This document shows positions 1 through 48,899 of a stretch of 48,899 bases of DNA, in pieces. Origin of the DNA: Gammaproteobacteria bacterium (GTDB lineage Bacteria > Pseudomonadota > Gammaproteobacteria > Thiomicrospirales > Thiomicrospiraceae); contig JACXUY010000008.1 in assembly GCA_014763665.1 (NCBI GenBank), positions 1-48,899 on the forward strand. Direction: 5' to 3'. Position 1 is the stretch's first letter; each line of letters begins with the position of its first letter. A program made the translations under genes and the position numbers. The notes under the pieces were generated by a model. That model made no database searches and was not told the DNA's origin. It saw nothing but the letters and a program-made list of their open reading frames with translations.

Positions 1-176
1 CCATTGAACCCATGATTAACTTGGGCAAAAAAGACATCAAGGTGCTACCTGATGGCTGGACAGTGGTGACCAAAGACCGCACCCTATCTGCTCAATGGGA
101 GCACACCCTTGCCGTCACTGATACGGGTGTAGAAATCCTTACGCTTCGTCCAGGAGAAGTTCGACTATGGCCATAG
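1..176 (+). CDS. map: Methionine aminopeptidase type I, C-terminal fragment
   Basis: The reading frame enters from outside the window and ends at a TAG at 174-176. The visible 57 codons begin [20 protein letters not shown] and include [19 protein letters not shown], which is the conserved C-terminal end of type I methionine aminopeptidase. The Glu of IEP and the Glu of QWEHT are, by family knowledge, two of the metal ligands. The enzyme removes N-terminal Met in the cytosol. The stop overlaps the first codons of glnD, so the two genes are probably co-transcribed and translationally coupled, as the map-glnD neighbourhood is in many gammaproteobacteria. Confidence 0.95.
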
Positions 177-2749
177 CTGCCCCATTGTTGGTTCAATCAT
201 TGCACGATAGCAAAGAAGCCATTCGTGTGGGCAGACAACTGCTAACCAACTTACAAGAACAACAATGGTTGCGTTTTGAAAGTAAAGCCCCTATTCAACA
301 CCTCATTAGCGAACGTACCAACTTTATCGACCAACTGCTTCGCCGTGTCTGGAAGCACCACATTGGCCAAACACAACGCCTATGCCTGGTCGCTGTAGGC
401 GGCTATGGACGCGCTGAGCTTCACCCCTTTTCGGACATTGACATTTTAATCTTGATTCCCGAAGAGGGAGTGAATGCAGAAGAACAGCGTCAGCTAGAAA
501 CCTTTATCACTTACTTGTGGGATATCGGATTACAAGTCGGCCATGCCATACGTAGCCTAACCGACTGTTACGATATGGGCAAATCGGATTTATCGACAGC
601 TACCAATTATATTGAGGCGCGCTGGCTGATTGGTCACTACGAAGACTTTGACCAACTAAGACAACTCTGGCGTAAGCGTGATTTTTGGCCCAGTCGTGAA
701 TTTTTCAAGGCCAAAGTAGACGAACAAATTGCTCGCCACAATAAGGCACACGATGTACTGGCACAACTAGAACCCAATATTAAAGAAAGCCCTGGCGGGC
801 TGCGCGACATTCACACCCTAGCATGGGTAGCCAAGCGCCATTTCGACGCCAACAGTTTGCAACAACTGGTCAGTGTCGGTTTTTTATCGGTCAATGAATA
901 CAATGACCTAGAAAGGGCGATGCGCTTCCACTGGCGAGTACGCTTTGTGCTACATCATCTCACTCAGCGCAAAGAAGAACGCTTGCTTTTTGAACATCAA
1001 AAACGTATTGCCGAACAGCTAGGCTACAAAGAGATCGATGGCAAGCTGGCGGTTGAAAACTTCATGCAAGACTACTACCGCAATGCCAAAACCATCCAAC
1101 GACTGAACGCTCTATTATTACAACACTTCCGTGAGGATATTTTTGCCTCCCCTAAACCGAATATCCAAACCTTGAATGAACACTTTTCACTGATTGATAA
1201 ATCTCTCAACGTCTCCAGCGAACAAGTTTTTATTCACAACCCAATACAACTCTTGCACTGTTTTGTACTGCTAACCGATCCCCGTGTCGAAAACATCCGC
1301 GCCCAAACGCAACGCATTATTCAAAACTATGCGCATTTAGTGAATGAAGCCTTCTGTCAGCAAGCCGAAACTTGGCAAGTCTTTCGGCATCTGCTTCAGC
1401 AACGTCAAGGGGTCACCCGCTCATTACGCACCATGCACGCTTTGGGGCTACTAGGTCGGTTACTGCCCGCCTTTCATCGCATTACAGGACTGATGCAATT
1501 CGATCTGTTTCATGCTTACACTGTCGATGAACACACCCTTTTTGTGGTGCGCAATCTGCGCGGCTTTTTAAGACGCACACCCGAAGCGCAAGATGCCTTC
1601 GCCTTTGCCTGCGATTTGGCACAACAGATCGAGCAACCCGACCTATTGCTACTGGCGGGTTTATTCCACGACATTGCCAAAGGAAGGGGGGGCGATCATG
1701 CCCTACTAGGGGCACAAGATGCACTCGAATTTGCACAACAAGCAAAACTGAGCGACACAGAAGGTCAGCTACTCAGTTGGTTGGTTGAAGCTCACCTACT
1801 CATGTCACACACGGCACAGAAAAAAGATATTAGCGACCCGCTGGTGATTGCTGATTTTTGTCAATCTGTAGCCAATTTAGAGCGTCTCAACTATCTTTAT
1901 TTGCTTACCGTGGCCGATATTTGCGCAACTTCGCCCGATGTTTGGAACGGCTGGAAAGACAATCTGTTAAAAACACTTTATCATCGCGCCCAACATTACT
2001 TTGCCAAACAACCCCAGCATGATGACCAACAAAAAGCCACACTCGCTCACTTCAATAGCGACGAGCAACAGCGCTTAACACACCTCTGGATCAGTCTGGC
2101 CGACACCCATTATCAACAACAACAAAGCGCTGACGACTTACTCAGACATGCTCAGCTCTGGCTGCAAACGAGTCAGACTTTACCCAAGGCTTCTTTGGCT
2201 CCGTCACAGGTTAAAGGAGTAACCAGTTTATTGATTTTTGCTGATGATCATCCTGGTGCTTGGCTTATTTTAACGGCGGCCTTCGACCAAGCCAAACTGA
2301 ATATTGTCGATGCCAAACTCTACACCAACAATCAACAACAAGCGCTAATTGAACTGAAGTTTTTATCGCCCAAACATTGGTCAGAAGATGAGCAAAATGC
2401 TTGGTTACAAGAGTTACTGTCCAACTTACATCAGCACCAGCTACCCACAACACCCTTTTTTCAAAAGCCCAATAGTCGCCAGCAACAATTTAGCATCAAA
2501 ACGCAGGTTAACATTAACCGACAGACCGATCACAGTGAAGTCAGCCTGATTAGTCGGGACAGAGCCGGGTTACTTTACCGATGTGCGCTGGTATTTCATG
2601 AACTGGGCATCAACCTCATTTCTGCGCGAATCAGCACAGCGGGCTTAAGGGTTGAAGACGTTTTTTTAATGCGTAACCGTGATGGCAAAGCCCTAAGTGA
2701 CGAAGAGGAAAAAGCGCTAGCACCCGCATTAGAACAGGCATTGGTATGA
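167..2749 (+). CDS. glnD: Bifunctional PII uridylyltransferase / uridylyl-removing enzyme
   Basis: At 860 residues this is close to E. coli GlnD (890). Four domains are seen in order. The nucleotidyltransferase motif [19 protein letters not shown] is at residues 78-96 and carries the catalytic Asp pair. The HD hydrolase motif [13 protein letters not shown] is near residue 500. Two C-terminal ACT domains begin near 686 and 790. The protein senses glutamine and adds UMP to PII proteins or removes it, so it sets the nitrogen status signal. AGGAGA at 152-157 lies about nine bases before the ATG. The start overlaps the end of map by 10 bp. No disruption is visible. Confidence 0.97.
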
Positions 2750-2762
2750 CCTACTGAAACTG

Positions 2763-2786
2763 AGCGCATTAAAAAACGCTTTTTTC
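2763..2786 (+). terminator. Weak intrinsic terminator after glnD
   Basis: A short AGCG/CGCT stem with an A-rich loop is followed by a run of six T. The stem is only about 4 bp, so termination here may be partial. Confidence 0.4.
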
Positions 2787-2892
2787 AGTCGATTCCCAAC
2801 AGTTACTAAAATGCAGTATTTCCCCCACGCCGCCATCCCTTTTGTCATTTTCAGAGATTCCTTAGTGACTGTGAAACCTCACCATGCGACAC

Positions 2893-2948
2893 TTGTAACC
2901 TAACTGTCATATTTCTGCCATGTTAGTGTCACACATTGCTTTCATAAT
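2893..2948 (+). promoter_or_regulatory. Pho box array with -10 element (PhoB-type promoter)
   Basis: Four 7-mers lie on an exact 11-bp period: TTGTAAC at 2893, CTGTCAT at 2904, CTGCCAT at 2915 and GTGTCAC at 2926. The central pair, 2904-2921, matches the PhoB consensus (two CTGTCAT-like repeats separated by 4 bp) at 16 of 18 positions by my count. The last repeat ends at 2932, and a -10-like CATAAT follows at 2943-2948 after exactly 10 bp. That is the known layout in which the Pho box replaces the -35 element. PhoB binding is an inference from this match. Confidence 0.75.
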
Positions 2949-2987
2949 GCAACACGTTATTTATTAAACCCAGTGGAGCTTTTCCGA

Positions 2988-3557
2988 ATGAAAAAATACA
3001 TCTTAGCTGCTTTGGCGGCTGCGACCTTAGCTGGCTGTGCAACAACACCTAGCCCATTCACCAATGCTAAAGATGAATACAATGCATTGAATGACTTCTA
3101 CATGGGTTTCTATGAAAACCGCACTTACATTTTTGATGATGCTAAAGTTTGGTCAGAATTCGTTCAATTTGGCGAACCAACTTTCCGAAACACCATGATT
3201 GGTAAGGCTGCAAAAGGTGGAACTCTAGTTGTTGGTTTGACAAAAGCTCAAGCTAAAGCATTAGAGAAAAAACAAGCACCCTACATGGCTTCGTTAGAAG
3301 TTTACAATGGCAAATTGTCACTCGCTGATGACATGTACGCCGAAGTATTCGATGGCAATAAATACATGGTTTTCACTGATATGAAAAACCTACGTAACTA
3401 CTTAGTTAACGTACAAGTTTCTGGCTATACCGATGCGGGTGCTGGTCCTAATGGTCGTGATGTTGTTTATGCAGGTCATTCTGCTAAACCAGCTGCTTTG
3501 GTTGAGAAATTCAAGAAAGCACACAGCAAACCTGAAAAAGTCACAGCTAAGCACTAA
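2988..3557 (+). CDS. Putative lipoprotein of unknown function, likely phosphate-starvation regulated
   Basis: This 189-residue protein starts MKKYILAALAAATLAGC, a lipoprotein signal peptide with an LAGC lipobox and lipidation Cys at residue 17, so it should be membrane anchored on the periplasmic side. I chose the ATG at 2988 because GGAG at 2975-2978 is nine bases upstream; the in-frame GTG at 2973 would overlap that ribosome binding site. The mature part is hydrophilic, rich in Lys, Ala and Tyr, with a basic tail ending KKAHSKPEKVTAKH. I recognise no known domain. It is monocistronic, with its own Pho-type promoter and strong terminator. A role in phosphate stress is inferred only from the promoter. 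Confidence 0.85.
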   Translation: MKKYILAALAAATLAGCATTPSPFTNAKDEYNALNDFYMGFYENRTYIFDDAKVWSEFVQFGEPTFRNTMIGKAAKGGTLVVGLTKAQAKALEKKQAPYMASLEVYNGKLSLADDMYAEVFDGNKYMVFTDMKNLRNYLVNVQVSGYTDAGAGPNGRDVVYAGHSAKPAALVEKFKKAHSKPEKVTAKH

Positions 3558-3581
3558 TTAGCGCATTTTCTTGTTACTCAA

Positions 3582-3612
3582 AACACCCCGTTTAAAACGG
3601 GGTGTTTTTTTA
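3582..3612 (+). terminator. Strong rho-independent terminator of the lipoprotein gene
   Basis: AACACCCCGTT at 3582-3592 pairs perfectly with AACGGGGTGTT at 3596-3606 around a 3-base loop, followed by a T run. Confidence 0.9.
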
Positions 3613-3636
3613 TTACCTCAAAGAATGTTATAACGC

Positions 3637-3668
3637 CAAAAAAAAGCCACTGTTTCCAGTGGCTTTTT
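3637..3668 (-). terminator. Terminator of htpG (bidirectional hairpin)
   Basis: GCCACTG at 3646-3652 and CAGTGGC at 3657-3663 form a GC-rich stem. Reading on the minus strand it is followed by nine T, just downstream of the htpG stop. The plus strand also has a T run, so it can terminate in both directions. Confidence 0.88.
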
Positions 3669-3690
3669 ATGGTCATCATGAGCGACGCGC

Positions 3691-5559
3691 TTAAACGAGC
3701 AAACGATTAACGCGTGCCACAAACCCAGCAGGATCTTTCGGCAAGCTACCATCGGCAACACGAGCCTGATCGAGTAGGAACAAGGCCCAATCATTAAAGG
3801 TATCCCCTTCAGCACTCGACACTCGATTGACGATAGCGTGATCCAAATTTACTTCCAGTACTGGCTTGTTCTCTGGCACTGCCTGACCTAGTTGCGCCAT
3901 GATTTTCGCCATGTGCGGCGCCATATCGTGGCTACCCAATACCAAGCAAGCTGGAGAGTCAACCAAACGAGCCGAAGCTTTCACATCAGAAACCTGCTCT
4001 GCCAAAGCTTCTTTCAGACGCTTCAACACATCTTCTTGTGCTTCACTGACTTCTGGTTTTTCATCGCCGATGACATCCGATAAATCGGTGCGGTTCACCG
4101 CTTTTAACGACTTACCATCAAACTCAGTTAAATGCTGCACCACCCACTCATCAATACGATCGGTCAGTAACAGCACTTCCCAACCTTTTTTACGGAAGGC
4201 TTCTAAATGTGGGCTACCTTTCGCTGAAGTGAGGGTTTCTGCGGTAATGTAATAAATGTCTTTTTGGTCTTCAGGCATACGGGCAATATAGTCCGCCAAG
4301 GACACTTTTTGCTCATCCGATGTGGTCGAAGCAAAGCGCAATAAGCCAGCAATTTTTTCACGGTTACTGTAATCGTCAATAACGCCTTCTTTCAATACCT
4401 GACCAAAGGTTGACCAGAATTTCGCATACTTATCGGCATCATCTTTAGCCATACTATTAAGATGATCGATGATACGCTTAATGGTTGCCGAGCGAATCTT
4501 ATCGACTATCGCATTGCTCTGTAAAATTTCACGCGACACATTCAGTGGCAAATCGGCTGAATCGACGACACCACGCACAAAGCGCAACCAGCTTGGCAAT
4601 AATTGCTCGGCATCGTCCATAATGAATACACGCTTCACGAACAGTTTCACACCATAACGACGGTCTCTGTCCCACAAATCGAAAGGCGCTTGCTCTGGAA
4701 TATAAAGCAAGGTGGTGTATTCTAAATTCCCTTCAACCTTATTGTGCAAATGTGTCAGCGGCTTGTTCCAATCACTACTAACCGACTGATAGAAAGCCTC
4801 ATATTCTTCTTGTGTTACTTCCGATTTGGGTTTTTGCCACAAAGCAGTGGCATCGTTCACTTGCTCCCATTCTGGCTCAGTCGCCACAATGCTTTCATCT
4901 TCACTATCTTTTGGCGCTACTGGCTTAGGCAACATAATGGGGAAAGCAATGTGTTCGGAATATTTTTTCAAAATCGAACGTAACTTCCAGCCTTCGGCGA
5001 ACTCTTTGCTGTCTTCTTTTAACGTTAGGATAATTTCGGTACCACGACGCTCAATGGTTTCGGGTGTAATGGTGTAATCACCTTCACCCGTTGAATGCCA
5101 GACGATGCCTTCGTCAGCTGCAAGCCCAGCACGACGCGTACGAACCGTCACTTCACTCGCCACCATAAAAGCAGAATAGAAACCAACACCGAACTGACCA
5201 ATGAGGTTAGCGTCTTTTTTCTGCGCACTTTCCATCGCTTCCATGAAACGCTTAGTACCCGAGCTGGCGATGGTACCCAAGTTCTGCACCACTTCTTCTT
5301 TGCTCATACCCACGCCATTATCGCGAATGGTCAGCGTTCCAGCTTCTTTATCAAAATCAATTTCGATACGCAGGTTGCTATCTTCAGCCACTAGGCTATC
5401 ATCTTGCACTGACAAGAAACGCAGTTTATCGAGCGCATCTGACGCATTGGAAACCAACTCGCGCACAAAAATTTCTTTGTTTGAATAGAGGGCATGAATC
5501 ATTAACTGTAACAGTTGCTTCACTTCGGTTTGGAAACCATAGGTTTCTGTGGTGTGCAT
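3691..5559 (-). CDS. htpG: Hsp90-family molecular chaperone HtpG
   Basis: The 622 residues match E. coli HtpG (624) in length. The GHKL ATP-binding motifs are clear: [15 protein letters not shown] near 34-48 with the catalytic Glu and Asn, DNGVGM at 80-85, and [11 protein letters not shown] from 121. The middle and C-terminal dimerisation domains follow without interruption. The protein is a cytosolic ATP-dependent chaperone acting with the DnaK system. An AGGAGA ribosome binding site precedes the ATG. It is divergent from ppsA across 85 bp; I could not find a convincing sigma32 box there, unlike for htpX and groES. Confidence 0.97.
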
Positions 5560-5644
5560 AATCTCTCCTAATAGAACAGTGACGCTTGCAAATTCACACT
5601 TGGTTGGCTAACCTAAGGCCATTACAGCCAGCTAGGAAGCCTCC

Positions 5645-8050
5645 ATGCGATACATAAAAAGCTTTGCCCAAATTCGCCTAACCGACTTAGCTCTGGTGGG
5701 CGGCAAAAACGCTTCACTGGGTGAAATGTTCAGTGAACTAGTGCCCCAAGGATTACGTATTCCAAATGGCTTTGCCATCACGGCCGACGGCTATTGGGCT
5801 TACCTTGCCTATAATGGCTTGACTGACAAAATTCAAGCCCAATTAGCGACCTTAGATCCAAAAAATTTGACGCAACTGCAGCAAGTGGGACAAACCATCC
5901 GCAACTGGATTATCAATGGTCAAATGCCGCCAGAGCTTAAAGCGGAAATCACCCAAGCTTATCAGGCACTGGAAACGGAATATCGCCCGATGATTGAGGT
6001 TGCCATTCGCTCTTCAGCCACCGCAGAAGACTTGCCTGGCGCCTCTTTTGCCGGTCAGCAAGAAACCTATTTAAATATTGCCGGTGACCGTCATATTATC
6101 CACACCACCAAGCGCGTGTTTGCCAGTTTGTTTACCAACCGAGCCATCTCTTACCGAGTGGACAAAGGCTTTGCGCACGATAAAGTCGCGCTATCCGTCA
6201 CTGTACAAAAAATGGTACGTGCCGACAAAGGCGTTTCGGGTGTGATGTTTACAATCGATACCGAGTCGGGCTTTAACGATGTGGTATTAATTAACGCTGC
6301 TTACGGCTTGGGTGAAAACGTGGTACAAGGCGCAGTGAATCCAGACGAATATTTGGTTCATAAACCCACCCTCCTAGCTGGACACGCTCCTATTCTCAAG
6401 CGACAACTGGGCGACAAAGCCTTACGCATGGTCTATACCGACGATGCCATTGCTGGCAATTCCACCAAAAACATTAAGGTGATGCGCAAAGAGCGTCAAA
6501 GCTTTGCACTGACTGATGACGAAGTTTTATCACTAGCGCGTCAATCGTTGCTGATTGAGCAGCATTACAGCCAGCATCATGGTCGTCACATGCCGATGGA
6601 CATTGAATGGGCAAAAGATGGCATTGATGGTGAGCTTTACATTTTACAAGCCCGTCCCGAAACCGTGCATGCCGAAAAAATCACCACTGCCATGAGTGAA
6701 CGCTACCAACTGGGCGATACCAGTGGGGTAGAAATACTGGCAACAGGACGCAGTATTGGCGCTAAAATTGCCACGGGGCGCGCTAAAGTGATTGAGTCTG
6801 CCGCACAAATTGACCGTATCAAACCGGGTGATGTGCTGGTCACCGATATGACCGATCCCGATTGGGAACCGATCATGAAAATTGCCAGCGCCATTGTTAC
6901 AAATCGTGGCGGACGCACTTGTCATGCCGCCATCATTGCGCGTGAACTGGGTATTCCTGCCATTGTTGGCACACAAAACGCCACACTCAGCATTCATGAC
7001 GACGAAATGGTGACGGTTTCTTGTGCGCAAGGTGAAAGTGGCGTCGTTTACAAAGGTGAAATCCCCTTCATTATTCACAAAGAAAGTTTTCCAGACAGCA
7101 TCGACACGCGCACCAAAATGATGGTTAACGTCGCCAATCCCGAACTGGCGTTTATTCACGCTAGCCTGCCCGTAGCTGGTGTTGGGCTTGCACGTTTGGA
7201 ATTTATTATTAACCATGCTATTCGCATTCACCCACGCGCTTTGCTCGAATACGAAAACCTAAGCAAAAAACTACAAAAGCAGATTGATGAGATTATCGCA
7301 GGCTACGCTAGCACACGCGATTTCTTTATCGAACGTTTAGCAGAAGGGGTTGGTGCAATTGCGGCCGCTTTCTATCCACGCCAAGTCATTGTGCGTCTAT
7401 CCGACTTTAAATCGAATGAATATGCCGCTCTTATCGGCGGCGCACAGTTTGAACCCTATGAAGAAAACCCGATGATTGGGCTAAGGGGTGCGGCGCGCTA
7501 CTTTGATCCGCGTTTCCGTGAATCTTTTGCGCTTGAATGTGCCGCCTTAAAAAAAGTACGTGAACACATGGGACTCAACAATGTGTCGCTGATGATCCCT
7601 TTTGTACGCACCCTTCCCGAAGCGCAGTTGACACTGGCTTTAATGGAACGCTACGGCTTAGTGCGCGGCGAAAACGACCTTAAGGTTTACCTAATGTGTG
7701 AAATACCCGCCAACGCTATTTTAGCCGATCAATTTTTGCCACTGTTCGATGGCTTCTCGATTGGTTCTAATGATTTAACGCAACTGAGCTTGGGTGTGGA
7801 TCGTGACTCTGGCTTATTAACTGGTTACGACGAACGCAACCCAGCTGTTACCGCACTAATGGACATGGCCATTGATGCCTGCCACCGTCACGGCAAGTAT
7901 GTCGGCATCTGCGGGCAAGCACCGAGCGACTTCCCTGAAATCACGCAACATTTAGTGGAAAAAGGCATTACCAGCTTATCACTCAACCCCGATAGCGTCG
8001 CCAAGATGCTTAAAGTCGTGCAAGCAACAGAGGAAGGGTTAGCCAAGTAA
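5645..8050 (+). CDS. ppsA: Phosphoenolpyruvate synthase (pyruvate, water dikinase)
   Basis: The 801 residues are close to E. coli PpsA (792). The N-terminal ATP-grasp part (from GGKNASLGEM, with IRSSATAEDLPGASFAGQQET) is followed by the swivelling domain with phospho-His H427 in NRGGRTCHAAIIARELG. The C-terminal PEP/pyruvate barrel has CEIPANAI, SIGSNDLTQLSLGVDRD and the catalytic Cys C756 in GICGQAPSDFPE. It converts pyruvate and ATP to PEP, AMP and phosphate for gluconeogenesis, which an autotroph or organic-acid user would need. AGGAAG lies before the ATG. It appears monocistronic, with hairpins downstream. Confidence 0.96.
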   Translation: MRYIKSFAQIRLTDLALVGGKNASLGEMFSELVPQGLRIPNGFAITADGYWAYLAYNGLTDKIQAQLATLDPKNLTQLQQVGQTIRNWIINGQMPPELKAEITQAYQALETEYRPMIEVAIRSSATAEDLPGASFAGQQETYLNIAGDRHIIHTTKRVFASLFTNRAISYRVDKGFAHDKVALSVTVQKMVRADKGVSGVMFTIDTESGFNDVVLINAAYGLGENVVQGAVNPDEYLVHKPTLLAGHAPILKRQLGDKALRMVYTDDAIAGNSTKNIKVMRKERQSFALTDDEVLSLARQSLLIEQHYSQHHGRHMPMDIEWAKDGIDGELYILQARPETVHAEKITTAMSERYQLGDTSGVEILATGRSIGAKIATGRAKVIESAAQIDRIKPGDVLVTDMTDPDWEPIMKIASAIVTNRGGRTCHAAIIARELGIPAIVGTQNATLSIHDDEMVTVSCAQGESGVVYKGEIPFIIHKESFPDSIDTRTKMMVNVANPELAFIHASLPVAGVGLARLEFIINHAIRIHPRALLEYENLSKKLQKQIDEIIAGYASTRDFFIERLAEGVGAIAAAFYPRQVIVRLSDFKSNEYAALIGGAQFEPYEENPMIGLRGAARYFDPRFRESFALECAALKKVREHMGLNNVSLMIPFVRTLPEAQLTLALMERYGLVRGENDLKVYLMCEIPANAILADQFLPLFDGFSIGSNDLTQLSLGVDRDSGLLTGYDERNPAVTALMDMAIDACHRHGKYVGICGQAPSDFPEITQHLVEKGITSLSLNPDSVAKMLKVVQATEEGLAK

Positions 8051-8052
8051 GC

Positions 8053-8120
8053 CTAGATTAGGCGGTTATCAAAGGAACAACCTTAATCGCCGACACGTGC
8101 ATTTTTCCAACCTAATCTAG
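8053..8120 (+). repeat. Long-range inverted repeat after ppsA
   Basis: CTAGATTAGG at 8053-8062 is perfectly complementary to CCTAATCTAG at 8111-8120. Between them GGCGGTT and AATCGCC, plus AAGG and CCTT, can form an inner hairpin. In RNA this would be a nested structure just past the ppsA stop. Its role is unknown; 3' end protection or termination is possible. Confidence 0.55.
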
Positions 8121-8126
8121 CAGATA

Positions 8127-8154
8127 TAAAAAATCCGCCCTAAAGCGGATTTTC
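8127..8154 (-). terminator. Bidirectional terminator between ppsA and htpX
   Basis: AAATCCGC at 8131-8138 pairs with GCGGATTT at 8145-8152. On the minus strand it is followed by six T, so it should terminate htpX. On the plus strand TTTTCTCTTTC gives a weaker tract for ppsA. Confidence 0.85.
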
Positions 8155-8189
8155 TCTTTCAGCAAAACGCTGTATTAAAGTAAGCCAGA

Positions 8190-9095
8190 TTAAACCAAAG
8201 CAAAGTTATGCTTAGCTTCCAAGGCGGCAATACGCTCTTCTAATGGCGGATGGGTTGCAAACAACATCGACAAGGTACCAGCACTGCTGATACCAAAAGC
8301 CGCCATTTGATCTGGCAAATGACCTGGTTGCATCATCGATAAACGACGCAAAGCAGAAGCCATTTTTTGTGGGCTAGACAAGTAAGCACCACCTTCATCG
8401 GCACGGAACTCACGCTGACGACTGAACCAAGCCGTTACCATACTCGCCAGAATACCCAACAAAATGTTCATGACGATATCGACAACCAAGAATACCCAGT
8501 CGAAACCGCCTTCCTCACCCTCGTTGTTATTGCTATTTAAAATGTTGCTGGCAACGTTAGCAATAATCTTCGCAAAGAAAATCACGAAGGCATTGAGTAC
8601 GCCTTGCAACAAGGCCATAGTCACCATGTCGCCATTAGCAATATGCGCTACTTCGTGACCCAGCACCGCTTCAACTTCGTCTTGCGTCATTTGTTGCAGC
8701 AAGCCCGTTGAAACCGCAACCAAGGCATTGTTTTTGCTCATACCTGTGGCGAAAGCATTAGGTTCTGCACTTTCGTACATCGCCACTTCTGGCATACCAA
8801 TGCCCGCTTTCTGCGCTTGGCGTTTAACCGTTTCCACCAACCAACGCTCAGTCGGCGTGCTTGGGTTTTCGATAACCACCGCGCCAACGGATTTTTTCGC
8901 CATCCATTTCGACATGGCTAACGAAATGAAAGAACCAACAAAACCCCAAACCAAGGCAAAGACCGCTAGGTTGGCTAAATTCATGCCACCTTGACCATCA
9001 CGTAGGTTGCCTACACCCAACAAGTTCAACACAATCATTGCCACAGCGACAACAAGAATGTTAGTTAGTAAGAAAAGGAAAATACGTTTTCCCAT
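8190..9095 (-). CDS. htpX: Membrane-bound zinc metalloprotease HtpX
   Basis: The 301-residue protein is an M48B peptidase. It has two N-terminal membrane segments (about 5-25 and 40-60), the HEVAH zinc motif at 147-151, two hydrophobic segments near 160-180 and 202-224, and REFRADEGGA with the likely third zinc ligand E229. HtpX degrades damaged inner-membrane proteins and works alongside FtsH. I chose the ATG at 9095 because AAGGAG lies eight bases upstream; an in-frame GTG three codons earlier would overlap that site. A promoter with a sigma32-like -35 lies upstream, which agrees with a heat or envelope stress gene. Confidence 0.95.
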   Translation of the reverse strand: MGKRIFLFLLTNILVVAVAMIVLNLLGVGNLRDGQGGMNLANLAVFALVWGFVGSFISLAMSKWMAKKSVGAVVIENPSTPTERWLVETVKRQAQKAGIGMPEVAMYESAEPNAFATGMSKNNALVAVSTGLLQQMTQDEVEAVLGHEVAHIANGDMVTMALLQGVLNAFVIFFAKIIANVASNILNSNNNEGEEGGFDWVFLVVDIVMNILLGILASMVTAWFSRQREFRADEGGAYLSSPQKMASALRRLSMMQPGHLPDQMAAFGISSAGTLSMLFATHPPLEERIAALEAKHNFALV

Positions 9096-9132
9096 GATCG
9101 TCACTCCTTAGTGATTAAAGATGTCATTCAGC

Positions 9133-9162
9133 ACTATAAAGATTATTTATGACCATTTCAAG
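9133..9162 (-). promoter_or_regulatory. htpX promoter, sigma70 with overlapping sigma32-like -35
   Basis: On the minus strand CTTGAAA (plus 9156-9162) matches the sigma32 -35 consensus. TTGAAA, then 17 bp, then TATAGT (plus 9133-9138) also gives a good sigma70 promoter. The sigma32 -10 fit (CTTTATAG) is partial. Confidence 0.65.
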
Positions 9163-9258
9163 ACTTAATTCATTTCAGTCATGAAAAATTCATCTGGCAG
9201 TGCGGTTGATGTTAATAAGATAAGCTGCACCAAAAACCACACCAACTGGTACGTTTTT

Positions 9259-9927
9259 TTACTTGCCGTGCAAATACTGCTCATCGGTAAAGGTACTCAC
9301 CCATTCGACCTTGTTAATGACTAAAATGGTCATTAAAAAGCCATTCACAAAGGCTTCAGGTCCCATCATCATCGGGAGTAGCGGCAAGAACTGGTAGGAC
9401 AACTTCGACCAGCTAATGACATCGCCCCAAACCAATACGGCACTGAGTGCCAAAATACTGGCCAACATCGCCAGCGCACCCACTAAAAACGCATTTAAGA
9501 AAACATAAACAAAGAAATTACGTGGCAACCATCTGTAAGCCGCTAACAACGACCACCAAGTGACGAGCACTGGCACCACGGCATGGGTCAACCAATTAGC
9601 TGCAAAAGCATCCCAGCCAGCACCGCCGGTATAAGTCACCAAAGCTTGGACAAATGCGAGTGCAATAAATGCAAACTGCCAACCAAACATCAGCGTCAGT
9701 AAGGTCGCGCCCAAAAAGTGAAAACTTAGCCCCGGTCCGATAGAAGCCTTGACACTCCATAAGCCCAAAACCAGCAGGACGGCGCCAGCAAAAACCGCTT
9801 GGGCAACCCAATCATTTAACACCTTATGCCACGGCGCTCGCCACAACGCCCATAACAGCAAAGGCACTGCCAATAGCCAAGTTAACCAAAAAAAAGTCTC
9901 ATTTAAACTACCAAAGGGGATGTTCAT
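9259..9927 (-). CDS. CbiM-like energy-coupling factor transporter permease (COG3235-type membrane protein)
   Basis: The 222 residues are almost entirely hydrophobic, with six or seven predicted membrane segments. The conserved patches IGPGLSFHFLGATLLTLMFG (near 63-82) and GPEAFVNGFLMTILVI near the C terminus resemble the CbiM/COG3235 group of substrate-binding components of cobalt or nickel ECF transporters. No ATPase or CbiQ gene is next to it, so a solitary transporter or a shared ECF module is possible. Family assignment is from pattern recognition; substrate is unknown. It is divergent from the RDD gene. The ribosome binding site is weak. Confidence 0.7.
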   Translation of the reverse strand: MNIPFGSLNETFFWLTWLLAVPLLLWALWRAPWHKVLNDWVAQAVFAGAVLLVLGLWSVKASIGPGLSFHFLGATLLTLMFGWQFAFIALAFVQALVTYTGGAGWDAFAANWLTHAVVPVLVTWWSLLAAYRWLPRNFFVYVFLNAFLVGALAMLASILALSAVLVWGDVISWSKLSYQFLPLLPMMMGPEAFVNGFLMTILVINKVEWVSTFTDEQYLHGK

Positions 9928-10014
9928 ATTTTTTCTCTATCTCAGCTACAATGGACAATCACGGTGACGAGCAAGTTATTAGAAGTCCTTTCACTTAATC
10001 AACTGAGTCATGCC

Positions 10015-10428
10015 ATGAAACTATTTTTTTGGGTCAACGCCGCCTTTGTTTACGATCTGCTAATTTTAGCGGCGTTAAGTATGGTGTTGTCTGCACTTTA
10101 TACCCTAATAGGTGGCGAAGCTTTTCACGAAAAGCCTCTGTTATTGCTATTGTTTCAATTGAATTGGTTAGCCATGATCAGTGCTTATTATCTTATCAGT
10201 TGGCGACGTGCTGGGCAAACCATTGGCATGCGTGCTTGGCGTATTAAAGTAGTTAGCCTTTCTAACGCCTCATTAAGCTGGCCAGAGTGCTGGAAACGGT
10301 TAGCCGCTGCTATGGTCAATCTGCTGACCTTGAATCTCGGCTGGCTGGGCTATTTTCATCCTGCACAAAAAAGTTTAACCGATTATTTATCTCACACACG
10401 CATAGAGCGCTTGCCCAAAAACAGTTAG
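10015..10428 (+). CDS. RDD family membrane protein
   Basis: The protein has an N-terminal hydrophobic hairpin, then GQTIGMRAWRIKVV and a second hydrophobic segment, ending with SLTDYLSHTRI. These are RDD-domain patches. The usual Arg at the start of helix 1 is not evident (WVNAAFVYDLL). I place the start at the ATG at 10015, giving 137 residues that begin just before helix 1. A GTG at 9964 would add 17 unconserved residues but would sit only about 12 bp after a possible -10 (TACAAT, 9947-9952). Neither start has a strong ribosome binding site. Function is unknown; some RDD proteins affect ion exchange. Confidence 0.75.
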   Translation: MKLFFWVNAAFVYDLLILAALSMVLSALYTLIGGEAFHEKPLLLLLFQLNWLAMISAYYLISWRRAGQTIGMRAWRIKVVSLSNASLSWPECWKRLAAAMVNLLTLNLGWLGYFHPAQKSLTDYLSHTRIERLPKNS

Positions 10429-10462
10429 AATAGATGGTAACTCATTTTACTCAGGAAGCGGT

Positions 10463-11299
10463 ATGGCCAAGCTCATCATTCATCGCGCTCACTTAACCCA
10501 AGCCGAACAAGCATTACTACAAACTCATTTTGGTAGCGAGGCAGTGGCGGTAGCACAACATCACCGTATCGAGCTAAGCGAAACGCCTTCGACAGAAACC
10601 CTTTCCACCATCCGAGCATTAAGCGATTGGGATATTAACTGTTTGCCAGATGACTTTGATCCAAGTCAGGTTAAGTTGATTATTTCCGATATGGACTCAA
10701 CACTGATTAATATTGAGTGTATTGATGAAATCGGTGAACACCTAGGCATTAAAGCACAAATCAGCCACATTACCGAATCGGCCATGCGTGGCGAGTTGAA
10801 TTTTGAACAATCCCTAACCAAACGTGTTGCTCTATTAAAAGGCACACCTTTGTCGGCGTTAGAAACCGTCTACCAACAACGCTTAAAACTCAATGACGGG
10901 GCTGAGCAACTGATTGAAATGACCAAGGCGAGAGACATAAAGTTTGCTTTGGTGTCAGGCGGTTTTACCTTCTTTACCGACCGCTTGCAAGCACGACTGG
11001 CATTGGACTTCACACGGGCTAACGTGCTGGGCTTTGATGACAATCAACACACCAGCGGCGAAGTGGTGGGTGACATTATTGGTGCAGAAGCCAAGCGTGA
11101 GTTTTTACTCGAACTTTGCGATCAGCTGGGTATTGGTCCGAATCAAGCGATTGCCGTGGGTGATGGTGCTAACGACCTGCGCATGATGCAAGATGCGGGG
11201 CTTTCAGTGGCTTATCATGCCAAACCTACGGTGCAAGCTGCCGCCGATACCGCTCTCAATCACCGTGGGTTGGATGCCATTCTCGACTTTTTGCTGTAA
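10463..11299 (+). CDS. serB: Phosphoserine phosphatase SerB
   Basis: The 278-residue HAD-family enzyme has the nucleophile motif DMDSTLI at 76-82, VSGGFTFF as motif II and GDGANDLRMM as the acidic motif. The SerB-specific CIDEIGEHLGI follows motif I. The N-terminal ~70 residues are a short regulatory-type extension. It hydrolyses phosphoserine to serine, the last step of serine synthesis, in the cytosol. AGGAAG precedes the ATG. It follows the RDD gene by 34 bp and may be co-transcribed. Confidence 0.95.
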   Translation: MAKLIIHRAHLTQAEQALLQTHFGSEAVAVAQHHRIELSETPSTETLSTIRALSDWDINCLPDDFDPSQVKLIISDMDSTLINIECIDEIGEHLGIKAQISHITESAMRGELNFEQSLTKRVALLKGTPLSALETVYQQRLKLNDGAEQLIEMTKARDIKFALVSGGFTFFTDRLQARLALDFTRANVLGFDDNQHTSGEVVGDIIGAEAKREFLLELCDQLGIGPNQAIAVGDGANDLRMMQDAGLSVAYHAKPTVQAAADTALNHRGLDAILDFLL

Positions 11300-11306
11300 T
11301 ATCCCT

Positions 11307-11346
11307 AAACAGGCCTTGTACCAATAGTCGACTAGGCTGTTTAATC
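11307..11346 (+). terminator. Possible imperfect terminator after serB
   Basis: AAACAG-G-CCT near 11307-11316 pairs with AGGCTGTTT near 11334-11342 with one bulged G, then TTTAAT. The long loop and short T tract make it weak. Confidence 0.3.
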
Positions 11347-11363
11347 GCACTGGGAGCAACTCC

Positions 11364-12899
11364 ATGAAACGCATACTTCTGGGTCTAATCAGCGTCTTAA
11401 TCCTCGGCTTCGCCTCTCTATGGTTGCTACTCTTTACCAGCACCGGTAATGGTATTTTGAAGCCTTGGCTGGAGAGTTATCTTCAAGGCTATGTGCCAGA
11501 TGTAAAGCTTGAAGCGTTTAGCTTGCGCCCTGAGCAAACACGATTCACCCTATCGCTCAAACAAAATGCGCGCTTGGAAATCGATGCGACAAGCAACCTG
11601 TGGCAACAAAGCGCACTAGGCACTTGGCGGCTACATGCAACGGATCTTTCCGAACTGAACACACTCTTACCCCTTGCCCTAGGCGGCGCGATGAGCAGTG
11701 AAGGTCGTTTTAACATTGCTCCCGATACTTTAGATGTCGATGGCAAGCTGCAATTCCCGCACAGTCTACTCAACTTCCATGCCCAACAAGCCAGCGCAAG
11801 CACCCCTATTCAAGCGCAGCTTTCTGGCGACTTGGCTTTAACCGACTTATGGACGCTACTGGCGCAACCCAAACTGGCTTCAGGAACCTTGTCCGTGGCG
11901 ACATCCGCTGATATTCCACGTCAAGAGCCTCTGAAATTGGGCGCACAAGTAAAATTGACTGTGCCAGACGGAGTAGCTTATCATCAAGCCATTAATCAAC
12001 TCAGCGAATTACAACTGCCGCAAGATCAACCCTTTAGTTTAAGCAGTCATAGTGACATAGTATCTGGCCATAGTTTAAGCAAGCTACAAGTCAGCAGTCC
12101 CTTAGCCCAAATCCAGCTCAGCGATTTACGTTATGTGTTAGGCAGCGACGATATCAGCACCCAACATGAAATGCAGGTCAATGACCTAGCTCGCCTCGTC
12201 TTCTTAACCAAAACACCCTTGCACGGCACATTAACCGCAACGGGCGATGCGCAGCTGAATCTCAAAACCAAAGCCCTCACTGCCACAGTTAATAGCGACA
12301 CCCTAGGTGGACGCATTAACGCCAAGCTAGCAAACCAACAGCTCACAGCAACATTGCAAGACCTGTCGGCTGTTGAATTGTCCCGTTTACTGGGCATGAA
12401 ACCGGTATTCAAATCTCGACTCGAAGGTCAAATTAATTACCATATTGCCCAACAACAAGGCACCTTTTCTGCTTTACTGTCTGATGGTCAAATTCTACCT
12501 AACGATGTCAGTGCTTTGCTCAACCAAGCAGCACGTTTTGATGTTACGCGCGAAGTTTATAAAACCGTGACCACTCAAGGCCATATCCAACAAAAAGTCA
12601 TTACCGCCGATTTGGATATGCAAAGCCAACTGACACACATCAACAGTCAAGGCGCACGCATCGACCTAAGCCAGCAGCAGTTGGATATGTTAATTAATGT
12701 GGCAATTCAAGGACTCAAACTGCCTGTACACCTAAAGGGCGACCTAACTAGCCCAAGCGTCAGTGCCGACTTTGCCAGCTTACTGCAACAAAACTTCAAA
12801 CAGAATTTACAACAGAATGCCGAAAAAGCAGCACGAGAAGCGATTGAAAAAGAGAAGGAGAAACTTCAGCAACAGTTTAAGTTACCGAAGCTGTTTTAA
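11364..12899 (+). CDS. AsmA-like periplasmic protein with N-terminal membrane anchor
   Basis: The 511 residues start with one membrane segment (about 5-28, MKRILLGLISVLILGFASLW) followed by a long region of alternating beta-type repeats rich in Gln, Leu, Ser and Thr. The C terminus is a charged helix of Glu, Lys and Gln ending KLPKLF. The pattern of repeated LxGxLxLxxL segments fits the AsmA/TamB/YhdP group of repeating beta-groove proteins that move lipids to the outer membrane, but I see no diagnostic motif. GGGAG lies before the ATG. It converges on bolA with a 4-bp gap. Confidence 0.55.
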   Translation: MKRILLGLISVLILGFASLWLLLFTSTGNGILKPWLESYLQGYVPDVKLEAFSLRPEQTRFTLSLKQNARLEIDATSNLWQQSALGTWRLHATDLSELNTLLPLALGGAMSSEGRFNIAPDTLDVDGKLQFPHSLLNFHAQQASASTPIQAQLSGDLALTDLWTLLAQPKLASGTLSVATSADIPRQEPLKLGAQVKLTVPDGVAYHQAINQLSELQLPQDQPFSLSSHSDIVSGHSLSKLQVSSPLAQIQLSDLRYVLGSDDISTQHEMQVNDLARLVFLTKTPLHGTLTATGDAQLNLKTKALTATVNSDTLGGRINAKLANQQLTATLQDLSAVELSRLLGMKPVFKSRLEGQINYHIAQQQGTFSALLSDGQILPNDVSALLNQAARFDVTREVYKTVTTQGHIQQKVITADLDMQSQLTHINSQGARIDLSQQQLDMLINVAIQGLKLPVHLKGDLTSPSVSADFASLLQQNFKQNLQQNAEKAAREAIEKEKEKLQQQFKLPKLF

Positions 12900-12903
12900 G
12901 GCA

Positions 12904-13218
12904 TCAACTGTGCTTACTACCTGCACAAGTTGGGCTTTCGGGTATCTCATAGCCACGTTGTTTCCATTCGTCTGGCGTGTAGGTGTGAATACCTAGCGCA
13001 TGAACCACGCCACCAGTTACTGGCGCAACCACCTGTTGCACTTTGCGATGACGAGCAACCAATGACAAGCCATTAAAAGCGTCACTGACAACAGTAACTT
13101 TAAAGTGAGAATTGCCACCTTTCCCGCTGCTGTGCAAATGGCTCTCGTTATCGACTTCGATAAAGTCGGGTGATAAATCAGTGGTTAAACATTGCGTGAT
13201 GGCTTCTTCTAAAGACAT
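12904..13218 (-). CDS. bolA: BolA family protein
   Basis: The 104 residues carry SHFKVTVVSDAFNGLSLVARH followed by HALGIHTYTPDEW, the BolA fold with its conserved HA(L)xxHTYT motif. BolA proteins bind iron-sulfur clusters with monothiol glutaredoxins and affect morphology and stress genes. The gene begins 5 bp after the DUF302 gene ends, so the two form an operon. The tail has a Cys (PTCAGSKHS) like that of E. coli BolA. Confidence 0.88.
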   Translation of the reverse strand: MSLEEAITQCLTTDLSPDFIEVDNESHLHSSGKGGNSHFKVTVVSDAFNGLSLVARHRKVQQVVAPVTGGVVHALGIHTYTPDEWKQRGYEIPESPTCAGSKHS

Positions 13219-13223
13219 GATGC

Positions 13224-13700
13224 TTACTCCGCAACACTTTGTACAATATCATCGAGCAAACGATGAATGGGTTGATAAACTTTTAATTTAGGCGGTACTT
13301 TGTAGCTAACAAAAACCTTGTTAGGCTCTGTTGGTAATGTGTAAACACTAATACCGTAGGGACACAGTGCAATGTTGTGCACATTATCGCGCATCATCGC
13401 TTGCGATAAATCGGCCTTACAGAATAAAACGGTTTCACCACCCGTGGCGTAGATAGCTTGTTTGTAACCCAAATCGGCACTGGTACGATCAATCATATCT
13501 TTAACATGAGACACCGCACTAATGACCATACCACGCTCCTCAATCGCTGCTGTCAGGTCTTCGCGCACCTGCTCATAGGTTTTACCCGGCAAGGTATAAA
13601 CCATCGCCTCACTGATTTTCTGGGGTTTAATGGGAGCCGACACCGCTAGCGATGACCAAGCCAAGGCAAATAAGGGAATCGACATTAAGGCTTTCATCAT
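13224..13700 (-). CDS. DUF302 domain protein, secreted
   Basis: The 158 residues start MMKALMSIPLFALAWSSLAVSA, a Sec signal peptide. The rest contains CKADLSQAMMRDNVHNIALCPYGISVYTLP, typical of DUF302 proteins. I chose the ATG pair at 13700 because AGGAGA lies just upstream; the open frame extends 18 codons further without a start signal. DUF302 proteins are common near sulfur and thiosulfate metabolism genes but have no settled function. It heads an operon with bolA and lies close to the sulfide oxidation operon. Confidence 0.82.
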   Translation of the reverse strand: MMKALMSIPLFALAWSSLAVSAPIKPQKISEAMVYTLPGKTYEQVREDLTAAIEERGMVISAVSHVKDMIDRTSADLGYKQAIYATGGETVLFCKADLSQAMMRDNVHNIALCPYGISVYTLPTEPNKVFVSYKVPPKLKVYQPIHRLLDDIVQSVAE

Positions 13701-13735
13701 TTTGTCTCCTATTACACAGCTGAATACAAAGTATT

Positions 13736-13783
13736 TTAACATGCGCCCTTTCATTCCGTATAATAAGCTTAATTTGCGCGCAA
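13736..13783 (+). promoter_or_regulatory. Strong sigma70 promoter of the ferredoxin gene, with downstream palindrome
   Basis: TTAACA at 13736-13741, 17 bp, and a perfect TATAAT at 13759-13764. The start point would be near 13771. The 10-bp palindrome TTGCGCGCAA at 13774-13783 falls at the beginning of the transcript and could be an operator. Confidence 0.75.
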
Positions 13784-13798
13784 GAATAAGGAAGGTTT

Positions 13799-14062
13799 AT
13801 GAGTAGCACTATCCAAATTACCATTGAAGGCTTAGGCACCATTCCATGGCAAGGTCAAAGTAGCCTATTGGAAGCGTTGGAGGAAGCTGGTATCTATGTC
13901 AACTATAGCTGTCGTGCTGGCATCTGCGCTGCCTGTCGAGCTAAGCTGGTCAGTGGCGACATCAGTTGGCGCAACCAACCCATCTTAGCGATGGATGAAA
14001 CAGATATTTTAACCTGTTCAGTAGTGCCCACCTCGAATATTGTCATTCAATTGCCTGATTAA
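13799..14062 (+). CDS. 2Fe-2S ferredoxin (plant/adrenodoxin-fold)
   Basis: This small acidic protein of 87 residues has Cys38, Cys43, Cys46 and Cys73 in the pattern C-x4-C-x2-C-x26-C (SCRAGICAAC and ILTCSV), the plant-type 2Fe-2S signature. It should be a cytosolic one-electron carrier. AAGGAAGG precedes the ATG. No reductase or oxygenase partner adjoins it. It is divergent from the DUF302-bolA pair and followed by a hairpin. Confidence 0.92.
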   Translation: MSSTIQITIEGLGTIPWQGQSSLLEALEEAGIYVNYSCRAGICAACRAKLVSGDISWRNQPILAMDETDILTCSVVPTSNIVIQLPD

Positions 14063-14083
14063 AACCCTGTCGTTAAGACAGGG
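14061..14083 (-). terminator. Hairpin between ferredoxin and cytochrome c4 genes
   Basis: CCCTGTC at 14065-14071 pairs with GACAGGG at 14077-14083 around a 5-base loop. On the minus strand TTTT follows, so it fits the end of the fcc operon. The plus strand lacks a T tract but the stem may still help end the ferredoxin transcript. Confidence 0.7.
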
Positions 14084-14119
14084 TAATATTCAGTTAGGGA
14101 ATATCTGCAAAGACACCGC

Positions 14120-14839
14120 CTAATTTTTCCCTTTTTGCGCTGGCAAATTGGCATAGTAAGCTGCCAGTGACTTAATTTCATCATCGGTTAAATTACTGGC
14201 AATCATGCGCATCATGCCATTACTATCACTGGCACGCGTTGACTGTTTATAGGCCTGCATGGTGCGTTCAAAATGCAGCACTTCTTGCCCAGCTAGGGCA
14301 GGCGTTTCATTAATACCGCCCTCGCCTTTCACACCGTGACAACTGGCACATGGCGTAATCAGTCGCTTAGCATCGCCATGACGCACGATAATGTCGGCAT
14401 TTTTATGATCTGCCTTCGATAATTCCGGCTTTACACTAGCTGTCGGTGACGATTGAGCGGCATAATAAACCGCTAAATCCGCCATTTGCTGATGAGTCAG
14501 CATCGAAGCCGCTGCCGCCATAGCGCCAGCACCCCGATGTTGCGCAAAACGCCCTTGTGCATAATCGAGTAAGGTTTTGTATGTGTACTCAACACGTTGC
14601 CCAGCTGTTGACGGCCAGTTACGCGTTAAACCTTGCCCTGCTTCACCATGACAGCTGGCACACATCATATCCTGATTGAGCTGTTTGCCACGAGCTGCAT
14701 CCCCCTTAGGCATAGCGGTCAAGGTGGCTTTCAGTTCAGCAGGCGTCCATTCGCTGGCTTTAGCAGTGTGCTCTTGCGCCAAAACTGAGCCGCTTAACAT
14801 TAAAACACCGCTTAGGGTCATAACAGAAGTTAATTTCAT
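14120..14839 (-). CDS. Dihaem cytochrome c4-type protein
   Basis: A Sec signal peptide (residues 1-21) precedes two similar haem domains. The haem motifs are C60-ASC-H64 and C164-ASC-H168, each followed by a helical half ending ADLAVYYAAQ or KSLAAYYANLP. This is the cytochrome c4 layout: a periplasmic two-haem electron carrier that often feeds terminal oxidases. The start at 14839 is chosen because GGGAG lies six bases upstream. It is the last gene of the five-gene operon, 11 bp after fccB. It could accept electrons from FccAB or deliver them to the oxidase-like complex upstream. Confidence 0.9.
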   Translation of the reverse strand: MKLTSVMTLSGVLMLSGSVLAQEHTAKASEWTPAELKATLTAMPKGDAARGKQLNQDMMCASCHGEAGQGLTRNWPSTAGQRVEYTYKTLLDYAQGRFAQHRGAGAMAAAASMLTHQQMADLAVYYAAQSSPTASVKPELSKADHKNADIIVRHGDAKRLITPCASCHGVKGEGGINETPALAGQEVLHFERTMQAYKQSTRASDSNGMMRMIASNLTDDEIKSLAAYYANLPAQKGKN

Positions 14840-14850
14840 GCTCATCTCCC

Positions 14851-16191
14851 TCACGCAAAACAATCTTGAGTAAAGCTACGTATCCACGCCTGCTGGTAAG
14901 CCGCACCTTGACGAATCTGCACTGGTGTTTGCTGTAAAGACGGATAACGGTTAGGATTAACGCGATACATCACATTACCTTCTTTCAAACGGAACACGTC
15001 GGCAACAAACAACCCGTAATCACTGCCCGCTAAGGCGTAACAGGTATTTTCCCAAACGGGATTTTCATTGGGTTCTTTACCCGCCAGTGCATTCACTACC
15101 GCCATTGCGGTCACTTTCGCCTGACTATTTGCCGAAAAACCCGATTTAGGTGCCATACCACCGTGCGTAGCATCACCCAACACATAAACATCTTTAAAAT
15201 GATTAGAGGCGAAATCAGTTAAGTTGACCGGACACCAACCCTTTTCGTCCGTTAGTCCCAGTTGCTGGGCGATTTTACCAGCTCTCATCGGTGCAATGAT
15301 ATTGAGTACATCTGCTTGAATAGTCCCCGCCTCAAAGTGCACGGTTTTACTCGCCGCATCAATCGACTTAACCTTGCCGCCTTCTTTAGCCCGCACCCAC
15401 TCTAAATGAGAAGGTGTAGTGTGCGTCTTCACGTCACTGGGCATACCTTCCATAAATTCAGCTGGAATATTGAAGTTATAAAGGCGATTCCATCCCAGCA
15501 ACATATTCTTGTCGGTAACAAATTGATTTTTCGGGTCTAAAATGACAATTTTGGCATTTGGATTATGCTTCGCACACCATTCTGTTACCAAGGACGCACG
15601 TTCATAAGGACCAGGCGGACAACGATAAGGATTAGGAGGCGCTACCAGCACAAAGGTACCACCCTGTGGCATGGCTTTAAGCTGGTTCGCAAGTAATTGT
15701 GTCTGCTCTCCTGGGATCCAACCGTTCGGAATACTGGTATTGGCAATACTTTCTGAATAACCTTCGATCTTGTCATACAGAATTTCGATACCTGGTGACA
15801 CCACCAGTTTGTCGTAACTGATGTCTTTACCACCTGCAAGGCGCAGGCTTTTCTTGTCTAAATCACCACCAACAACCGTATCAAAAACAAACTCAATGCC
15901 ATATTTGCGAGCAAAGTCGTCATAAGTCACTTCTAGGTCTTTCATACCAATATGACCAGTAACCACTTCAGTACTACCGTAAGGGCGAATGTAGGTGCGA
16001 TTTTTTTCAATCACCGTAACACGTATGCTCTTATCAGCCAGTTTTAGGTATTTAGCAAAGGTAGCACCACCAACACCACCACCCAACACCACCACGTGCG
16101 CCTGTGCTTGCGCAAAGAGTCCGCGCGTTGGCAAAGCCAACGATAAGGCACCTAAACTAGCCGCTGTTAAAAATTGACGACGATTCATCAT
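14851..16191 (-). CDS. fccB: Flavocytochrome c sulfide dehydrogenase, flavoprotein subunit
   Basis: The 446-residue precursor starts with a twin-arginine signal (NRRQFLTAASLGAL), as expected for a flavoprotein folded in the cytosol and exported. The FAD-binding GGGVGG lies at 37-42. The family signature YRCPPGPYERASLV contains Cys191. NTCYAL with Cys384 near the C terminus is the probable second half of the redox disulfide, by comparison with the known Cys161/Cys337 pair in the mature Allochromatium enzyme. A third Cys (GWCPV, 320) is present. The protein oxidises sulfide and passes electrons to the cytochrome subunit. AGGAG lies seven bases before the chosen ATG. The gene follows fccA by 11 bp. 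Confidence 0.93.
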   Translation of the reverse strand: MMNRRQFLTAASLGALSLALPTRGLFAQAQAHVVVLGGGVGGATFAKYLKLADKSIRVTVIEKNRTYIRPYGSTEVVTGHIGMKDLEVTYDDFARKYGIEFVFDTVVGGDLDKKSLRLAGGKDISYDKLVVSPGIEILYDKIEGYSESIANTSIPNGWIPGEQTQLLANQLKAMPQGGTFVLVAPPNPYRCPPGPYERASLVTEWCAKHNPNAKIVILDPKNQFVTDKNMLLGWNRLYNFNIPAEFMEGMPSDVKTHTTPSHLEWVRAKEGGKVKSIDAASKTVHFEAGTIQADVLNIIAPMRAGKIAQQLGLTDEKGWCPVNLTDFASNHFKDVYVLGDATHGGMAPKSGFSANSQAKVTAMAVVNALAGKEPNENPVWENTCYALAGSDYGLFVADVFRLKEGNVMYRVNPNRYPSLQQTPVQIRQGAAYQQAWIRSFTQDCFA

Positions 16192-16202
16192 AGCTATTCT
16201 CC

Positions 16203-16505
16203 TCAATCCAACTTTTGTGCGGCAAAATAGTCTGCCATGGCTTCATATTCCTCTGGTGTAAAACCTTCAGCGACTTTAATCATCAGCGTTGAAGCCCGTT
16301 TACCCGACTTGAAATCGGTCATGGCTTGCACAAACTGTGCTTTAGGCATGCCTGCTAAGGCAGGAAATGCTTCATTAACCAATTTGCCTTGAGTGCCATG
16401 ACAAGCCGCACAGGTTTGTGCCGCCATTTCACCTGGCATGGGTTCAGCCATCACGGGTAACGCCAAGACAAACAGTGATGACAATAAGATTTTATTGATG
16501 TTCAT
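16203..16505 (-). CDS. fccA: Monohaem cytochrome c, FccA-type subunit of sulfide dehydrogenase
   Basis: The 100-residue precursor has a Sec signal (1-20) and one haem site C32-AAC-H36. The rest, including FKSGKRASTLM (likely Met ligand) and EAMADYFAAQ, matches the small cytochrome subunit usually found beside FccB (also called SoxE). It should take electrons from the FAD of FccB. GAGGAG lies seven bases before the chosen ATG; the open frame runs upstream into the membrane-protein gene without a better start. Gaps to both neighbours are 11 bp. Confidence 0.88.
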   Translation of the reverse strand: MNINKILLSSLFVLALPVMAEPMPGEMAAQTCAACHGTQGKLVNEAFPALAGMPKAQFVQAMTDFKSGKRASTLMIKVAEGFTPEEYEAMADYFAAQKLD

Positions 16506-16516
16506 GAAATAGCTCC

Positions 16517-17746
16517 TCATTGCATCCACACATAAAAACCAATGGCAAAAAAGTGCACAATCCACAACACAATGAGCGATAAGGCAATATGTCCCATACG
16601 CACGACGGTGGCTGAAGGTGTGTATTGCCCAACCGTTTGGCCCGCTTGCCATGCCACAGTTAACAAATAACTCAGCACTCCACCACCTAATACGGCAAAG
16701 GTAATGAAAAACAATAGCGTGCTATACCAATCAATATTGAGCGGATAGCCCATGACATCGAAACCAAACTGACCCACCAGCACCGACCAACGCAAGGCTT
16801 CACGCGCTGCCGCTACGATAATGAGTGCGACGGCTCCCACAGGTAAGACCATATAGCTGTGCATCGAATCACGCTGTTGATTCCACACCCAAGTGGCATA
16901 AGCCACAAAGCCTAACAAAGCCACTAAGGACACCAACATCCAAGGGCTGGTGGCAAATTCAGCTTGTTTTCCTTCTAGCCCCATCATCCAGAAAGCAGCG
17001 ACGATAACCGAAATAACACCACCAAAAGTTACCCATTTCAAACCTAGAGCGCCAACCCAATCAAGGTAAGCATGGTCAGCATCAGCACGAACACGGAAGA
17101 AACGACGCATAGCGATTAAGAATGCGCCCGTTACTGGCACACTCAAACTGATAAAGAAAGCAAAGCGCCACAGATTGTAACTGTGCAGTTGCGTACCCGA
17201 TGTATCCAACTTGCCTTCTGGGGCATACCACTGCATCCATAAGTCGGGTGAGAGCATTTGGTTGGTTAATGCGTGCATAATGAAACCCACCACCAACAGC
17301 AATACCACTGAAGCCAGCAAACTCCCTGGACACTTAACCGATTGTTTTGGATTGGCTAGGTCGCCATTCATCCAATAATAGGCATACATGAGAATGTAAC
17401 CGACACTGAGAATGACAATAAAACCAATCACCCACCAAGCTGACAGCAGATTACTGGTATACCAAAAAGGATCGTAAATCACCTGCACAAACAGTAAGGG
17501 AGCGACACCTATCACAATCGCCACCGACAGCATGACTTTACCCACACCCAACATGGTGCTGGCTAATTGACGCTTATGCGCGTCTTTCGATAAAGAACCC
17601 CACAGCGTCAAACCGGTTGCACCCAACATCAGCTGCACGGCAGCAATGTGCAGAGCAAAGGTCAGCACCCCAAGCACCAAAAATACCAAGGGATGCATTG
17701 GCAACCCAGCTGGGTCGCGCAGGGCATTTAATACTTCAGCTTCCAT
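16517..17746 (-). CDS. Polytopic membrane protein, putative second subunit of a bd-like oxygen reductase
   Basis: The 409 residues form about ten membrane segments with little soluble mass. The N-terminal half (HPLVFLVLGVLTFALHIAAVQ and GVAPLLFVQVIYDPFWYTSN) resembles the first helices of the CydA-like protein encoded just upstream, which suggests a paralogous fold. The two Glu residues of helix 3 seen in that protein are absent here, so this subunit probably lacks the active-site haems. It starts 3 bp after the upstream gene, which points to a two-subunit complex. I do not recognise a named family with confidence. Confidence 0.7.
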   Translation of the reverse strand: MEAEVLNALRDPAGLPMHPLVFLVLGVLTFALHIAAVQLMLGATGLTLWGSLSKDAHKRQLASTMLGVGKVMLSVAIVIGVAPLLFVQVIYDPFWYTSNLLSAWWVIGFIVILSVGYILMYAYYWMNGDLANPKQSVKCPGSLLASVVLLLVVGFIMHALTNQMLSPDLWMQWYAPEGKLDTSGTQLHSYNLWRFAFFISLSVPVTGAFLIAMRRFFRVRADADHAYLDWVGALGLKWVTFGGVISVIVAAFWMMGLEGKQAEFATSPWMLVSLVALLGFVAYATWVWNQQRDSMHSYMVLPVGAVALIIVAAAREALRWSVLVGQFGFDVMGYPLNIDWYSTLLFFITFAVLGGGVLSYLLTVAWQAGQTVGQYTPSATVVRMGHIALSLIVLWIVHFFAIGFYVWMQ

Positions 17747-17749
17747 GTT

Positions 17750-19150
17750 CTATTCTCCTGTTTTCGCTTGTGCTAAAGCACTGGCTTTCAACTTCCATTG
17801 CTCAGCCACCTTCATATCGGTCATCGATGCCAAATAAACGGCCAAAGCTTCAGCTTCGTTATCTTTTAACGGGATTTTAGGCATATAAAGCGTATTACCC
17901 GTTGCCAGTGCCCCTAGCAAATAGTGTTTAATCGCCTTCACATCAGTATTACCACCAAAGTAGTTCATTATTGGACGAATACCGGTTTCGCTCAGACTAT
18001 GACAGTTGCTACACATACTAAGCGCCACCACATGCCCTACTTCTAACACGTTATCTGGAGTCACTTCACGCAAATTATCGGGAATAAAGGGATGAGCTTT
18101 GACTAGACCGACTTTTTCCAAAATAGGAATTTCAGAATGAATATTCAGTCCAGGAACATCGCGGGCAATCACTTGATTGGAATAAACATATTGACCTGAC
18201 ACATAAGGCTTACGAATCGACTCACGCGCCACCTCTTCTGGCCACAAACCGAAGACCAACAGATAAACGGTAGCCAGTGAAGCAAAGGTAGTGGTTATCA
18301 TGCGCGGCTTAAACAACAGAGCCAAGAAATAGACCAGCATGCCGCCCACAACACTCAACAAGGCGGGCACGAAATAGTCTGGCAGACGGTTTTCCATGAC
18401 CAAGTGCGCATAATCAGGCAAGGTCGTTAAATACCAGCTGAATAAAGAAGCACCCGCAATGGTTGATACCAAGCCCATAATAGCCATATAGCGAGAAAGT
18501 TCTCGACGTAAGTCATCTTCTTTGAATCGCGATAAAACAATGCTACCAACCACTGCCGTAATCGACATCATAAAAAAGGTACGCATAGCAAGTTGAGCAA
18601 AGGTATTAGAACCGTAAAAACCGTTCAAATAACCGCCTTCGATAAACCAAGCTTCTTTACCTGGCCACATCATGAACGACAAAATACCTATAATAATGAG
18701 CATGGTGGTATAAGAAGCTAAACCGAAAATCCAAGTGATGCGTAAGTGCGTACGTTGATCCACTTTACCAACCAAGTAAACCACCATGTAAACACCCACG
18801 ACTTCGATGATGAAGAACACCCATTCAGTTGCCCATTTCCAGACAAAACTATGAATCAACGATGAGATGCCACGAGGACTAGCGACGGTGGTAGAGTACC
18901 AAATACCTGGACCAGTAATAGACCCTAACACATAGGAAAAGACTAACAGAAATAAGCCGTACTTCTTGATGTACTCTAAATACTCAGGCTTGTTATTGCT
19001 ATAAGCGATGGTCGCTAACACAGCGAAAAAAATGGCAGCACCCACCGAGGTATGTGAAAACAGCACATGAGCCGTAGCAATCATGCCGACGACCCAACCG
19101 CTTCCTACTCCTGGCTCGTACCAGGTTGGAAATAAACCAATGATGTCCAT
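17750..19150 (-). CDS. Cytochrome bd-like subunit I fused to a C-terminal cytochrome c domain
   Basis: The 466 residues have about eight membrane segments (to ~303) and then a periplasmic-type domain with one haem c motif C380-SNC-H384 and a candidate Met ligand in LYMPKI. The membrane part resembles CydA: H28 and H33 in helix 1, GSITGPG in helix 2, and E109/E116 in helix 3, comparable to the E99/E107 pair of E. coli CydA. The long quinol-binding loop of CydA is missing; helices 6 and 7 are joined by about 15 residues. The position of the b558 ligand His seems to be Arg190. I infer an oxygen reductase fed by cytochrome c rather than quinol. GGAG lies seven bases before the ATG. Confidence 0.8.
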   Translation of the reverse strand: MDIIGLFPTWYEPGVGSGWVVGMIATAHVLFSHTSVGAAIFFAVLATIAYSNNKPEYLEYIKKYGLFLLVFSYVLGSITGPGIWYSTTVASPRGISSLIHSFVWKWATEWVFFIIEVVGVYMVVYLVGKVDQRTHLRITWIFGLASYTTMLIIIGILSFMMWPGKEAWFIEGGYLNGFYGSNTFAQLAMRTFFMMSITAVVGSIVLSRFKEDDLRRELSRYMAIMGLVSTIAGASLFSWYLTTLPDYAHLVMENRLPDYFVPALLSVVGGMLVYFLALLFKPRMITTTFASLATVYLLVFGLWPEEVARESIRKPYVSGQYVYSNQVIARDVPGLNIHSEIPILEKVGLVKAHPFIPDNLREVTPDNVLEVGHVVALSMCSNCHSLSETGIRPIMNYFGGNTDVKAIKHYLLGALATGNTLYMPKIPLKDNEAEALAVYLASMTDMKVAEQWKLKASALAQAKTGE

Positions 19151-19220
19151 AATGAGACTCCATAAATCAAAAAAGGTGATTAACGGAGCCTATTATGAAA
19201 TAATCAAGATCATTTTAATA

Positions 19221-19237
19221 TGCGACAAATTGTCGCA
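19221..19237. promoter_or_regulatory. 17-bp perfect palindrome upstream of the bd-like/fcc operon
   Basis: TGCGACAAATTGTCGCA: two 8-bp arms around one base, about 71 bp before the first start codon of the operon. Reading on the minus strand, TTGTCG inside it, 17 bp and GATTAT could be the promoter, so a bound regulator would block or contact RNA polymerase. The regulator is unknown. Confidence 0.6.
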
Positions 19238-19259
19238 CTATAAAGCCTTTTTTCAGACC

Positions 19260-19276
19260 CATAAATGACATTTATG
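19260..19276. promoter_or_regulatory. Second 17-bp perfect palindrome upstream of the operon
   Basis: CATAAATG and CATTTATG flank a single A. Its centre is 39 bp from the centre of the first palindrome. It has the same 8-1-8 geometry but different sequence, so it may bind a different regulator. Confidence 0.45.
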
Positions 19277-19298
19277 AGCTAACAATAGCCTAGTGGCT

Positions 19299-21068
19299 TT
19301 ATTGTCCACCATACAAACGCTGATAAACACTGCCATCGACAGCCACCAACTCATCATGAGAGCCTTGTTCAATAATTTGTCCATTATCGAATACCAACAC
19401 CCTATCTGCTTCCTTTACGGCCGATAAACGGTGTGCGATCACCAACAAAGTGCGTCCTCTTAAGAAATCACGCATGGCTTCATGCAACCTAGCTTCGGTA
19501 TGGGTATCGAGCATCGAAGTGGCTTCATCTAAAATCACCACCTGTGGTTGCGCCAGCATCATCCGCGCAATAGCTAAGCGCTGACGCTGACCGCCCGATA
19601 AACGTACCCCATTTCTGCCCAGCATCGTATCCAGCCCATTAGGCATGGCTTCGACGGTTTCAGCCAGTTGTGCCACTCGCAACACCTTCCACAAGTCATC
19701 ATCATGAGCGGGTAGGCCCAGCGTTAAATTGGCACGTAACGTATCGTTGAATAACATGGGTTGTTGCAGCACAACGCCAACATGATCACGCACTTGCTCG
19801 AATCCCAATTCCGTTACCGGTTGGTCGCCGTAATAAATCTGCCCTTCATTGGGCGCATAAAGACCCAATAACAACTGAACCAAGGTCGATTTACCCGCAC
19901 CCGAAACGCCAACTAAAGCTACCTGTTCACCCGGTTCAATCGACAAAGAAACCTTATCTAATACAGGAGGGGAATCGGGATAAGCAAAACTCACCTGCTC
20001 TAATCGAATCGGCAATGCCTTACCCGAATCAAAAGCCTGCACTTTGGCGTTATAACGTACTTCTTCTTCTGATGCTAACAATTGATTAATCCGTCCCAAG
20101 GCGGCCTTAGCACCATAATAGGAATATTGCACCGACAACAACTCTTGCACTGGTCCGATCATGAACCAGAGATAACCGAACACACCGATCATCTCTCCAA
20201 TCGTTAAGTCAGAAAGCAGCACCGTCAGCATGGCCACAGCACGAAAGACCTCAAACCCCGCCAAAAAAACACCAAACGAAAAGCGGGATAAGGCATCGGT
20301 TTTCCAGCCCGAAGCAATAGCCGCTGAACGCACTTCTTGCGCTGCAAGTTTTGCCCTTTCTAAAAAGCGCTTATCCGCATTCACCGCACGCAATTGCTGC
20401 ATGGCGTCCAAGGTTTCGGCGACAGATTGCGACAGCATCTCAAAAGCGCCATTTTCGCGTTGCTTCCAGTTTTTGACCTTTTTGCCCATCACCATGGTTA
20501 AGCCAATGACAAACGGGTTCAAAAATAAAATAATCAGCGCCAACTGCCAATGAATCCACAGTAACACCAACGCCACACCAATGATACTGAGGATGGCTAC
20601 TAACACCTTGGCAACAGTTTCGCCCAAAAACTTATCAACGGTTTCCACATCGGTGAGCAGACGCGCCGTTACTTGGCCAGAGCCTAGAGACTCATAGACA
20701 CGCATACTGACGCGTGAAAGCTTATCCAGCAACTGCTCACGTACCGACAGAGTGACCGTTTTCGCAATCGACACAAACAAGCGAGTTGTCGCCACACCCA
20801 ATAGCAAGCTGCCCAAGCGAAGCGCAATGGTAACCACCATGACGGTGAGCACTACCGCCATAGGGCCCATCAAAAAGTCTGGCAACAAGACATCAACCAG
20901 TGAGGTTAGGGTTGCTGGCTGATTGAGCAACACTTCATCTACTAACAAAGGCATCAGCAAGGGAACTGGAACGGCAACCAAAGCGCCCAATACCGCCAAC
21001 ACTTGTCCAAAAACCAAGGCTCTTTTATGTTGTTTAATGGATTGCCATAAACTCGATAGCGTAATCAT
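19299..21068 (-). CDS. ABC exporter, fused membrane and ATPase domains
   Basis: The 589 residues have an N-terminal six-helix exporter domain (about 15-310) and a C-terminal ATPase with Walker A GVSGAGKST, Q-loop VLQQPMLF, signature LSGGQRQR, Walker B VVILDEATSMLD and switch His in VIAHRLS. This is the MsbA/LmrA/peptidase-free half-transporter type that works as a homodimer. Substrate cannot be told from sequence. It lies alone between the groEL terminator and the fcc operon promoter region. A -10-like TACAAT on the minus strand lies in the 72 bp upstream. Confidence 0.93.
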   Translation of the reverse strand: MITLSSLWQSIKQHKRALVFGQVLAVLGALVAVPVPLLMPLLVDEVLLNQPATLTSLVDVLLPDFLMGPMAVVLTVMVVTIALRLGSLLLGVATTRLFVSIAKTVTLSVREQLLDKLSRVSMRVYESLGSGQVTARLLTDVETVDKFLGETVAKVLVAILSIIGVALVLLWIHWQLALIILFLNPFVIGLTMVMGKKVKNWKQRENGAFEMLSQSVAETLDAMQQLRAVNADKRFLERAKLAAQEVRSAAIASGWKTDALSRFSFGVFLAGFEVFRAVAMLTVLLSDLTIGEMIGVFGYLWFMIGPVQELLSVQYSYYGAKAALGRINQLLASEEEVRYNAKVQAFDSGKALPIRLEQVSFAYPDSPPVLDKVSLSIEPGEQVALVGVSGAGKSTLVQLLLGLYAPNEGQIYYGDQPVTELGFEQVRDHVGVVLQQPMLFNDTLRANLTLGLPAHDDDLWKVLRVAQLAETVEAMPNGLDTMLGRNGVRLSGGQRQRLAIARMMLAQPQVVILDEATSMLDTHTEARLHEAMRDFLRGRTLLVIAHRLSAVKEADRVLVFDNGQIIEQGSHDELVAVDGSVYQRLYGGQ

Positions 21069-21138
21069 TTCGTAAATTGTCCCATTCGTTAATGTAGCCT
21101 TATCATTGTAGCACTATAATCGATGCTTAACAGAGACA

Positions 21139-21174
21139 TAAAAAAACCCCACAATCGCTTGCGGGGTTTTTTTC
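21139..21174 (-). terminator. Rho-independent terminator of groEL
   Basis: A GC-rich stem (CCCC near 21147-21150 with GGGG near 21163-21166, extended by CAA/TTG) is flanked by A and T runs. On the minus strand it follows the groEL stop closely and ends in TTTTTT. Confidence 0.88.
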
Positions 21175-21196
21175 AAGGTTTGTAACGCCTAAACGA

Positions 21197-22828
<1,632 letters not shown>

Positions 22829-22861
22829 TCATCTATCTCCTAGCTTTAACTACTATAAAAA

Positions 22862-23149
22862 TCAATTAAATACAGCAATGATGTCGTCTTCACGCATCAC
22901 CAACACATCTGCACCATCAACTTTGACTTCCTGACCAGCATACTTGCCAAATAAGACTTTATCGCCTACTTTTACGCTCATTGGCACGATATTACCGTTG
23001 TCCGCACGTTTACCTTCACCAACGGCCAAAACTTCACCCTTAGCTGGTTTTTCTTTAGCACTGTCAGGCAGCACGATACCGCCAGCAGTGGTTTTTTCTT
23101 CTTCCATACGTTTAACAACAACGCGATCGCTCAAAGGACGCAAATTCAT
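22862..23149 (-). CDS. groES: Co-chaperonin GroES
   Basis: The 95-residue protein starts [14 protein letters not shown] and contains the mobile loop ([20 protein letters not shown]) that contacts GroEL. It is the first gene of the groESL operon. An AGGAGAGG-type ribosome binding site precedes the ATG. The promoter region carries overlapping sigma32 and sigma70 elements, and the leader of about 100 nt holds a perfect hairpin. Confidence 0.98.
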
Positions 23150-23198
23150 GTCTTACCTCTCCTAAACTAAAAAATTGCTTACCAAAGTTAACCGGATT

Positions 23199-23217
23199 CG
23201 ATAGCATTTCGCTATCG
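23199..23217 (-). repeat. Hairpin in the groES leader
   Basis: CGATAGC at 23199-23205 and GCTATCG at 23211-23217 form a perfect 7-bp stem with a 5-base loop within the predicted 5' untranslated region. It is not a CIRCE element (no TTAGCACTC arms). Confidence 0.6.
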
Positions 23218-23254
23218 GCCTTGATTGCACTATGGCAAATCATGCTCATCGGCT

Positions 23255-23283
23255 ATATAGTGACAACACAGAAATAGTTCAAG
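23255..23283 (-). promoter_or_regulatory. groESL promoter, overlapping sigma32 and sigma70 elements
   Basis: On the minus strand CTTGAAC (plus 23277-23283), 14 bp, CACTATAT (plus 23255-23262) fits the heat-shock sigma32 consensus well at -35 and partly at -10. TTGAAC, 17 bp, TATATA would serve sigma70. Confidence 0.7.
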
Positions 23284-23327
23284 AGGAAAAATAAAAATTT
23301 TTCAGATTGCTGCTGCTCACACTCAAC

Positions 23328-24020
23328 TCAAGACAAATGCTGCCGAAAGAAAGCTTCAGCTCGATCATTAATCTCTTTGGCAGAAAGCCCGACAGCAAGA
23401 GGCTGAGAAATGTATATATCAACAACACCAGGGTACTTTAAGAAAGCCCCCTTCGCCCAATAACGACCTGCATTATGACTGATTAAAACAACTGGCACCT
23501 TCGCTTTTTCCGCCAATAAAGCGCCACCAATATTCATCTTACCTAACTCACCGGCTGGCATACGTGTCCCTTCAGGAAACACCACCACCCAGGCACCATG
23601 CGCTAAACGTTCTTGACCTTGTTCCAACACCTGTTTCAAGGCCGCTCGTCCTGCACCGCGATCAATGGCAATCGGCCACATGGCTTTTAATCCCCAGCCA
23701 AAAAAAGGAATGCGCAATAATTCACGTTTTAACACCCAAGCCTGACGTGGCAATAACTGTTGTAAGGCAAAGGTTTCCCAAGCAGATTCATGGCGAACCA
23801 AAGCCACACAAGGGGTTTTCAAAAGATTTTCCGCGCCGTGAACTTTAAAGCTCAGCCCACAAGTCACTTTCAACCACCAGATAACAAAGCGTGCCATATT
23901 GGTCATTACTTGGTAACGCGTCTCTTTACTGACCAACCATAATGGCAAGCTAATAAGCGAAAATAAGATGGTACTCAGCACATAACCCAAATGAAACAGC
24001 AAGGAGCGCAAAAAAATCAT
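23328..24020 (-). CDS. Lysophospholipid / 1-acylglycerol-3-phosphate acyltransferase (PlsC family)
   Basis: The 230 residues have an N-terminal membrane segment (about 5-30) and PlsC motifs: RHESAWETF at 76-84 with catalytic His77, RIPFFGWGL near 103-111 and VFPEGTRMP at 147-155. The usual H-x4-D is H-x4-E here (Glu82), which I have seen in the subfamily encoded beside gmhB. It should acylate lysophosphatidic acid at the membrane. Its ATG overlaps the gmhB stop (ATGA), so translation is coupled. Confidence 0.88.
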   Translation of the reverse strand: MIFLRSLLFHLGYVLSTILFSLISLPLWLVSKETRYQVMTNMARFVIWWLKVTCGLSFKVHGAENLLKTPCVALVRHESAWETFALQQLLPRQAWVLKRELLRIPFFGWGLKAMWPIAIDRGAGRAALKQVLEQGQERLAHGAWVVVFPEGTRMPAGELGKMNIGGALLAEKAKVPVVLISHNAGRYWAKGAFLKYPGVVDIYISQPLAVGLSAKEINDRAEAFFRQHLS

Positions 24021-24565
24021 AGCGACACTCCCAAAGACTCAACCGCCGCTGCTAAATCATCCACTACGGGAATCGAGGCATTCGCTAACCCCTCAGCTTG
24101 TTGCACAGCCGTCTGCGCCCCCTTACCTGTTTTTACCAATAGAGGACGAGCGCCTACAGACAAAGCGGCCGCCAAATCACGCCAACTATCACCGACAACA
24201 GGCACATCAGTTAACGAAGACAAACCAAAACGCCAAGCAATAGCTTGGTACATACCCGCATTGGGTTTGCGACAAGGGGTTTCATGTAAATAAGGAGAAT
24301 AAGCAATCCAATCAACCGCCGCACCATGAGCCGTTAGCTGTGCTTGTAACTTGATGTGCATGGCGTGTAAGTCTGTTCGGGTATAAAGCCCCCGCGCTAT
24401 GCCCGACTGATTGGTAGCAATCGCAAGGGTGTAGTTCGCTCTTTTGAGTGCCACAATAGCAGCAACCGTATTTGGCAAGAGCACAAACTCATCAACTGAT
24501 TTAATATACTGATCCGAGTCTTGGTTAATGACACCATCGCGATCCAAAATGATAAGCTTCGTCAT
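24017..24565 (-). CDS. gmhB: D-glycero-D-manno-heptose 1,7-bisphosphate 7-phosphatase (GmhB type)
   Basis: The 182-residue HAD phosphatase has DRDGVIN at 8-14 (nucleophile Asp8, acid Asp10), ATNQSGIARG at 50-59, CRKPNAGMY at 98-106 and GDSWRDLAAA from 125. It dephosphorylates the heptose bisphosphate on the way to ADP-heptose for LPS core. The loop before CRKP is short (SPYLHETP): only one Cys and one His remain of the usual Cys-His-Cys-Cys zinc site. AAGG lies seven bases before the ATG, and a sigma70-like promoter lies upstream. Confidence 0.85.
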   Translation of the reverse strand: MTKLIILDRDGVINQDSDQYIKSVDEFVLLPNTVAAIVALKRANYTLAIATNQSGIARGLYTRTDLHAMHIKLQAQLTAHGAAVDWIAYSPYLHETPCRKPNAGMYQAIAWRFGLSSLTDVPVVGDSWRDLAAALSVGARPLLVKTGKGAQTAVQQAEGLANASIPVVDDLAAAVESLGVSL

Positions 24566-24591
24566 AAAACACCCTTAAAGAGGAGTGCTTC

Positions 24592-24620
24592 ATTATAAGA
24601 GTTACACCCTCATGCCGCAA
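24592..24620 (-). promoter_or_regulatory. Sigma70-like promoter for gmhB-plsC
   Basis: On the minus strand a perfect TATAAT (plus 24592-24597) stands 17 bp from TTGCGG (plus 24615-24620). The -35 lies inside the end of nnr. Confidence 0.55.
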
Positions 24621-26055
24621 ACTGACGCACACGCTCCGAAACCTGAGAAGCCATAACGACACCTTGTTGTTGGGACAACTGATCACCCGCTTTAGCGTGT
24701 AACATGACTCCCTGCACAGCCGCAACCGATAAAGACAAACCCTGTGCCACCAAGGCAGCAATCATACCAGCCAACACATCACCCATACCGGCAGTGCTTA
24801 ACGCACCATCACCAAAATCGCAAATTTGTGCTTCGACACCGTCATAAACCAGCGTACCATTGCCTTTAAGCACGACCACTCCGCCGAATTTTTCTTGCAG
24901 AGCCACCACTGCCGCCAGTCGGTCTGCTTGTACTTCTTTCGTGGACAGCCCCAACAAGGCTGCCGCTTCACCTGGATGTGGCGTGAGAATCCAATTATCA
25001 CAACGCGTTGGCTGTGCCGCCAGTAAGCGCAGAGCACCCGCGTCGACCACTTTAGGCTTGTCTGATAGCAACACCTGCTGCCACAGATTATTCGACCAAG
25101 CATTATTGCTCAAGCCAAAACCGACGGCCACAACCGTTGAACGCTCGATCAAATCAGATAGATTGCGATCACCGTAAGCCATGACTTCAGGACATTTAAC
25201 CGTTACCATCGGTGCGTGCTCGCTGCGTGTCACCACGCGCACAATCCCCGCTCCGGTGTAAGCACAGGTTTGCGCCGCCAGCATGACCGAACCCAGCATA
25301 CCCTCATCACCGCCAACAATTAATGCTTGTCCAAACTGACCTTTGTGCGCATTTTTCTTACGTGCCACCAGTCCCTGTTCGGTTTGCGCAACGTTCAGCA
25401 ATTTAGAAACGGGACGAATATCCGCATACAATGACTCAGCCACCCCCAAAGATTCGACGCGAACCTCGCCGGCGAAATCCGCTCCATCCGCACTGACCAA
25501 ACCCAGTTTATGCGTCAAAAACGTCATCGTATGTTGCGCATGAATGGCATCGCCATAGTGAGCGCCTGTATCGGCATTCAGACCCGAAGGAACATCCAAA
25601 GCCAACACTGGCTTTTGAAGGGCGTTAATGCTACTAATGGTCGCCAACAACTCACTCGACAAGCCCGCACGTACACCAATACCCAACAAGGCATCGACCA
25701 CCAAATCGGCTTGCGCACAAATCGCTGGGTCATAAGGCTTGGGCATCACGCCCAAGCTGGCTAATTCACTTAACAAGGTTACTGACTCATTCGACTTAAC
25801 TTGAGCGGGAGACACCACCAAGCCAACATCAACCTGCCAACCCGCTAAATGAGCGTACTGCGCAAACGCAAAACCGTCACCACCATTATTACCCGCTCCA
25901 CAGAGCACATAAACGCGACGAGATTGTGCATAGTGTTGCTTAGCCCATTGAAAAGCTGCAAACCCTGCTCGCTTCATCAGCAGTAAAGCGGACCAGCCAG
26001 CACCAATAGCACGTTCTTCAATAATTCTTGTCTGCTCAATGGTGTATAGGTTCAT
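24610..26055 (-). CDS. nnr: Bifunctional NAD(P)H-hydrate epimerase / ADP-dependent NAD(P)H-hydrate dehydratase
   Basis: The 481 residues join two domains. The N-terminal YjeF_N epimerase domain (to about 210) has CGAGNNGGDGFAFA and ALDVPSGLNADTG. The C-terminal ribokinase-like dehydratase domain has GQFGQALIVGGDEGMLGSVMLAA, ILTPHPGEAAALL and STAGMGDVLAGMIAAL. Together they repair hydrated NAD(P)H (NADHX, NADPHX). I chose the ATG at 26055, with GGAG six bases upstream, over one four codons earlier. It starts 62 bp after midA ends and has its own candidate promoter. Confidence 0.93.
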   Translation of the reverse strand: MNLYTIEQTRIIEERAIGAGWSALLLMKRAGFAAFQWAKQHYAQSRRVYVLCGAGNNGGDGFAFAQYAHLAGWQVDVGLVVSPAQVKSNESVTLLSELASLGVMPKPYDPAICAQADLVVDALLGIGVRAGLSSELLATISSINALQKPVLALDVPSGLNADTGAHYGDAIHAQHTMTFLTHKLGLVSADGADFAGEVRVESLGVAESLYADIRPVSKLLNVAQTEQGLVARKKNAHKGQFGQALIVGGDEGMLGSVMLAAQTCAYTGAGIVRVVTRSEHAPMVTVKCPEVMAYGDRNLSDLIERSTVVAVGFGLSNNAWSNNLWQQVLLSDKPKVVDAGALRLLAAQPTRCDNWILTPHPGEAAALLGLSTKEVQADRLAAVVALQEKFGGVVVLKGNGTLVYDGVEAQICDFGDGALSTAGMGDVLAGMIAALVAQGLSLSVAAVQGVMLHAKAGDQLSQQQGVVMASQVSERVRQFAA

Positions 26056-26074
26056 GATTGGCTCCAAAAGATTG

Positions 26075-26102
26075 AGTATATAATTTGATTAACACCAAGC
26101 AA
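26075..26102 (-). promoter_or_regulatory. Candidate sigma70 promoter for nnr
   Basis: On the minus strand TTGCTT (plus 26097-26102), 16 bp, TATACT (plus 26075-26080). The leader would be about 15-20 nt. Confidence 0.5.
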
Positions 26103-26117
26103 TCCTTATGCCATCAA

Positions 26118-27305
26118 TCACAAACTCGTGCGCATATCTCTGAGTGCAAAACCACTTAATGGCATTTCCAGATTTTTAAGAAAAGCCATCACTTTAAAAT
26201 TTTCACCCATTTCATCGGGCATGGTCAGTGTTTTAATGTGCTGTGCAAAGCGCAAATGCTGAACGACATCGACCGTTTCCGCAATTAAGCCCGTAATCCC
26301 CAAAGACAACAAAAAATGCCCCTGCGTGGTAAATCCAGCAACCAACAACCCAGCATCATGGCCGGCATAAGCCAAGGCAGTAAAATCGACATGAGCCGTC
26401 AGGTCTTGAAGTCCCGGATAATAAAATGGATTGTTATGCGCACGCTGACGATAGTGCGCACGCAAACTCCCCATCCAACGACTACTCGACCAATATTCCT
26501 GTTCAACATAACCATAGTCAATCAACAGAATGGCCCCTTGTTGCAGAGCATCCGCCAAACTCTGCATCCAAGGTCGAAACAACCGACAAACCTCTGTTTG
26601 ATAACCTTGCTCAGTCACCTCACCAACAGCGGCACGAATACGATTAGCCAATGCCTGCAAATCTGTGTCTAGGATATGACGCCATTGCCAAGCAAACTGC
26701 TGCTGCCCTTCATCCCAACAGACAAAAGCCTGTTCTGCATCTTTGGGCCATAATTTCAACACCTCTACAGGCAAGGCATCCGCCACCTCATTACCGACAA
26801 TCACACCAACAAAATCCTGCGGCAAACTCGATAACCATTGCACTCGTACCAATAAATTATCTGGCAAGCTCCTAGTTAAGCGTTCGCGTTGATGTTGCTG
26901 CAAGGCAGCGCTGGGTTCTAATATTAAGTAAGCTTCTGGCAGTTGATCCATTTCAGCCAAAGCCAACAACACGGATTCAGCCAAAGCTCCCGAACCAGCA
27001 CCCAACTCCAGCACACTCGGACGCTCTAAAAGTGCAAATATCTCCGCTACTTGTCGCGCCACACACTGACCAAACAAGGGAGAAATTTCTGGCGCGGTCA
27101 TAAAATCTCCCTGTGCGCCAAATTTAAGGCGCCCATTCGCGTAATAACCCAATCTGGGTGTATAGAGTGCAGCTGACATAAACTGCGCAAAGGTCAAGCC
27201 TTCATCATGCTGCAGCTGTCGCTTAATAGATTGAACCAGCTGGTTACTAACCTGTTTTTCTTCCCAGTCTGGTTCTGGTAACCTAGCCAAACCCGTTTTT
27301 CGCAT
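26118..27305 (-). CDS. MidA/NDUFAF7-family SAM-dependent methyltransferase
   Basis: The 395-residue protein has GDFMTAPEISPLFGQ and VLELGAGSGALAESVL, the SAM-binding core of COG1565. VGNEVADALPVEVL and LLIDYGY follow. The mitochondrial relative methylates an Arg in complex I; the bacterial role is not established. The start is uncertain: ATG at 27305 has a close-set GGTGG, and GTG at 27311 has GGGG at better distance. It is divergent from soxC across about 250 bp. Confidence 0.88.
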   Translation of the reverse strand: MRKTGLARLPEPDWEEKQVSNQLVQSIKRQLQHDEGLTFAQFMSAALYTPRLGYYANGRLKFGAQGDFMTAPEISPLFGQCVARQVAEIFALLERPSVLELGAGSGALAESVLLALAEMDQLPEAYLILEPSAALQQHQRERLTRSLPDNLLVRVQWLSSLPQDFVGVIVGNEVADALPVEVLKLWPKDAEQAFVCWDEGQQQFAWQWRHILDTDLQALANRIRAAVGEVTEQGYQTEVCRLFRPWMQSLADALQQGAILLIDYGYVEQEYWSSSRWMGSLRAHYRQRAHNNPFYYPGLQDLTAHVDFTALAYAGHDAGLLVAGFTTQGHFLLSLGITGLIAETVDVVQHLRFAQHIKTLTMPDEMGENFKVMAFLKNLEMPLSGFALRDMRTSL

Positions 27306-27474
27306 ATCCACCAACAAAACCCCACAATCAAACCAAAAACAGTGTAATATCAACAAAATAGCTACTTGATAAAAAAGCCTTAACGAGCTTCATTAATTTA
27401 TCTTATTGCGATCATTAAAACATTAAATCATGGAAAGTGATTCAGCAATTGCTAATATGCGTTCATAAGAGTAA

Positions 27475-27514
27475 CATTCAGCGAATGATCTGCATAGCGG
27501 ATTATCGTCGATAA
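27475..27514. promoter_or_regulatory. Two small palindromes in the soxC upstream region
   Basis: CATTC-AGC-GAATG at 27475-27487 and TTATCG-T-CGATAA at 27502-27514. Both lie within 80 bp of the soxC start in the midA-soxC divergent region. The rest of that region (27306-27555) is AT-rich, and I see no convincing -35/-10 pair in it. The second palindrome resembles one in front of moaA. Confidence 0.4.
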
Positions 27515-27555
27515 CCATTGACGTGGTGCAGAGGGCATCTATTAAGGAGCAATTC

Positions 27556-28899
27556 ATGTCTGAAACTTTAGAAAAAGTTGCTGTACAGACCGAAGAAAGT
27601 CGCACGCAAACGCGTCGTGCTTTCATTAAAGGCGGTTTGGCAGTAGCGGGTACGGTGATGTTCACCAAAGCAGCAGAAGCTGCTTACGACCCTAAATCTG
27701 CCGTTAAAGCTTACGCTGGCAAAAAAGAGATCACTGACGTACTAACTGACGGTCCACAGCGCCGCATGTTAGGTAAAGGCATTATGTCTTCTACCTACAG
27801 CATGCCATCTGTGTACGAAAAAGAAGTACGTAAGCGCACATTAGAGTGGTTAACACCAGATACATTGGCAACTATCTCAATGACGCCAATCCAAAGCATG
27901 CATGGTATGATTGTGCCAAACGGCCTGCATTTTGACCGTTTCCACGGTGGTGCACCAGACATCGATCCTGCTACGCACAAGCTTGTTATTCATGGTTTGG
28001 TTGAGCGTCCTTTGATGTTCACAATGGATGACTTGAAGCGCATGCCATCTGTGACACGTATTCACTTCCTAGAGTGCCCTGCTAACGGTGCGTTAGAGTG
28101 GAAAGGTATTCAAGTAAACTCGGTTCAATGGACTCACGGCATGATGTCATGTTCAGAATGGACTGGCGTACCTTTGTCGGTGTTACTGAAAGAAGCAGGC
28201 GTTAAGCCAGAAGGCAAATGGTTACTTCCTGAGGGAGCTGACGCATCTGGTCTGGTTCGTTCTATCCCGATGGAAATTGCACTCGATGACTGTATGGTTG
28301 CTTATGCCATGAATGGGGAAGCATTACGTCCAGGTCAAGGTTACCCAATTCGTCTGGTTGTTCCAGGTTGTGAAGGAAACATGTGGGTGAAATACCTGCG
28401 CCGTATCAAAGTGACTGACAAGCCACTTCACCACCGTGAAGAATCTTCGAAATACTCAGAATTGATGCCAGATGGCACCATTCAGCGTTTCTCTTGGGTT
28501 CAAGAAACCAACTCGGTTATCACTTACCCATCGCCAGACTACAAAATGTCAGGTCCAGGTCGTTACGTTGCTAAAGGTATCGCTTGGTCAGGCCGCGGTC
28601 GCATTACTCATGTTGACGTTTCCCTTGACGGAGGTAGAAACTGGAAAGAAGCTAAATTCACTTCAGTTGCATTGCCTAAAGCTTGGACACGTTTTGAGTT
28701 TGAATTCGACTGGGATGGCTCAGAAATGTTACTAATGAGCCGTGCTACTGACGAAACGGGTTATGTACAGCCACCAATGGCACAACTACGAAATGCTGTC
28801 GGTACCAACGGTGTTTACCACCGTACAGCGATGGTAACCTGGTTAATTCACGATTGGAAAGGCAACCGTGCAGGGGAGATTGAGAATGTCCAGTTCTAA
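27556..28899 (+). CDS. soxC: Sulfane dehydrogenase molybdenum subunit SoxC
   Basis: The 447-residue precursor starts with a twin-arginine signal (TRRAFIKGG), as expected for a periplasmic molybdoenzyme. The sulfite-oxidase-fold core has FLECPANGALEW with the presumed Mo ligand Cys174, then THGMMSCSEWTGVPLS and PGCEGNMWVKYLRRIKV. A C-terminal immunoglobulin-like dimerisation domain follows. With SoxD it oxidises SoxY-bound sulfane sulfur. AAGGAG precedes the ATG. The last 14 bp overlap soxD. The soxXYZAB genes are not in this window. Confidence 0.95.
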   Translation: MSETLEKVAVQTEESRTQTRRAFIKGGLAVAGTVMFTKAAEAAYDPKSAVKAYAGKKEITDVLTDGPQRRMLGKGIMSSTYSMPSVYEKEVRKRTLEWLTPDTLATISMTPIQSMHGMIVPNGLHFDRFHGGAPDIDPATHKLVIHGLVERPLMFTMDDLKRMPSVTRIHFLECPANGALEWKGIQVNSVQWTHGMMSCSEWTGVPLSVLLKEAGVKPEGKWLLPEGADASGLVRSIPMEIALDDCMVAYAMNGEALRPGQGYPIRLVVPGCEGNMWVKYLRRIKVTDKPLHHREESSKYSELMPDGTIQRFSWVQETNSVITYPSPDYKMSGPGRYVAKGIAWSGRGRITHVDVSLDGGRNWKEAKFTSVALPKAWTRFEFEFDWDGSEMLLMSRATDETGYVQPPMAQLRNAVGTNGVYHRTAMVTWLIHDWKGNRAGEIENVQF

Positions 28900-29974
28900 C
28901 AAAACACTATTAAGCCTCGCAATCGCGACTGCACTGCTGAGCTTGTCGGGTTGTAATGACGATAACAAATCGTCAACGGGCGCTAGCTCAGCACCAACTG
29001 CTGGCAAGAGCACTGCTGCGGCGCCCAGCAAGTCGATGGAAGACATCATTATTGACGTTTATGGTGGCTATGGTCGTGGTGACGAAAAACATCGTTACCT
29101 TGATGCCGAGCTGAATGCTGGCAAATTCGGTACTTTTAAAGACCGTCGTGACCCTAACCACCCTTACTCGTCAGAAGTTGATGATAAGATTGACGGTGGT
29201 AACAAAGGCAATTCTGCATGTAAAGTACCTAAAGCGTTCAACACTGTGTGGGAAAATGCTGAACGCAACCTGAATGCAGAGCAGCACTTTTACGGTTATG
29301 GTACACCCATCGCTGAGGCCGCAATGAAAAAGTGGGATATTAACGTCTATCCTGATGGTGAAGGCTTGCCAGCAAAAGGCGTTGGTATGACCATTGCAGA
29401 AGGCGAAAAAATGTACCTAACTTACTGTGCGATGTGTCACGGTGAGTTTGCTGAAGGTGCTAAAGGCTACCTACCACTCGTTGGTGGATCTTTAGACATG
29501 GCAGCTGCTGACCCAACAGAGCCTAACAAGTTCCGTACTTTGGGTAATTACTGGCCATATTTAACGTCATTCTATGACTATATCGTACGTGCTATGCCAT
29601 TCTTCGCTCCTGTGAACGAGTCGATCGGTGAGGCAGGTTACCTAGGTATTACTGGCTTTATTGCCTTTGCAGAGGGTTTGACCTACGATGGTGGCAAAAA
29701 TCTTCAGGAAGACACCTTCTTCGACAGCGAGATGTTGATGAAAGTCAGCAAAGAAATGCCAAACGCGGATAAATTCTTCTGTGACGACCGTCCCACAACG
29801 CATACAGTTCGTTGTATGACCAACTGTGATGATTCGGTGGTTGGTGATGGTAAAGGTAATACCAAAAACTTCCAACGTGCGTTGATTGGACCTGATGGTA
29901 AGCCTCAGTACAACGTACTGCAACGTGAAGACGGCGCAGACGTGGCAGCTGGTGTTGGTAAGGGAGACCACTAA
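28886..29974 (+). CDS. soxD: Cytochrome c subunit SoxD of sulfane dehydrogenase, monohaem lipoprotein form
   Basis: The 362 residues start with a lipoprotein signal ending LSLSGC (Cys23), followed by a Ser/Thr/Ala linker. One haem site is present, C181-AMC-H185, in the SoxD context EKMYLTYCAMCHGEFAEG, then NYWPYLTSFYDYIVRAMPF. No second CxxCH exists, unlike the dihaem SoxD of Paracoccus. About 80 residues between the linker and haem domain (DVYGGYGRGDEKHRYLD onward) are unfamiliar to me. It accepts electrons from SoxC. GGGGAG lies before the ATG inside soxC. Confidence 0.9.
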   Translation: MSSSNKTLLSLAIATALLSLSGCNDDNKSSTGASSAPTAGKSTAAAPSKSMEDIIIDVYGGYGRGDEKHRYLDAELNAGKFGTFKDRRDPNHPYSSEVDDKIDGGNKGNSACKVPKAFNTVWENAERNLNAEQHFYGYGTPIAEAAMKKWDINVYPDGEGLPAKGVGMTIAEGEKMYLTYCAMCHGEFAEGAKGYLPLVGGSLDMAAADPTEPNKFRTLGNYWPYLTSFYDYIVRAMPFFAPVNESIGEAGYLGITGFIAFAEGLTYDGGKNLQEDTFFDSEMLMKVSKEMPNADKFFCDDRPTTHTVRCMTNCDDSVVGDGKGNTKNFQRALIGPDGKPQYNVLQREDGADVAAGVGKGDH

Positions 29975-29984
29975 CACCAGTCAG

Positions 29985-30017
29985 AACTCTGAGTGCTTTG
30001 GCACTCAGAGTTTCTTC
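29985..30017 (+). terminator. Strong terminator after soxCD
   Basis: AACTCTGAGTGC at 29985-29996 pairs perfectly with GCACTCAGAGTT around TTTG, followed by a T-rich tract. Confidence 0.9.
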
Positions 30018-30052
30018 TCACTAGCCTATACCTTCTTTATCCATAAACCTAT

Positions 30053-30079
30053 TGCCTAGGCAGTAAGCTTATCGATAAG
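30053..30079. promoter_or_regulatory. Two adjacent palindromes upstream of moaA
   Basis: TGCCTAGGCA at 30053-30062 and CTTATCGATAAG at 30068-30079, separated by 5 bp and ending 27 bp before the moaA ATG. They may be operator sites or leader structure. I could not place a clear promoter. Confidence 0.4.
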
Positions 30080-30106
30080 GATAACCTCCTTGGAGTGTCA
30101 TGTATT

Positions 30107-31105
30107 ATGAACAGCCTCATTGACCCCTTCAATCGTAAAATCGAATATCTGCGCATTTCAGTGACTGATAAGTGCAACTACCGCTGCAGTTACTGCATGC
30201 CCGAACAGGGCGCGCACCCTGAAGGCAATCACAGTGAATACCTGAGCTATGACGAGTTAGCACGTATTGCTAAAGTTTTCGCTGAATTAGGTGTATGGAA
30301 ATTTCGTCTGACGGGTGGTGAACCACTCATTCGCAAAAACCTGCACGAGCTGGCTAGCAAAATTAGCGCACTACCTGGTGTAAAAGACATTGCTCTATCG
30401 ACCAATGCTGAGCGCTTGGCTGATCAAGCACAGGCGCTCTTGAACGCTGGTGTGAAACGTGCGAATGTTTCTATTGATACGCTCGACCCAGTAAAATTTG
30501 AACGCATTACTCGCGGCGGCAATTTGGCGAGGGTAAAAGCTGGCATTGATGCTGCCATTGCGGTGGGCATGACGCCTATCAAACTGAACATGGTGGTGAT
30601 GAAGAACACTAACTTCGATGACATCCCCGCCATGCTGGATTATGCCATTGAGAAAGGCGCTTACTTGCGTTTTATCGAAACTATGCCTATTGGTTCTGCT
30701 GGTATCAGCGTCATGGATGAGCATGTCTCGGCTGAACGCATTTTAGCTAAAGTGAAAGAACATCTAGGCAAAGAGCTTATCCCCTTCGTTGACACTAAAG
30801 AAGCTGGACCAGCACGTGTGTTCAAAGTAGCACATAGCGACGCCAAAATTGGTGTCATTTCGGCCGTTTCACAACATTTTTGCGAAACCTGTAACCGCGT
30901 GCGCTTAACCGCACGTGGCGTATTAGCACTTTGCCTAGGTCAAGAAGACTCAGTCGATTTACGCGCGCCTTTGCGTGCAGGCGCCAGTGATGATGACATG
31001 AAGGCCATTGTTTTAGCCGCCATTGCCAAAAAACCAGAGCGTCATCATTTCAACGAAAACCGACACAATATCCAATTCAGACAAATGGTTAGCTTAGGAG
31101 GCTAG
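30107..31105 (+). CDS. moaA: GTP 3',8-cyclase MoaA
   Basis: The 332-residue radical SAM enzyme has C23-x3-C27-x2-C30 in TDKCNYRCSYCMP for the SAM-binding cluster, and C259, C262 and C276 (HFCETCNRVRLTARGVLALC) for the substrate-binding cluster. The C terminus ends in the essential Gly-Gly. It makes the first molybdenum cofactor intermediate from GTP with MoaC. I prefer ATG 30107 over a GTG four codons earlier, which would overlap the ribosome binding site. moaD follows 4 bp later. Confidence 0.96.
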   Translation: MNSLIDPFNRKIEYLRISVTDKCNYRCSYCMPEQGAHPEGNHSEYLSYDELARIAKVFAELGVWKFRLTGGEPLIRKNLHELASKISALPGVKDIALSTNAERLADQAQALLNAGVKRANVSIDTLDPVKFERITRGGNLARVKAGIDAAIAVGMTPIKLNMVVMKNTNFDDIPAMLDYAIEKGAYLRFIETMPIGSAGISVMDEHVSAERILAKVKEHLGKELIPFVDTKEAGPARVFKVAHSDAKIGVISAVSQHFCETCNRVRLTARGVLALCLGQEDSVDLRAPLRAGASDDDMKAIVLAAIAKKPERHHFNENRHNIQFRQMVSLGG

Positions 31106-31109
31106 TAGG

Positions 31110-31355
31110 TTGCTGGTACGTTATTTCGCTTCACTGCGCGAACAATTAGGCTGTGATTCCGAACAGATTAACTCCTCTGCAACCACTGTAGAGCAACTCA
31201 TTAGCGAACTCTCACAACGTGGCGAACTCTGGCAACAGTTGCTGGCTGACAACAGTCGCCTGCAAATTGCCGTTAACCAAGCCATTGCCCGACGTAATAG
31301 TCCTTTACAGCCGGAAGATGAAGTAGCCTTCTTCCCTCCCGTTACGGGAGGTTAA
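31110..31355 (+). CDS. moaD: Molybdopterin synthase sulfur carrier subunit MoaD
   Basis: The 81-residue ubiquitin-fold protein starts MLVRYFASLREQLG and ends FFPPVTGG; the terminal Gly-Gly is thiocarboxylated to donate sulfur. The start is a TTG, supported by GGAGG eight bases upstream at the end of moaA. moaE begins at the very next base after the stop. Confidence 0.94.
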   Translation: MLVRYFASLREQLGCDSEQINSSATTVEQLISELSQRGELWQQLLADNSRLQIAVNQAIARRNSPLQPEDEVAFFPPVTGG

Positions 31356-31832
31356 ATGGCTATTCCCGTAACCATCCGTGTGCAGACTGAAGACTTTGAT
31401 GTCTCGACAGAGCTCAAACAGCTGAGTGCAAATGATAAAACTGTGGGGGCGTTAGTCAGTTTTGTTGGCTTGGTACGCGACATCAACGAAGGACAAAGCA
31501 TTCAAGCCATGACGCTGGAACACTATCCAGGCATGACAGAAAAAGCGTTACACGAAATTGTCCAAGCGGCACAACAACGCTGGCCACTTCAGGGCGTCAC
31601 CATTATTCACCGCATTGGTGACCTATTACCGAGCGATCAAATCGTATTGGTCATCACCGCCAGTCGTCACCGTCATGCTGCTTTCGAGTCTGCTGACTTT
31701 CTGATGGATTTTTTAAAGTCAAAAGCGCCGTTTTGGAAAAAAGAAAATACACCTGAGGGTTCACGCTGGGTTGATGCGCGTGAAAGCGACGAAGTTGCTT
31801 TAGCGCGTTGGAACAACGCGCACGCACTTTAG
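31356..31832 (+). CDS. moaE: Molybdopterin synthase catalytic subunit MoaE
   Basis: The 158 residues include GALVSFVGLVRD, LEHYPGMTEK, ASRHRHAAFES and KSKAPFWKKE, the last containing the catalytic Lys pair. It converts cyclic pyranopterin monophosphate to molybdopterin with MoaD. GGAGG four bases upstream lies inside moaD's last codons, so translation is coupled. Confidence 0.95.
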   Translation: MAIPVTIRVQTEDFDVSTELKQLSANDKTVGALVSFVGLVRDINEGQSIQAMTLEHYPGMTEKALHEIVQAAQQRWPLQGVTIIHRIGDLLPSDQIVLVITASRHRHAAFESADFLMDFLKSKAPFWKKENTPEGSRWVDARESDEVALARWNNAHAL

Positions 31833-31877
31833 TAGAATTTCAGCAGAAAGCGCACTCTTTTCACTGGTCTTATCCCT

Positions 31878-31883
31878 TATAAT
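31878..31883 (+). promoter_or_regulatory. Candidate -10 element for moeA-moaC
   Basis: A perfect TATAAT stands 188 bp before the moeA start. No good -35 lies 16-18 bp upstream, so activation may need another factor. Confidence 0.4.
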
Positions 31884-31948
31884 ACTCACCAGATTCTAGG
31901 CAAACAAGGCAAGGTACTTCTAACAAGCTCATTTCGTTGAATTTCTAG

Positions 31949-32069
31949 AGTCCCTAAACTTTCTGCCTCTGGTGGAAGGGATTAAATAAAAAAGTTATGT
32001 GAAATTGTCTTTCTACCCTTCCCCCAGACCCCCATCCCGTTAAGGTTTTTAGAGGTGACCGTAACTTTT
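31949..32069 (+). promoter_or_regulatory. Structured leader of moeA, possible cis-acting RNA
   Basis: An extended hairpin can form at 31949-31983 (AGTCC/GGATT, CTTTC/GGAAG, GCC/GGT with a TCT loop). Downstream, AAAAGTTATG at 31990-31999 can pair with CGTAACTTTT at 32060-32069, which ends right before the moeA ATG. Such pairing could control ribosome access. I cannot assign it to the known Moco RNA motif from sequence alone. Confidence 0.4.
32016..32038 (-). other. G-quadruplex-type tract in the moeA leader
   Basis: The plus strand has four C runs (CCC, CCCCC, CCCCC, CCC) separated by 2, 3 and 2 bases. The minus strand, which is the template for moeA, therefore has four G runs with short loops, a strong quadruplex pattern. 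Confidence 0.6.
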
Positions 32070-32070
32070 G

Positions 32071-33282
32071 ATGCAACCAACTATTCTTTCTGTTGAACAA
32101 GCACAACAACAACTGCTCAATCAGTTAACCGCCATCGCTACGAGCGAAATCTGTTCCTTGCATCTAGCCACTTGGCGCGTATTAGCAGAGCCGATTATCA
32201 GCACTGTTGGCATCCCCATTAATCATTTATCCATGATGGATGGCTATGCCGTTAACAGCCAACAAACTCGATTTGATCTACCGTTAAAGGTTAGTCAACG
32301 CATTGCCGCTGGGGAAGTCCCAACAGAACCTCTAGCGATGGGTACAGCTGCCCGCATTTTTACTGGTGCCATGTTGCCCGAAGGTGCTGACGCCATCGTC
32401 ATGCAAGAACAGACAGAATCTGATTCAGACGGAAACCTGATCATTAAACACATTCCCCAAATGGGGCAGCACATTCGACCAGCGCATTCAGAAATTCATC
32501 CCGGACAACAGCTACTAGCTGCTGGAACGCGACTGAGCCCTCAAGCCATTGCTTTGTGCGCGAGCGTAGGTATCAGCCAACTTACCGTCTACCGACCATT
32601 GACAGTCGGCCTGCTTGTCACTGGCAGCGAGCTCGTTGAGCCTGGACAGCCACTAACGGCTGGTAAAACCTATAACGCCAATCTGTATTTAATCGAATCG
32701 CTGCTACGCTCTTATGGTTATGAAGTGACCAGTTTAGGCGTTGTCGCCGATGACCTAGCCACAACGAAACAACGCTTACTGGATGCAGCCAGCTTTGATG
32801 CAATTATTACCACGGGAGGCGTATCAGTCGGTGAAGAAGATCATGTCCGTCAAGCAGTCAGTGAGCTGGGTCAAATTGACGCTTGGCGAGTGCGCATGAA
32901 ACCCGGGAAACCCTTTGCTTTTGGTCAAGTGAAACAAACACCCTATTTTGGTTTACCCGGCAACCCAGTTTCGGCTTTTGCGACTTTTCATTTATTTGTT
33001 TTGCCCGCGTTACGCCGTTTACAAGGACTCCCCGATATGCTCATTGAACCAGAACTCATCCCCGCCGACTTTAACATTCAAATCGGTGATCGACGAGAGT
33101 ATCTTCGCGCTAAGGTAGTTAACCATGCAGGCGTGCGCCGTTTACACCTTCATCCGAATCAAAACTCATCCGTATTAGCTTCTACCGTTTGGGCCGATGG
33201 CTTTGCAGTCGTACCAGAAAGTACGCAAGTGAATACTGGTGATATGATTACGTTTATTCCATTTCATCTTTACCGTCAATAG
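32071..33282 (+). CDS. moeA: Molybdopterin molybdenumtransferase MoeA
   Basis: The 404-residue protein has MMDGYAV, ARIFTGAMLPEGADAIVMQEQ, VTGSELVEPGQ, TTGGVSVGEEDHV, MKPGKPFAFG and GLPGNPVSAFATF, all MoeA landmarks. It inserts molybdate into adenylylated molybdopterin. The ATG at 32071 directly follows an in-frame TTG. The nearest ribosome-binding-like sequence (AGAGGTGA) is about 12 bases away, which is long. moaC follows after 9 bp. Confidence 0.96.
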   Translation: MQPTILSVEQAQQQLLNQLTAIATSEICSLHLATWRVLAEPIISTVGIPINHLSMMDGYAVNSQQTRFDLPLKVSQRIAAGEVPTEPLAMGTAARIFTGAMLPEGADAIVMQEQTESDSDGNLIIKHIPQMGQHIRPAHSEIHPGQQLLAAGTRLSPQAIALCASVGISQLTVYRPLTVGLLVTGSELVEPGQPLTAGKTYNANLYLIESLLRSYGYEVTSLGVVADDLATTKQRLLDAASFDAIITTGGVSVGEEDHVRQAVSELGQIDAWRVRMKPGKPFAFGQVKQTPYFGLPGNPVSAFATFHLFVLPALRRLQGLPDMLIEPELIPADFNIQIGDRREYLRAKVVNHAGVRRLHLHPNQNSSVLASTVWADGFAVVPESTQVNTGDMITFIPFHLYRQ

Positions 33283-33291
33283 AGAAACAGC

Positions 33292-33777
33292 ATGAGCCAC
33301 CAAACCCTAACCCATTTAAATGACCAAGGCGAAGCCCATATGGTCGATGTTGGCGATAAAGCCATTACCAGCCGCGAAGCAACCGCTCAAGCATGGGTAT
33401 ATATGCAGAATGAAACACTGCAAGCCATCTTATCAGCACAACTTAAAAAAGGAGATGTGCTTGCCACCGCGCGCATTGCTGGCATCCAAGCAGCAAAAAA
33501 AACCTGGGAACTCATTCCCTTATGCCACCCCCTGATGATTACTAAAGTCAATATAGAATTGCTTCCACATCCAGAGCTAGGCGCCATTGAAATTATCGGC
33601 AAGTGCAGAGTGGTCGGACAGACAGGCATTGAAATGGAAGCCCTCACTGCAGTCAGCGTCGCAGCGCTAACCATTTATGACATGTGCAAAGCTATGGATA
33701 GAGGCATGACGATCAAGGATATCCAACTACGTGAAAAAAAAGGCGGAAAATCCGGACATTGGCAAGCACAGCAATAA
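33292..33777 (+). CDS. moaC: Cyclic pyranopterin monophosphate synthase MoaC
   Basis: The 161 residues contain [53 protein letters not shown] and [17 protein letters not shown], including the conserved Lys and His of the active site. It completes the MoaA reaction. It ends the moeA-moaC pair and converges on tcdA with an 11-bp gap. No moaB or mogA is in the window. Confidence 0.96.
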
Positions 33778-33788
33778 GCGATAAGTAG

Positions 33789-34511
33789 TTAAGATTCAAT
33801 AATCGCACGCAGCAACTCGCCCGCTAACAAGGTACCAAATAAGGCAGGCATATAGCTAATGGTACCATTGACCGCACGCATTCTGCCCTCGCCTGCTGGC
33901 TCTAATGGACCAGTAGCACGAGGCAGCTCATCCGACACCACGACCGTAACACCCTTACCAACGCCTGATTTTCGCAAACGCTGACGGACCGCTCTGGCTA
34001 AAGCACAACCCGATGTTTGCATTAAATCACAGACACGCACAGCACGCACATCCAAACGTCTCCCCGCTCCCATGCTACTAAACGTCGGAAGTGACAATTG
34101 ATGCGCGGCAAGTAGCAGAGCCACCTTGCAGTTAACACTATCAATGGCATCGACTAAATAATCTGGTTGAAGCTGTTGCAATAGCTCATAAGCATCATGA
34201 CAAACCATTTGCGCAAATACTTCAACCTGACAATCCGGATTAATCGACAAAATTCGATCCCGCATCACCTCAGCCTTTAACAAACCAATCGTGGACTGCA
34301 AAGCAACTAACTGGCGATTCAGGTTAGACAAGGTCACACGATCCATGTCAATCAAGGTAATACGTCCGATGCCTGCTCTCGCTAGTGCTTCAGCGACATG
34401 ACCACCGACACCGCCAACACCCGCCAAAAGAACATGAGTTGCTTGTAATTTGGCCACGCACACATCACCCACCAATAGTCGCGTGCGTACTAACCAATCC
34501 TGATCACTCAT
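33789..34511 (-). CDS. tcdA: tRNA threonylcarbamoyladenosine dehydratase (TcdA/CsdL, E1-like)
   Basis: The 240 residues have the ATP-binding GVGGVGGHVAEALARAG, the E1-like DMDRVTLSNLNRQ, VDAIDSVNCKVAL and GTISYMPALFG. GCALARAVRQRLRKSGV is typical of TcdA. The enzyme cyclises t6A37 of tRNA to ct6A using ATP. MoeB/ThiF relatives also act on MoaD, and the moa genes are near, but the lack of the zinc CxxC pairs argues for TcdA. It overlaps the end of tatD by 8 bp. Confidence 0.86.
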   Translation of the reverse strand: MSDQDWLVRTRLLVGDVCVAKLQATHVLLAGVGGVGGHVAEALARAGIGRITLIDMDRVTLSNLNRQLVALQSTIGLLKAEVMRDRILSINPDCQVEVFAQMVCHDAYELLQQLQPDYLVDAIDSVNCKVALLLAAHQLSLPTFSSMGAGRRLDVRAVRVCDLMQTSGCALARAVRQRLRKSGVGKGVTVVVSDELPRATGPLEPAGEGRMRAVNGTISYMPALFGTLLAGELLRAIIES

Positions 34512-35238
34512 CGTTCAAGCTCCATAAATGACACCAATTAACATAAAGTTGTTGAGACAAGCTCTCTGGGGATACGTCCAAGACGCTCGCAAGCACCGTT
34601 AAATAAGGCAATAAATCATTAGGGCTAGCTAGCTGATAACCTGAGCGCAACAAGGGAGCATCAGACTCTAGATGTATCATGCTCACATCCAAAGAGCGCA
34701 GTAGCTGAATTCTTTTGTCTGACAACTGAGTTAACAACCGTGGTCCAATACCCAAATGAAAACCTAATGCCTGCCATCGCTGCGCCTGCACCAATGAGCC
34801 TGAAAAGGCATGCACAAAACCACCTTTAAGCCCACACATTGAGCGAATCAAGCGGTAACAATGCTCTTTATCATTTACACAATGCAAACTTAATAAGCGG
34901 CCATATTCGTACGCATAGTGTAACTGTCGTTGAAAAACAGCTAACTGATCAAACTCCGACGGATGACCATGCGAACCATCTAAACCAACTTCTCCAATGA
35001 CAATTCGATGATCTTGACCTAACAAGCTTTCGAATGCAGACCAATCCACCACAACATCAGCAAACCAAGGATGCACCCCTAAAGCCAGACGCCAAGCATC
35101 GGATAAATGAGATAATCTGTGCAGGCACAAAGACCAATCAGTGGGTTGTGTTGTAACCGCCAATCCACCAGCCAACGCCTGATTAGGCAACCAATCTGGA
35201 GCAAGCGCACTCAAATGAAAATGGCTATCGAAGATCAT
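34504..35238 (-). CDS. TatD-family metal-dependent hydrolase
   Basis: The 244 residues show DSHFHL at the N terminus, ALGVHPWF, IGEVGLDGS, LHCVNDKEH, HAFSGS and LESDAPLL, the ordered metal ligands of the TatD amidohydrolase family. Members are 3'-5' DNA exonucleases or D-aminoacyl-tRNA-type deacylases; which applies is unclear. No ribosome binding site is visible, and a -10-like TATAGT on the minus strand ends only 7 bp before the ATG, so the mRNA could be leaderless. Confidence 0.88.
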   Translation of the reverse strand: MIFDSHFHLSALAPDWLPNQALAGGLAVTTQPTDWSLCLHRLSHLSDAWRLALGVHPWFADVVVDWSAFESLLGQDHRIVIGEVGLDGSHGHPSEFDQLAVFQRQLHYAYEYGRLLSLHCVNDKEHCYRLIRSMCGLKGGFVHAFSGSLVQAQRWQALGFHLGIGPRLLTQLSDKRIQLLRSLDVSMIHLESDAPLLRSGYQLASPNDLLPYLTVLASVLDVSPESLSQQLYVNWCHLWSLNDE

Positions 35239-35259
35239 AAAACAGACTATAAGGTATAA

Positions 35260-35286
35260 AAAAACCGAGCGAGTGCTCGGTTTTTC
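35260..35286 (-). terminator. Terminator of the alpha operon after rplQ
   Basis: AAAACCGAGC at 35261-35270 pairs with GCTCGGTTTT around GAGT. On the minus strand it ends in a run of seven T just past rplQ. Confidence 0.92.
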
Positions 35287-35299
35287 ATATCACATCGAC

Positions 35300-35674
35300 T
35301 TATTCAGTCGCTGCGTCTGGACGATCTACCATTTCGATAATCGCCATAGGTGCAGCATCACCAGCACGCTGACCAATTTTCAAAATGCGTAGGTAACCAC
35401 CTGGACGTGTTTTGAAGCGAGGACCGATATCAGTAAATAATTTACCCACAACAGCAGCATCACGAGTGCGAGCAAATGCAATACGACGATTGTGAACAGA
35501 GTCCACTTTAGCCAAAGTAATTAATGGCTCAGCATACATACGCAACTCTTTTGCTTTAGGCAAAGTGGTACGGATAACTTCATGCTCCATCAACGCATTG
35601 GTTAAATTTTGAAACATCGCTTTACGATGTGAACTATTGCGGTTAAATTTACGACCGCGATTCATGTGACGCAT
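35300..35674 (-). CDS. rplQ: 50S ribosomal protein L17
   Basis: The 124 residues start [20 protein letters not shown] and contain [19 protein letters not shown], the L17 core. It is the last gene of the alpha operon, 16 bp after rpoA and directly before the terminator. The acidic tail RPDAATE is normal for the family. Confidence 0.97.
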
Positions 35675-35690
35675 GTTAAATGCCCCCTAA

Positions 35691-36674
35691 TTATTGCGTG
35701 GCTTTTGCAGCCAATGATGCTGGTGGCCAGTTTTCGAGCTTCATACCCAAAGACAAACCGCGTTGAGCTAATACATCTTTGATTTCTTGCAAAGACTTCT
35801 TGCCCAAGTTAGGCGTTTTTAGTAGCGCGCTTTCTGCACGTTGCACCAAGTCACCAATATAAAAAATATTTTCAGCTTTCAAACAGTTGGCAGAACGAAC
35901 GGTTAACTCCAAATCGTCCACTGGCTGTAAAAAGACTGGTTCAAACTCGATTTCTTTCACACCCGTTGTTTTAACGTCGGTATAAGTCATATCGACAAAA
36001 GCTGATAACTGAACATGCAAGATAGTAGCAGCCTGACGAATCACTTCTTCAGGATCTAAGGTACCGTTCGTTTCAATGTTAATAATCAACTTATCTAAAT
36101 CTGTACGGTTTTCAACACGCGTGTTTTCTACCGCATAGCTAACCGATACAACTGGCGAGAATGAAGCATCTAAACGCAACACACCAACTGGTGAGGTCTC
36201 ACCTTCACGATAGCGCTGATTAGCTGGCGAATAACCACGCCCACGTTGCACCTTCAATTGCATAGCCAGCTTAGCACCAGCCTCTAGATGGGCGATCACG
36301 TGATCTGGATTAGCAATCTCAACATCATGTGACAACTCAATATCACCAGCTGTAACTACTCCAGCACCCTGCTTATTCAACGACAAAGTAACTTCATCGC
36401 GTGAACCCATCGTCAAGGCAATACCTTTCAGGTTCAACAAGATTTCTAGCACGTCTTCGCGCACGCCATCAATGGTCGAAAACTCATGCAACACATCATC
36501 AATTTGCGCTTCAACAACGGCACAACCCGTCATAGAAGATAACAAAATACGACGCAACGCATTACCTAAAGTATGACCGAAACCGCGCTCTAGCGGTTCC
36601 AGTGTAACTTGACTATGTGTGCTCGACAAACGCACCACATCTACTAAACGTGGCGTCAGCAACTCATTCATCAT
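35691..36674 (-). CDS. rpoA: RNA polymerase alpha subunit
   Basis: The 327 residues (E. coli 329) have the assembly domain with [20 protein letters not shown] and the C-terminal domain [25 protein letters not shown], whose Arg and Asn contact UP elements and activators. [13 protein letters not shown] and GMKLENWPP end it. Two adjacent ATG codons could each start it; AAGGA lies about nine bases before the first. Gene order rpsD-rpoA-rplQ is standard. Confidence 0.98.
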
Positions 36675-36709
36675 TTCTCGCTATCCTTGGGATCAACCCT
36701 TTTTACGGA

Positions 36710-37330
36710 TTACTTAGAATACAACTCGACAATCAAGTGTTCTTTAATATCAGCAGACAGATCGCTACGATCTGGTAAAGACTTAAATACACCTTCATAC
36801 TTGCTGTGATCTACTTCTACCCAGGAAGGCATGCCTTTATGAGCAGCCAACTCCATAGCAGTAGCAATACGCTGGTGTGAACGTGCGCGCTCACGAACGC
36901 TGACCACATCTCCTGCCTTAACCTGCATTGAAGCAATGCTCGCAATACGACCATTGATCATGATCAAACGATGCGAAACCATTTGACGTGCTTCTGCACG
37001 AGTCGAAGCAAATCCCATACGATAAACAACGTTATCTAAGCGACCTTCCAACAACTGCAACAGATTCTCACCAGTAGAACCTTTAAGACGCGCAGCTTCT
37101 TTAAAGTAGCTGGCAAACTGTTTTTCTAAAACACCATAAATACGGCGAACTTTTTGTTTCTCACGTAATTGAATACGGTATTCGGTTGGCTTAGAAACAG
37201 CAGCACCATGCTGACCTGGTGCTTGTTGCAAATTACATTTACTTTCTAACGGACGTAAAGCACTTTTCAGTTCTAGATCAGTACCTTCGCGACGAGAAAG
37301 TTTACATTTTGGACCAATATATCTTGCCAT
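36710..37330 (-). CDS. rpsD: 30S ribosomal protein S4
   Basis: The 206 residues start [19 protein letters not shown] and contain [31 protein letters not shown], the S4 RNA-binding domain. It is a primary 16S binder and, in E. coli, represses the alpha operon. Length equals the E. coli protein. Confidence 0.98.
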
Positions 37331-37345
37331 GAAAACTAACCCTGC

Positions 37346-37741
37346 TTACACACGACGTTTCTTCGGTGGACGGCAACCATTATGTGGAATGGGCGTCACA
37401 TCGGAGATGTTCAGAATTTTAAAACCGAGCGCATTTAAAGCACGGACAGCAGATTCGCGACCAGGACCTGGTCCTTTGATGCGAACATCCATGTTCTTAA
37501 CACCATATTCAAGCGCTACAGTACCAGCACGTTCAGCAGCCACCTGAGCAGCAAAAGGTGTACTCTTACGTGAGCCACGGAAACCACTTCCACCAGCAGT
37601 TGCCCAGCTTAGTACGTTACCTTGACGATCAGAAATACTAACAATAGTATTGTTAAAGCTTGCATGAACATGCGCAATCGCGTCATTTACCGTAATTTTA
37701 ATCTTCTTACGGACGCGTGAATCTTTGGAAGGTCTAGCCAT
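37346..37741 (-). CDS. rpsK: 30S ribosomal protein S11
   Basis: The 131 residues contain [34 protein letters not shown] and the C-terminal [18 protein letters not shown], all diagnostic of S11. It lines the E site platform. Spacing to rpsM and rpsD is 19 and 15 bp. Confidence 0.98.
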
Positions 37742-37760
37742 CTTGATTCTCTCTTCCTAA

Positions 37761-38117
37761 TTATTTCTTGATTGCTTTGCGTGGACCCTTACGAGTGCGC
37801 GCATTAGTCTTGGTACGTTGACCACGCACTGGCAAGCCACGGCGGTGACGAATACCACGGAAACAACCCATGTCCATCAAACGCTTGATGCTCATAGATA
37901 CTTCACGACGTAAGTCACCTTCGACAGCAAACGTGGCAACTTGCGCACGAATAGCTTCTAATTGATCTTCCGTCAATTCACGTACTTTAGTCGCAGGATC
38001 AACACCTACGGCAGCACAAATACTTTTAGCACGAGTGGGACCTACGCCATATATAGCGCGCAATCCAATCACAAGGTGCTTATTGACTGGGATGTTTACA
38101 CCAGCAATACGGGCCAT
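37761..38117 (-). CDS. rpsM: 30S ribosomal protein S13
   Basis: The 118 residues start [10 protein letters not shown] and end [18 protein letters not shown], equal in length to E. coli S13. I chose the ATG at 38117: AGGAG is nine bases upstream, whereas an in-frame ATG two codons earlier would be only three bases from it. It is the first gene behind the alpha promoter, because rpmJ is missing. Confidence 0.97.
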
Positions 38118-38162
38118 ACCCATCTACTCCTAAATTTTGTATGCCAAAGCGGGAAACTCGCA

Positions 38163-38191
38163 ATTATAACAAGCCAAGCCGCTTCATTCAA
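38163..38191 (-). promoter_or_regulatory. Alpha operon promoter
   Basis: On the minus strand TTGAAT (plus 38186-38191), 17 bp, and a perfect TATAAT (plus 38163-38168), in the 79 bp between secY and rpsM. The start point would be near 38156, giving a leader of about 40 nt, shorter than the E. coli alpha leader. Confidence 0.75.
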
Positions 38192-38196
38192 GCTTA

Positions 38197-39507
38197 TTAA
38201 CGCATCTGCATTTTCTTCATCATGCCTGGGTACTGACCTGACAAAATGAATGATTGCATTTGAGTCATGAAATCCATCACAACTACCACGATGATCAATA
38301 ATGAAGTGCCACCAAAGTAAAAGGGGACATTCCAGTAAAGAATCAAAAACTCAGGCAACAAACAGACGGCTGTAATGTACAAGGCGCCTGCTAAAGTCAA
38401 CCGACTCATAATGGTATCTAGATAGCGCGCCGTTTGATCACCCGGACGAATGCCTGGGATAAAGGCACCCGAACGTCGAAGATTATCGGCTGTATCTTTC
38501 GGATTAAATACAACAGCAGTATAAAAGAACGCAAAGAACAGTATCGCTAATGCATATAACCCAACATACAGCGGCTGACCTGGCGACAAGGTTGTCGCAA
38601 TGTCTTTAAGCCAACCCATATTTTCGCTCGAACCAAACCATCCACCCAGCGAAGCAGGAAAGAGAATGATACTAGAAGCAAAAATAGGAGGAATAACTCC
38701 CGCCATGTTTAATTTGAACGGAATGTGCGTAACCTGTTGTTGAAACATTGCACGCGCGTTCGTTCTTTGTGAAAAATGAACGGTAATTTTACGCTGTCCA
38801 CTCTCCACAAATACGACAAAAGCTGTTACCAATAAAATAACAGACAGCAATATGAAAACGACAAAAACCCCGAGCTCGCCAGTACTAACCAACTCAAGCG
38901 TTCCGCCTAAAGCCGAAGGTAACCCAGCAACAATACCCGCGAAAATAATAATGGAAATTCCATTTCCCATTCCACGCTCAGTAATTTGTTCGCCCAGCCA
39001 CATTAAGAAAATAGTACCGGCAACCAAGGTAGAAACGGCGATTATTTTAAAACCTAAACCCGGATCAATAACGACGGATAGCCCATTAATCTGCTGTGCT
39101 TCAAGTGCAATCGCTACACCAATCGCTTGAAAAGTTGCCAAAACAACAGTTCCATAACGCGTATACTGAGTGATCTTACGACGTCCACTTTCTCCTTCTT
39201 TTTTCAACTGCTCTAGTGTCGGCGATACAATCGTTAACAACTGAACAATAATCGAAGCAGAAATATAAGGCATAATACCCAAAGCGAGAACAGATAAACG
39301 CTCCAAGGCACCACCCGAGAACATATTAAACATGTCTAAGATAGTGCCTTTTTGCTGAGCGAACATCGCAGCTAAAGCGATGGGATCAATTGATGGAACA
39401 GGAATATGAGCCCCTAATCGATAAACGATTAACGCACCAATAACGAAAAAGATGCGCTGAACCAGCTCTTGAGACCAACTTGTTTGTGCTGATGTCATTG
39501 CCGACAT
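38197..39507 (-). CDS. secY: Protein translocase subunit SecY
   Basis: The 436 residues (E. coli 443) form ten membrane segments. [12 protein letters not shown] lies in the first part with the plug region [27 protein letters not shown]-type sequence (here [16 protein letters not shown]), and TDKMGxxLR-type C-terminal region reads [20 protein letters not shown]. It is the protein-conducting pore working with SecE, SecG and SecA. It follows rplO by 2 bp. Confidence 0.98.
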
Positions 39508-39509
39508 GA

Positions 39510-39947
39510 TTAGGCTTCTTTAACCTGACCACCAGCTGCTTCAATCGCAGCCTTAGCCGTTGCTGTTGCTTTGATACCTACCAAAGTGACTGCTTTGTTG
39601 ATAGTGCCGCTACCCATAACTTTAACAAAGTTATATTTACCACCAACCAAACCAGCTGCTTTTAAGACAGCAACATCAATCACATCAACAGCAACTGCGT
39701 TCAATGCGTCAAGGCGAAGATCAGTTGTTTTGAGTGCTTTTTGCGACACAAAACCAAACTTAGGCAAACGACGTTGTAAAGGCATTTGACCACCTTCGAA
39801 ACCAACTTTATGATAGCCGCCCGAACGTGATTTTTGACCTTTATGACCCTTACCGGAAGTTTTACCTAGGTTTGAGCCGATACCACGACCCAAACGCTTA
39901 GGCGCTTTTTTCGCACCAAATGCTGGTGCTAGATCGTTTAAACGCAT
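39510..39947 (-). CDS. rplO: 50S ribosomal protein L15
   Basis: The 145 residues start [22 protein letters not shown] and contain [17 protein letters not shown] and [17 protein letters not shown]. The ATG at 39947 overlaps the rpmD stop (TGATG), so translation is coupled. An adjacent TTG one codon earlier is less likely. Confidence 0.97.
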
Positions 39948-40129
39948 CAAGCCACCTCTTCCACTTTAACTAAGTAGCTAATCGTACGAATCATACCACG
40001 CACTTCAGGAGAGTCCTTTAGAACGCGTGAATGATTCACTTTACGTAAGCCCAAGCCCTTAACACAACCAATATGATTGGGTTTACGACCGATTGGACTT
40101 TTAACCAATGTAACTTTTACTTGTGACAT
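39947..40129 (-). CDS. rpmD: 50S ribosomal protein L30
   Basis: The 60 residues contain [29 protein letters not shown], typical L30. It lies 2 bp after rpsE and overlaps rplO by one base. Confidence 0.96.
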
Positions 40130-40131
40130 GA

Positions 40132-40650
40132 TTAGTTTCCTAACACTTCAGCTACGGTTTTACCACGCTTAGCTGCGATGTAATCTACCGTATTCATTTC
40201 AGTCAAACCCTTAACGGCTGCCCGAACAACGTTACCGTCATTACGTGAACCGGTAATTTTTGACATGATATTATGAACACCAGCTGCTTCCATTACAGCA
40301 CGCATCGCACCACCAGCGATAACGCCAGTACCTTCCGATGCTGGAATTAACGTAATCTTAGTAGCACCAAATTCGGCAATCGTTGGGTGAACAATCGTAC
40401 CCTTAGTCAAAGGCACTTCGCGCATGGTTTGCTTTGCTTTATCCATCGCTTTTTTGATCGCAACAGGCACTTCACGCGCTTTACCAGAACCAAAACCAAC
40501 ACGACCGTTACCATCACCAACCACAGTCAGTGCAGAGAAAGTCATCACGCGACCACCCTTCACTACTTTTGTTACGCGACGGATTGACACCAACTTCTCG
40601 ATCAACGCATCTTGCTGTTGATCATTTTTGTCTTCAATTTCAACGCTCAT
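40132..40650 (-). CDS. rpsE: 30S ribosomal protein S5
   Basis: The 172 residues contain [59 protein letters not shown] and the KTVAEVLG end. S5 is part of the mRNA entry and decoding fidelity region. Normal length. Confidence 0.98.
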
Positions 40651-40661
40651 TTTGTCAATCC

Positions 40662-41015
40662 TTAGAATTTGAGACCGGCTTCACGAGCAGCATCAGCTAA
40701 CGCTTTAACACGACCGTGATACAGGAAACCGGAGCGATCAAATGCGACTGCTTCAACACCCGCTTTTTTTGCACGCTCAGCAATGGTTTTACCAATTACT
40801 GCAGCGGCTTCCGCATTACCTGTATATTTGATTCCAGTTGCAATCGCCTTTTCAACAGTCGAAGCGGCTGCAATAACAGAACTACCATCAGCTGAAATCA
40901 ACTGAGCGTACATATGACGAGGTGTACGCATGATACTCAAACGTGGCATGCGTAATTCGCGGATTTTCATGCGTGTGCGCTTAGCACGACGTAGACGACT
41001 GGTCTTTTTATCCAT
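40662..41015 (-). CDS. rplR: 50S ribosomal protein L18
   Basis: The 117 residues contain [24 protein letters not shown] and [26 protein letters not shown], the 5S-binding L18 sequence, and equal E. coli L18 in length. Confidence 0.97.
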
Positions 41016-41025
41016 GTCTTAACCC

Positions 41026-41559
41026 TTATTTCTTCTTCACTTCCTTGCGAATGATGATCTCATCCGCATACATAACACCCTTGCCTTTATAAGGCTCAGG
41101 AGGACGATAGCCACGAATTTCTGCAGCCACTTGACCCAACACTTCTTTATTAATACCTTTGAGTACAATTTCAGTTTGTGAAGGAGTTTCAGCAGTAATT
41201 CCAGCAGGCAACTGATGTATTACAGGATGTGAAAAACCTAAACTTAGGTTAACAGCATTACCTTGAGCTGCAGCACGATAACCAACGCCAACTAACAATA
41301 GTTTACGTTCGAAACCAGCACTAACACCTTGGATCATGTTTGCTAAGTTAGCACGCATTGTACCTGCTTGTGTCCAAGCAGTCGTAGTATCGTTCGCTAC
41401 GTTAACAACAACATCAGAACCTTCAACAGCCACAGAAACCAATGGATGCACACTACGCGTCAATGAGCCTTTAGCTCCCTTAACTGTAACGCTACCATTA
41501 GCAACCGTTAATTCAACGCCCTTAGGAAGCGCAATTGGTTTTTTAGCAATACGAGACAT
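41026..41559 (-). CDS. rplF: 50S ribosomal protein L6
   Basis: The 177 residues start [17 protein letters not shown] and end [18 protein letters not shown] plus a basic tail. I chose the ATG at 41559 because AAGGAG is seven bases upstream and the length matches E. coli L6; the open frame extends nine codons further into rpsH. Confidence 0.97.
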
Positions 41560-41570
41560 CGCACAACTCC

Positions 41571-41966
41571 TTAGGCAATCGTACAAATGACTTCGCCACC
41601 CATGCCCGCGTTGCGAGCTTGGCTGTCAGTCATAATGCCGCGAGAAGTTGAAACAATAGCAATACCCAAACCGCCCATTACTTTAGGTAATTCATCTTTA
41701 CCTTTATATACGCGCAAACCAGGACGGCTAACACGTTTAGCAGATTCGATTACAGGCTTGCCCTGAAAATATTTAAGCTCAATCGTTAAATTGGTTAAAG
41801 CGCCGTCGCTGGTTTCAGCAAAGTCAGCAATATAACCTTCATTCTTGAGCACAGTTGCAATCGCTTTCTTCATTTTAGAAGAAGGCATTGGCACCGTACG
41901 ATGGTTTGCACGTTGCGCATTCGAGATGCGAACCAGCATATCACCAATAGGGTCAGACATACTCAT
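41571..41966 (-). CDS. rpsH: 30S ribosomal protein S8
   Basis: The 131 residues start [20 protein letters not shown] and end [27 protein letters not shown]8 is a primary 16S binder and the spc operon repressor in E. coli. AAGGA lies nine bases before the ATG. Confidence 0.98.
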
Positions 41967-41990
41967 GGTCTATGATCCTTCTAGAAATAC

Positions 41991-42296
41991 TTACCAGCTT
42001 GCCTTGCGCAAACCGGGAATTTCCCCGCGCATGGTTAGCTCACGCAGTTTGTTACGGCACAAACCGAACTTGCGATAAACACCGTGTGGACGACCAGTTA
42101 GTCGGCAACGACGTTGTTGACGTGTTGGGGCTGAGTCACGAGGCATTTTATTAAGCGCATCAGCTGCAGCCATACGCTCTTCAAAACTGAGCGAAACATC
42201 ACGACTTTTTGCACGCAATGCATCACGTTTAGCCTTATAACGCTCAACCAGTTCGGTACGCTTTTTATCGCGTTCAATCATGGAAATTTTAGCCAT
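41991..42296 (-). CDS. rpsN: 30S ribosomal protein S14 (long, zinc-free type)
   Basis: The 101 residues contain [49 protein letters not shown] in the C-terminal half. There is no CxxC pair, so it is the zinc-independent form typical of proteobacteria. Confidence 0.98.
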
Positions 42297-42304
42297 AACT
42301 CACC

Positions 42305-42844
42305 TTACTTCTTGAACGGAAAATTGAAAGCGGCCAACAAGGCACGACCTTCTTCATTCGTTTTGGCAGTTGTTGTAAAGGTGATATTCATACCACGCAT
42401 TGCATCAACTTTTTCAAATTCGATTTCTGGGAAAATAATTTGCTCTTTAACGCCAAAATTATAGTTACCCATACCATCAAAACTTTTTGGATCTAGACCA
42501 CGGAAGTCACGCACGCGCGGAAGCGCCACATTAATCAAGCGATCTAAAAACTCGTACATATGCGCACCGCGCAACGTAACTTTACAGCCAATTGGCCAAC
42601 CCTCACGGACCTTAAAGCCCGCTACTGATTTTCTTGCCAATGTCGGCACTGGCTTTTGACCAGCAATTTTCTCCATATCGGCAATAGCGTTTGCTAAAAC
42701 CTTTTTATCTGCCAAGGCTTCACCAACACCCATATTCAGAGTGATTTTGGTGAGACGAGGTACCTGCATAATAGATTTGTAACCAAATTGCGACTGCAAT
42801 GAAGGTACAACATCTTTGCGGTAAATATCTTTTAAACGTGCCAT
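42305..42844 (-). CDS. rplE: 50S ribosomal protein L5
   Basis: The 179 residues contain [42 protein letters not shown] and [24 protein letters not shown]5 binds 5S rRNA. It follows rplX by 15 bp. Confidence 0.98.
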
Positions 42845-42859
42845 CTATACACCCGCAAA

Positions 42860-43171
42860 TCAGTCAACGACCTTGCCGGTCGACTTGAAAAAACGCACTT
42901 TTTTACCGTCCACAAATTTGTAACCGATACGGTCAGCTTTTTGTGTTTCGGCGTTATAGAGCGCCACATTAGATGCATGGATAGTTGCTTCTTTTGCAAT
43001 AATGCCACCTTCTACACCCATAGCTGGATTAGCTTTAACGTGCTTTTTGCGGATATTGACACCTTCAACCACGATGCGATCATTTTTAAGGATTGTAGCA
43101 ACAACGCCACGTTTACCCTTATCACCACCAGTGATTACAACAACTTCATCGCCTTTGCGAATACGGTTCAT
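42860..43171 (-). CDS. rplX: 50S ribosomal protein L24
   Basis: The 103 residues start [22 protein letters not shown], the KOW motif of L24, and continue [16 protein letters not shown]. It initiates 50S assembly. It follows rplN by 13 bp. Confidence 0.97.
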
Positions 43172-43184
43172 ACTTAAATGCTCC

Positions 43185-43553
43185 TTACAGCACTTCTGGC
43201 GCTAGTGAAACGATCTTCATGAATTTCTCACCACGAAGCTCACGAGTCACTGGTCCAAAAATACGGGTACCGATTGGCTCCTGCTTATTATTCAGGATCA
43301 CAGCAGCATTATCGTCAAAACGAATTACGCTACCATCTGGACGACGAACACCTTTAGCTGTACGAACGACAACCGCAGTGTAAACATCACCCTTTTTAAC
43401 GCGTCCACGTGGCGCAGCGTCTTTGACGCTAACCTTGATCAAATCACCTACGCCAGCATAGCGACGCTTAGATCCACCTAGGACTTTGATACACATTACT
43501 CGTTTAGCACCTGAGTTATCAGCTACTTCGAGAACTGTCTGCATCTGAATCAT
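43185..43553 (-). CDS. rplN: 50S ribosomal protein L14
   Basis: The 122 residues start [33 protein letters not shown] and end [15 protein letters not shown] chose the ATG at 43553 from family length; the open frame extends 12 codons into the leader. It is the first gene of the spc operon, with its promoter in the gap and end of rpsQ. Confidence 0.98.
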
Positions 43554-43589
43554 TGCAGCACCCCAAAAGGAATAAAAATAAAAACACAA

Positions 43590-43643
43590 TTACCGCTTTT
43601 ATGGTCAGTATCCAAACAACGGACTTAACCAAGAAAGCGGTAA
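43590..43643 (-). promoter_or_regulatory. Extended hairpin in the spc operon leader
   Basis: TTACCGCTTT at 43590-43599 is a perfect inverted match to AAAGCGGTAA at 43634-43643, with further pairing inside (TGG/CCA, TCC/GGA). It falls within the predicted leader of about 100 nt, upstream of rplN. It could serve autogenous control or RNA stability. Confidence 0.6.
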
Positions 43644-43661
43644 AAACATATGATTTTTTAA

Positions 43662-43690
43662 ATTATATCAGTCTTGAGCGCGTTCGTCAA
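43662..43690 (-). promoter_or_regulatory. spc operon promoter
   Basis: On the minus strand TTGACG (plus 43685-43690), 17 bp, and a perfect TATAAT (plus 43662-43667). The -35 lies in the last codons of rpsQ. This is where E. coli has its spc promoter, between rpsQ and rplN. Confidence 0.82.
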
Positions 43691-43928
43691 CAGTAACCAG
43701 TGCCCAAGCTTTACGCTTAGATATCGGTTTAGTTTCAGAGATAGTTACCTTGTCACCAATACGACATTCATTGTTCGCATCGTGTGCCATGTACTTATCT
43801 GTTTTGCGCATTACTTTGTTGTATAGTGGGTGGCGAACTGAACGCTCTACCGCTACAACAATGGTTTGCGGTGTTTTTTGTGCACTGACAACAACACCCT
43901 GCAAGCTACGCTTAGTGCCTACACTCAT
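43668..43928 (-). CDS. rpsQ: 30S ribosomal protein S17
   Basis: The 86 residues contain LQGVVVSAQKTPQTIVVAVERSVRHPLYNKVMRKTDKY and GDKVTISETKPISKRKAWAL. It overlaps the rpmC stop by 4 bp and is the last gene of the S10 cluster. Its 3' end carries the spc promoter -35. Confidence 0.97.
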   Translation of the reverse strand: MSVGTKRSLQGVVVSAQKTPQTIVVAVERSVRHPLYNKVMRKTDKYMAHDANNECRIGDKVTISETKPISKRKAWALVTVDERAQD

Positions 43929-44113
43929 GCTGCAACCCCTTTCTGTGTCATATAGGTCTTAACACGTGCAATGTTACGACGCACTTTGCGTAATAACGAA
44001 GTATCGCGAACCTGACCCAGTTTAGTTTGCATACGCAAGTTGAATTGTTCTTTACGTAGCGCCAACAACTCTTCTTTTAGTTGTTCCATAGTTTTATCTT
44101 GCATTGCGTCCAT
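43925..44113 (-). CDS. rpmC: 50S ribosomal protein L29
   Basis: The 62 residues contain EQLKEELLALRKEQFNLRMQTKLGQ and VRRNIARVKTYM, the two helices of L29. The start at 44113 is 1 bp after the rplP stop; a second ATG three codons on is possible. Confidence 0.95.
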   Translation of the reverse strand: MDAMQDKTMEQLKEELLALRKEQFNLRMQTKLGQVRDTSLLRKVRRNIARVKTYMTQKGVAA

Positions 44114-44114
44114 G

Positions 44115-44528
44115 TTACATCACCGAACGTTTAACAAACACTGTTTTTACAGGTAGTTTGGCGGAAGCAAGTGCGAAAGCTTCACGTGCAGCTTCTTCGC
44201 TAACACCTTGGATTTCGTACAAAATCTTACCTGGTTGAATTTGAGCAACCCAGTATTCCACGCTACCCTTACCTTTACCCATACGCACTTCAAGTGGTTT
44301 TTGAGTAATTGGTTTATCAGGAAACACACGAATCCAAATTTTACCACCACGCTTAACCGAACGTGTCAACGCGCGACGCGCTGACTCAATTTGACGTGAA
44401 GTTAGGTTACCACGATCGACTGATTTCAGACCGAACTCGCCAAAGCTGACCGAGCTACCTGTCTGTGCTAGACCACGATTGCGGCCTTTTTGTACCTTAC
44501 GAAACTTCGTACGCTTAGGTAATAACAT
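44115..44528 (-). CDS. rplP: 50S ribosomal protein L16
   Basis: The 137 residues start [19 protein letters not shown] and contain [29 protein letters not shown]16 helps position tRNA in the A site. Normal length. Confidence 0.98.
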
Positions 44529-44543
44529 AACAGTAACTCCTAA

Positions 44544-45242
44544 TTATTTAGCAGCATTCGCACGATGGCGACGTTGCTTTGGTGCTTCTGCTTGGCGTTC
44601 AACCAGTGCTAACTTACCCAGCATTTCGCCTTTGAAAATCCACACTTTAACACCAATAATACCGTAAGTTGTTAAGGCCTCAGCGAAACCATAATCAACA
44701 TCAGCACGGAAGGTATGTAAGGGTACACGACCTTCACGATACCATTCGGAACGGGCAATTTCAGCACCGTTCAAACGACCAGACACCATGATTTTAATAC
44801 CCTTGGCACCCGCACGCATTGCATTCGTAACGGCACGTTTCATCGCACGACGGAACTGGACACGTTTCTCTAATTGTTGAGTAATAGACTCACCCACCAA
44901 TTGCGCATCAAGTTCTGGCTTACGAATTTCTTCCAAGTTAATTGAAACAGGCACACCCGCCAAAGCAGTAACTTCTTTACGTAGTGCTTCGATGTCTTCG
45001 CCTTTACGACCAATAATGTTACCTGGACGTGCAGCGTGCAACGTAACACGCATACCGTTCGCTAAACGATCGATATGAATTTTACTGACGCCATTCGCCA
45101 TTAATTTTTTCTTCAAAAAGTTACGAACTTCGAAGTCACCGACAACGAAATCTGCAAAATTTTGGCTGTTAGCATACCAACGTGAGTTCCACTCTTTTGT
45201 GATACCCAGTCGAATGCCATTAGGATGGACTTTCTGACCCAT
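44544..45242 (-). CDS. rpsC: 30S ribosomal protein S3
   Basis: The 232 residues start [22 protein letters not shown] and contain the KH-domain motif [18 protein letters not shown] and [24 protein letters not shown]3 forms part of the mRNA entry helicase. Normal length. Confidence 0.98.
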
Positions 45243-45252
45243 TGCTCACTCC

Positions 45253-45588
45253 TTAACGCTTATCGCCAACAACAACTGTGATGTGGCTTAAACGCTTAAC
45301 GATGCGATTACCACGACCTTTCGCACGAGCGCTCATGCGCTTCATACGAGGACCTTCATCAACATACACAGCAACAACTTTCAGCATATCAATATCTGCG
45401 CCTTCATTGTTCTCTGCGTTTGCAATAGCAGAATCCAAAACTTTTTTTACTAAATCGCCACCTTTCTTATCAGAGAAAGCCAACATGTTTACAGCAGCTT
45501 CCGCTGACTTACCACGAATCATGTCCGCTACTAAGCGTGCTTTTTGCGGAGAGATGCGGGCATAACGATGCTTTGCACTTACTTGCAT
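45253..45588 (-). CDS. rplV: 50S ribosomal protein L22
   Basis: The 111 residues start [26 protein letters not shown]. The beta-hairpin tip [22 protein letters not shown] lines the exit tunnel, where macrolide resistance changes occur; none is obvious. Confidence 0.98.
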
Positions 45589-45598
45589 GGTTTGCTCC

Positions 45599-45874
45599 TT
45601 ACTTCTTCGCTTTCTTGTCGGCCGCGTGTCCGCGGAACGTACGAGTCAACGAGAATTCGCCGAGCTTGTGACCGACCATGTTTTCAGTTACATAAACAGG
45701 AATATGTTCACGACCGTTATGAACAGCCAATGTCATCCCTACCATTTCTGGCAGAATCATGGAACGGCGCGACCAAGTTTTGATCGGCTTTTTCGAACCA
45801 GACTCCTTGACTTCGAGCACCTTTTTCCACAGGTGATGGTCTACAAATGGACCTTTTTTAATCGAACGAGGCAT
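45599..45874 (-). CDS. rpsS: 30S ribosomal protein S19
   Basis: The 91 residues start [19 protein letters not shown] and contain [19 protein letters not shown] and [23 protein letters not shown]. It sits in the 30S head with S13. Confidence 0.98.
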
Positions 45875-45884
45875 GTCTCAATCC

Positions 45885-46718
45885 TTATTTCTTAGCTTGG
45901 TGACGGCTACGAACAATGAACGAATCGTTCAACTTGCTCTTACGCGTTTTCTTACCCTTAGTCTGAACGCCCCATGGAGTCACAGGATGCTTACCAAAAG
46001 TACGACCTTCACCACCACCGTGCGGGTGGTCAACTGGGTTCATTGCAGTACCACGAACCGTAGGACGCACACCGCGCCAACGTGCCGCTCCGGCTTTACC
46101 CAATTTTCGCAGGTTATGTTCAGTATTACCAACTTCACCAATGGTTGCTTTACACTCTGGATTGACACGACGTAGCTCACCAGAACGAAGACGAACTAAT
46201 ACATAAGCGCCATCACGACCAGCAACTTGAATTGAAGTACCGGCAGAACGTGCAATCTGAGCACCCTTACCAGCTTTCATTTCCATTGCATGAACAATAG
46301 TACCAACTGGGATGTTACGTAACGGTAAAGTATTACCTACTTTAATATCAGCAAAATTAGCTGAAACAACGCTTGCGCCCACTTCAATGTTACGTGGCGC
46401 TAAAATATAGCGACGTTCACCATCAGCATATTTCAACAATGCCAAATGCGCACTACGATTTGGGTCATATTCTAAACGCTCAACAACTGCTGGAATATCA
46501 ATCTTGTCGCGTTTGAAATCAATAATACGGTAGTGTTGCTTATGACCACCACCATGATGACGAACAGTAATATGACCATTGTTATTACGGCCACCTTTAC
46601 GCGACTTGCTTTCTAATAAGCCAGCAAATGGTGCACCTTTATGCAAATTGGGCTCAACGATTTGAACCACAAAACGCTGACCTGGTGAGGTCGGTTTTTT
46701 CTTAACGATATTTGCCAT
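45885..46718 (-). CDS. rplB: 50S ribosomal protein L2
   Basis: The 277 residues contain [44 protein letters not shown] and [20 protein letters not shown], with the conserved His near the peptidyl transferase centre. Length is near the family norm of about 273. Confidence 0.98.
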
Positions 46719-46731
46719 GATGATTGTGTCC

Positions 46732-47025
46732 TTATTCTGCTGACATCAACTCGATCTGTTGACCGGGTTGTAGGCTAACAATCGCTTTACGTAAACCGTT
46801 ACGACGACCTGAACGGCCTCTAAACACTTTACGCTTACCAGCAATATTGATCACGTTAACAGCATTGACCGTAACATTGAACAAAGCTTCAATAGCGGTT
46901 TTAATTTCTGCTTTAGTTGCTGTTGTATCAACATCAAATATATATTTGCTGTTTTCGGCCATACGCGCACTCTTTTCAGAGATACGAGGCACACGAATTA
47001 CGGTGTAAATTCTTTCTTGATTCAT
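46732..47025 (-). CDS. rplW: 50S ribosomal protein L23
   Basis: The 97 residues contain [35 protein letters not shown] and [15 protein letters not shown]23 docks trigger factor and SRP at the tunnel exit. Its start overlaps the rplD stop by 4 bp. Confidence 0.97.
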
Positions 47026-47642
47026 GCTAAATGCTCCTCAATTGCCTTGAGTGCATCACGCGTAACAATAATTTTACCGTAACCAATCAGGCTAACAGGG
47101 TCAATGCTATCGACATCACACACACCACCTGCATACACGTTACGTGAAGCTAAGTATAGGTTTTCGTCTAGCATTTCGGTAACGATCAACGCATCAGAAA
47201 CACCCAATGACTTCATTTTAGCGACAAATTCTTTAGTTTTAGGCGTTTCTAAAGTGAAGTTATCCACCACCATTAAACGATCTTGACGATTCAATTCAGC
47301 CAAAATGCTACGCATTGCTGCGCGGTACATTTTCTTATTGACCTTTTGATCGAAATTACGTGGAGAAGCAGCAAACGCACGACCACCACCAACCCAAACT
47401 GGGCTTACGGATGAACCAGCACGAGCACGACCTGTACCTTTTTGGTTAAAAGGTTTAGTTTTACCGCCAACTACTTCTGCACGAGTTTTTTGAGCTTTGG
47501 TACCAGTACGTGAACGCGCCATAAAAGCAACAACCACTTGGTGAACCAACGCTTCATTGAAATCAGCACCAAAAATGGTGTCGTTAGCAGTTACAGAGCC
47601 AGTGTTAGCACCTGTATTGCCATCAAAAAGTTTGATATCCAT
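47022..47642 (-). CDS. rplD: 50S ribosomal protein L4
   Basis: The 206 residues contain [37 protein letters not shown] and AVALPDS-like [18 protein letters not shown]. In E. coli L4 represses the S10 operon through a long leader, which seems to be lacking here. Confidence 0.97.
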
Positions 47643-47654
47643 CTCGTACTTTCC

Positions 47655-48293
47655 TTAGCCTTTAACCGCTGGCGATACGATGACATCTGAACCTGTCGCA
47701 CCAGGAACAGCGCCCTGAACTAAGATTAGACCTGTATCAGCATCCACACGAACGATCTTCAAGTTTTGAGTAGTGACCTGTACGCTACCCATATGACCTG
47801 GCATCTTTTTACCCTTAAATACGCGACCTGGAGTTTGGTTTTGACCAGTTGAACCCAAAACGCGGTGAGAGCGCGAGTTACCATGCGTCATATCTTGTGT
47901 ACGGAAATTATGACGTTTCACAGTACCGGCAAAACCTTTACCTTTTGAAATACCTGTTACGTCAACCATTTGACCGTCGCTAAAGAGAGTCGCTTGGAAT
48001 TCTTTGGCATCAGCATGTGTCGCTAGTTCTTCTGCAGAAAGTTTGAACTCCCACAGACCACGACCTGCTTCGACGCCATGCTTGATGAAATGACCTGCTT
48101 CAGGCTTGTTAATACGATTTGCTTTGACAGCACCTGTCGTAACCTGAACAGCAACATATCCATCGGTTTCTTCAGACATGAAGCGCACGACGCGATTAGG
48201 CTCAACTTCGATAACGGTTACCGCAGTTGATGCACCAGATGCATCGAAAACGCGCGTCATGCCCAGCTTTTTACCTACTAGACCAAGGCACAT
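47655..48293 (-). CDS. rplC: 50S ribosomal protein L3
   Basis: The 212 residues start [20 protein letters not shown] and contain [28 protein letters not shown] and [23 protein letters not shown]. The gap to rpsJ (59 bp) holds a repeated CAATTGATG and a short TGTCAT/ATGACA inverted pair. Confidence 0.98.
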
Positions 48294-48352
48294 TGTTTAA
48301 ACCTCATTGTTATTACAGTTGTCATTACAATTGATGACAGCCAATTGATGGA

Positions 48353-48664
48353 TTAGCGCAGCTCGATCTGCACATCCACACCCGCCGCCAAATCCAGTTT
48401 CATCAAGGAATCCACAGTTTTTTCGGTCGGTTCTACAATTTCCAACATGCGTTTATGCGTACGCAATTCATACTGATCGCGTGCATCTTTATTCACATGA
48501 GGGGAAATGAGTACGGTAAAACGTTCTTTTTTGCTTGGCATCGGGATTGGACCACGAACCTGAGCACCTGAACGCTTAGCAGTGTCGCTGATTTCGCGCG
48601 CCGCTTGATCAATTAAACGATGATCAAAGGCTTTTAGGCGAATACGAATGCTTTGAGTTGCCAT
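48353..48664 (-). CDS. rpsJ: 30S ribosomal protein S10 (NusE)
   Basis: The 103 residues start [25 protein letters not shown] and end [16 protein letters not shown], equal in length to E. coli S10. I chose the ATG at 48664, with TTGGAGA upstream; the open frame extends 19 codons into the leader. It is the first gene of the S10 operon. Confidence 0.98.
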
Positions 48665-48719
48665 TAAAATTCTCCAAAGAACAAGAAATACGACACTATA
48701 TAGCATCGCGGAATTTAGC

Positions 48720-48748
48720 ATTATAGGCGAAACTTACCCATAATGCAA
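48720..48748 (-). promoter_or_regulatory. S10 operon promoter
   Basis: On the minus strand TTGCAT (plus 48743-48748), 17 bp, and a perfect TATAAT (plus 48720-48725). The leader would be about 50 nt. Confidence 0.65.
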
Positions 48749-48775
48749 ATAGTTTAAACAAAAAATCTACAATAG

Positions 48776-48804
48776 AAAAAGCCCGTCATTTCTGACGGGC
48801 TTTC
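48776..48804 (-). terminator. Terminator of tuf
   Basis: AAAGCCCGTCA at 48778-48788 pairs perfectly with TGACGGGCTTT at 48793-48803 around TTTC. On the minus strand it is followed by a T-rich tract, separating tuf from the S10 operon. Confidence 0.9.
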
Positions 48805-48829
48805 TTGGGTTGCCGGTTAGGGCTGCGGA

Positions 48830-48899
48830 TTAGGCTAATACTTTAGAAACAACACCCGCACCTACCGTACGACCACCTTCACGAATCGCAAAGCGTAAG
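48830..48899 (-). CDS. tuf: Elongation factor Tu, C-terminal fragment
   Basis: The visible 22 codons read LRFAIREGGRTVGAGVVSKVLA and stop at TAA (plus 48830-48832). This is the C-terminal end of EF-Tu. The gene continues beyond the window edge. tuf before rpsJ is the usual order. Confidence 0.96.
   Translation of the reverse strand, partial: LRFAIREGGRTVGAGVVSKVLA

Follow-up and report, generated by a model that had tools for sequence, protein, structure and literature searches.

The five minus-strand genes at positions 14120-19150 of the window (the whole stretch of 48,899 nucleotides that was analysed) probably constitute a dedicated sulfide:O2 oxidoreductase cassette that bypasses quinone, and the analysis suggests that in many sulfur oxidizers an operon of this kind, in which FccAB is joined to a bd-like membrane pair, provides a complete sulfide-to-oxygen path in one cassette that annotation has missed. 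Gene order, conservation, fold, residue pattern and a common upstream motif are supported by the sequence. To the fuller reading we give somewhat less than an even chance, namely that FccAB, the dihaem cytochrome c and the bd-like pair form a physical or functional sulfide:O2 unit which is quinone-bypassing and sulfide-resistant, as part of a widespread cassette whose oxidase half (bd-like or ba3) is exchanged while FccAB-c4 stays constant.

The open reading frames lie as the preliminary description gave them, five on the minus strand with intergenic gaps of 3, 11, 11 and 11 bp. In the order of transcription, the first (17750-19150) encodes a CydA-like subunit I of the bd superfamily, with 466 amino acids, 8 predicted TM helices and a C-terminal monohaem cytochrome c domain (CxxCH at residue 380), and the second (16517-17746) encodes M2, a second membrane subunit of 409 amino acids with a bd fold, which is a distant paralogue of subunit I without a haem c motif and belongs to an unannotated family. 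These are followed by FccA (16203-16505; 100 amino acids, one CxxCH), the monohaem cytochrome c subunit of flavocytochrome c sulfide dehydrogenase (FCC), by its flavoprotein subunit FccB (14851-16191; 446 amino acids, with a Tat-type RRQFL start and FCSD domains), and by a c4-like dihaem cytochrome c (14120-14839; 239 amino acids, CxxCH at 60 and 164), so that the CxxCH counts along the operon run 1, 0, 1, 0 and 2. FccB scores above the Pfam cut-offs for FCSD_central (130.3 bits) and FCSD-flav_bind (53.1 bits), FccA and the c4-like protein both pass the Cytochrom_C cut-off, and the redox cysteines C191 and C384 of FccB are invariant in an alignment of 18 sequences; an FccB with FCSD domains and these cysteines, adjoined by the FccA cytochrome c, identifies the pair as a flavocytochrome c sulfide dehydrogenase. 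Matches to sigma-70 promoters in the operon region occur at no more than chance level.

The operon order is conserved far beyond chance. In a protein search of 57 related genomes, subunit I was found in 26, and all 25 primary family copies outside the window keep the five genes in an identical arrangement on one strand, with subunit I and M2 overlapping by one base in most of them; three family genomes carry in addition a second, more distant subunit I-M2 pair that lacks FccAB. A family-profile scan of 84,980 species genomes gave 202 relatives, of which the best 79 distinct loci were analysed; these are the closest relatives, and linkage to FccB drops with distance. Of these best 79 of the 202, 69 have an FccB gene no more than 4 kb away on the strand of the membrane genes, downstream in 62 and upstream in 7, the upstream placements being Halothiobacillus- or Guyparkeria-like. 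Since contig ends cut 8 of the 79, FccB adjoins the membrane genes at 69 of the 71 informative loci and is absent with room to spare only at two Methylococcus loci. The carriers among the best 79 of 202 span the Beta- and Gammaproteobacteria and include Thiobacillus, Thiomonas, Sideroxydans-like bacteria, Hydrogenophaga, Rhodoferax, Tepidimonas, Limnohabitans, Halothiobacillus, Guyparkeria, Thioalkalivibrio, Thiothrix, Marinobacterium, Thiohalocapsa, Thiosymbion, Methylococcus and the window's own family; Thioalkalivibrio sulfidiphilus strain ALJ17 (L062) has the operon, and Guyparkeria hydrothermalis (L084) has the subunit genes. The search of other sulfur oxidizers for the five-gene order, which the preliminary description had called for, thus came out in its favor, and the outcome it had named as adverse, with the membrane genes mostly apart from fccAB, was not what was found, as the two are almost never separated within the clade, stand-alone copies being confined to more distant relatives.

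Subunit I is carried by 10 of 369 evenly sampled genomes of the class, and FccB adjoins it in 7 of these, the three unlinked cases being one Methylococcus-like genome and two more divergent ones. FccB itself occurs in 111 of the 369 genomes, mostly without the pairing, which marks the bd-like/FccAB operon as a specialized variant, and phylum-wide sampling added only two weak relatives. Clustering of the neighbors around the best 79 loci yielded no sixth conserved partner, stress gene or other. Most of the large neighbor clusters are shadow ORFs in GC-rich genomes.

Such linkage could also arise without direct wiring. The bd-like module would then be a sulfide-resistant or low-O2 oxidase drawing on the general cytochrome c pool and expressed along with FccAB because the presence of sulfide at scarce O2 calls for both, which we consider unlikely, though it has several observations on its side. 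Stand-alone relatives are found in Hydrogenovibrio/Thiomicrorhabdus, in Methylosinus and on an Agrobacterium conjugative plasmid, and those of Hydrogenovibrio, Thiomicrorhabdus and Methylosinus come with a small cytochrome c of their own; the 7 upstream placements of FccAB among the best 79 loci imply that a fixed gene order is not required; and c-type donors are often interchangeable. The Methylococcus loci and the paralogous copies lacking FccAB indicate that the module has no inherent tie to sulfide. Against a shared pool, however, the operon brings along a tethered c domain, an FccA and a dihaem cytochrome c of its own, and the FccB proteins linked to it are of distinct lineages. The operon-linked FccB are separated from ordinary FccB by 3 label changes, compared with 20.9 when labels are shuffled, and fall into several lineages. 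The FccB of the window is 83% identical to that of one congener and 37% to that of another, although the two congeners match its subunit I at 73% identity each. This reflects either an in-place replacement of FccAB or a sorting of old paralogues, and the slot stayed filled either way.

The assignment of the membrane pair to the bd superfamily needed structural comparison and ligand mapping, because subunit I scores 20.1 bits against the Pfam Cyt_bd_oxida_I gathering cut-off of 26.2 (one family member scores exactly 26.2) and M2 matches no Pfam family. For the same reason both subunits are overlooked by ordinary annotation; RefSeq plasmid records label related subunits "cytochrome c" and "hypothetical protein". 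Sequence searches of the PDB, with the single protein and with profiles, returned cytochrome c domains only or nothing, and no CydA, which made a fold search necessary. The sequence similarity of subunit I to canonical CydA is weak: hhalign gave a weak local match (E 0.11), in a frame that agrees with the equivalence of E116 and E107, and no useful match for M2 to canonical CydA, while subunit I and M2 were recovered as remote paralogues of one another (E 4e-6, probability 87%). AlphaFold models were made for subunit I from 45 relatives (mean pLDDT 77.5) and for M2 from 44 (89.9), and for each the top fold match in the PDB is a bd oxidase subunit, with E 6e-5 and TM 0.52 for subunit I and E 4e-5 and TM 0.62 for M2. 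The membrane pair, as modelled, has the bd-oxidase fold, the match being a moderate one (TM about 0.5-0.6). Weaker Foldseek matches of the models are to alternative complex III / NrfD-like subunits.

Residues were mapped by an alignment of 23 sequences that bridges to E. coli CydA via intermediates of about 30% identity. H28 of subunit I corresponds to H19 of E. coli CydA and E116 to E107, with no exception in the 23 sequences, the 30%-identical relatives included. The equivalent of E99 is ambiguous, as its nearest candidate, E109, is invariant but lies 7, not 8, residues before E116. The column of the b558 ligand H186, by which canonical quinol-oxidizing bd enzymes (qOR) are recognized, holds M, I, S, T or F in the relatives, and the only invariant histidines of subunit I are H28, H33, H100 and the haem c H384; the CxxCH at 380 is invariant as well. 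The 8 predicted helices place the C-terminal c domain on the side of the N-terminus, which would be the periplasmic side if the topology is that of CydA. The bd superfamily is divided into qOR, OR-C and OR-N, the OR-C branch being defined by the absence of the quinol-side haem ligand and by a fused cytochrome c. The residue pattern of subunit I and its fused cytochrome c would fit this cytochrome c-fed branch. The bd-like subunit I fused to cytochrome c in the preliminary description was therefore rightly read, in that bd chains are the top PDB folds, the H19 and E107 equivalents are kept and CxxCH stands at 380. Its concern that the complex might lack b/d haems is answered in two parts, as the H19/E107 equivalents are invariant but the b558 ligand H186 is absent, which is what a quinone-free route requires.

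A second operon of the window genome, on contig C64, has the order FccA-FccB-CoxII-CoxI-c4-metal ATPase-Sco-PCuAC. Its CoxI is a ba3-type subunit (E about 1e-112 to Thermus ba3), a CuA-type motif is visible in the sequence of CoxII, and its FccB groups with Halothiobacillus FccB (99% SH-aLRT). The matching order FccA-FccB-Cox2-Cox1-c4 is found in genome G054, and Cox2-Cox1-c4 lies a few kb ahead of FccA-FccB in genomes G187 and G297, while in two Halothiobacillus genomes a single stretch carries ba3 CoxI-c4-ATPase-Sco-FccA-FccB-subunit I-M2-c4. The parallel operon and the Halothiobacillus stretch indicate that FccAB has repeatedly been paired with oxidase modules and that a ba3 enzyme can fill the bd-like slot. 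A cbb3-type cluster (PF00115 match on contig C137) is present in the window genome as well, so that c4 or FccA could also be donors to other oxidases.

Both operons are preceded by the same palindrome. A RegA-like palindrome, GCGACAAATTGTCGC, lies at 19222-19236, about 70-85 bp upstream of the first ATG of the operon; as GCGACAATTTGTCGC it fits the pattern GCGACA-N3-TGTCGC, of which the 2.17-Mb genome has exactly five copies where about 0.08 would be expected. One copy, identical in all 15 bases, stands about 140 bp before the FccAB-ba3 operon (chance about 6e-4 given the pattern), a further exact copy sits close to the end of the contig with the cbb3 cluster, and the best RegA homologue of the genome has a copy with one mismatch immediately upstream. 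The palindrome resembles the RegA ChIP site at cydA of R. capsulatus, GTGACAATTTGTCCC (PMC5359404), and in Rhodobacter both cydAB and the cbb3 genes are under the control of RegBA-type regulators (PMC5359404). The stand-alone relatives adjoin a histidine kinase and a response regulator whose best matches, below curated cut-offs, are ActS/RegB and ActR/RegA, and two of three stand-alone paralogues adjoining RegBA have the palindrome also. Since only 1 of 25 family operons has the RegA-like site, the motif is claimed for the window genome and the two paralogues only, and it may be read as RegA-type co-control of both FccAB-oxidase operons in the window genome rather than as a general feature. 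The parallel FccAB-ba3 operon, the Halothiobacillus stretch, the RegBA-type neighbors of the stand-alone relatives and the common RegA-like site strengthen the reading of the bd-like pair as an oxidase.

These observations bear on the proposal that the bd fold serves here as an electron gate and not as an O2 reductase, so that cytochrome c would reduce quinone through it (reverse flow for CO2 fixation) or NO or another acceptor would be reduced. Autotrophs need low-potential electrons, the haem content of the module is not readable from sequence, and the similarity to the bd fold is moderate, with the alternative complex III / NrfD-like subunits among the weaker matches. Nevertheless, we regard such a gate as quite improbable, given that the equivalents of active-site residues have been retained and the quinol-side ligand H186 has not, that the parallel operon has in exchange for the module a genuine ba3-type O2 reductase, CuA subunit included, and that terminal oxidases are under RegBA control in Rhodobacter (PMC5359404). 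A protective scavenger, in which electrons from FccAB serve to eliminate O2, NO or peroxide and not to conserve energy, is conceivable for a bd-type enzyme fed with periplasmic electrons, as protection against NO and other stress is a known role of canonical bd oxidases (reviewed in PMC8657789), but with neither a stress gene nor any other additional partner conserved beside the operon and with the ba3 pairing pointing to respiration it is very improbable indeed.

In the model of a dedicated sulfide:O2 cassette proposed here, sulfide would be oxidized in the periplasm by FccB (FAD) with reduction of the haem c of FccA, which follows the established FCC chemistry of sulfide oxidation by FccB and reduction of the FccA haem. 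FccA would pass the electrons to the c domain tethered to the CydA-like subunit, either directly or through the dihaem c4, which may act as a shuttle or as a second donor; from the c domain they would reach the two active-site haems of the bd-type core, where O2 would be reduced to water. The quinol end being missing (H186, the b558 ligand), quinone would be bypassed. Heme-copper oxidases are poisoned by sulfide. The bd oxidases of E. coli are insensitive to H2S, and the IC50 for bo3 is 1.1 uM (PMC8657789). The likely advantage would then be respiration in the presence of sulfide, because canonical bd resists sulfide where heme-copper oxidases are poisoned. Transcription of the cassette is probably under RegBA-type redox control. 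Of the route from FccAB to an oxidase put forward in the preliminary description, the linkage, the bd fold, the H19/E107 equivalents and the loss of H186 stand, while we infer the remaining steps, that is each electron transfer, the reduction of O2, sulfide resistance and regulation; its operation at low O2 we infer purely as a possibility.

If this model is true, the cassette names the oxidase behind FCC-dependent sulfide oxidation, which is usually drawn as unspecified, explains how FCC users could respire in sulfide that poisons heme-copper enzymes, and provides an uncharacterized bd branch with a function. Thioalkalivibrio sulfidiphilus, which dominates O2-limited industrial biodesulfurization, is reported to have fccAB and no sqr (PMC8882115), and kinetic models of biodesulfurization use separate terms for FCC and for a sulfide-inhibited cytochrome c oxidase (PMC6614595). 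No description of an FccAB-bd-like operon was found in a literature search directed mainly at openly readable papers, and the novelty of the pairing is accordingly provisional; in their accessible portions, the Guyparkeria genome papers mention FCC and cbb3, one of them also ba3, and no bd-type oxidase.

Several known systems share parts of this arrangement. With the OR-C family the window module has in common the bd fold, the absence of the quinol/b558 ligand and the cytochrome c domain of subunit I, and it differs in its fixed operon partnership with FccAB and a dihaem cytochrome c. In cable bacteria, a CydA homologue with a periplasmic cytochrome c domain (CydAh) has been proposed as a possible O2 reductase (PMC13047784); there, however, SQR is the sulfide oxidizer of the model, and "fcc" is absent from the main text. 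The CydAA' / OR-N bd-like oxidases of Nitrospinota and archaea are putative cytochrome c oxidizers in Nitrospinota, according to the accessible part of PMC10839748. A sulfide dehydrogenase partnership is not described for them in that part, whereas they do resemble the window pair in being bd-superfamily enzymes of two paralogous subunits. FCC, with which the window operon shares its FccB and FccA homologues, normally passes electrons to soluble cytochrome c and then to a separately encoded oxidase, and in contrast to this textbook scheme the window operon co-encodes an oxidase-like complex. The arrangement of FccAB with a membrane module could, speculatively, explain the membrane-bound FCC reported biochemically for the colorless sulfur bacterium Thiobacillus sp. 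W5 (Visser et al. 1997, as cited in PMC5733100).

The genome carrying the window contains, on contig C64, an FccA-FccB-CoxII-CoxI(ba3)-c4-metal ATPase-Sco-PCuAC operon (L147:7737-16290), the layout of which parallels that of the window operon, with the place of the bd-like pair taken by a heme-copper oxidase. A third FccAB, of the ordinary FccB lineage, lies on contig C142 (L148:7377-8885), and no oxidase gene was detected beside it. On contig C172 (L196:3756-4679), a RegA-like regulator adjoins an apparent remnant of a paralogue of M2, the second bd-fold membrane subunit; this remnant comprises approximately 80 C-terminal residues with 61-64% identity to the paralogues linked to the redox regulator pair RegBA, is preceded by a stop codon, and is close to the contig end, which suggests a second, decayed bd-like module.

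Directly downstream of the window operon, the intervals 13224-13754 and 13799-14062 hold a small periplasmic protein gene, DUF302-like in appearance, and a divergent 2Fe-2S ferredoxin-like gene. Elsewhere in the window (27523-29974), two SoxCD-like-looking genes, encoding a molybdopterin sulfite dehydrogenase-like protein and a c-type cytochrome, are followed by molybdenum cofactor genes.

Cytochrome c-fused bd-like genes, annotated only as cytochrome c or hypothetical, are also carried on plasmids of Thermus thermophilus (L181), Methylosinus (L182), and Agrobacterium (L183, conjugative), being followed in the latter two by RegBA-like pairs. In Thiomicrorhabdus heinhorstiae the operon is tandemly duplicated (L102:3942-13255), with subunit I-M2-FccA-FccB-c4 preceding a second subunit I-M2-FccA-FccB. 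In two Halothiobacillus genomes, a single cluster in each (L128:1-11456 and L129:1-11474) reads ba3 CoxI-c4-ATPase-Sco-FccA-FccB-subunit I-M2-c4, such that one FccAB is common to two oxidases.
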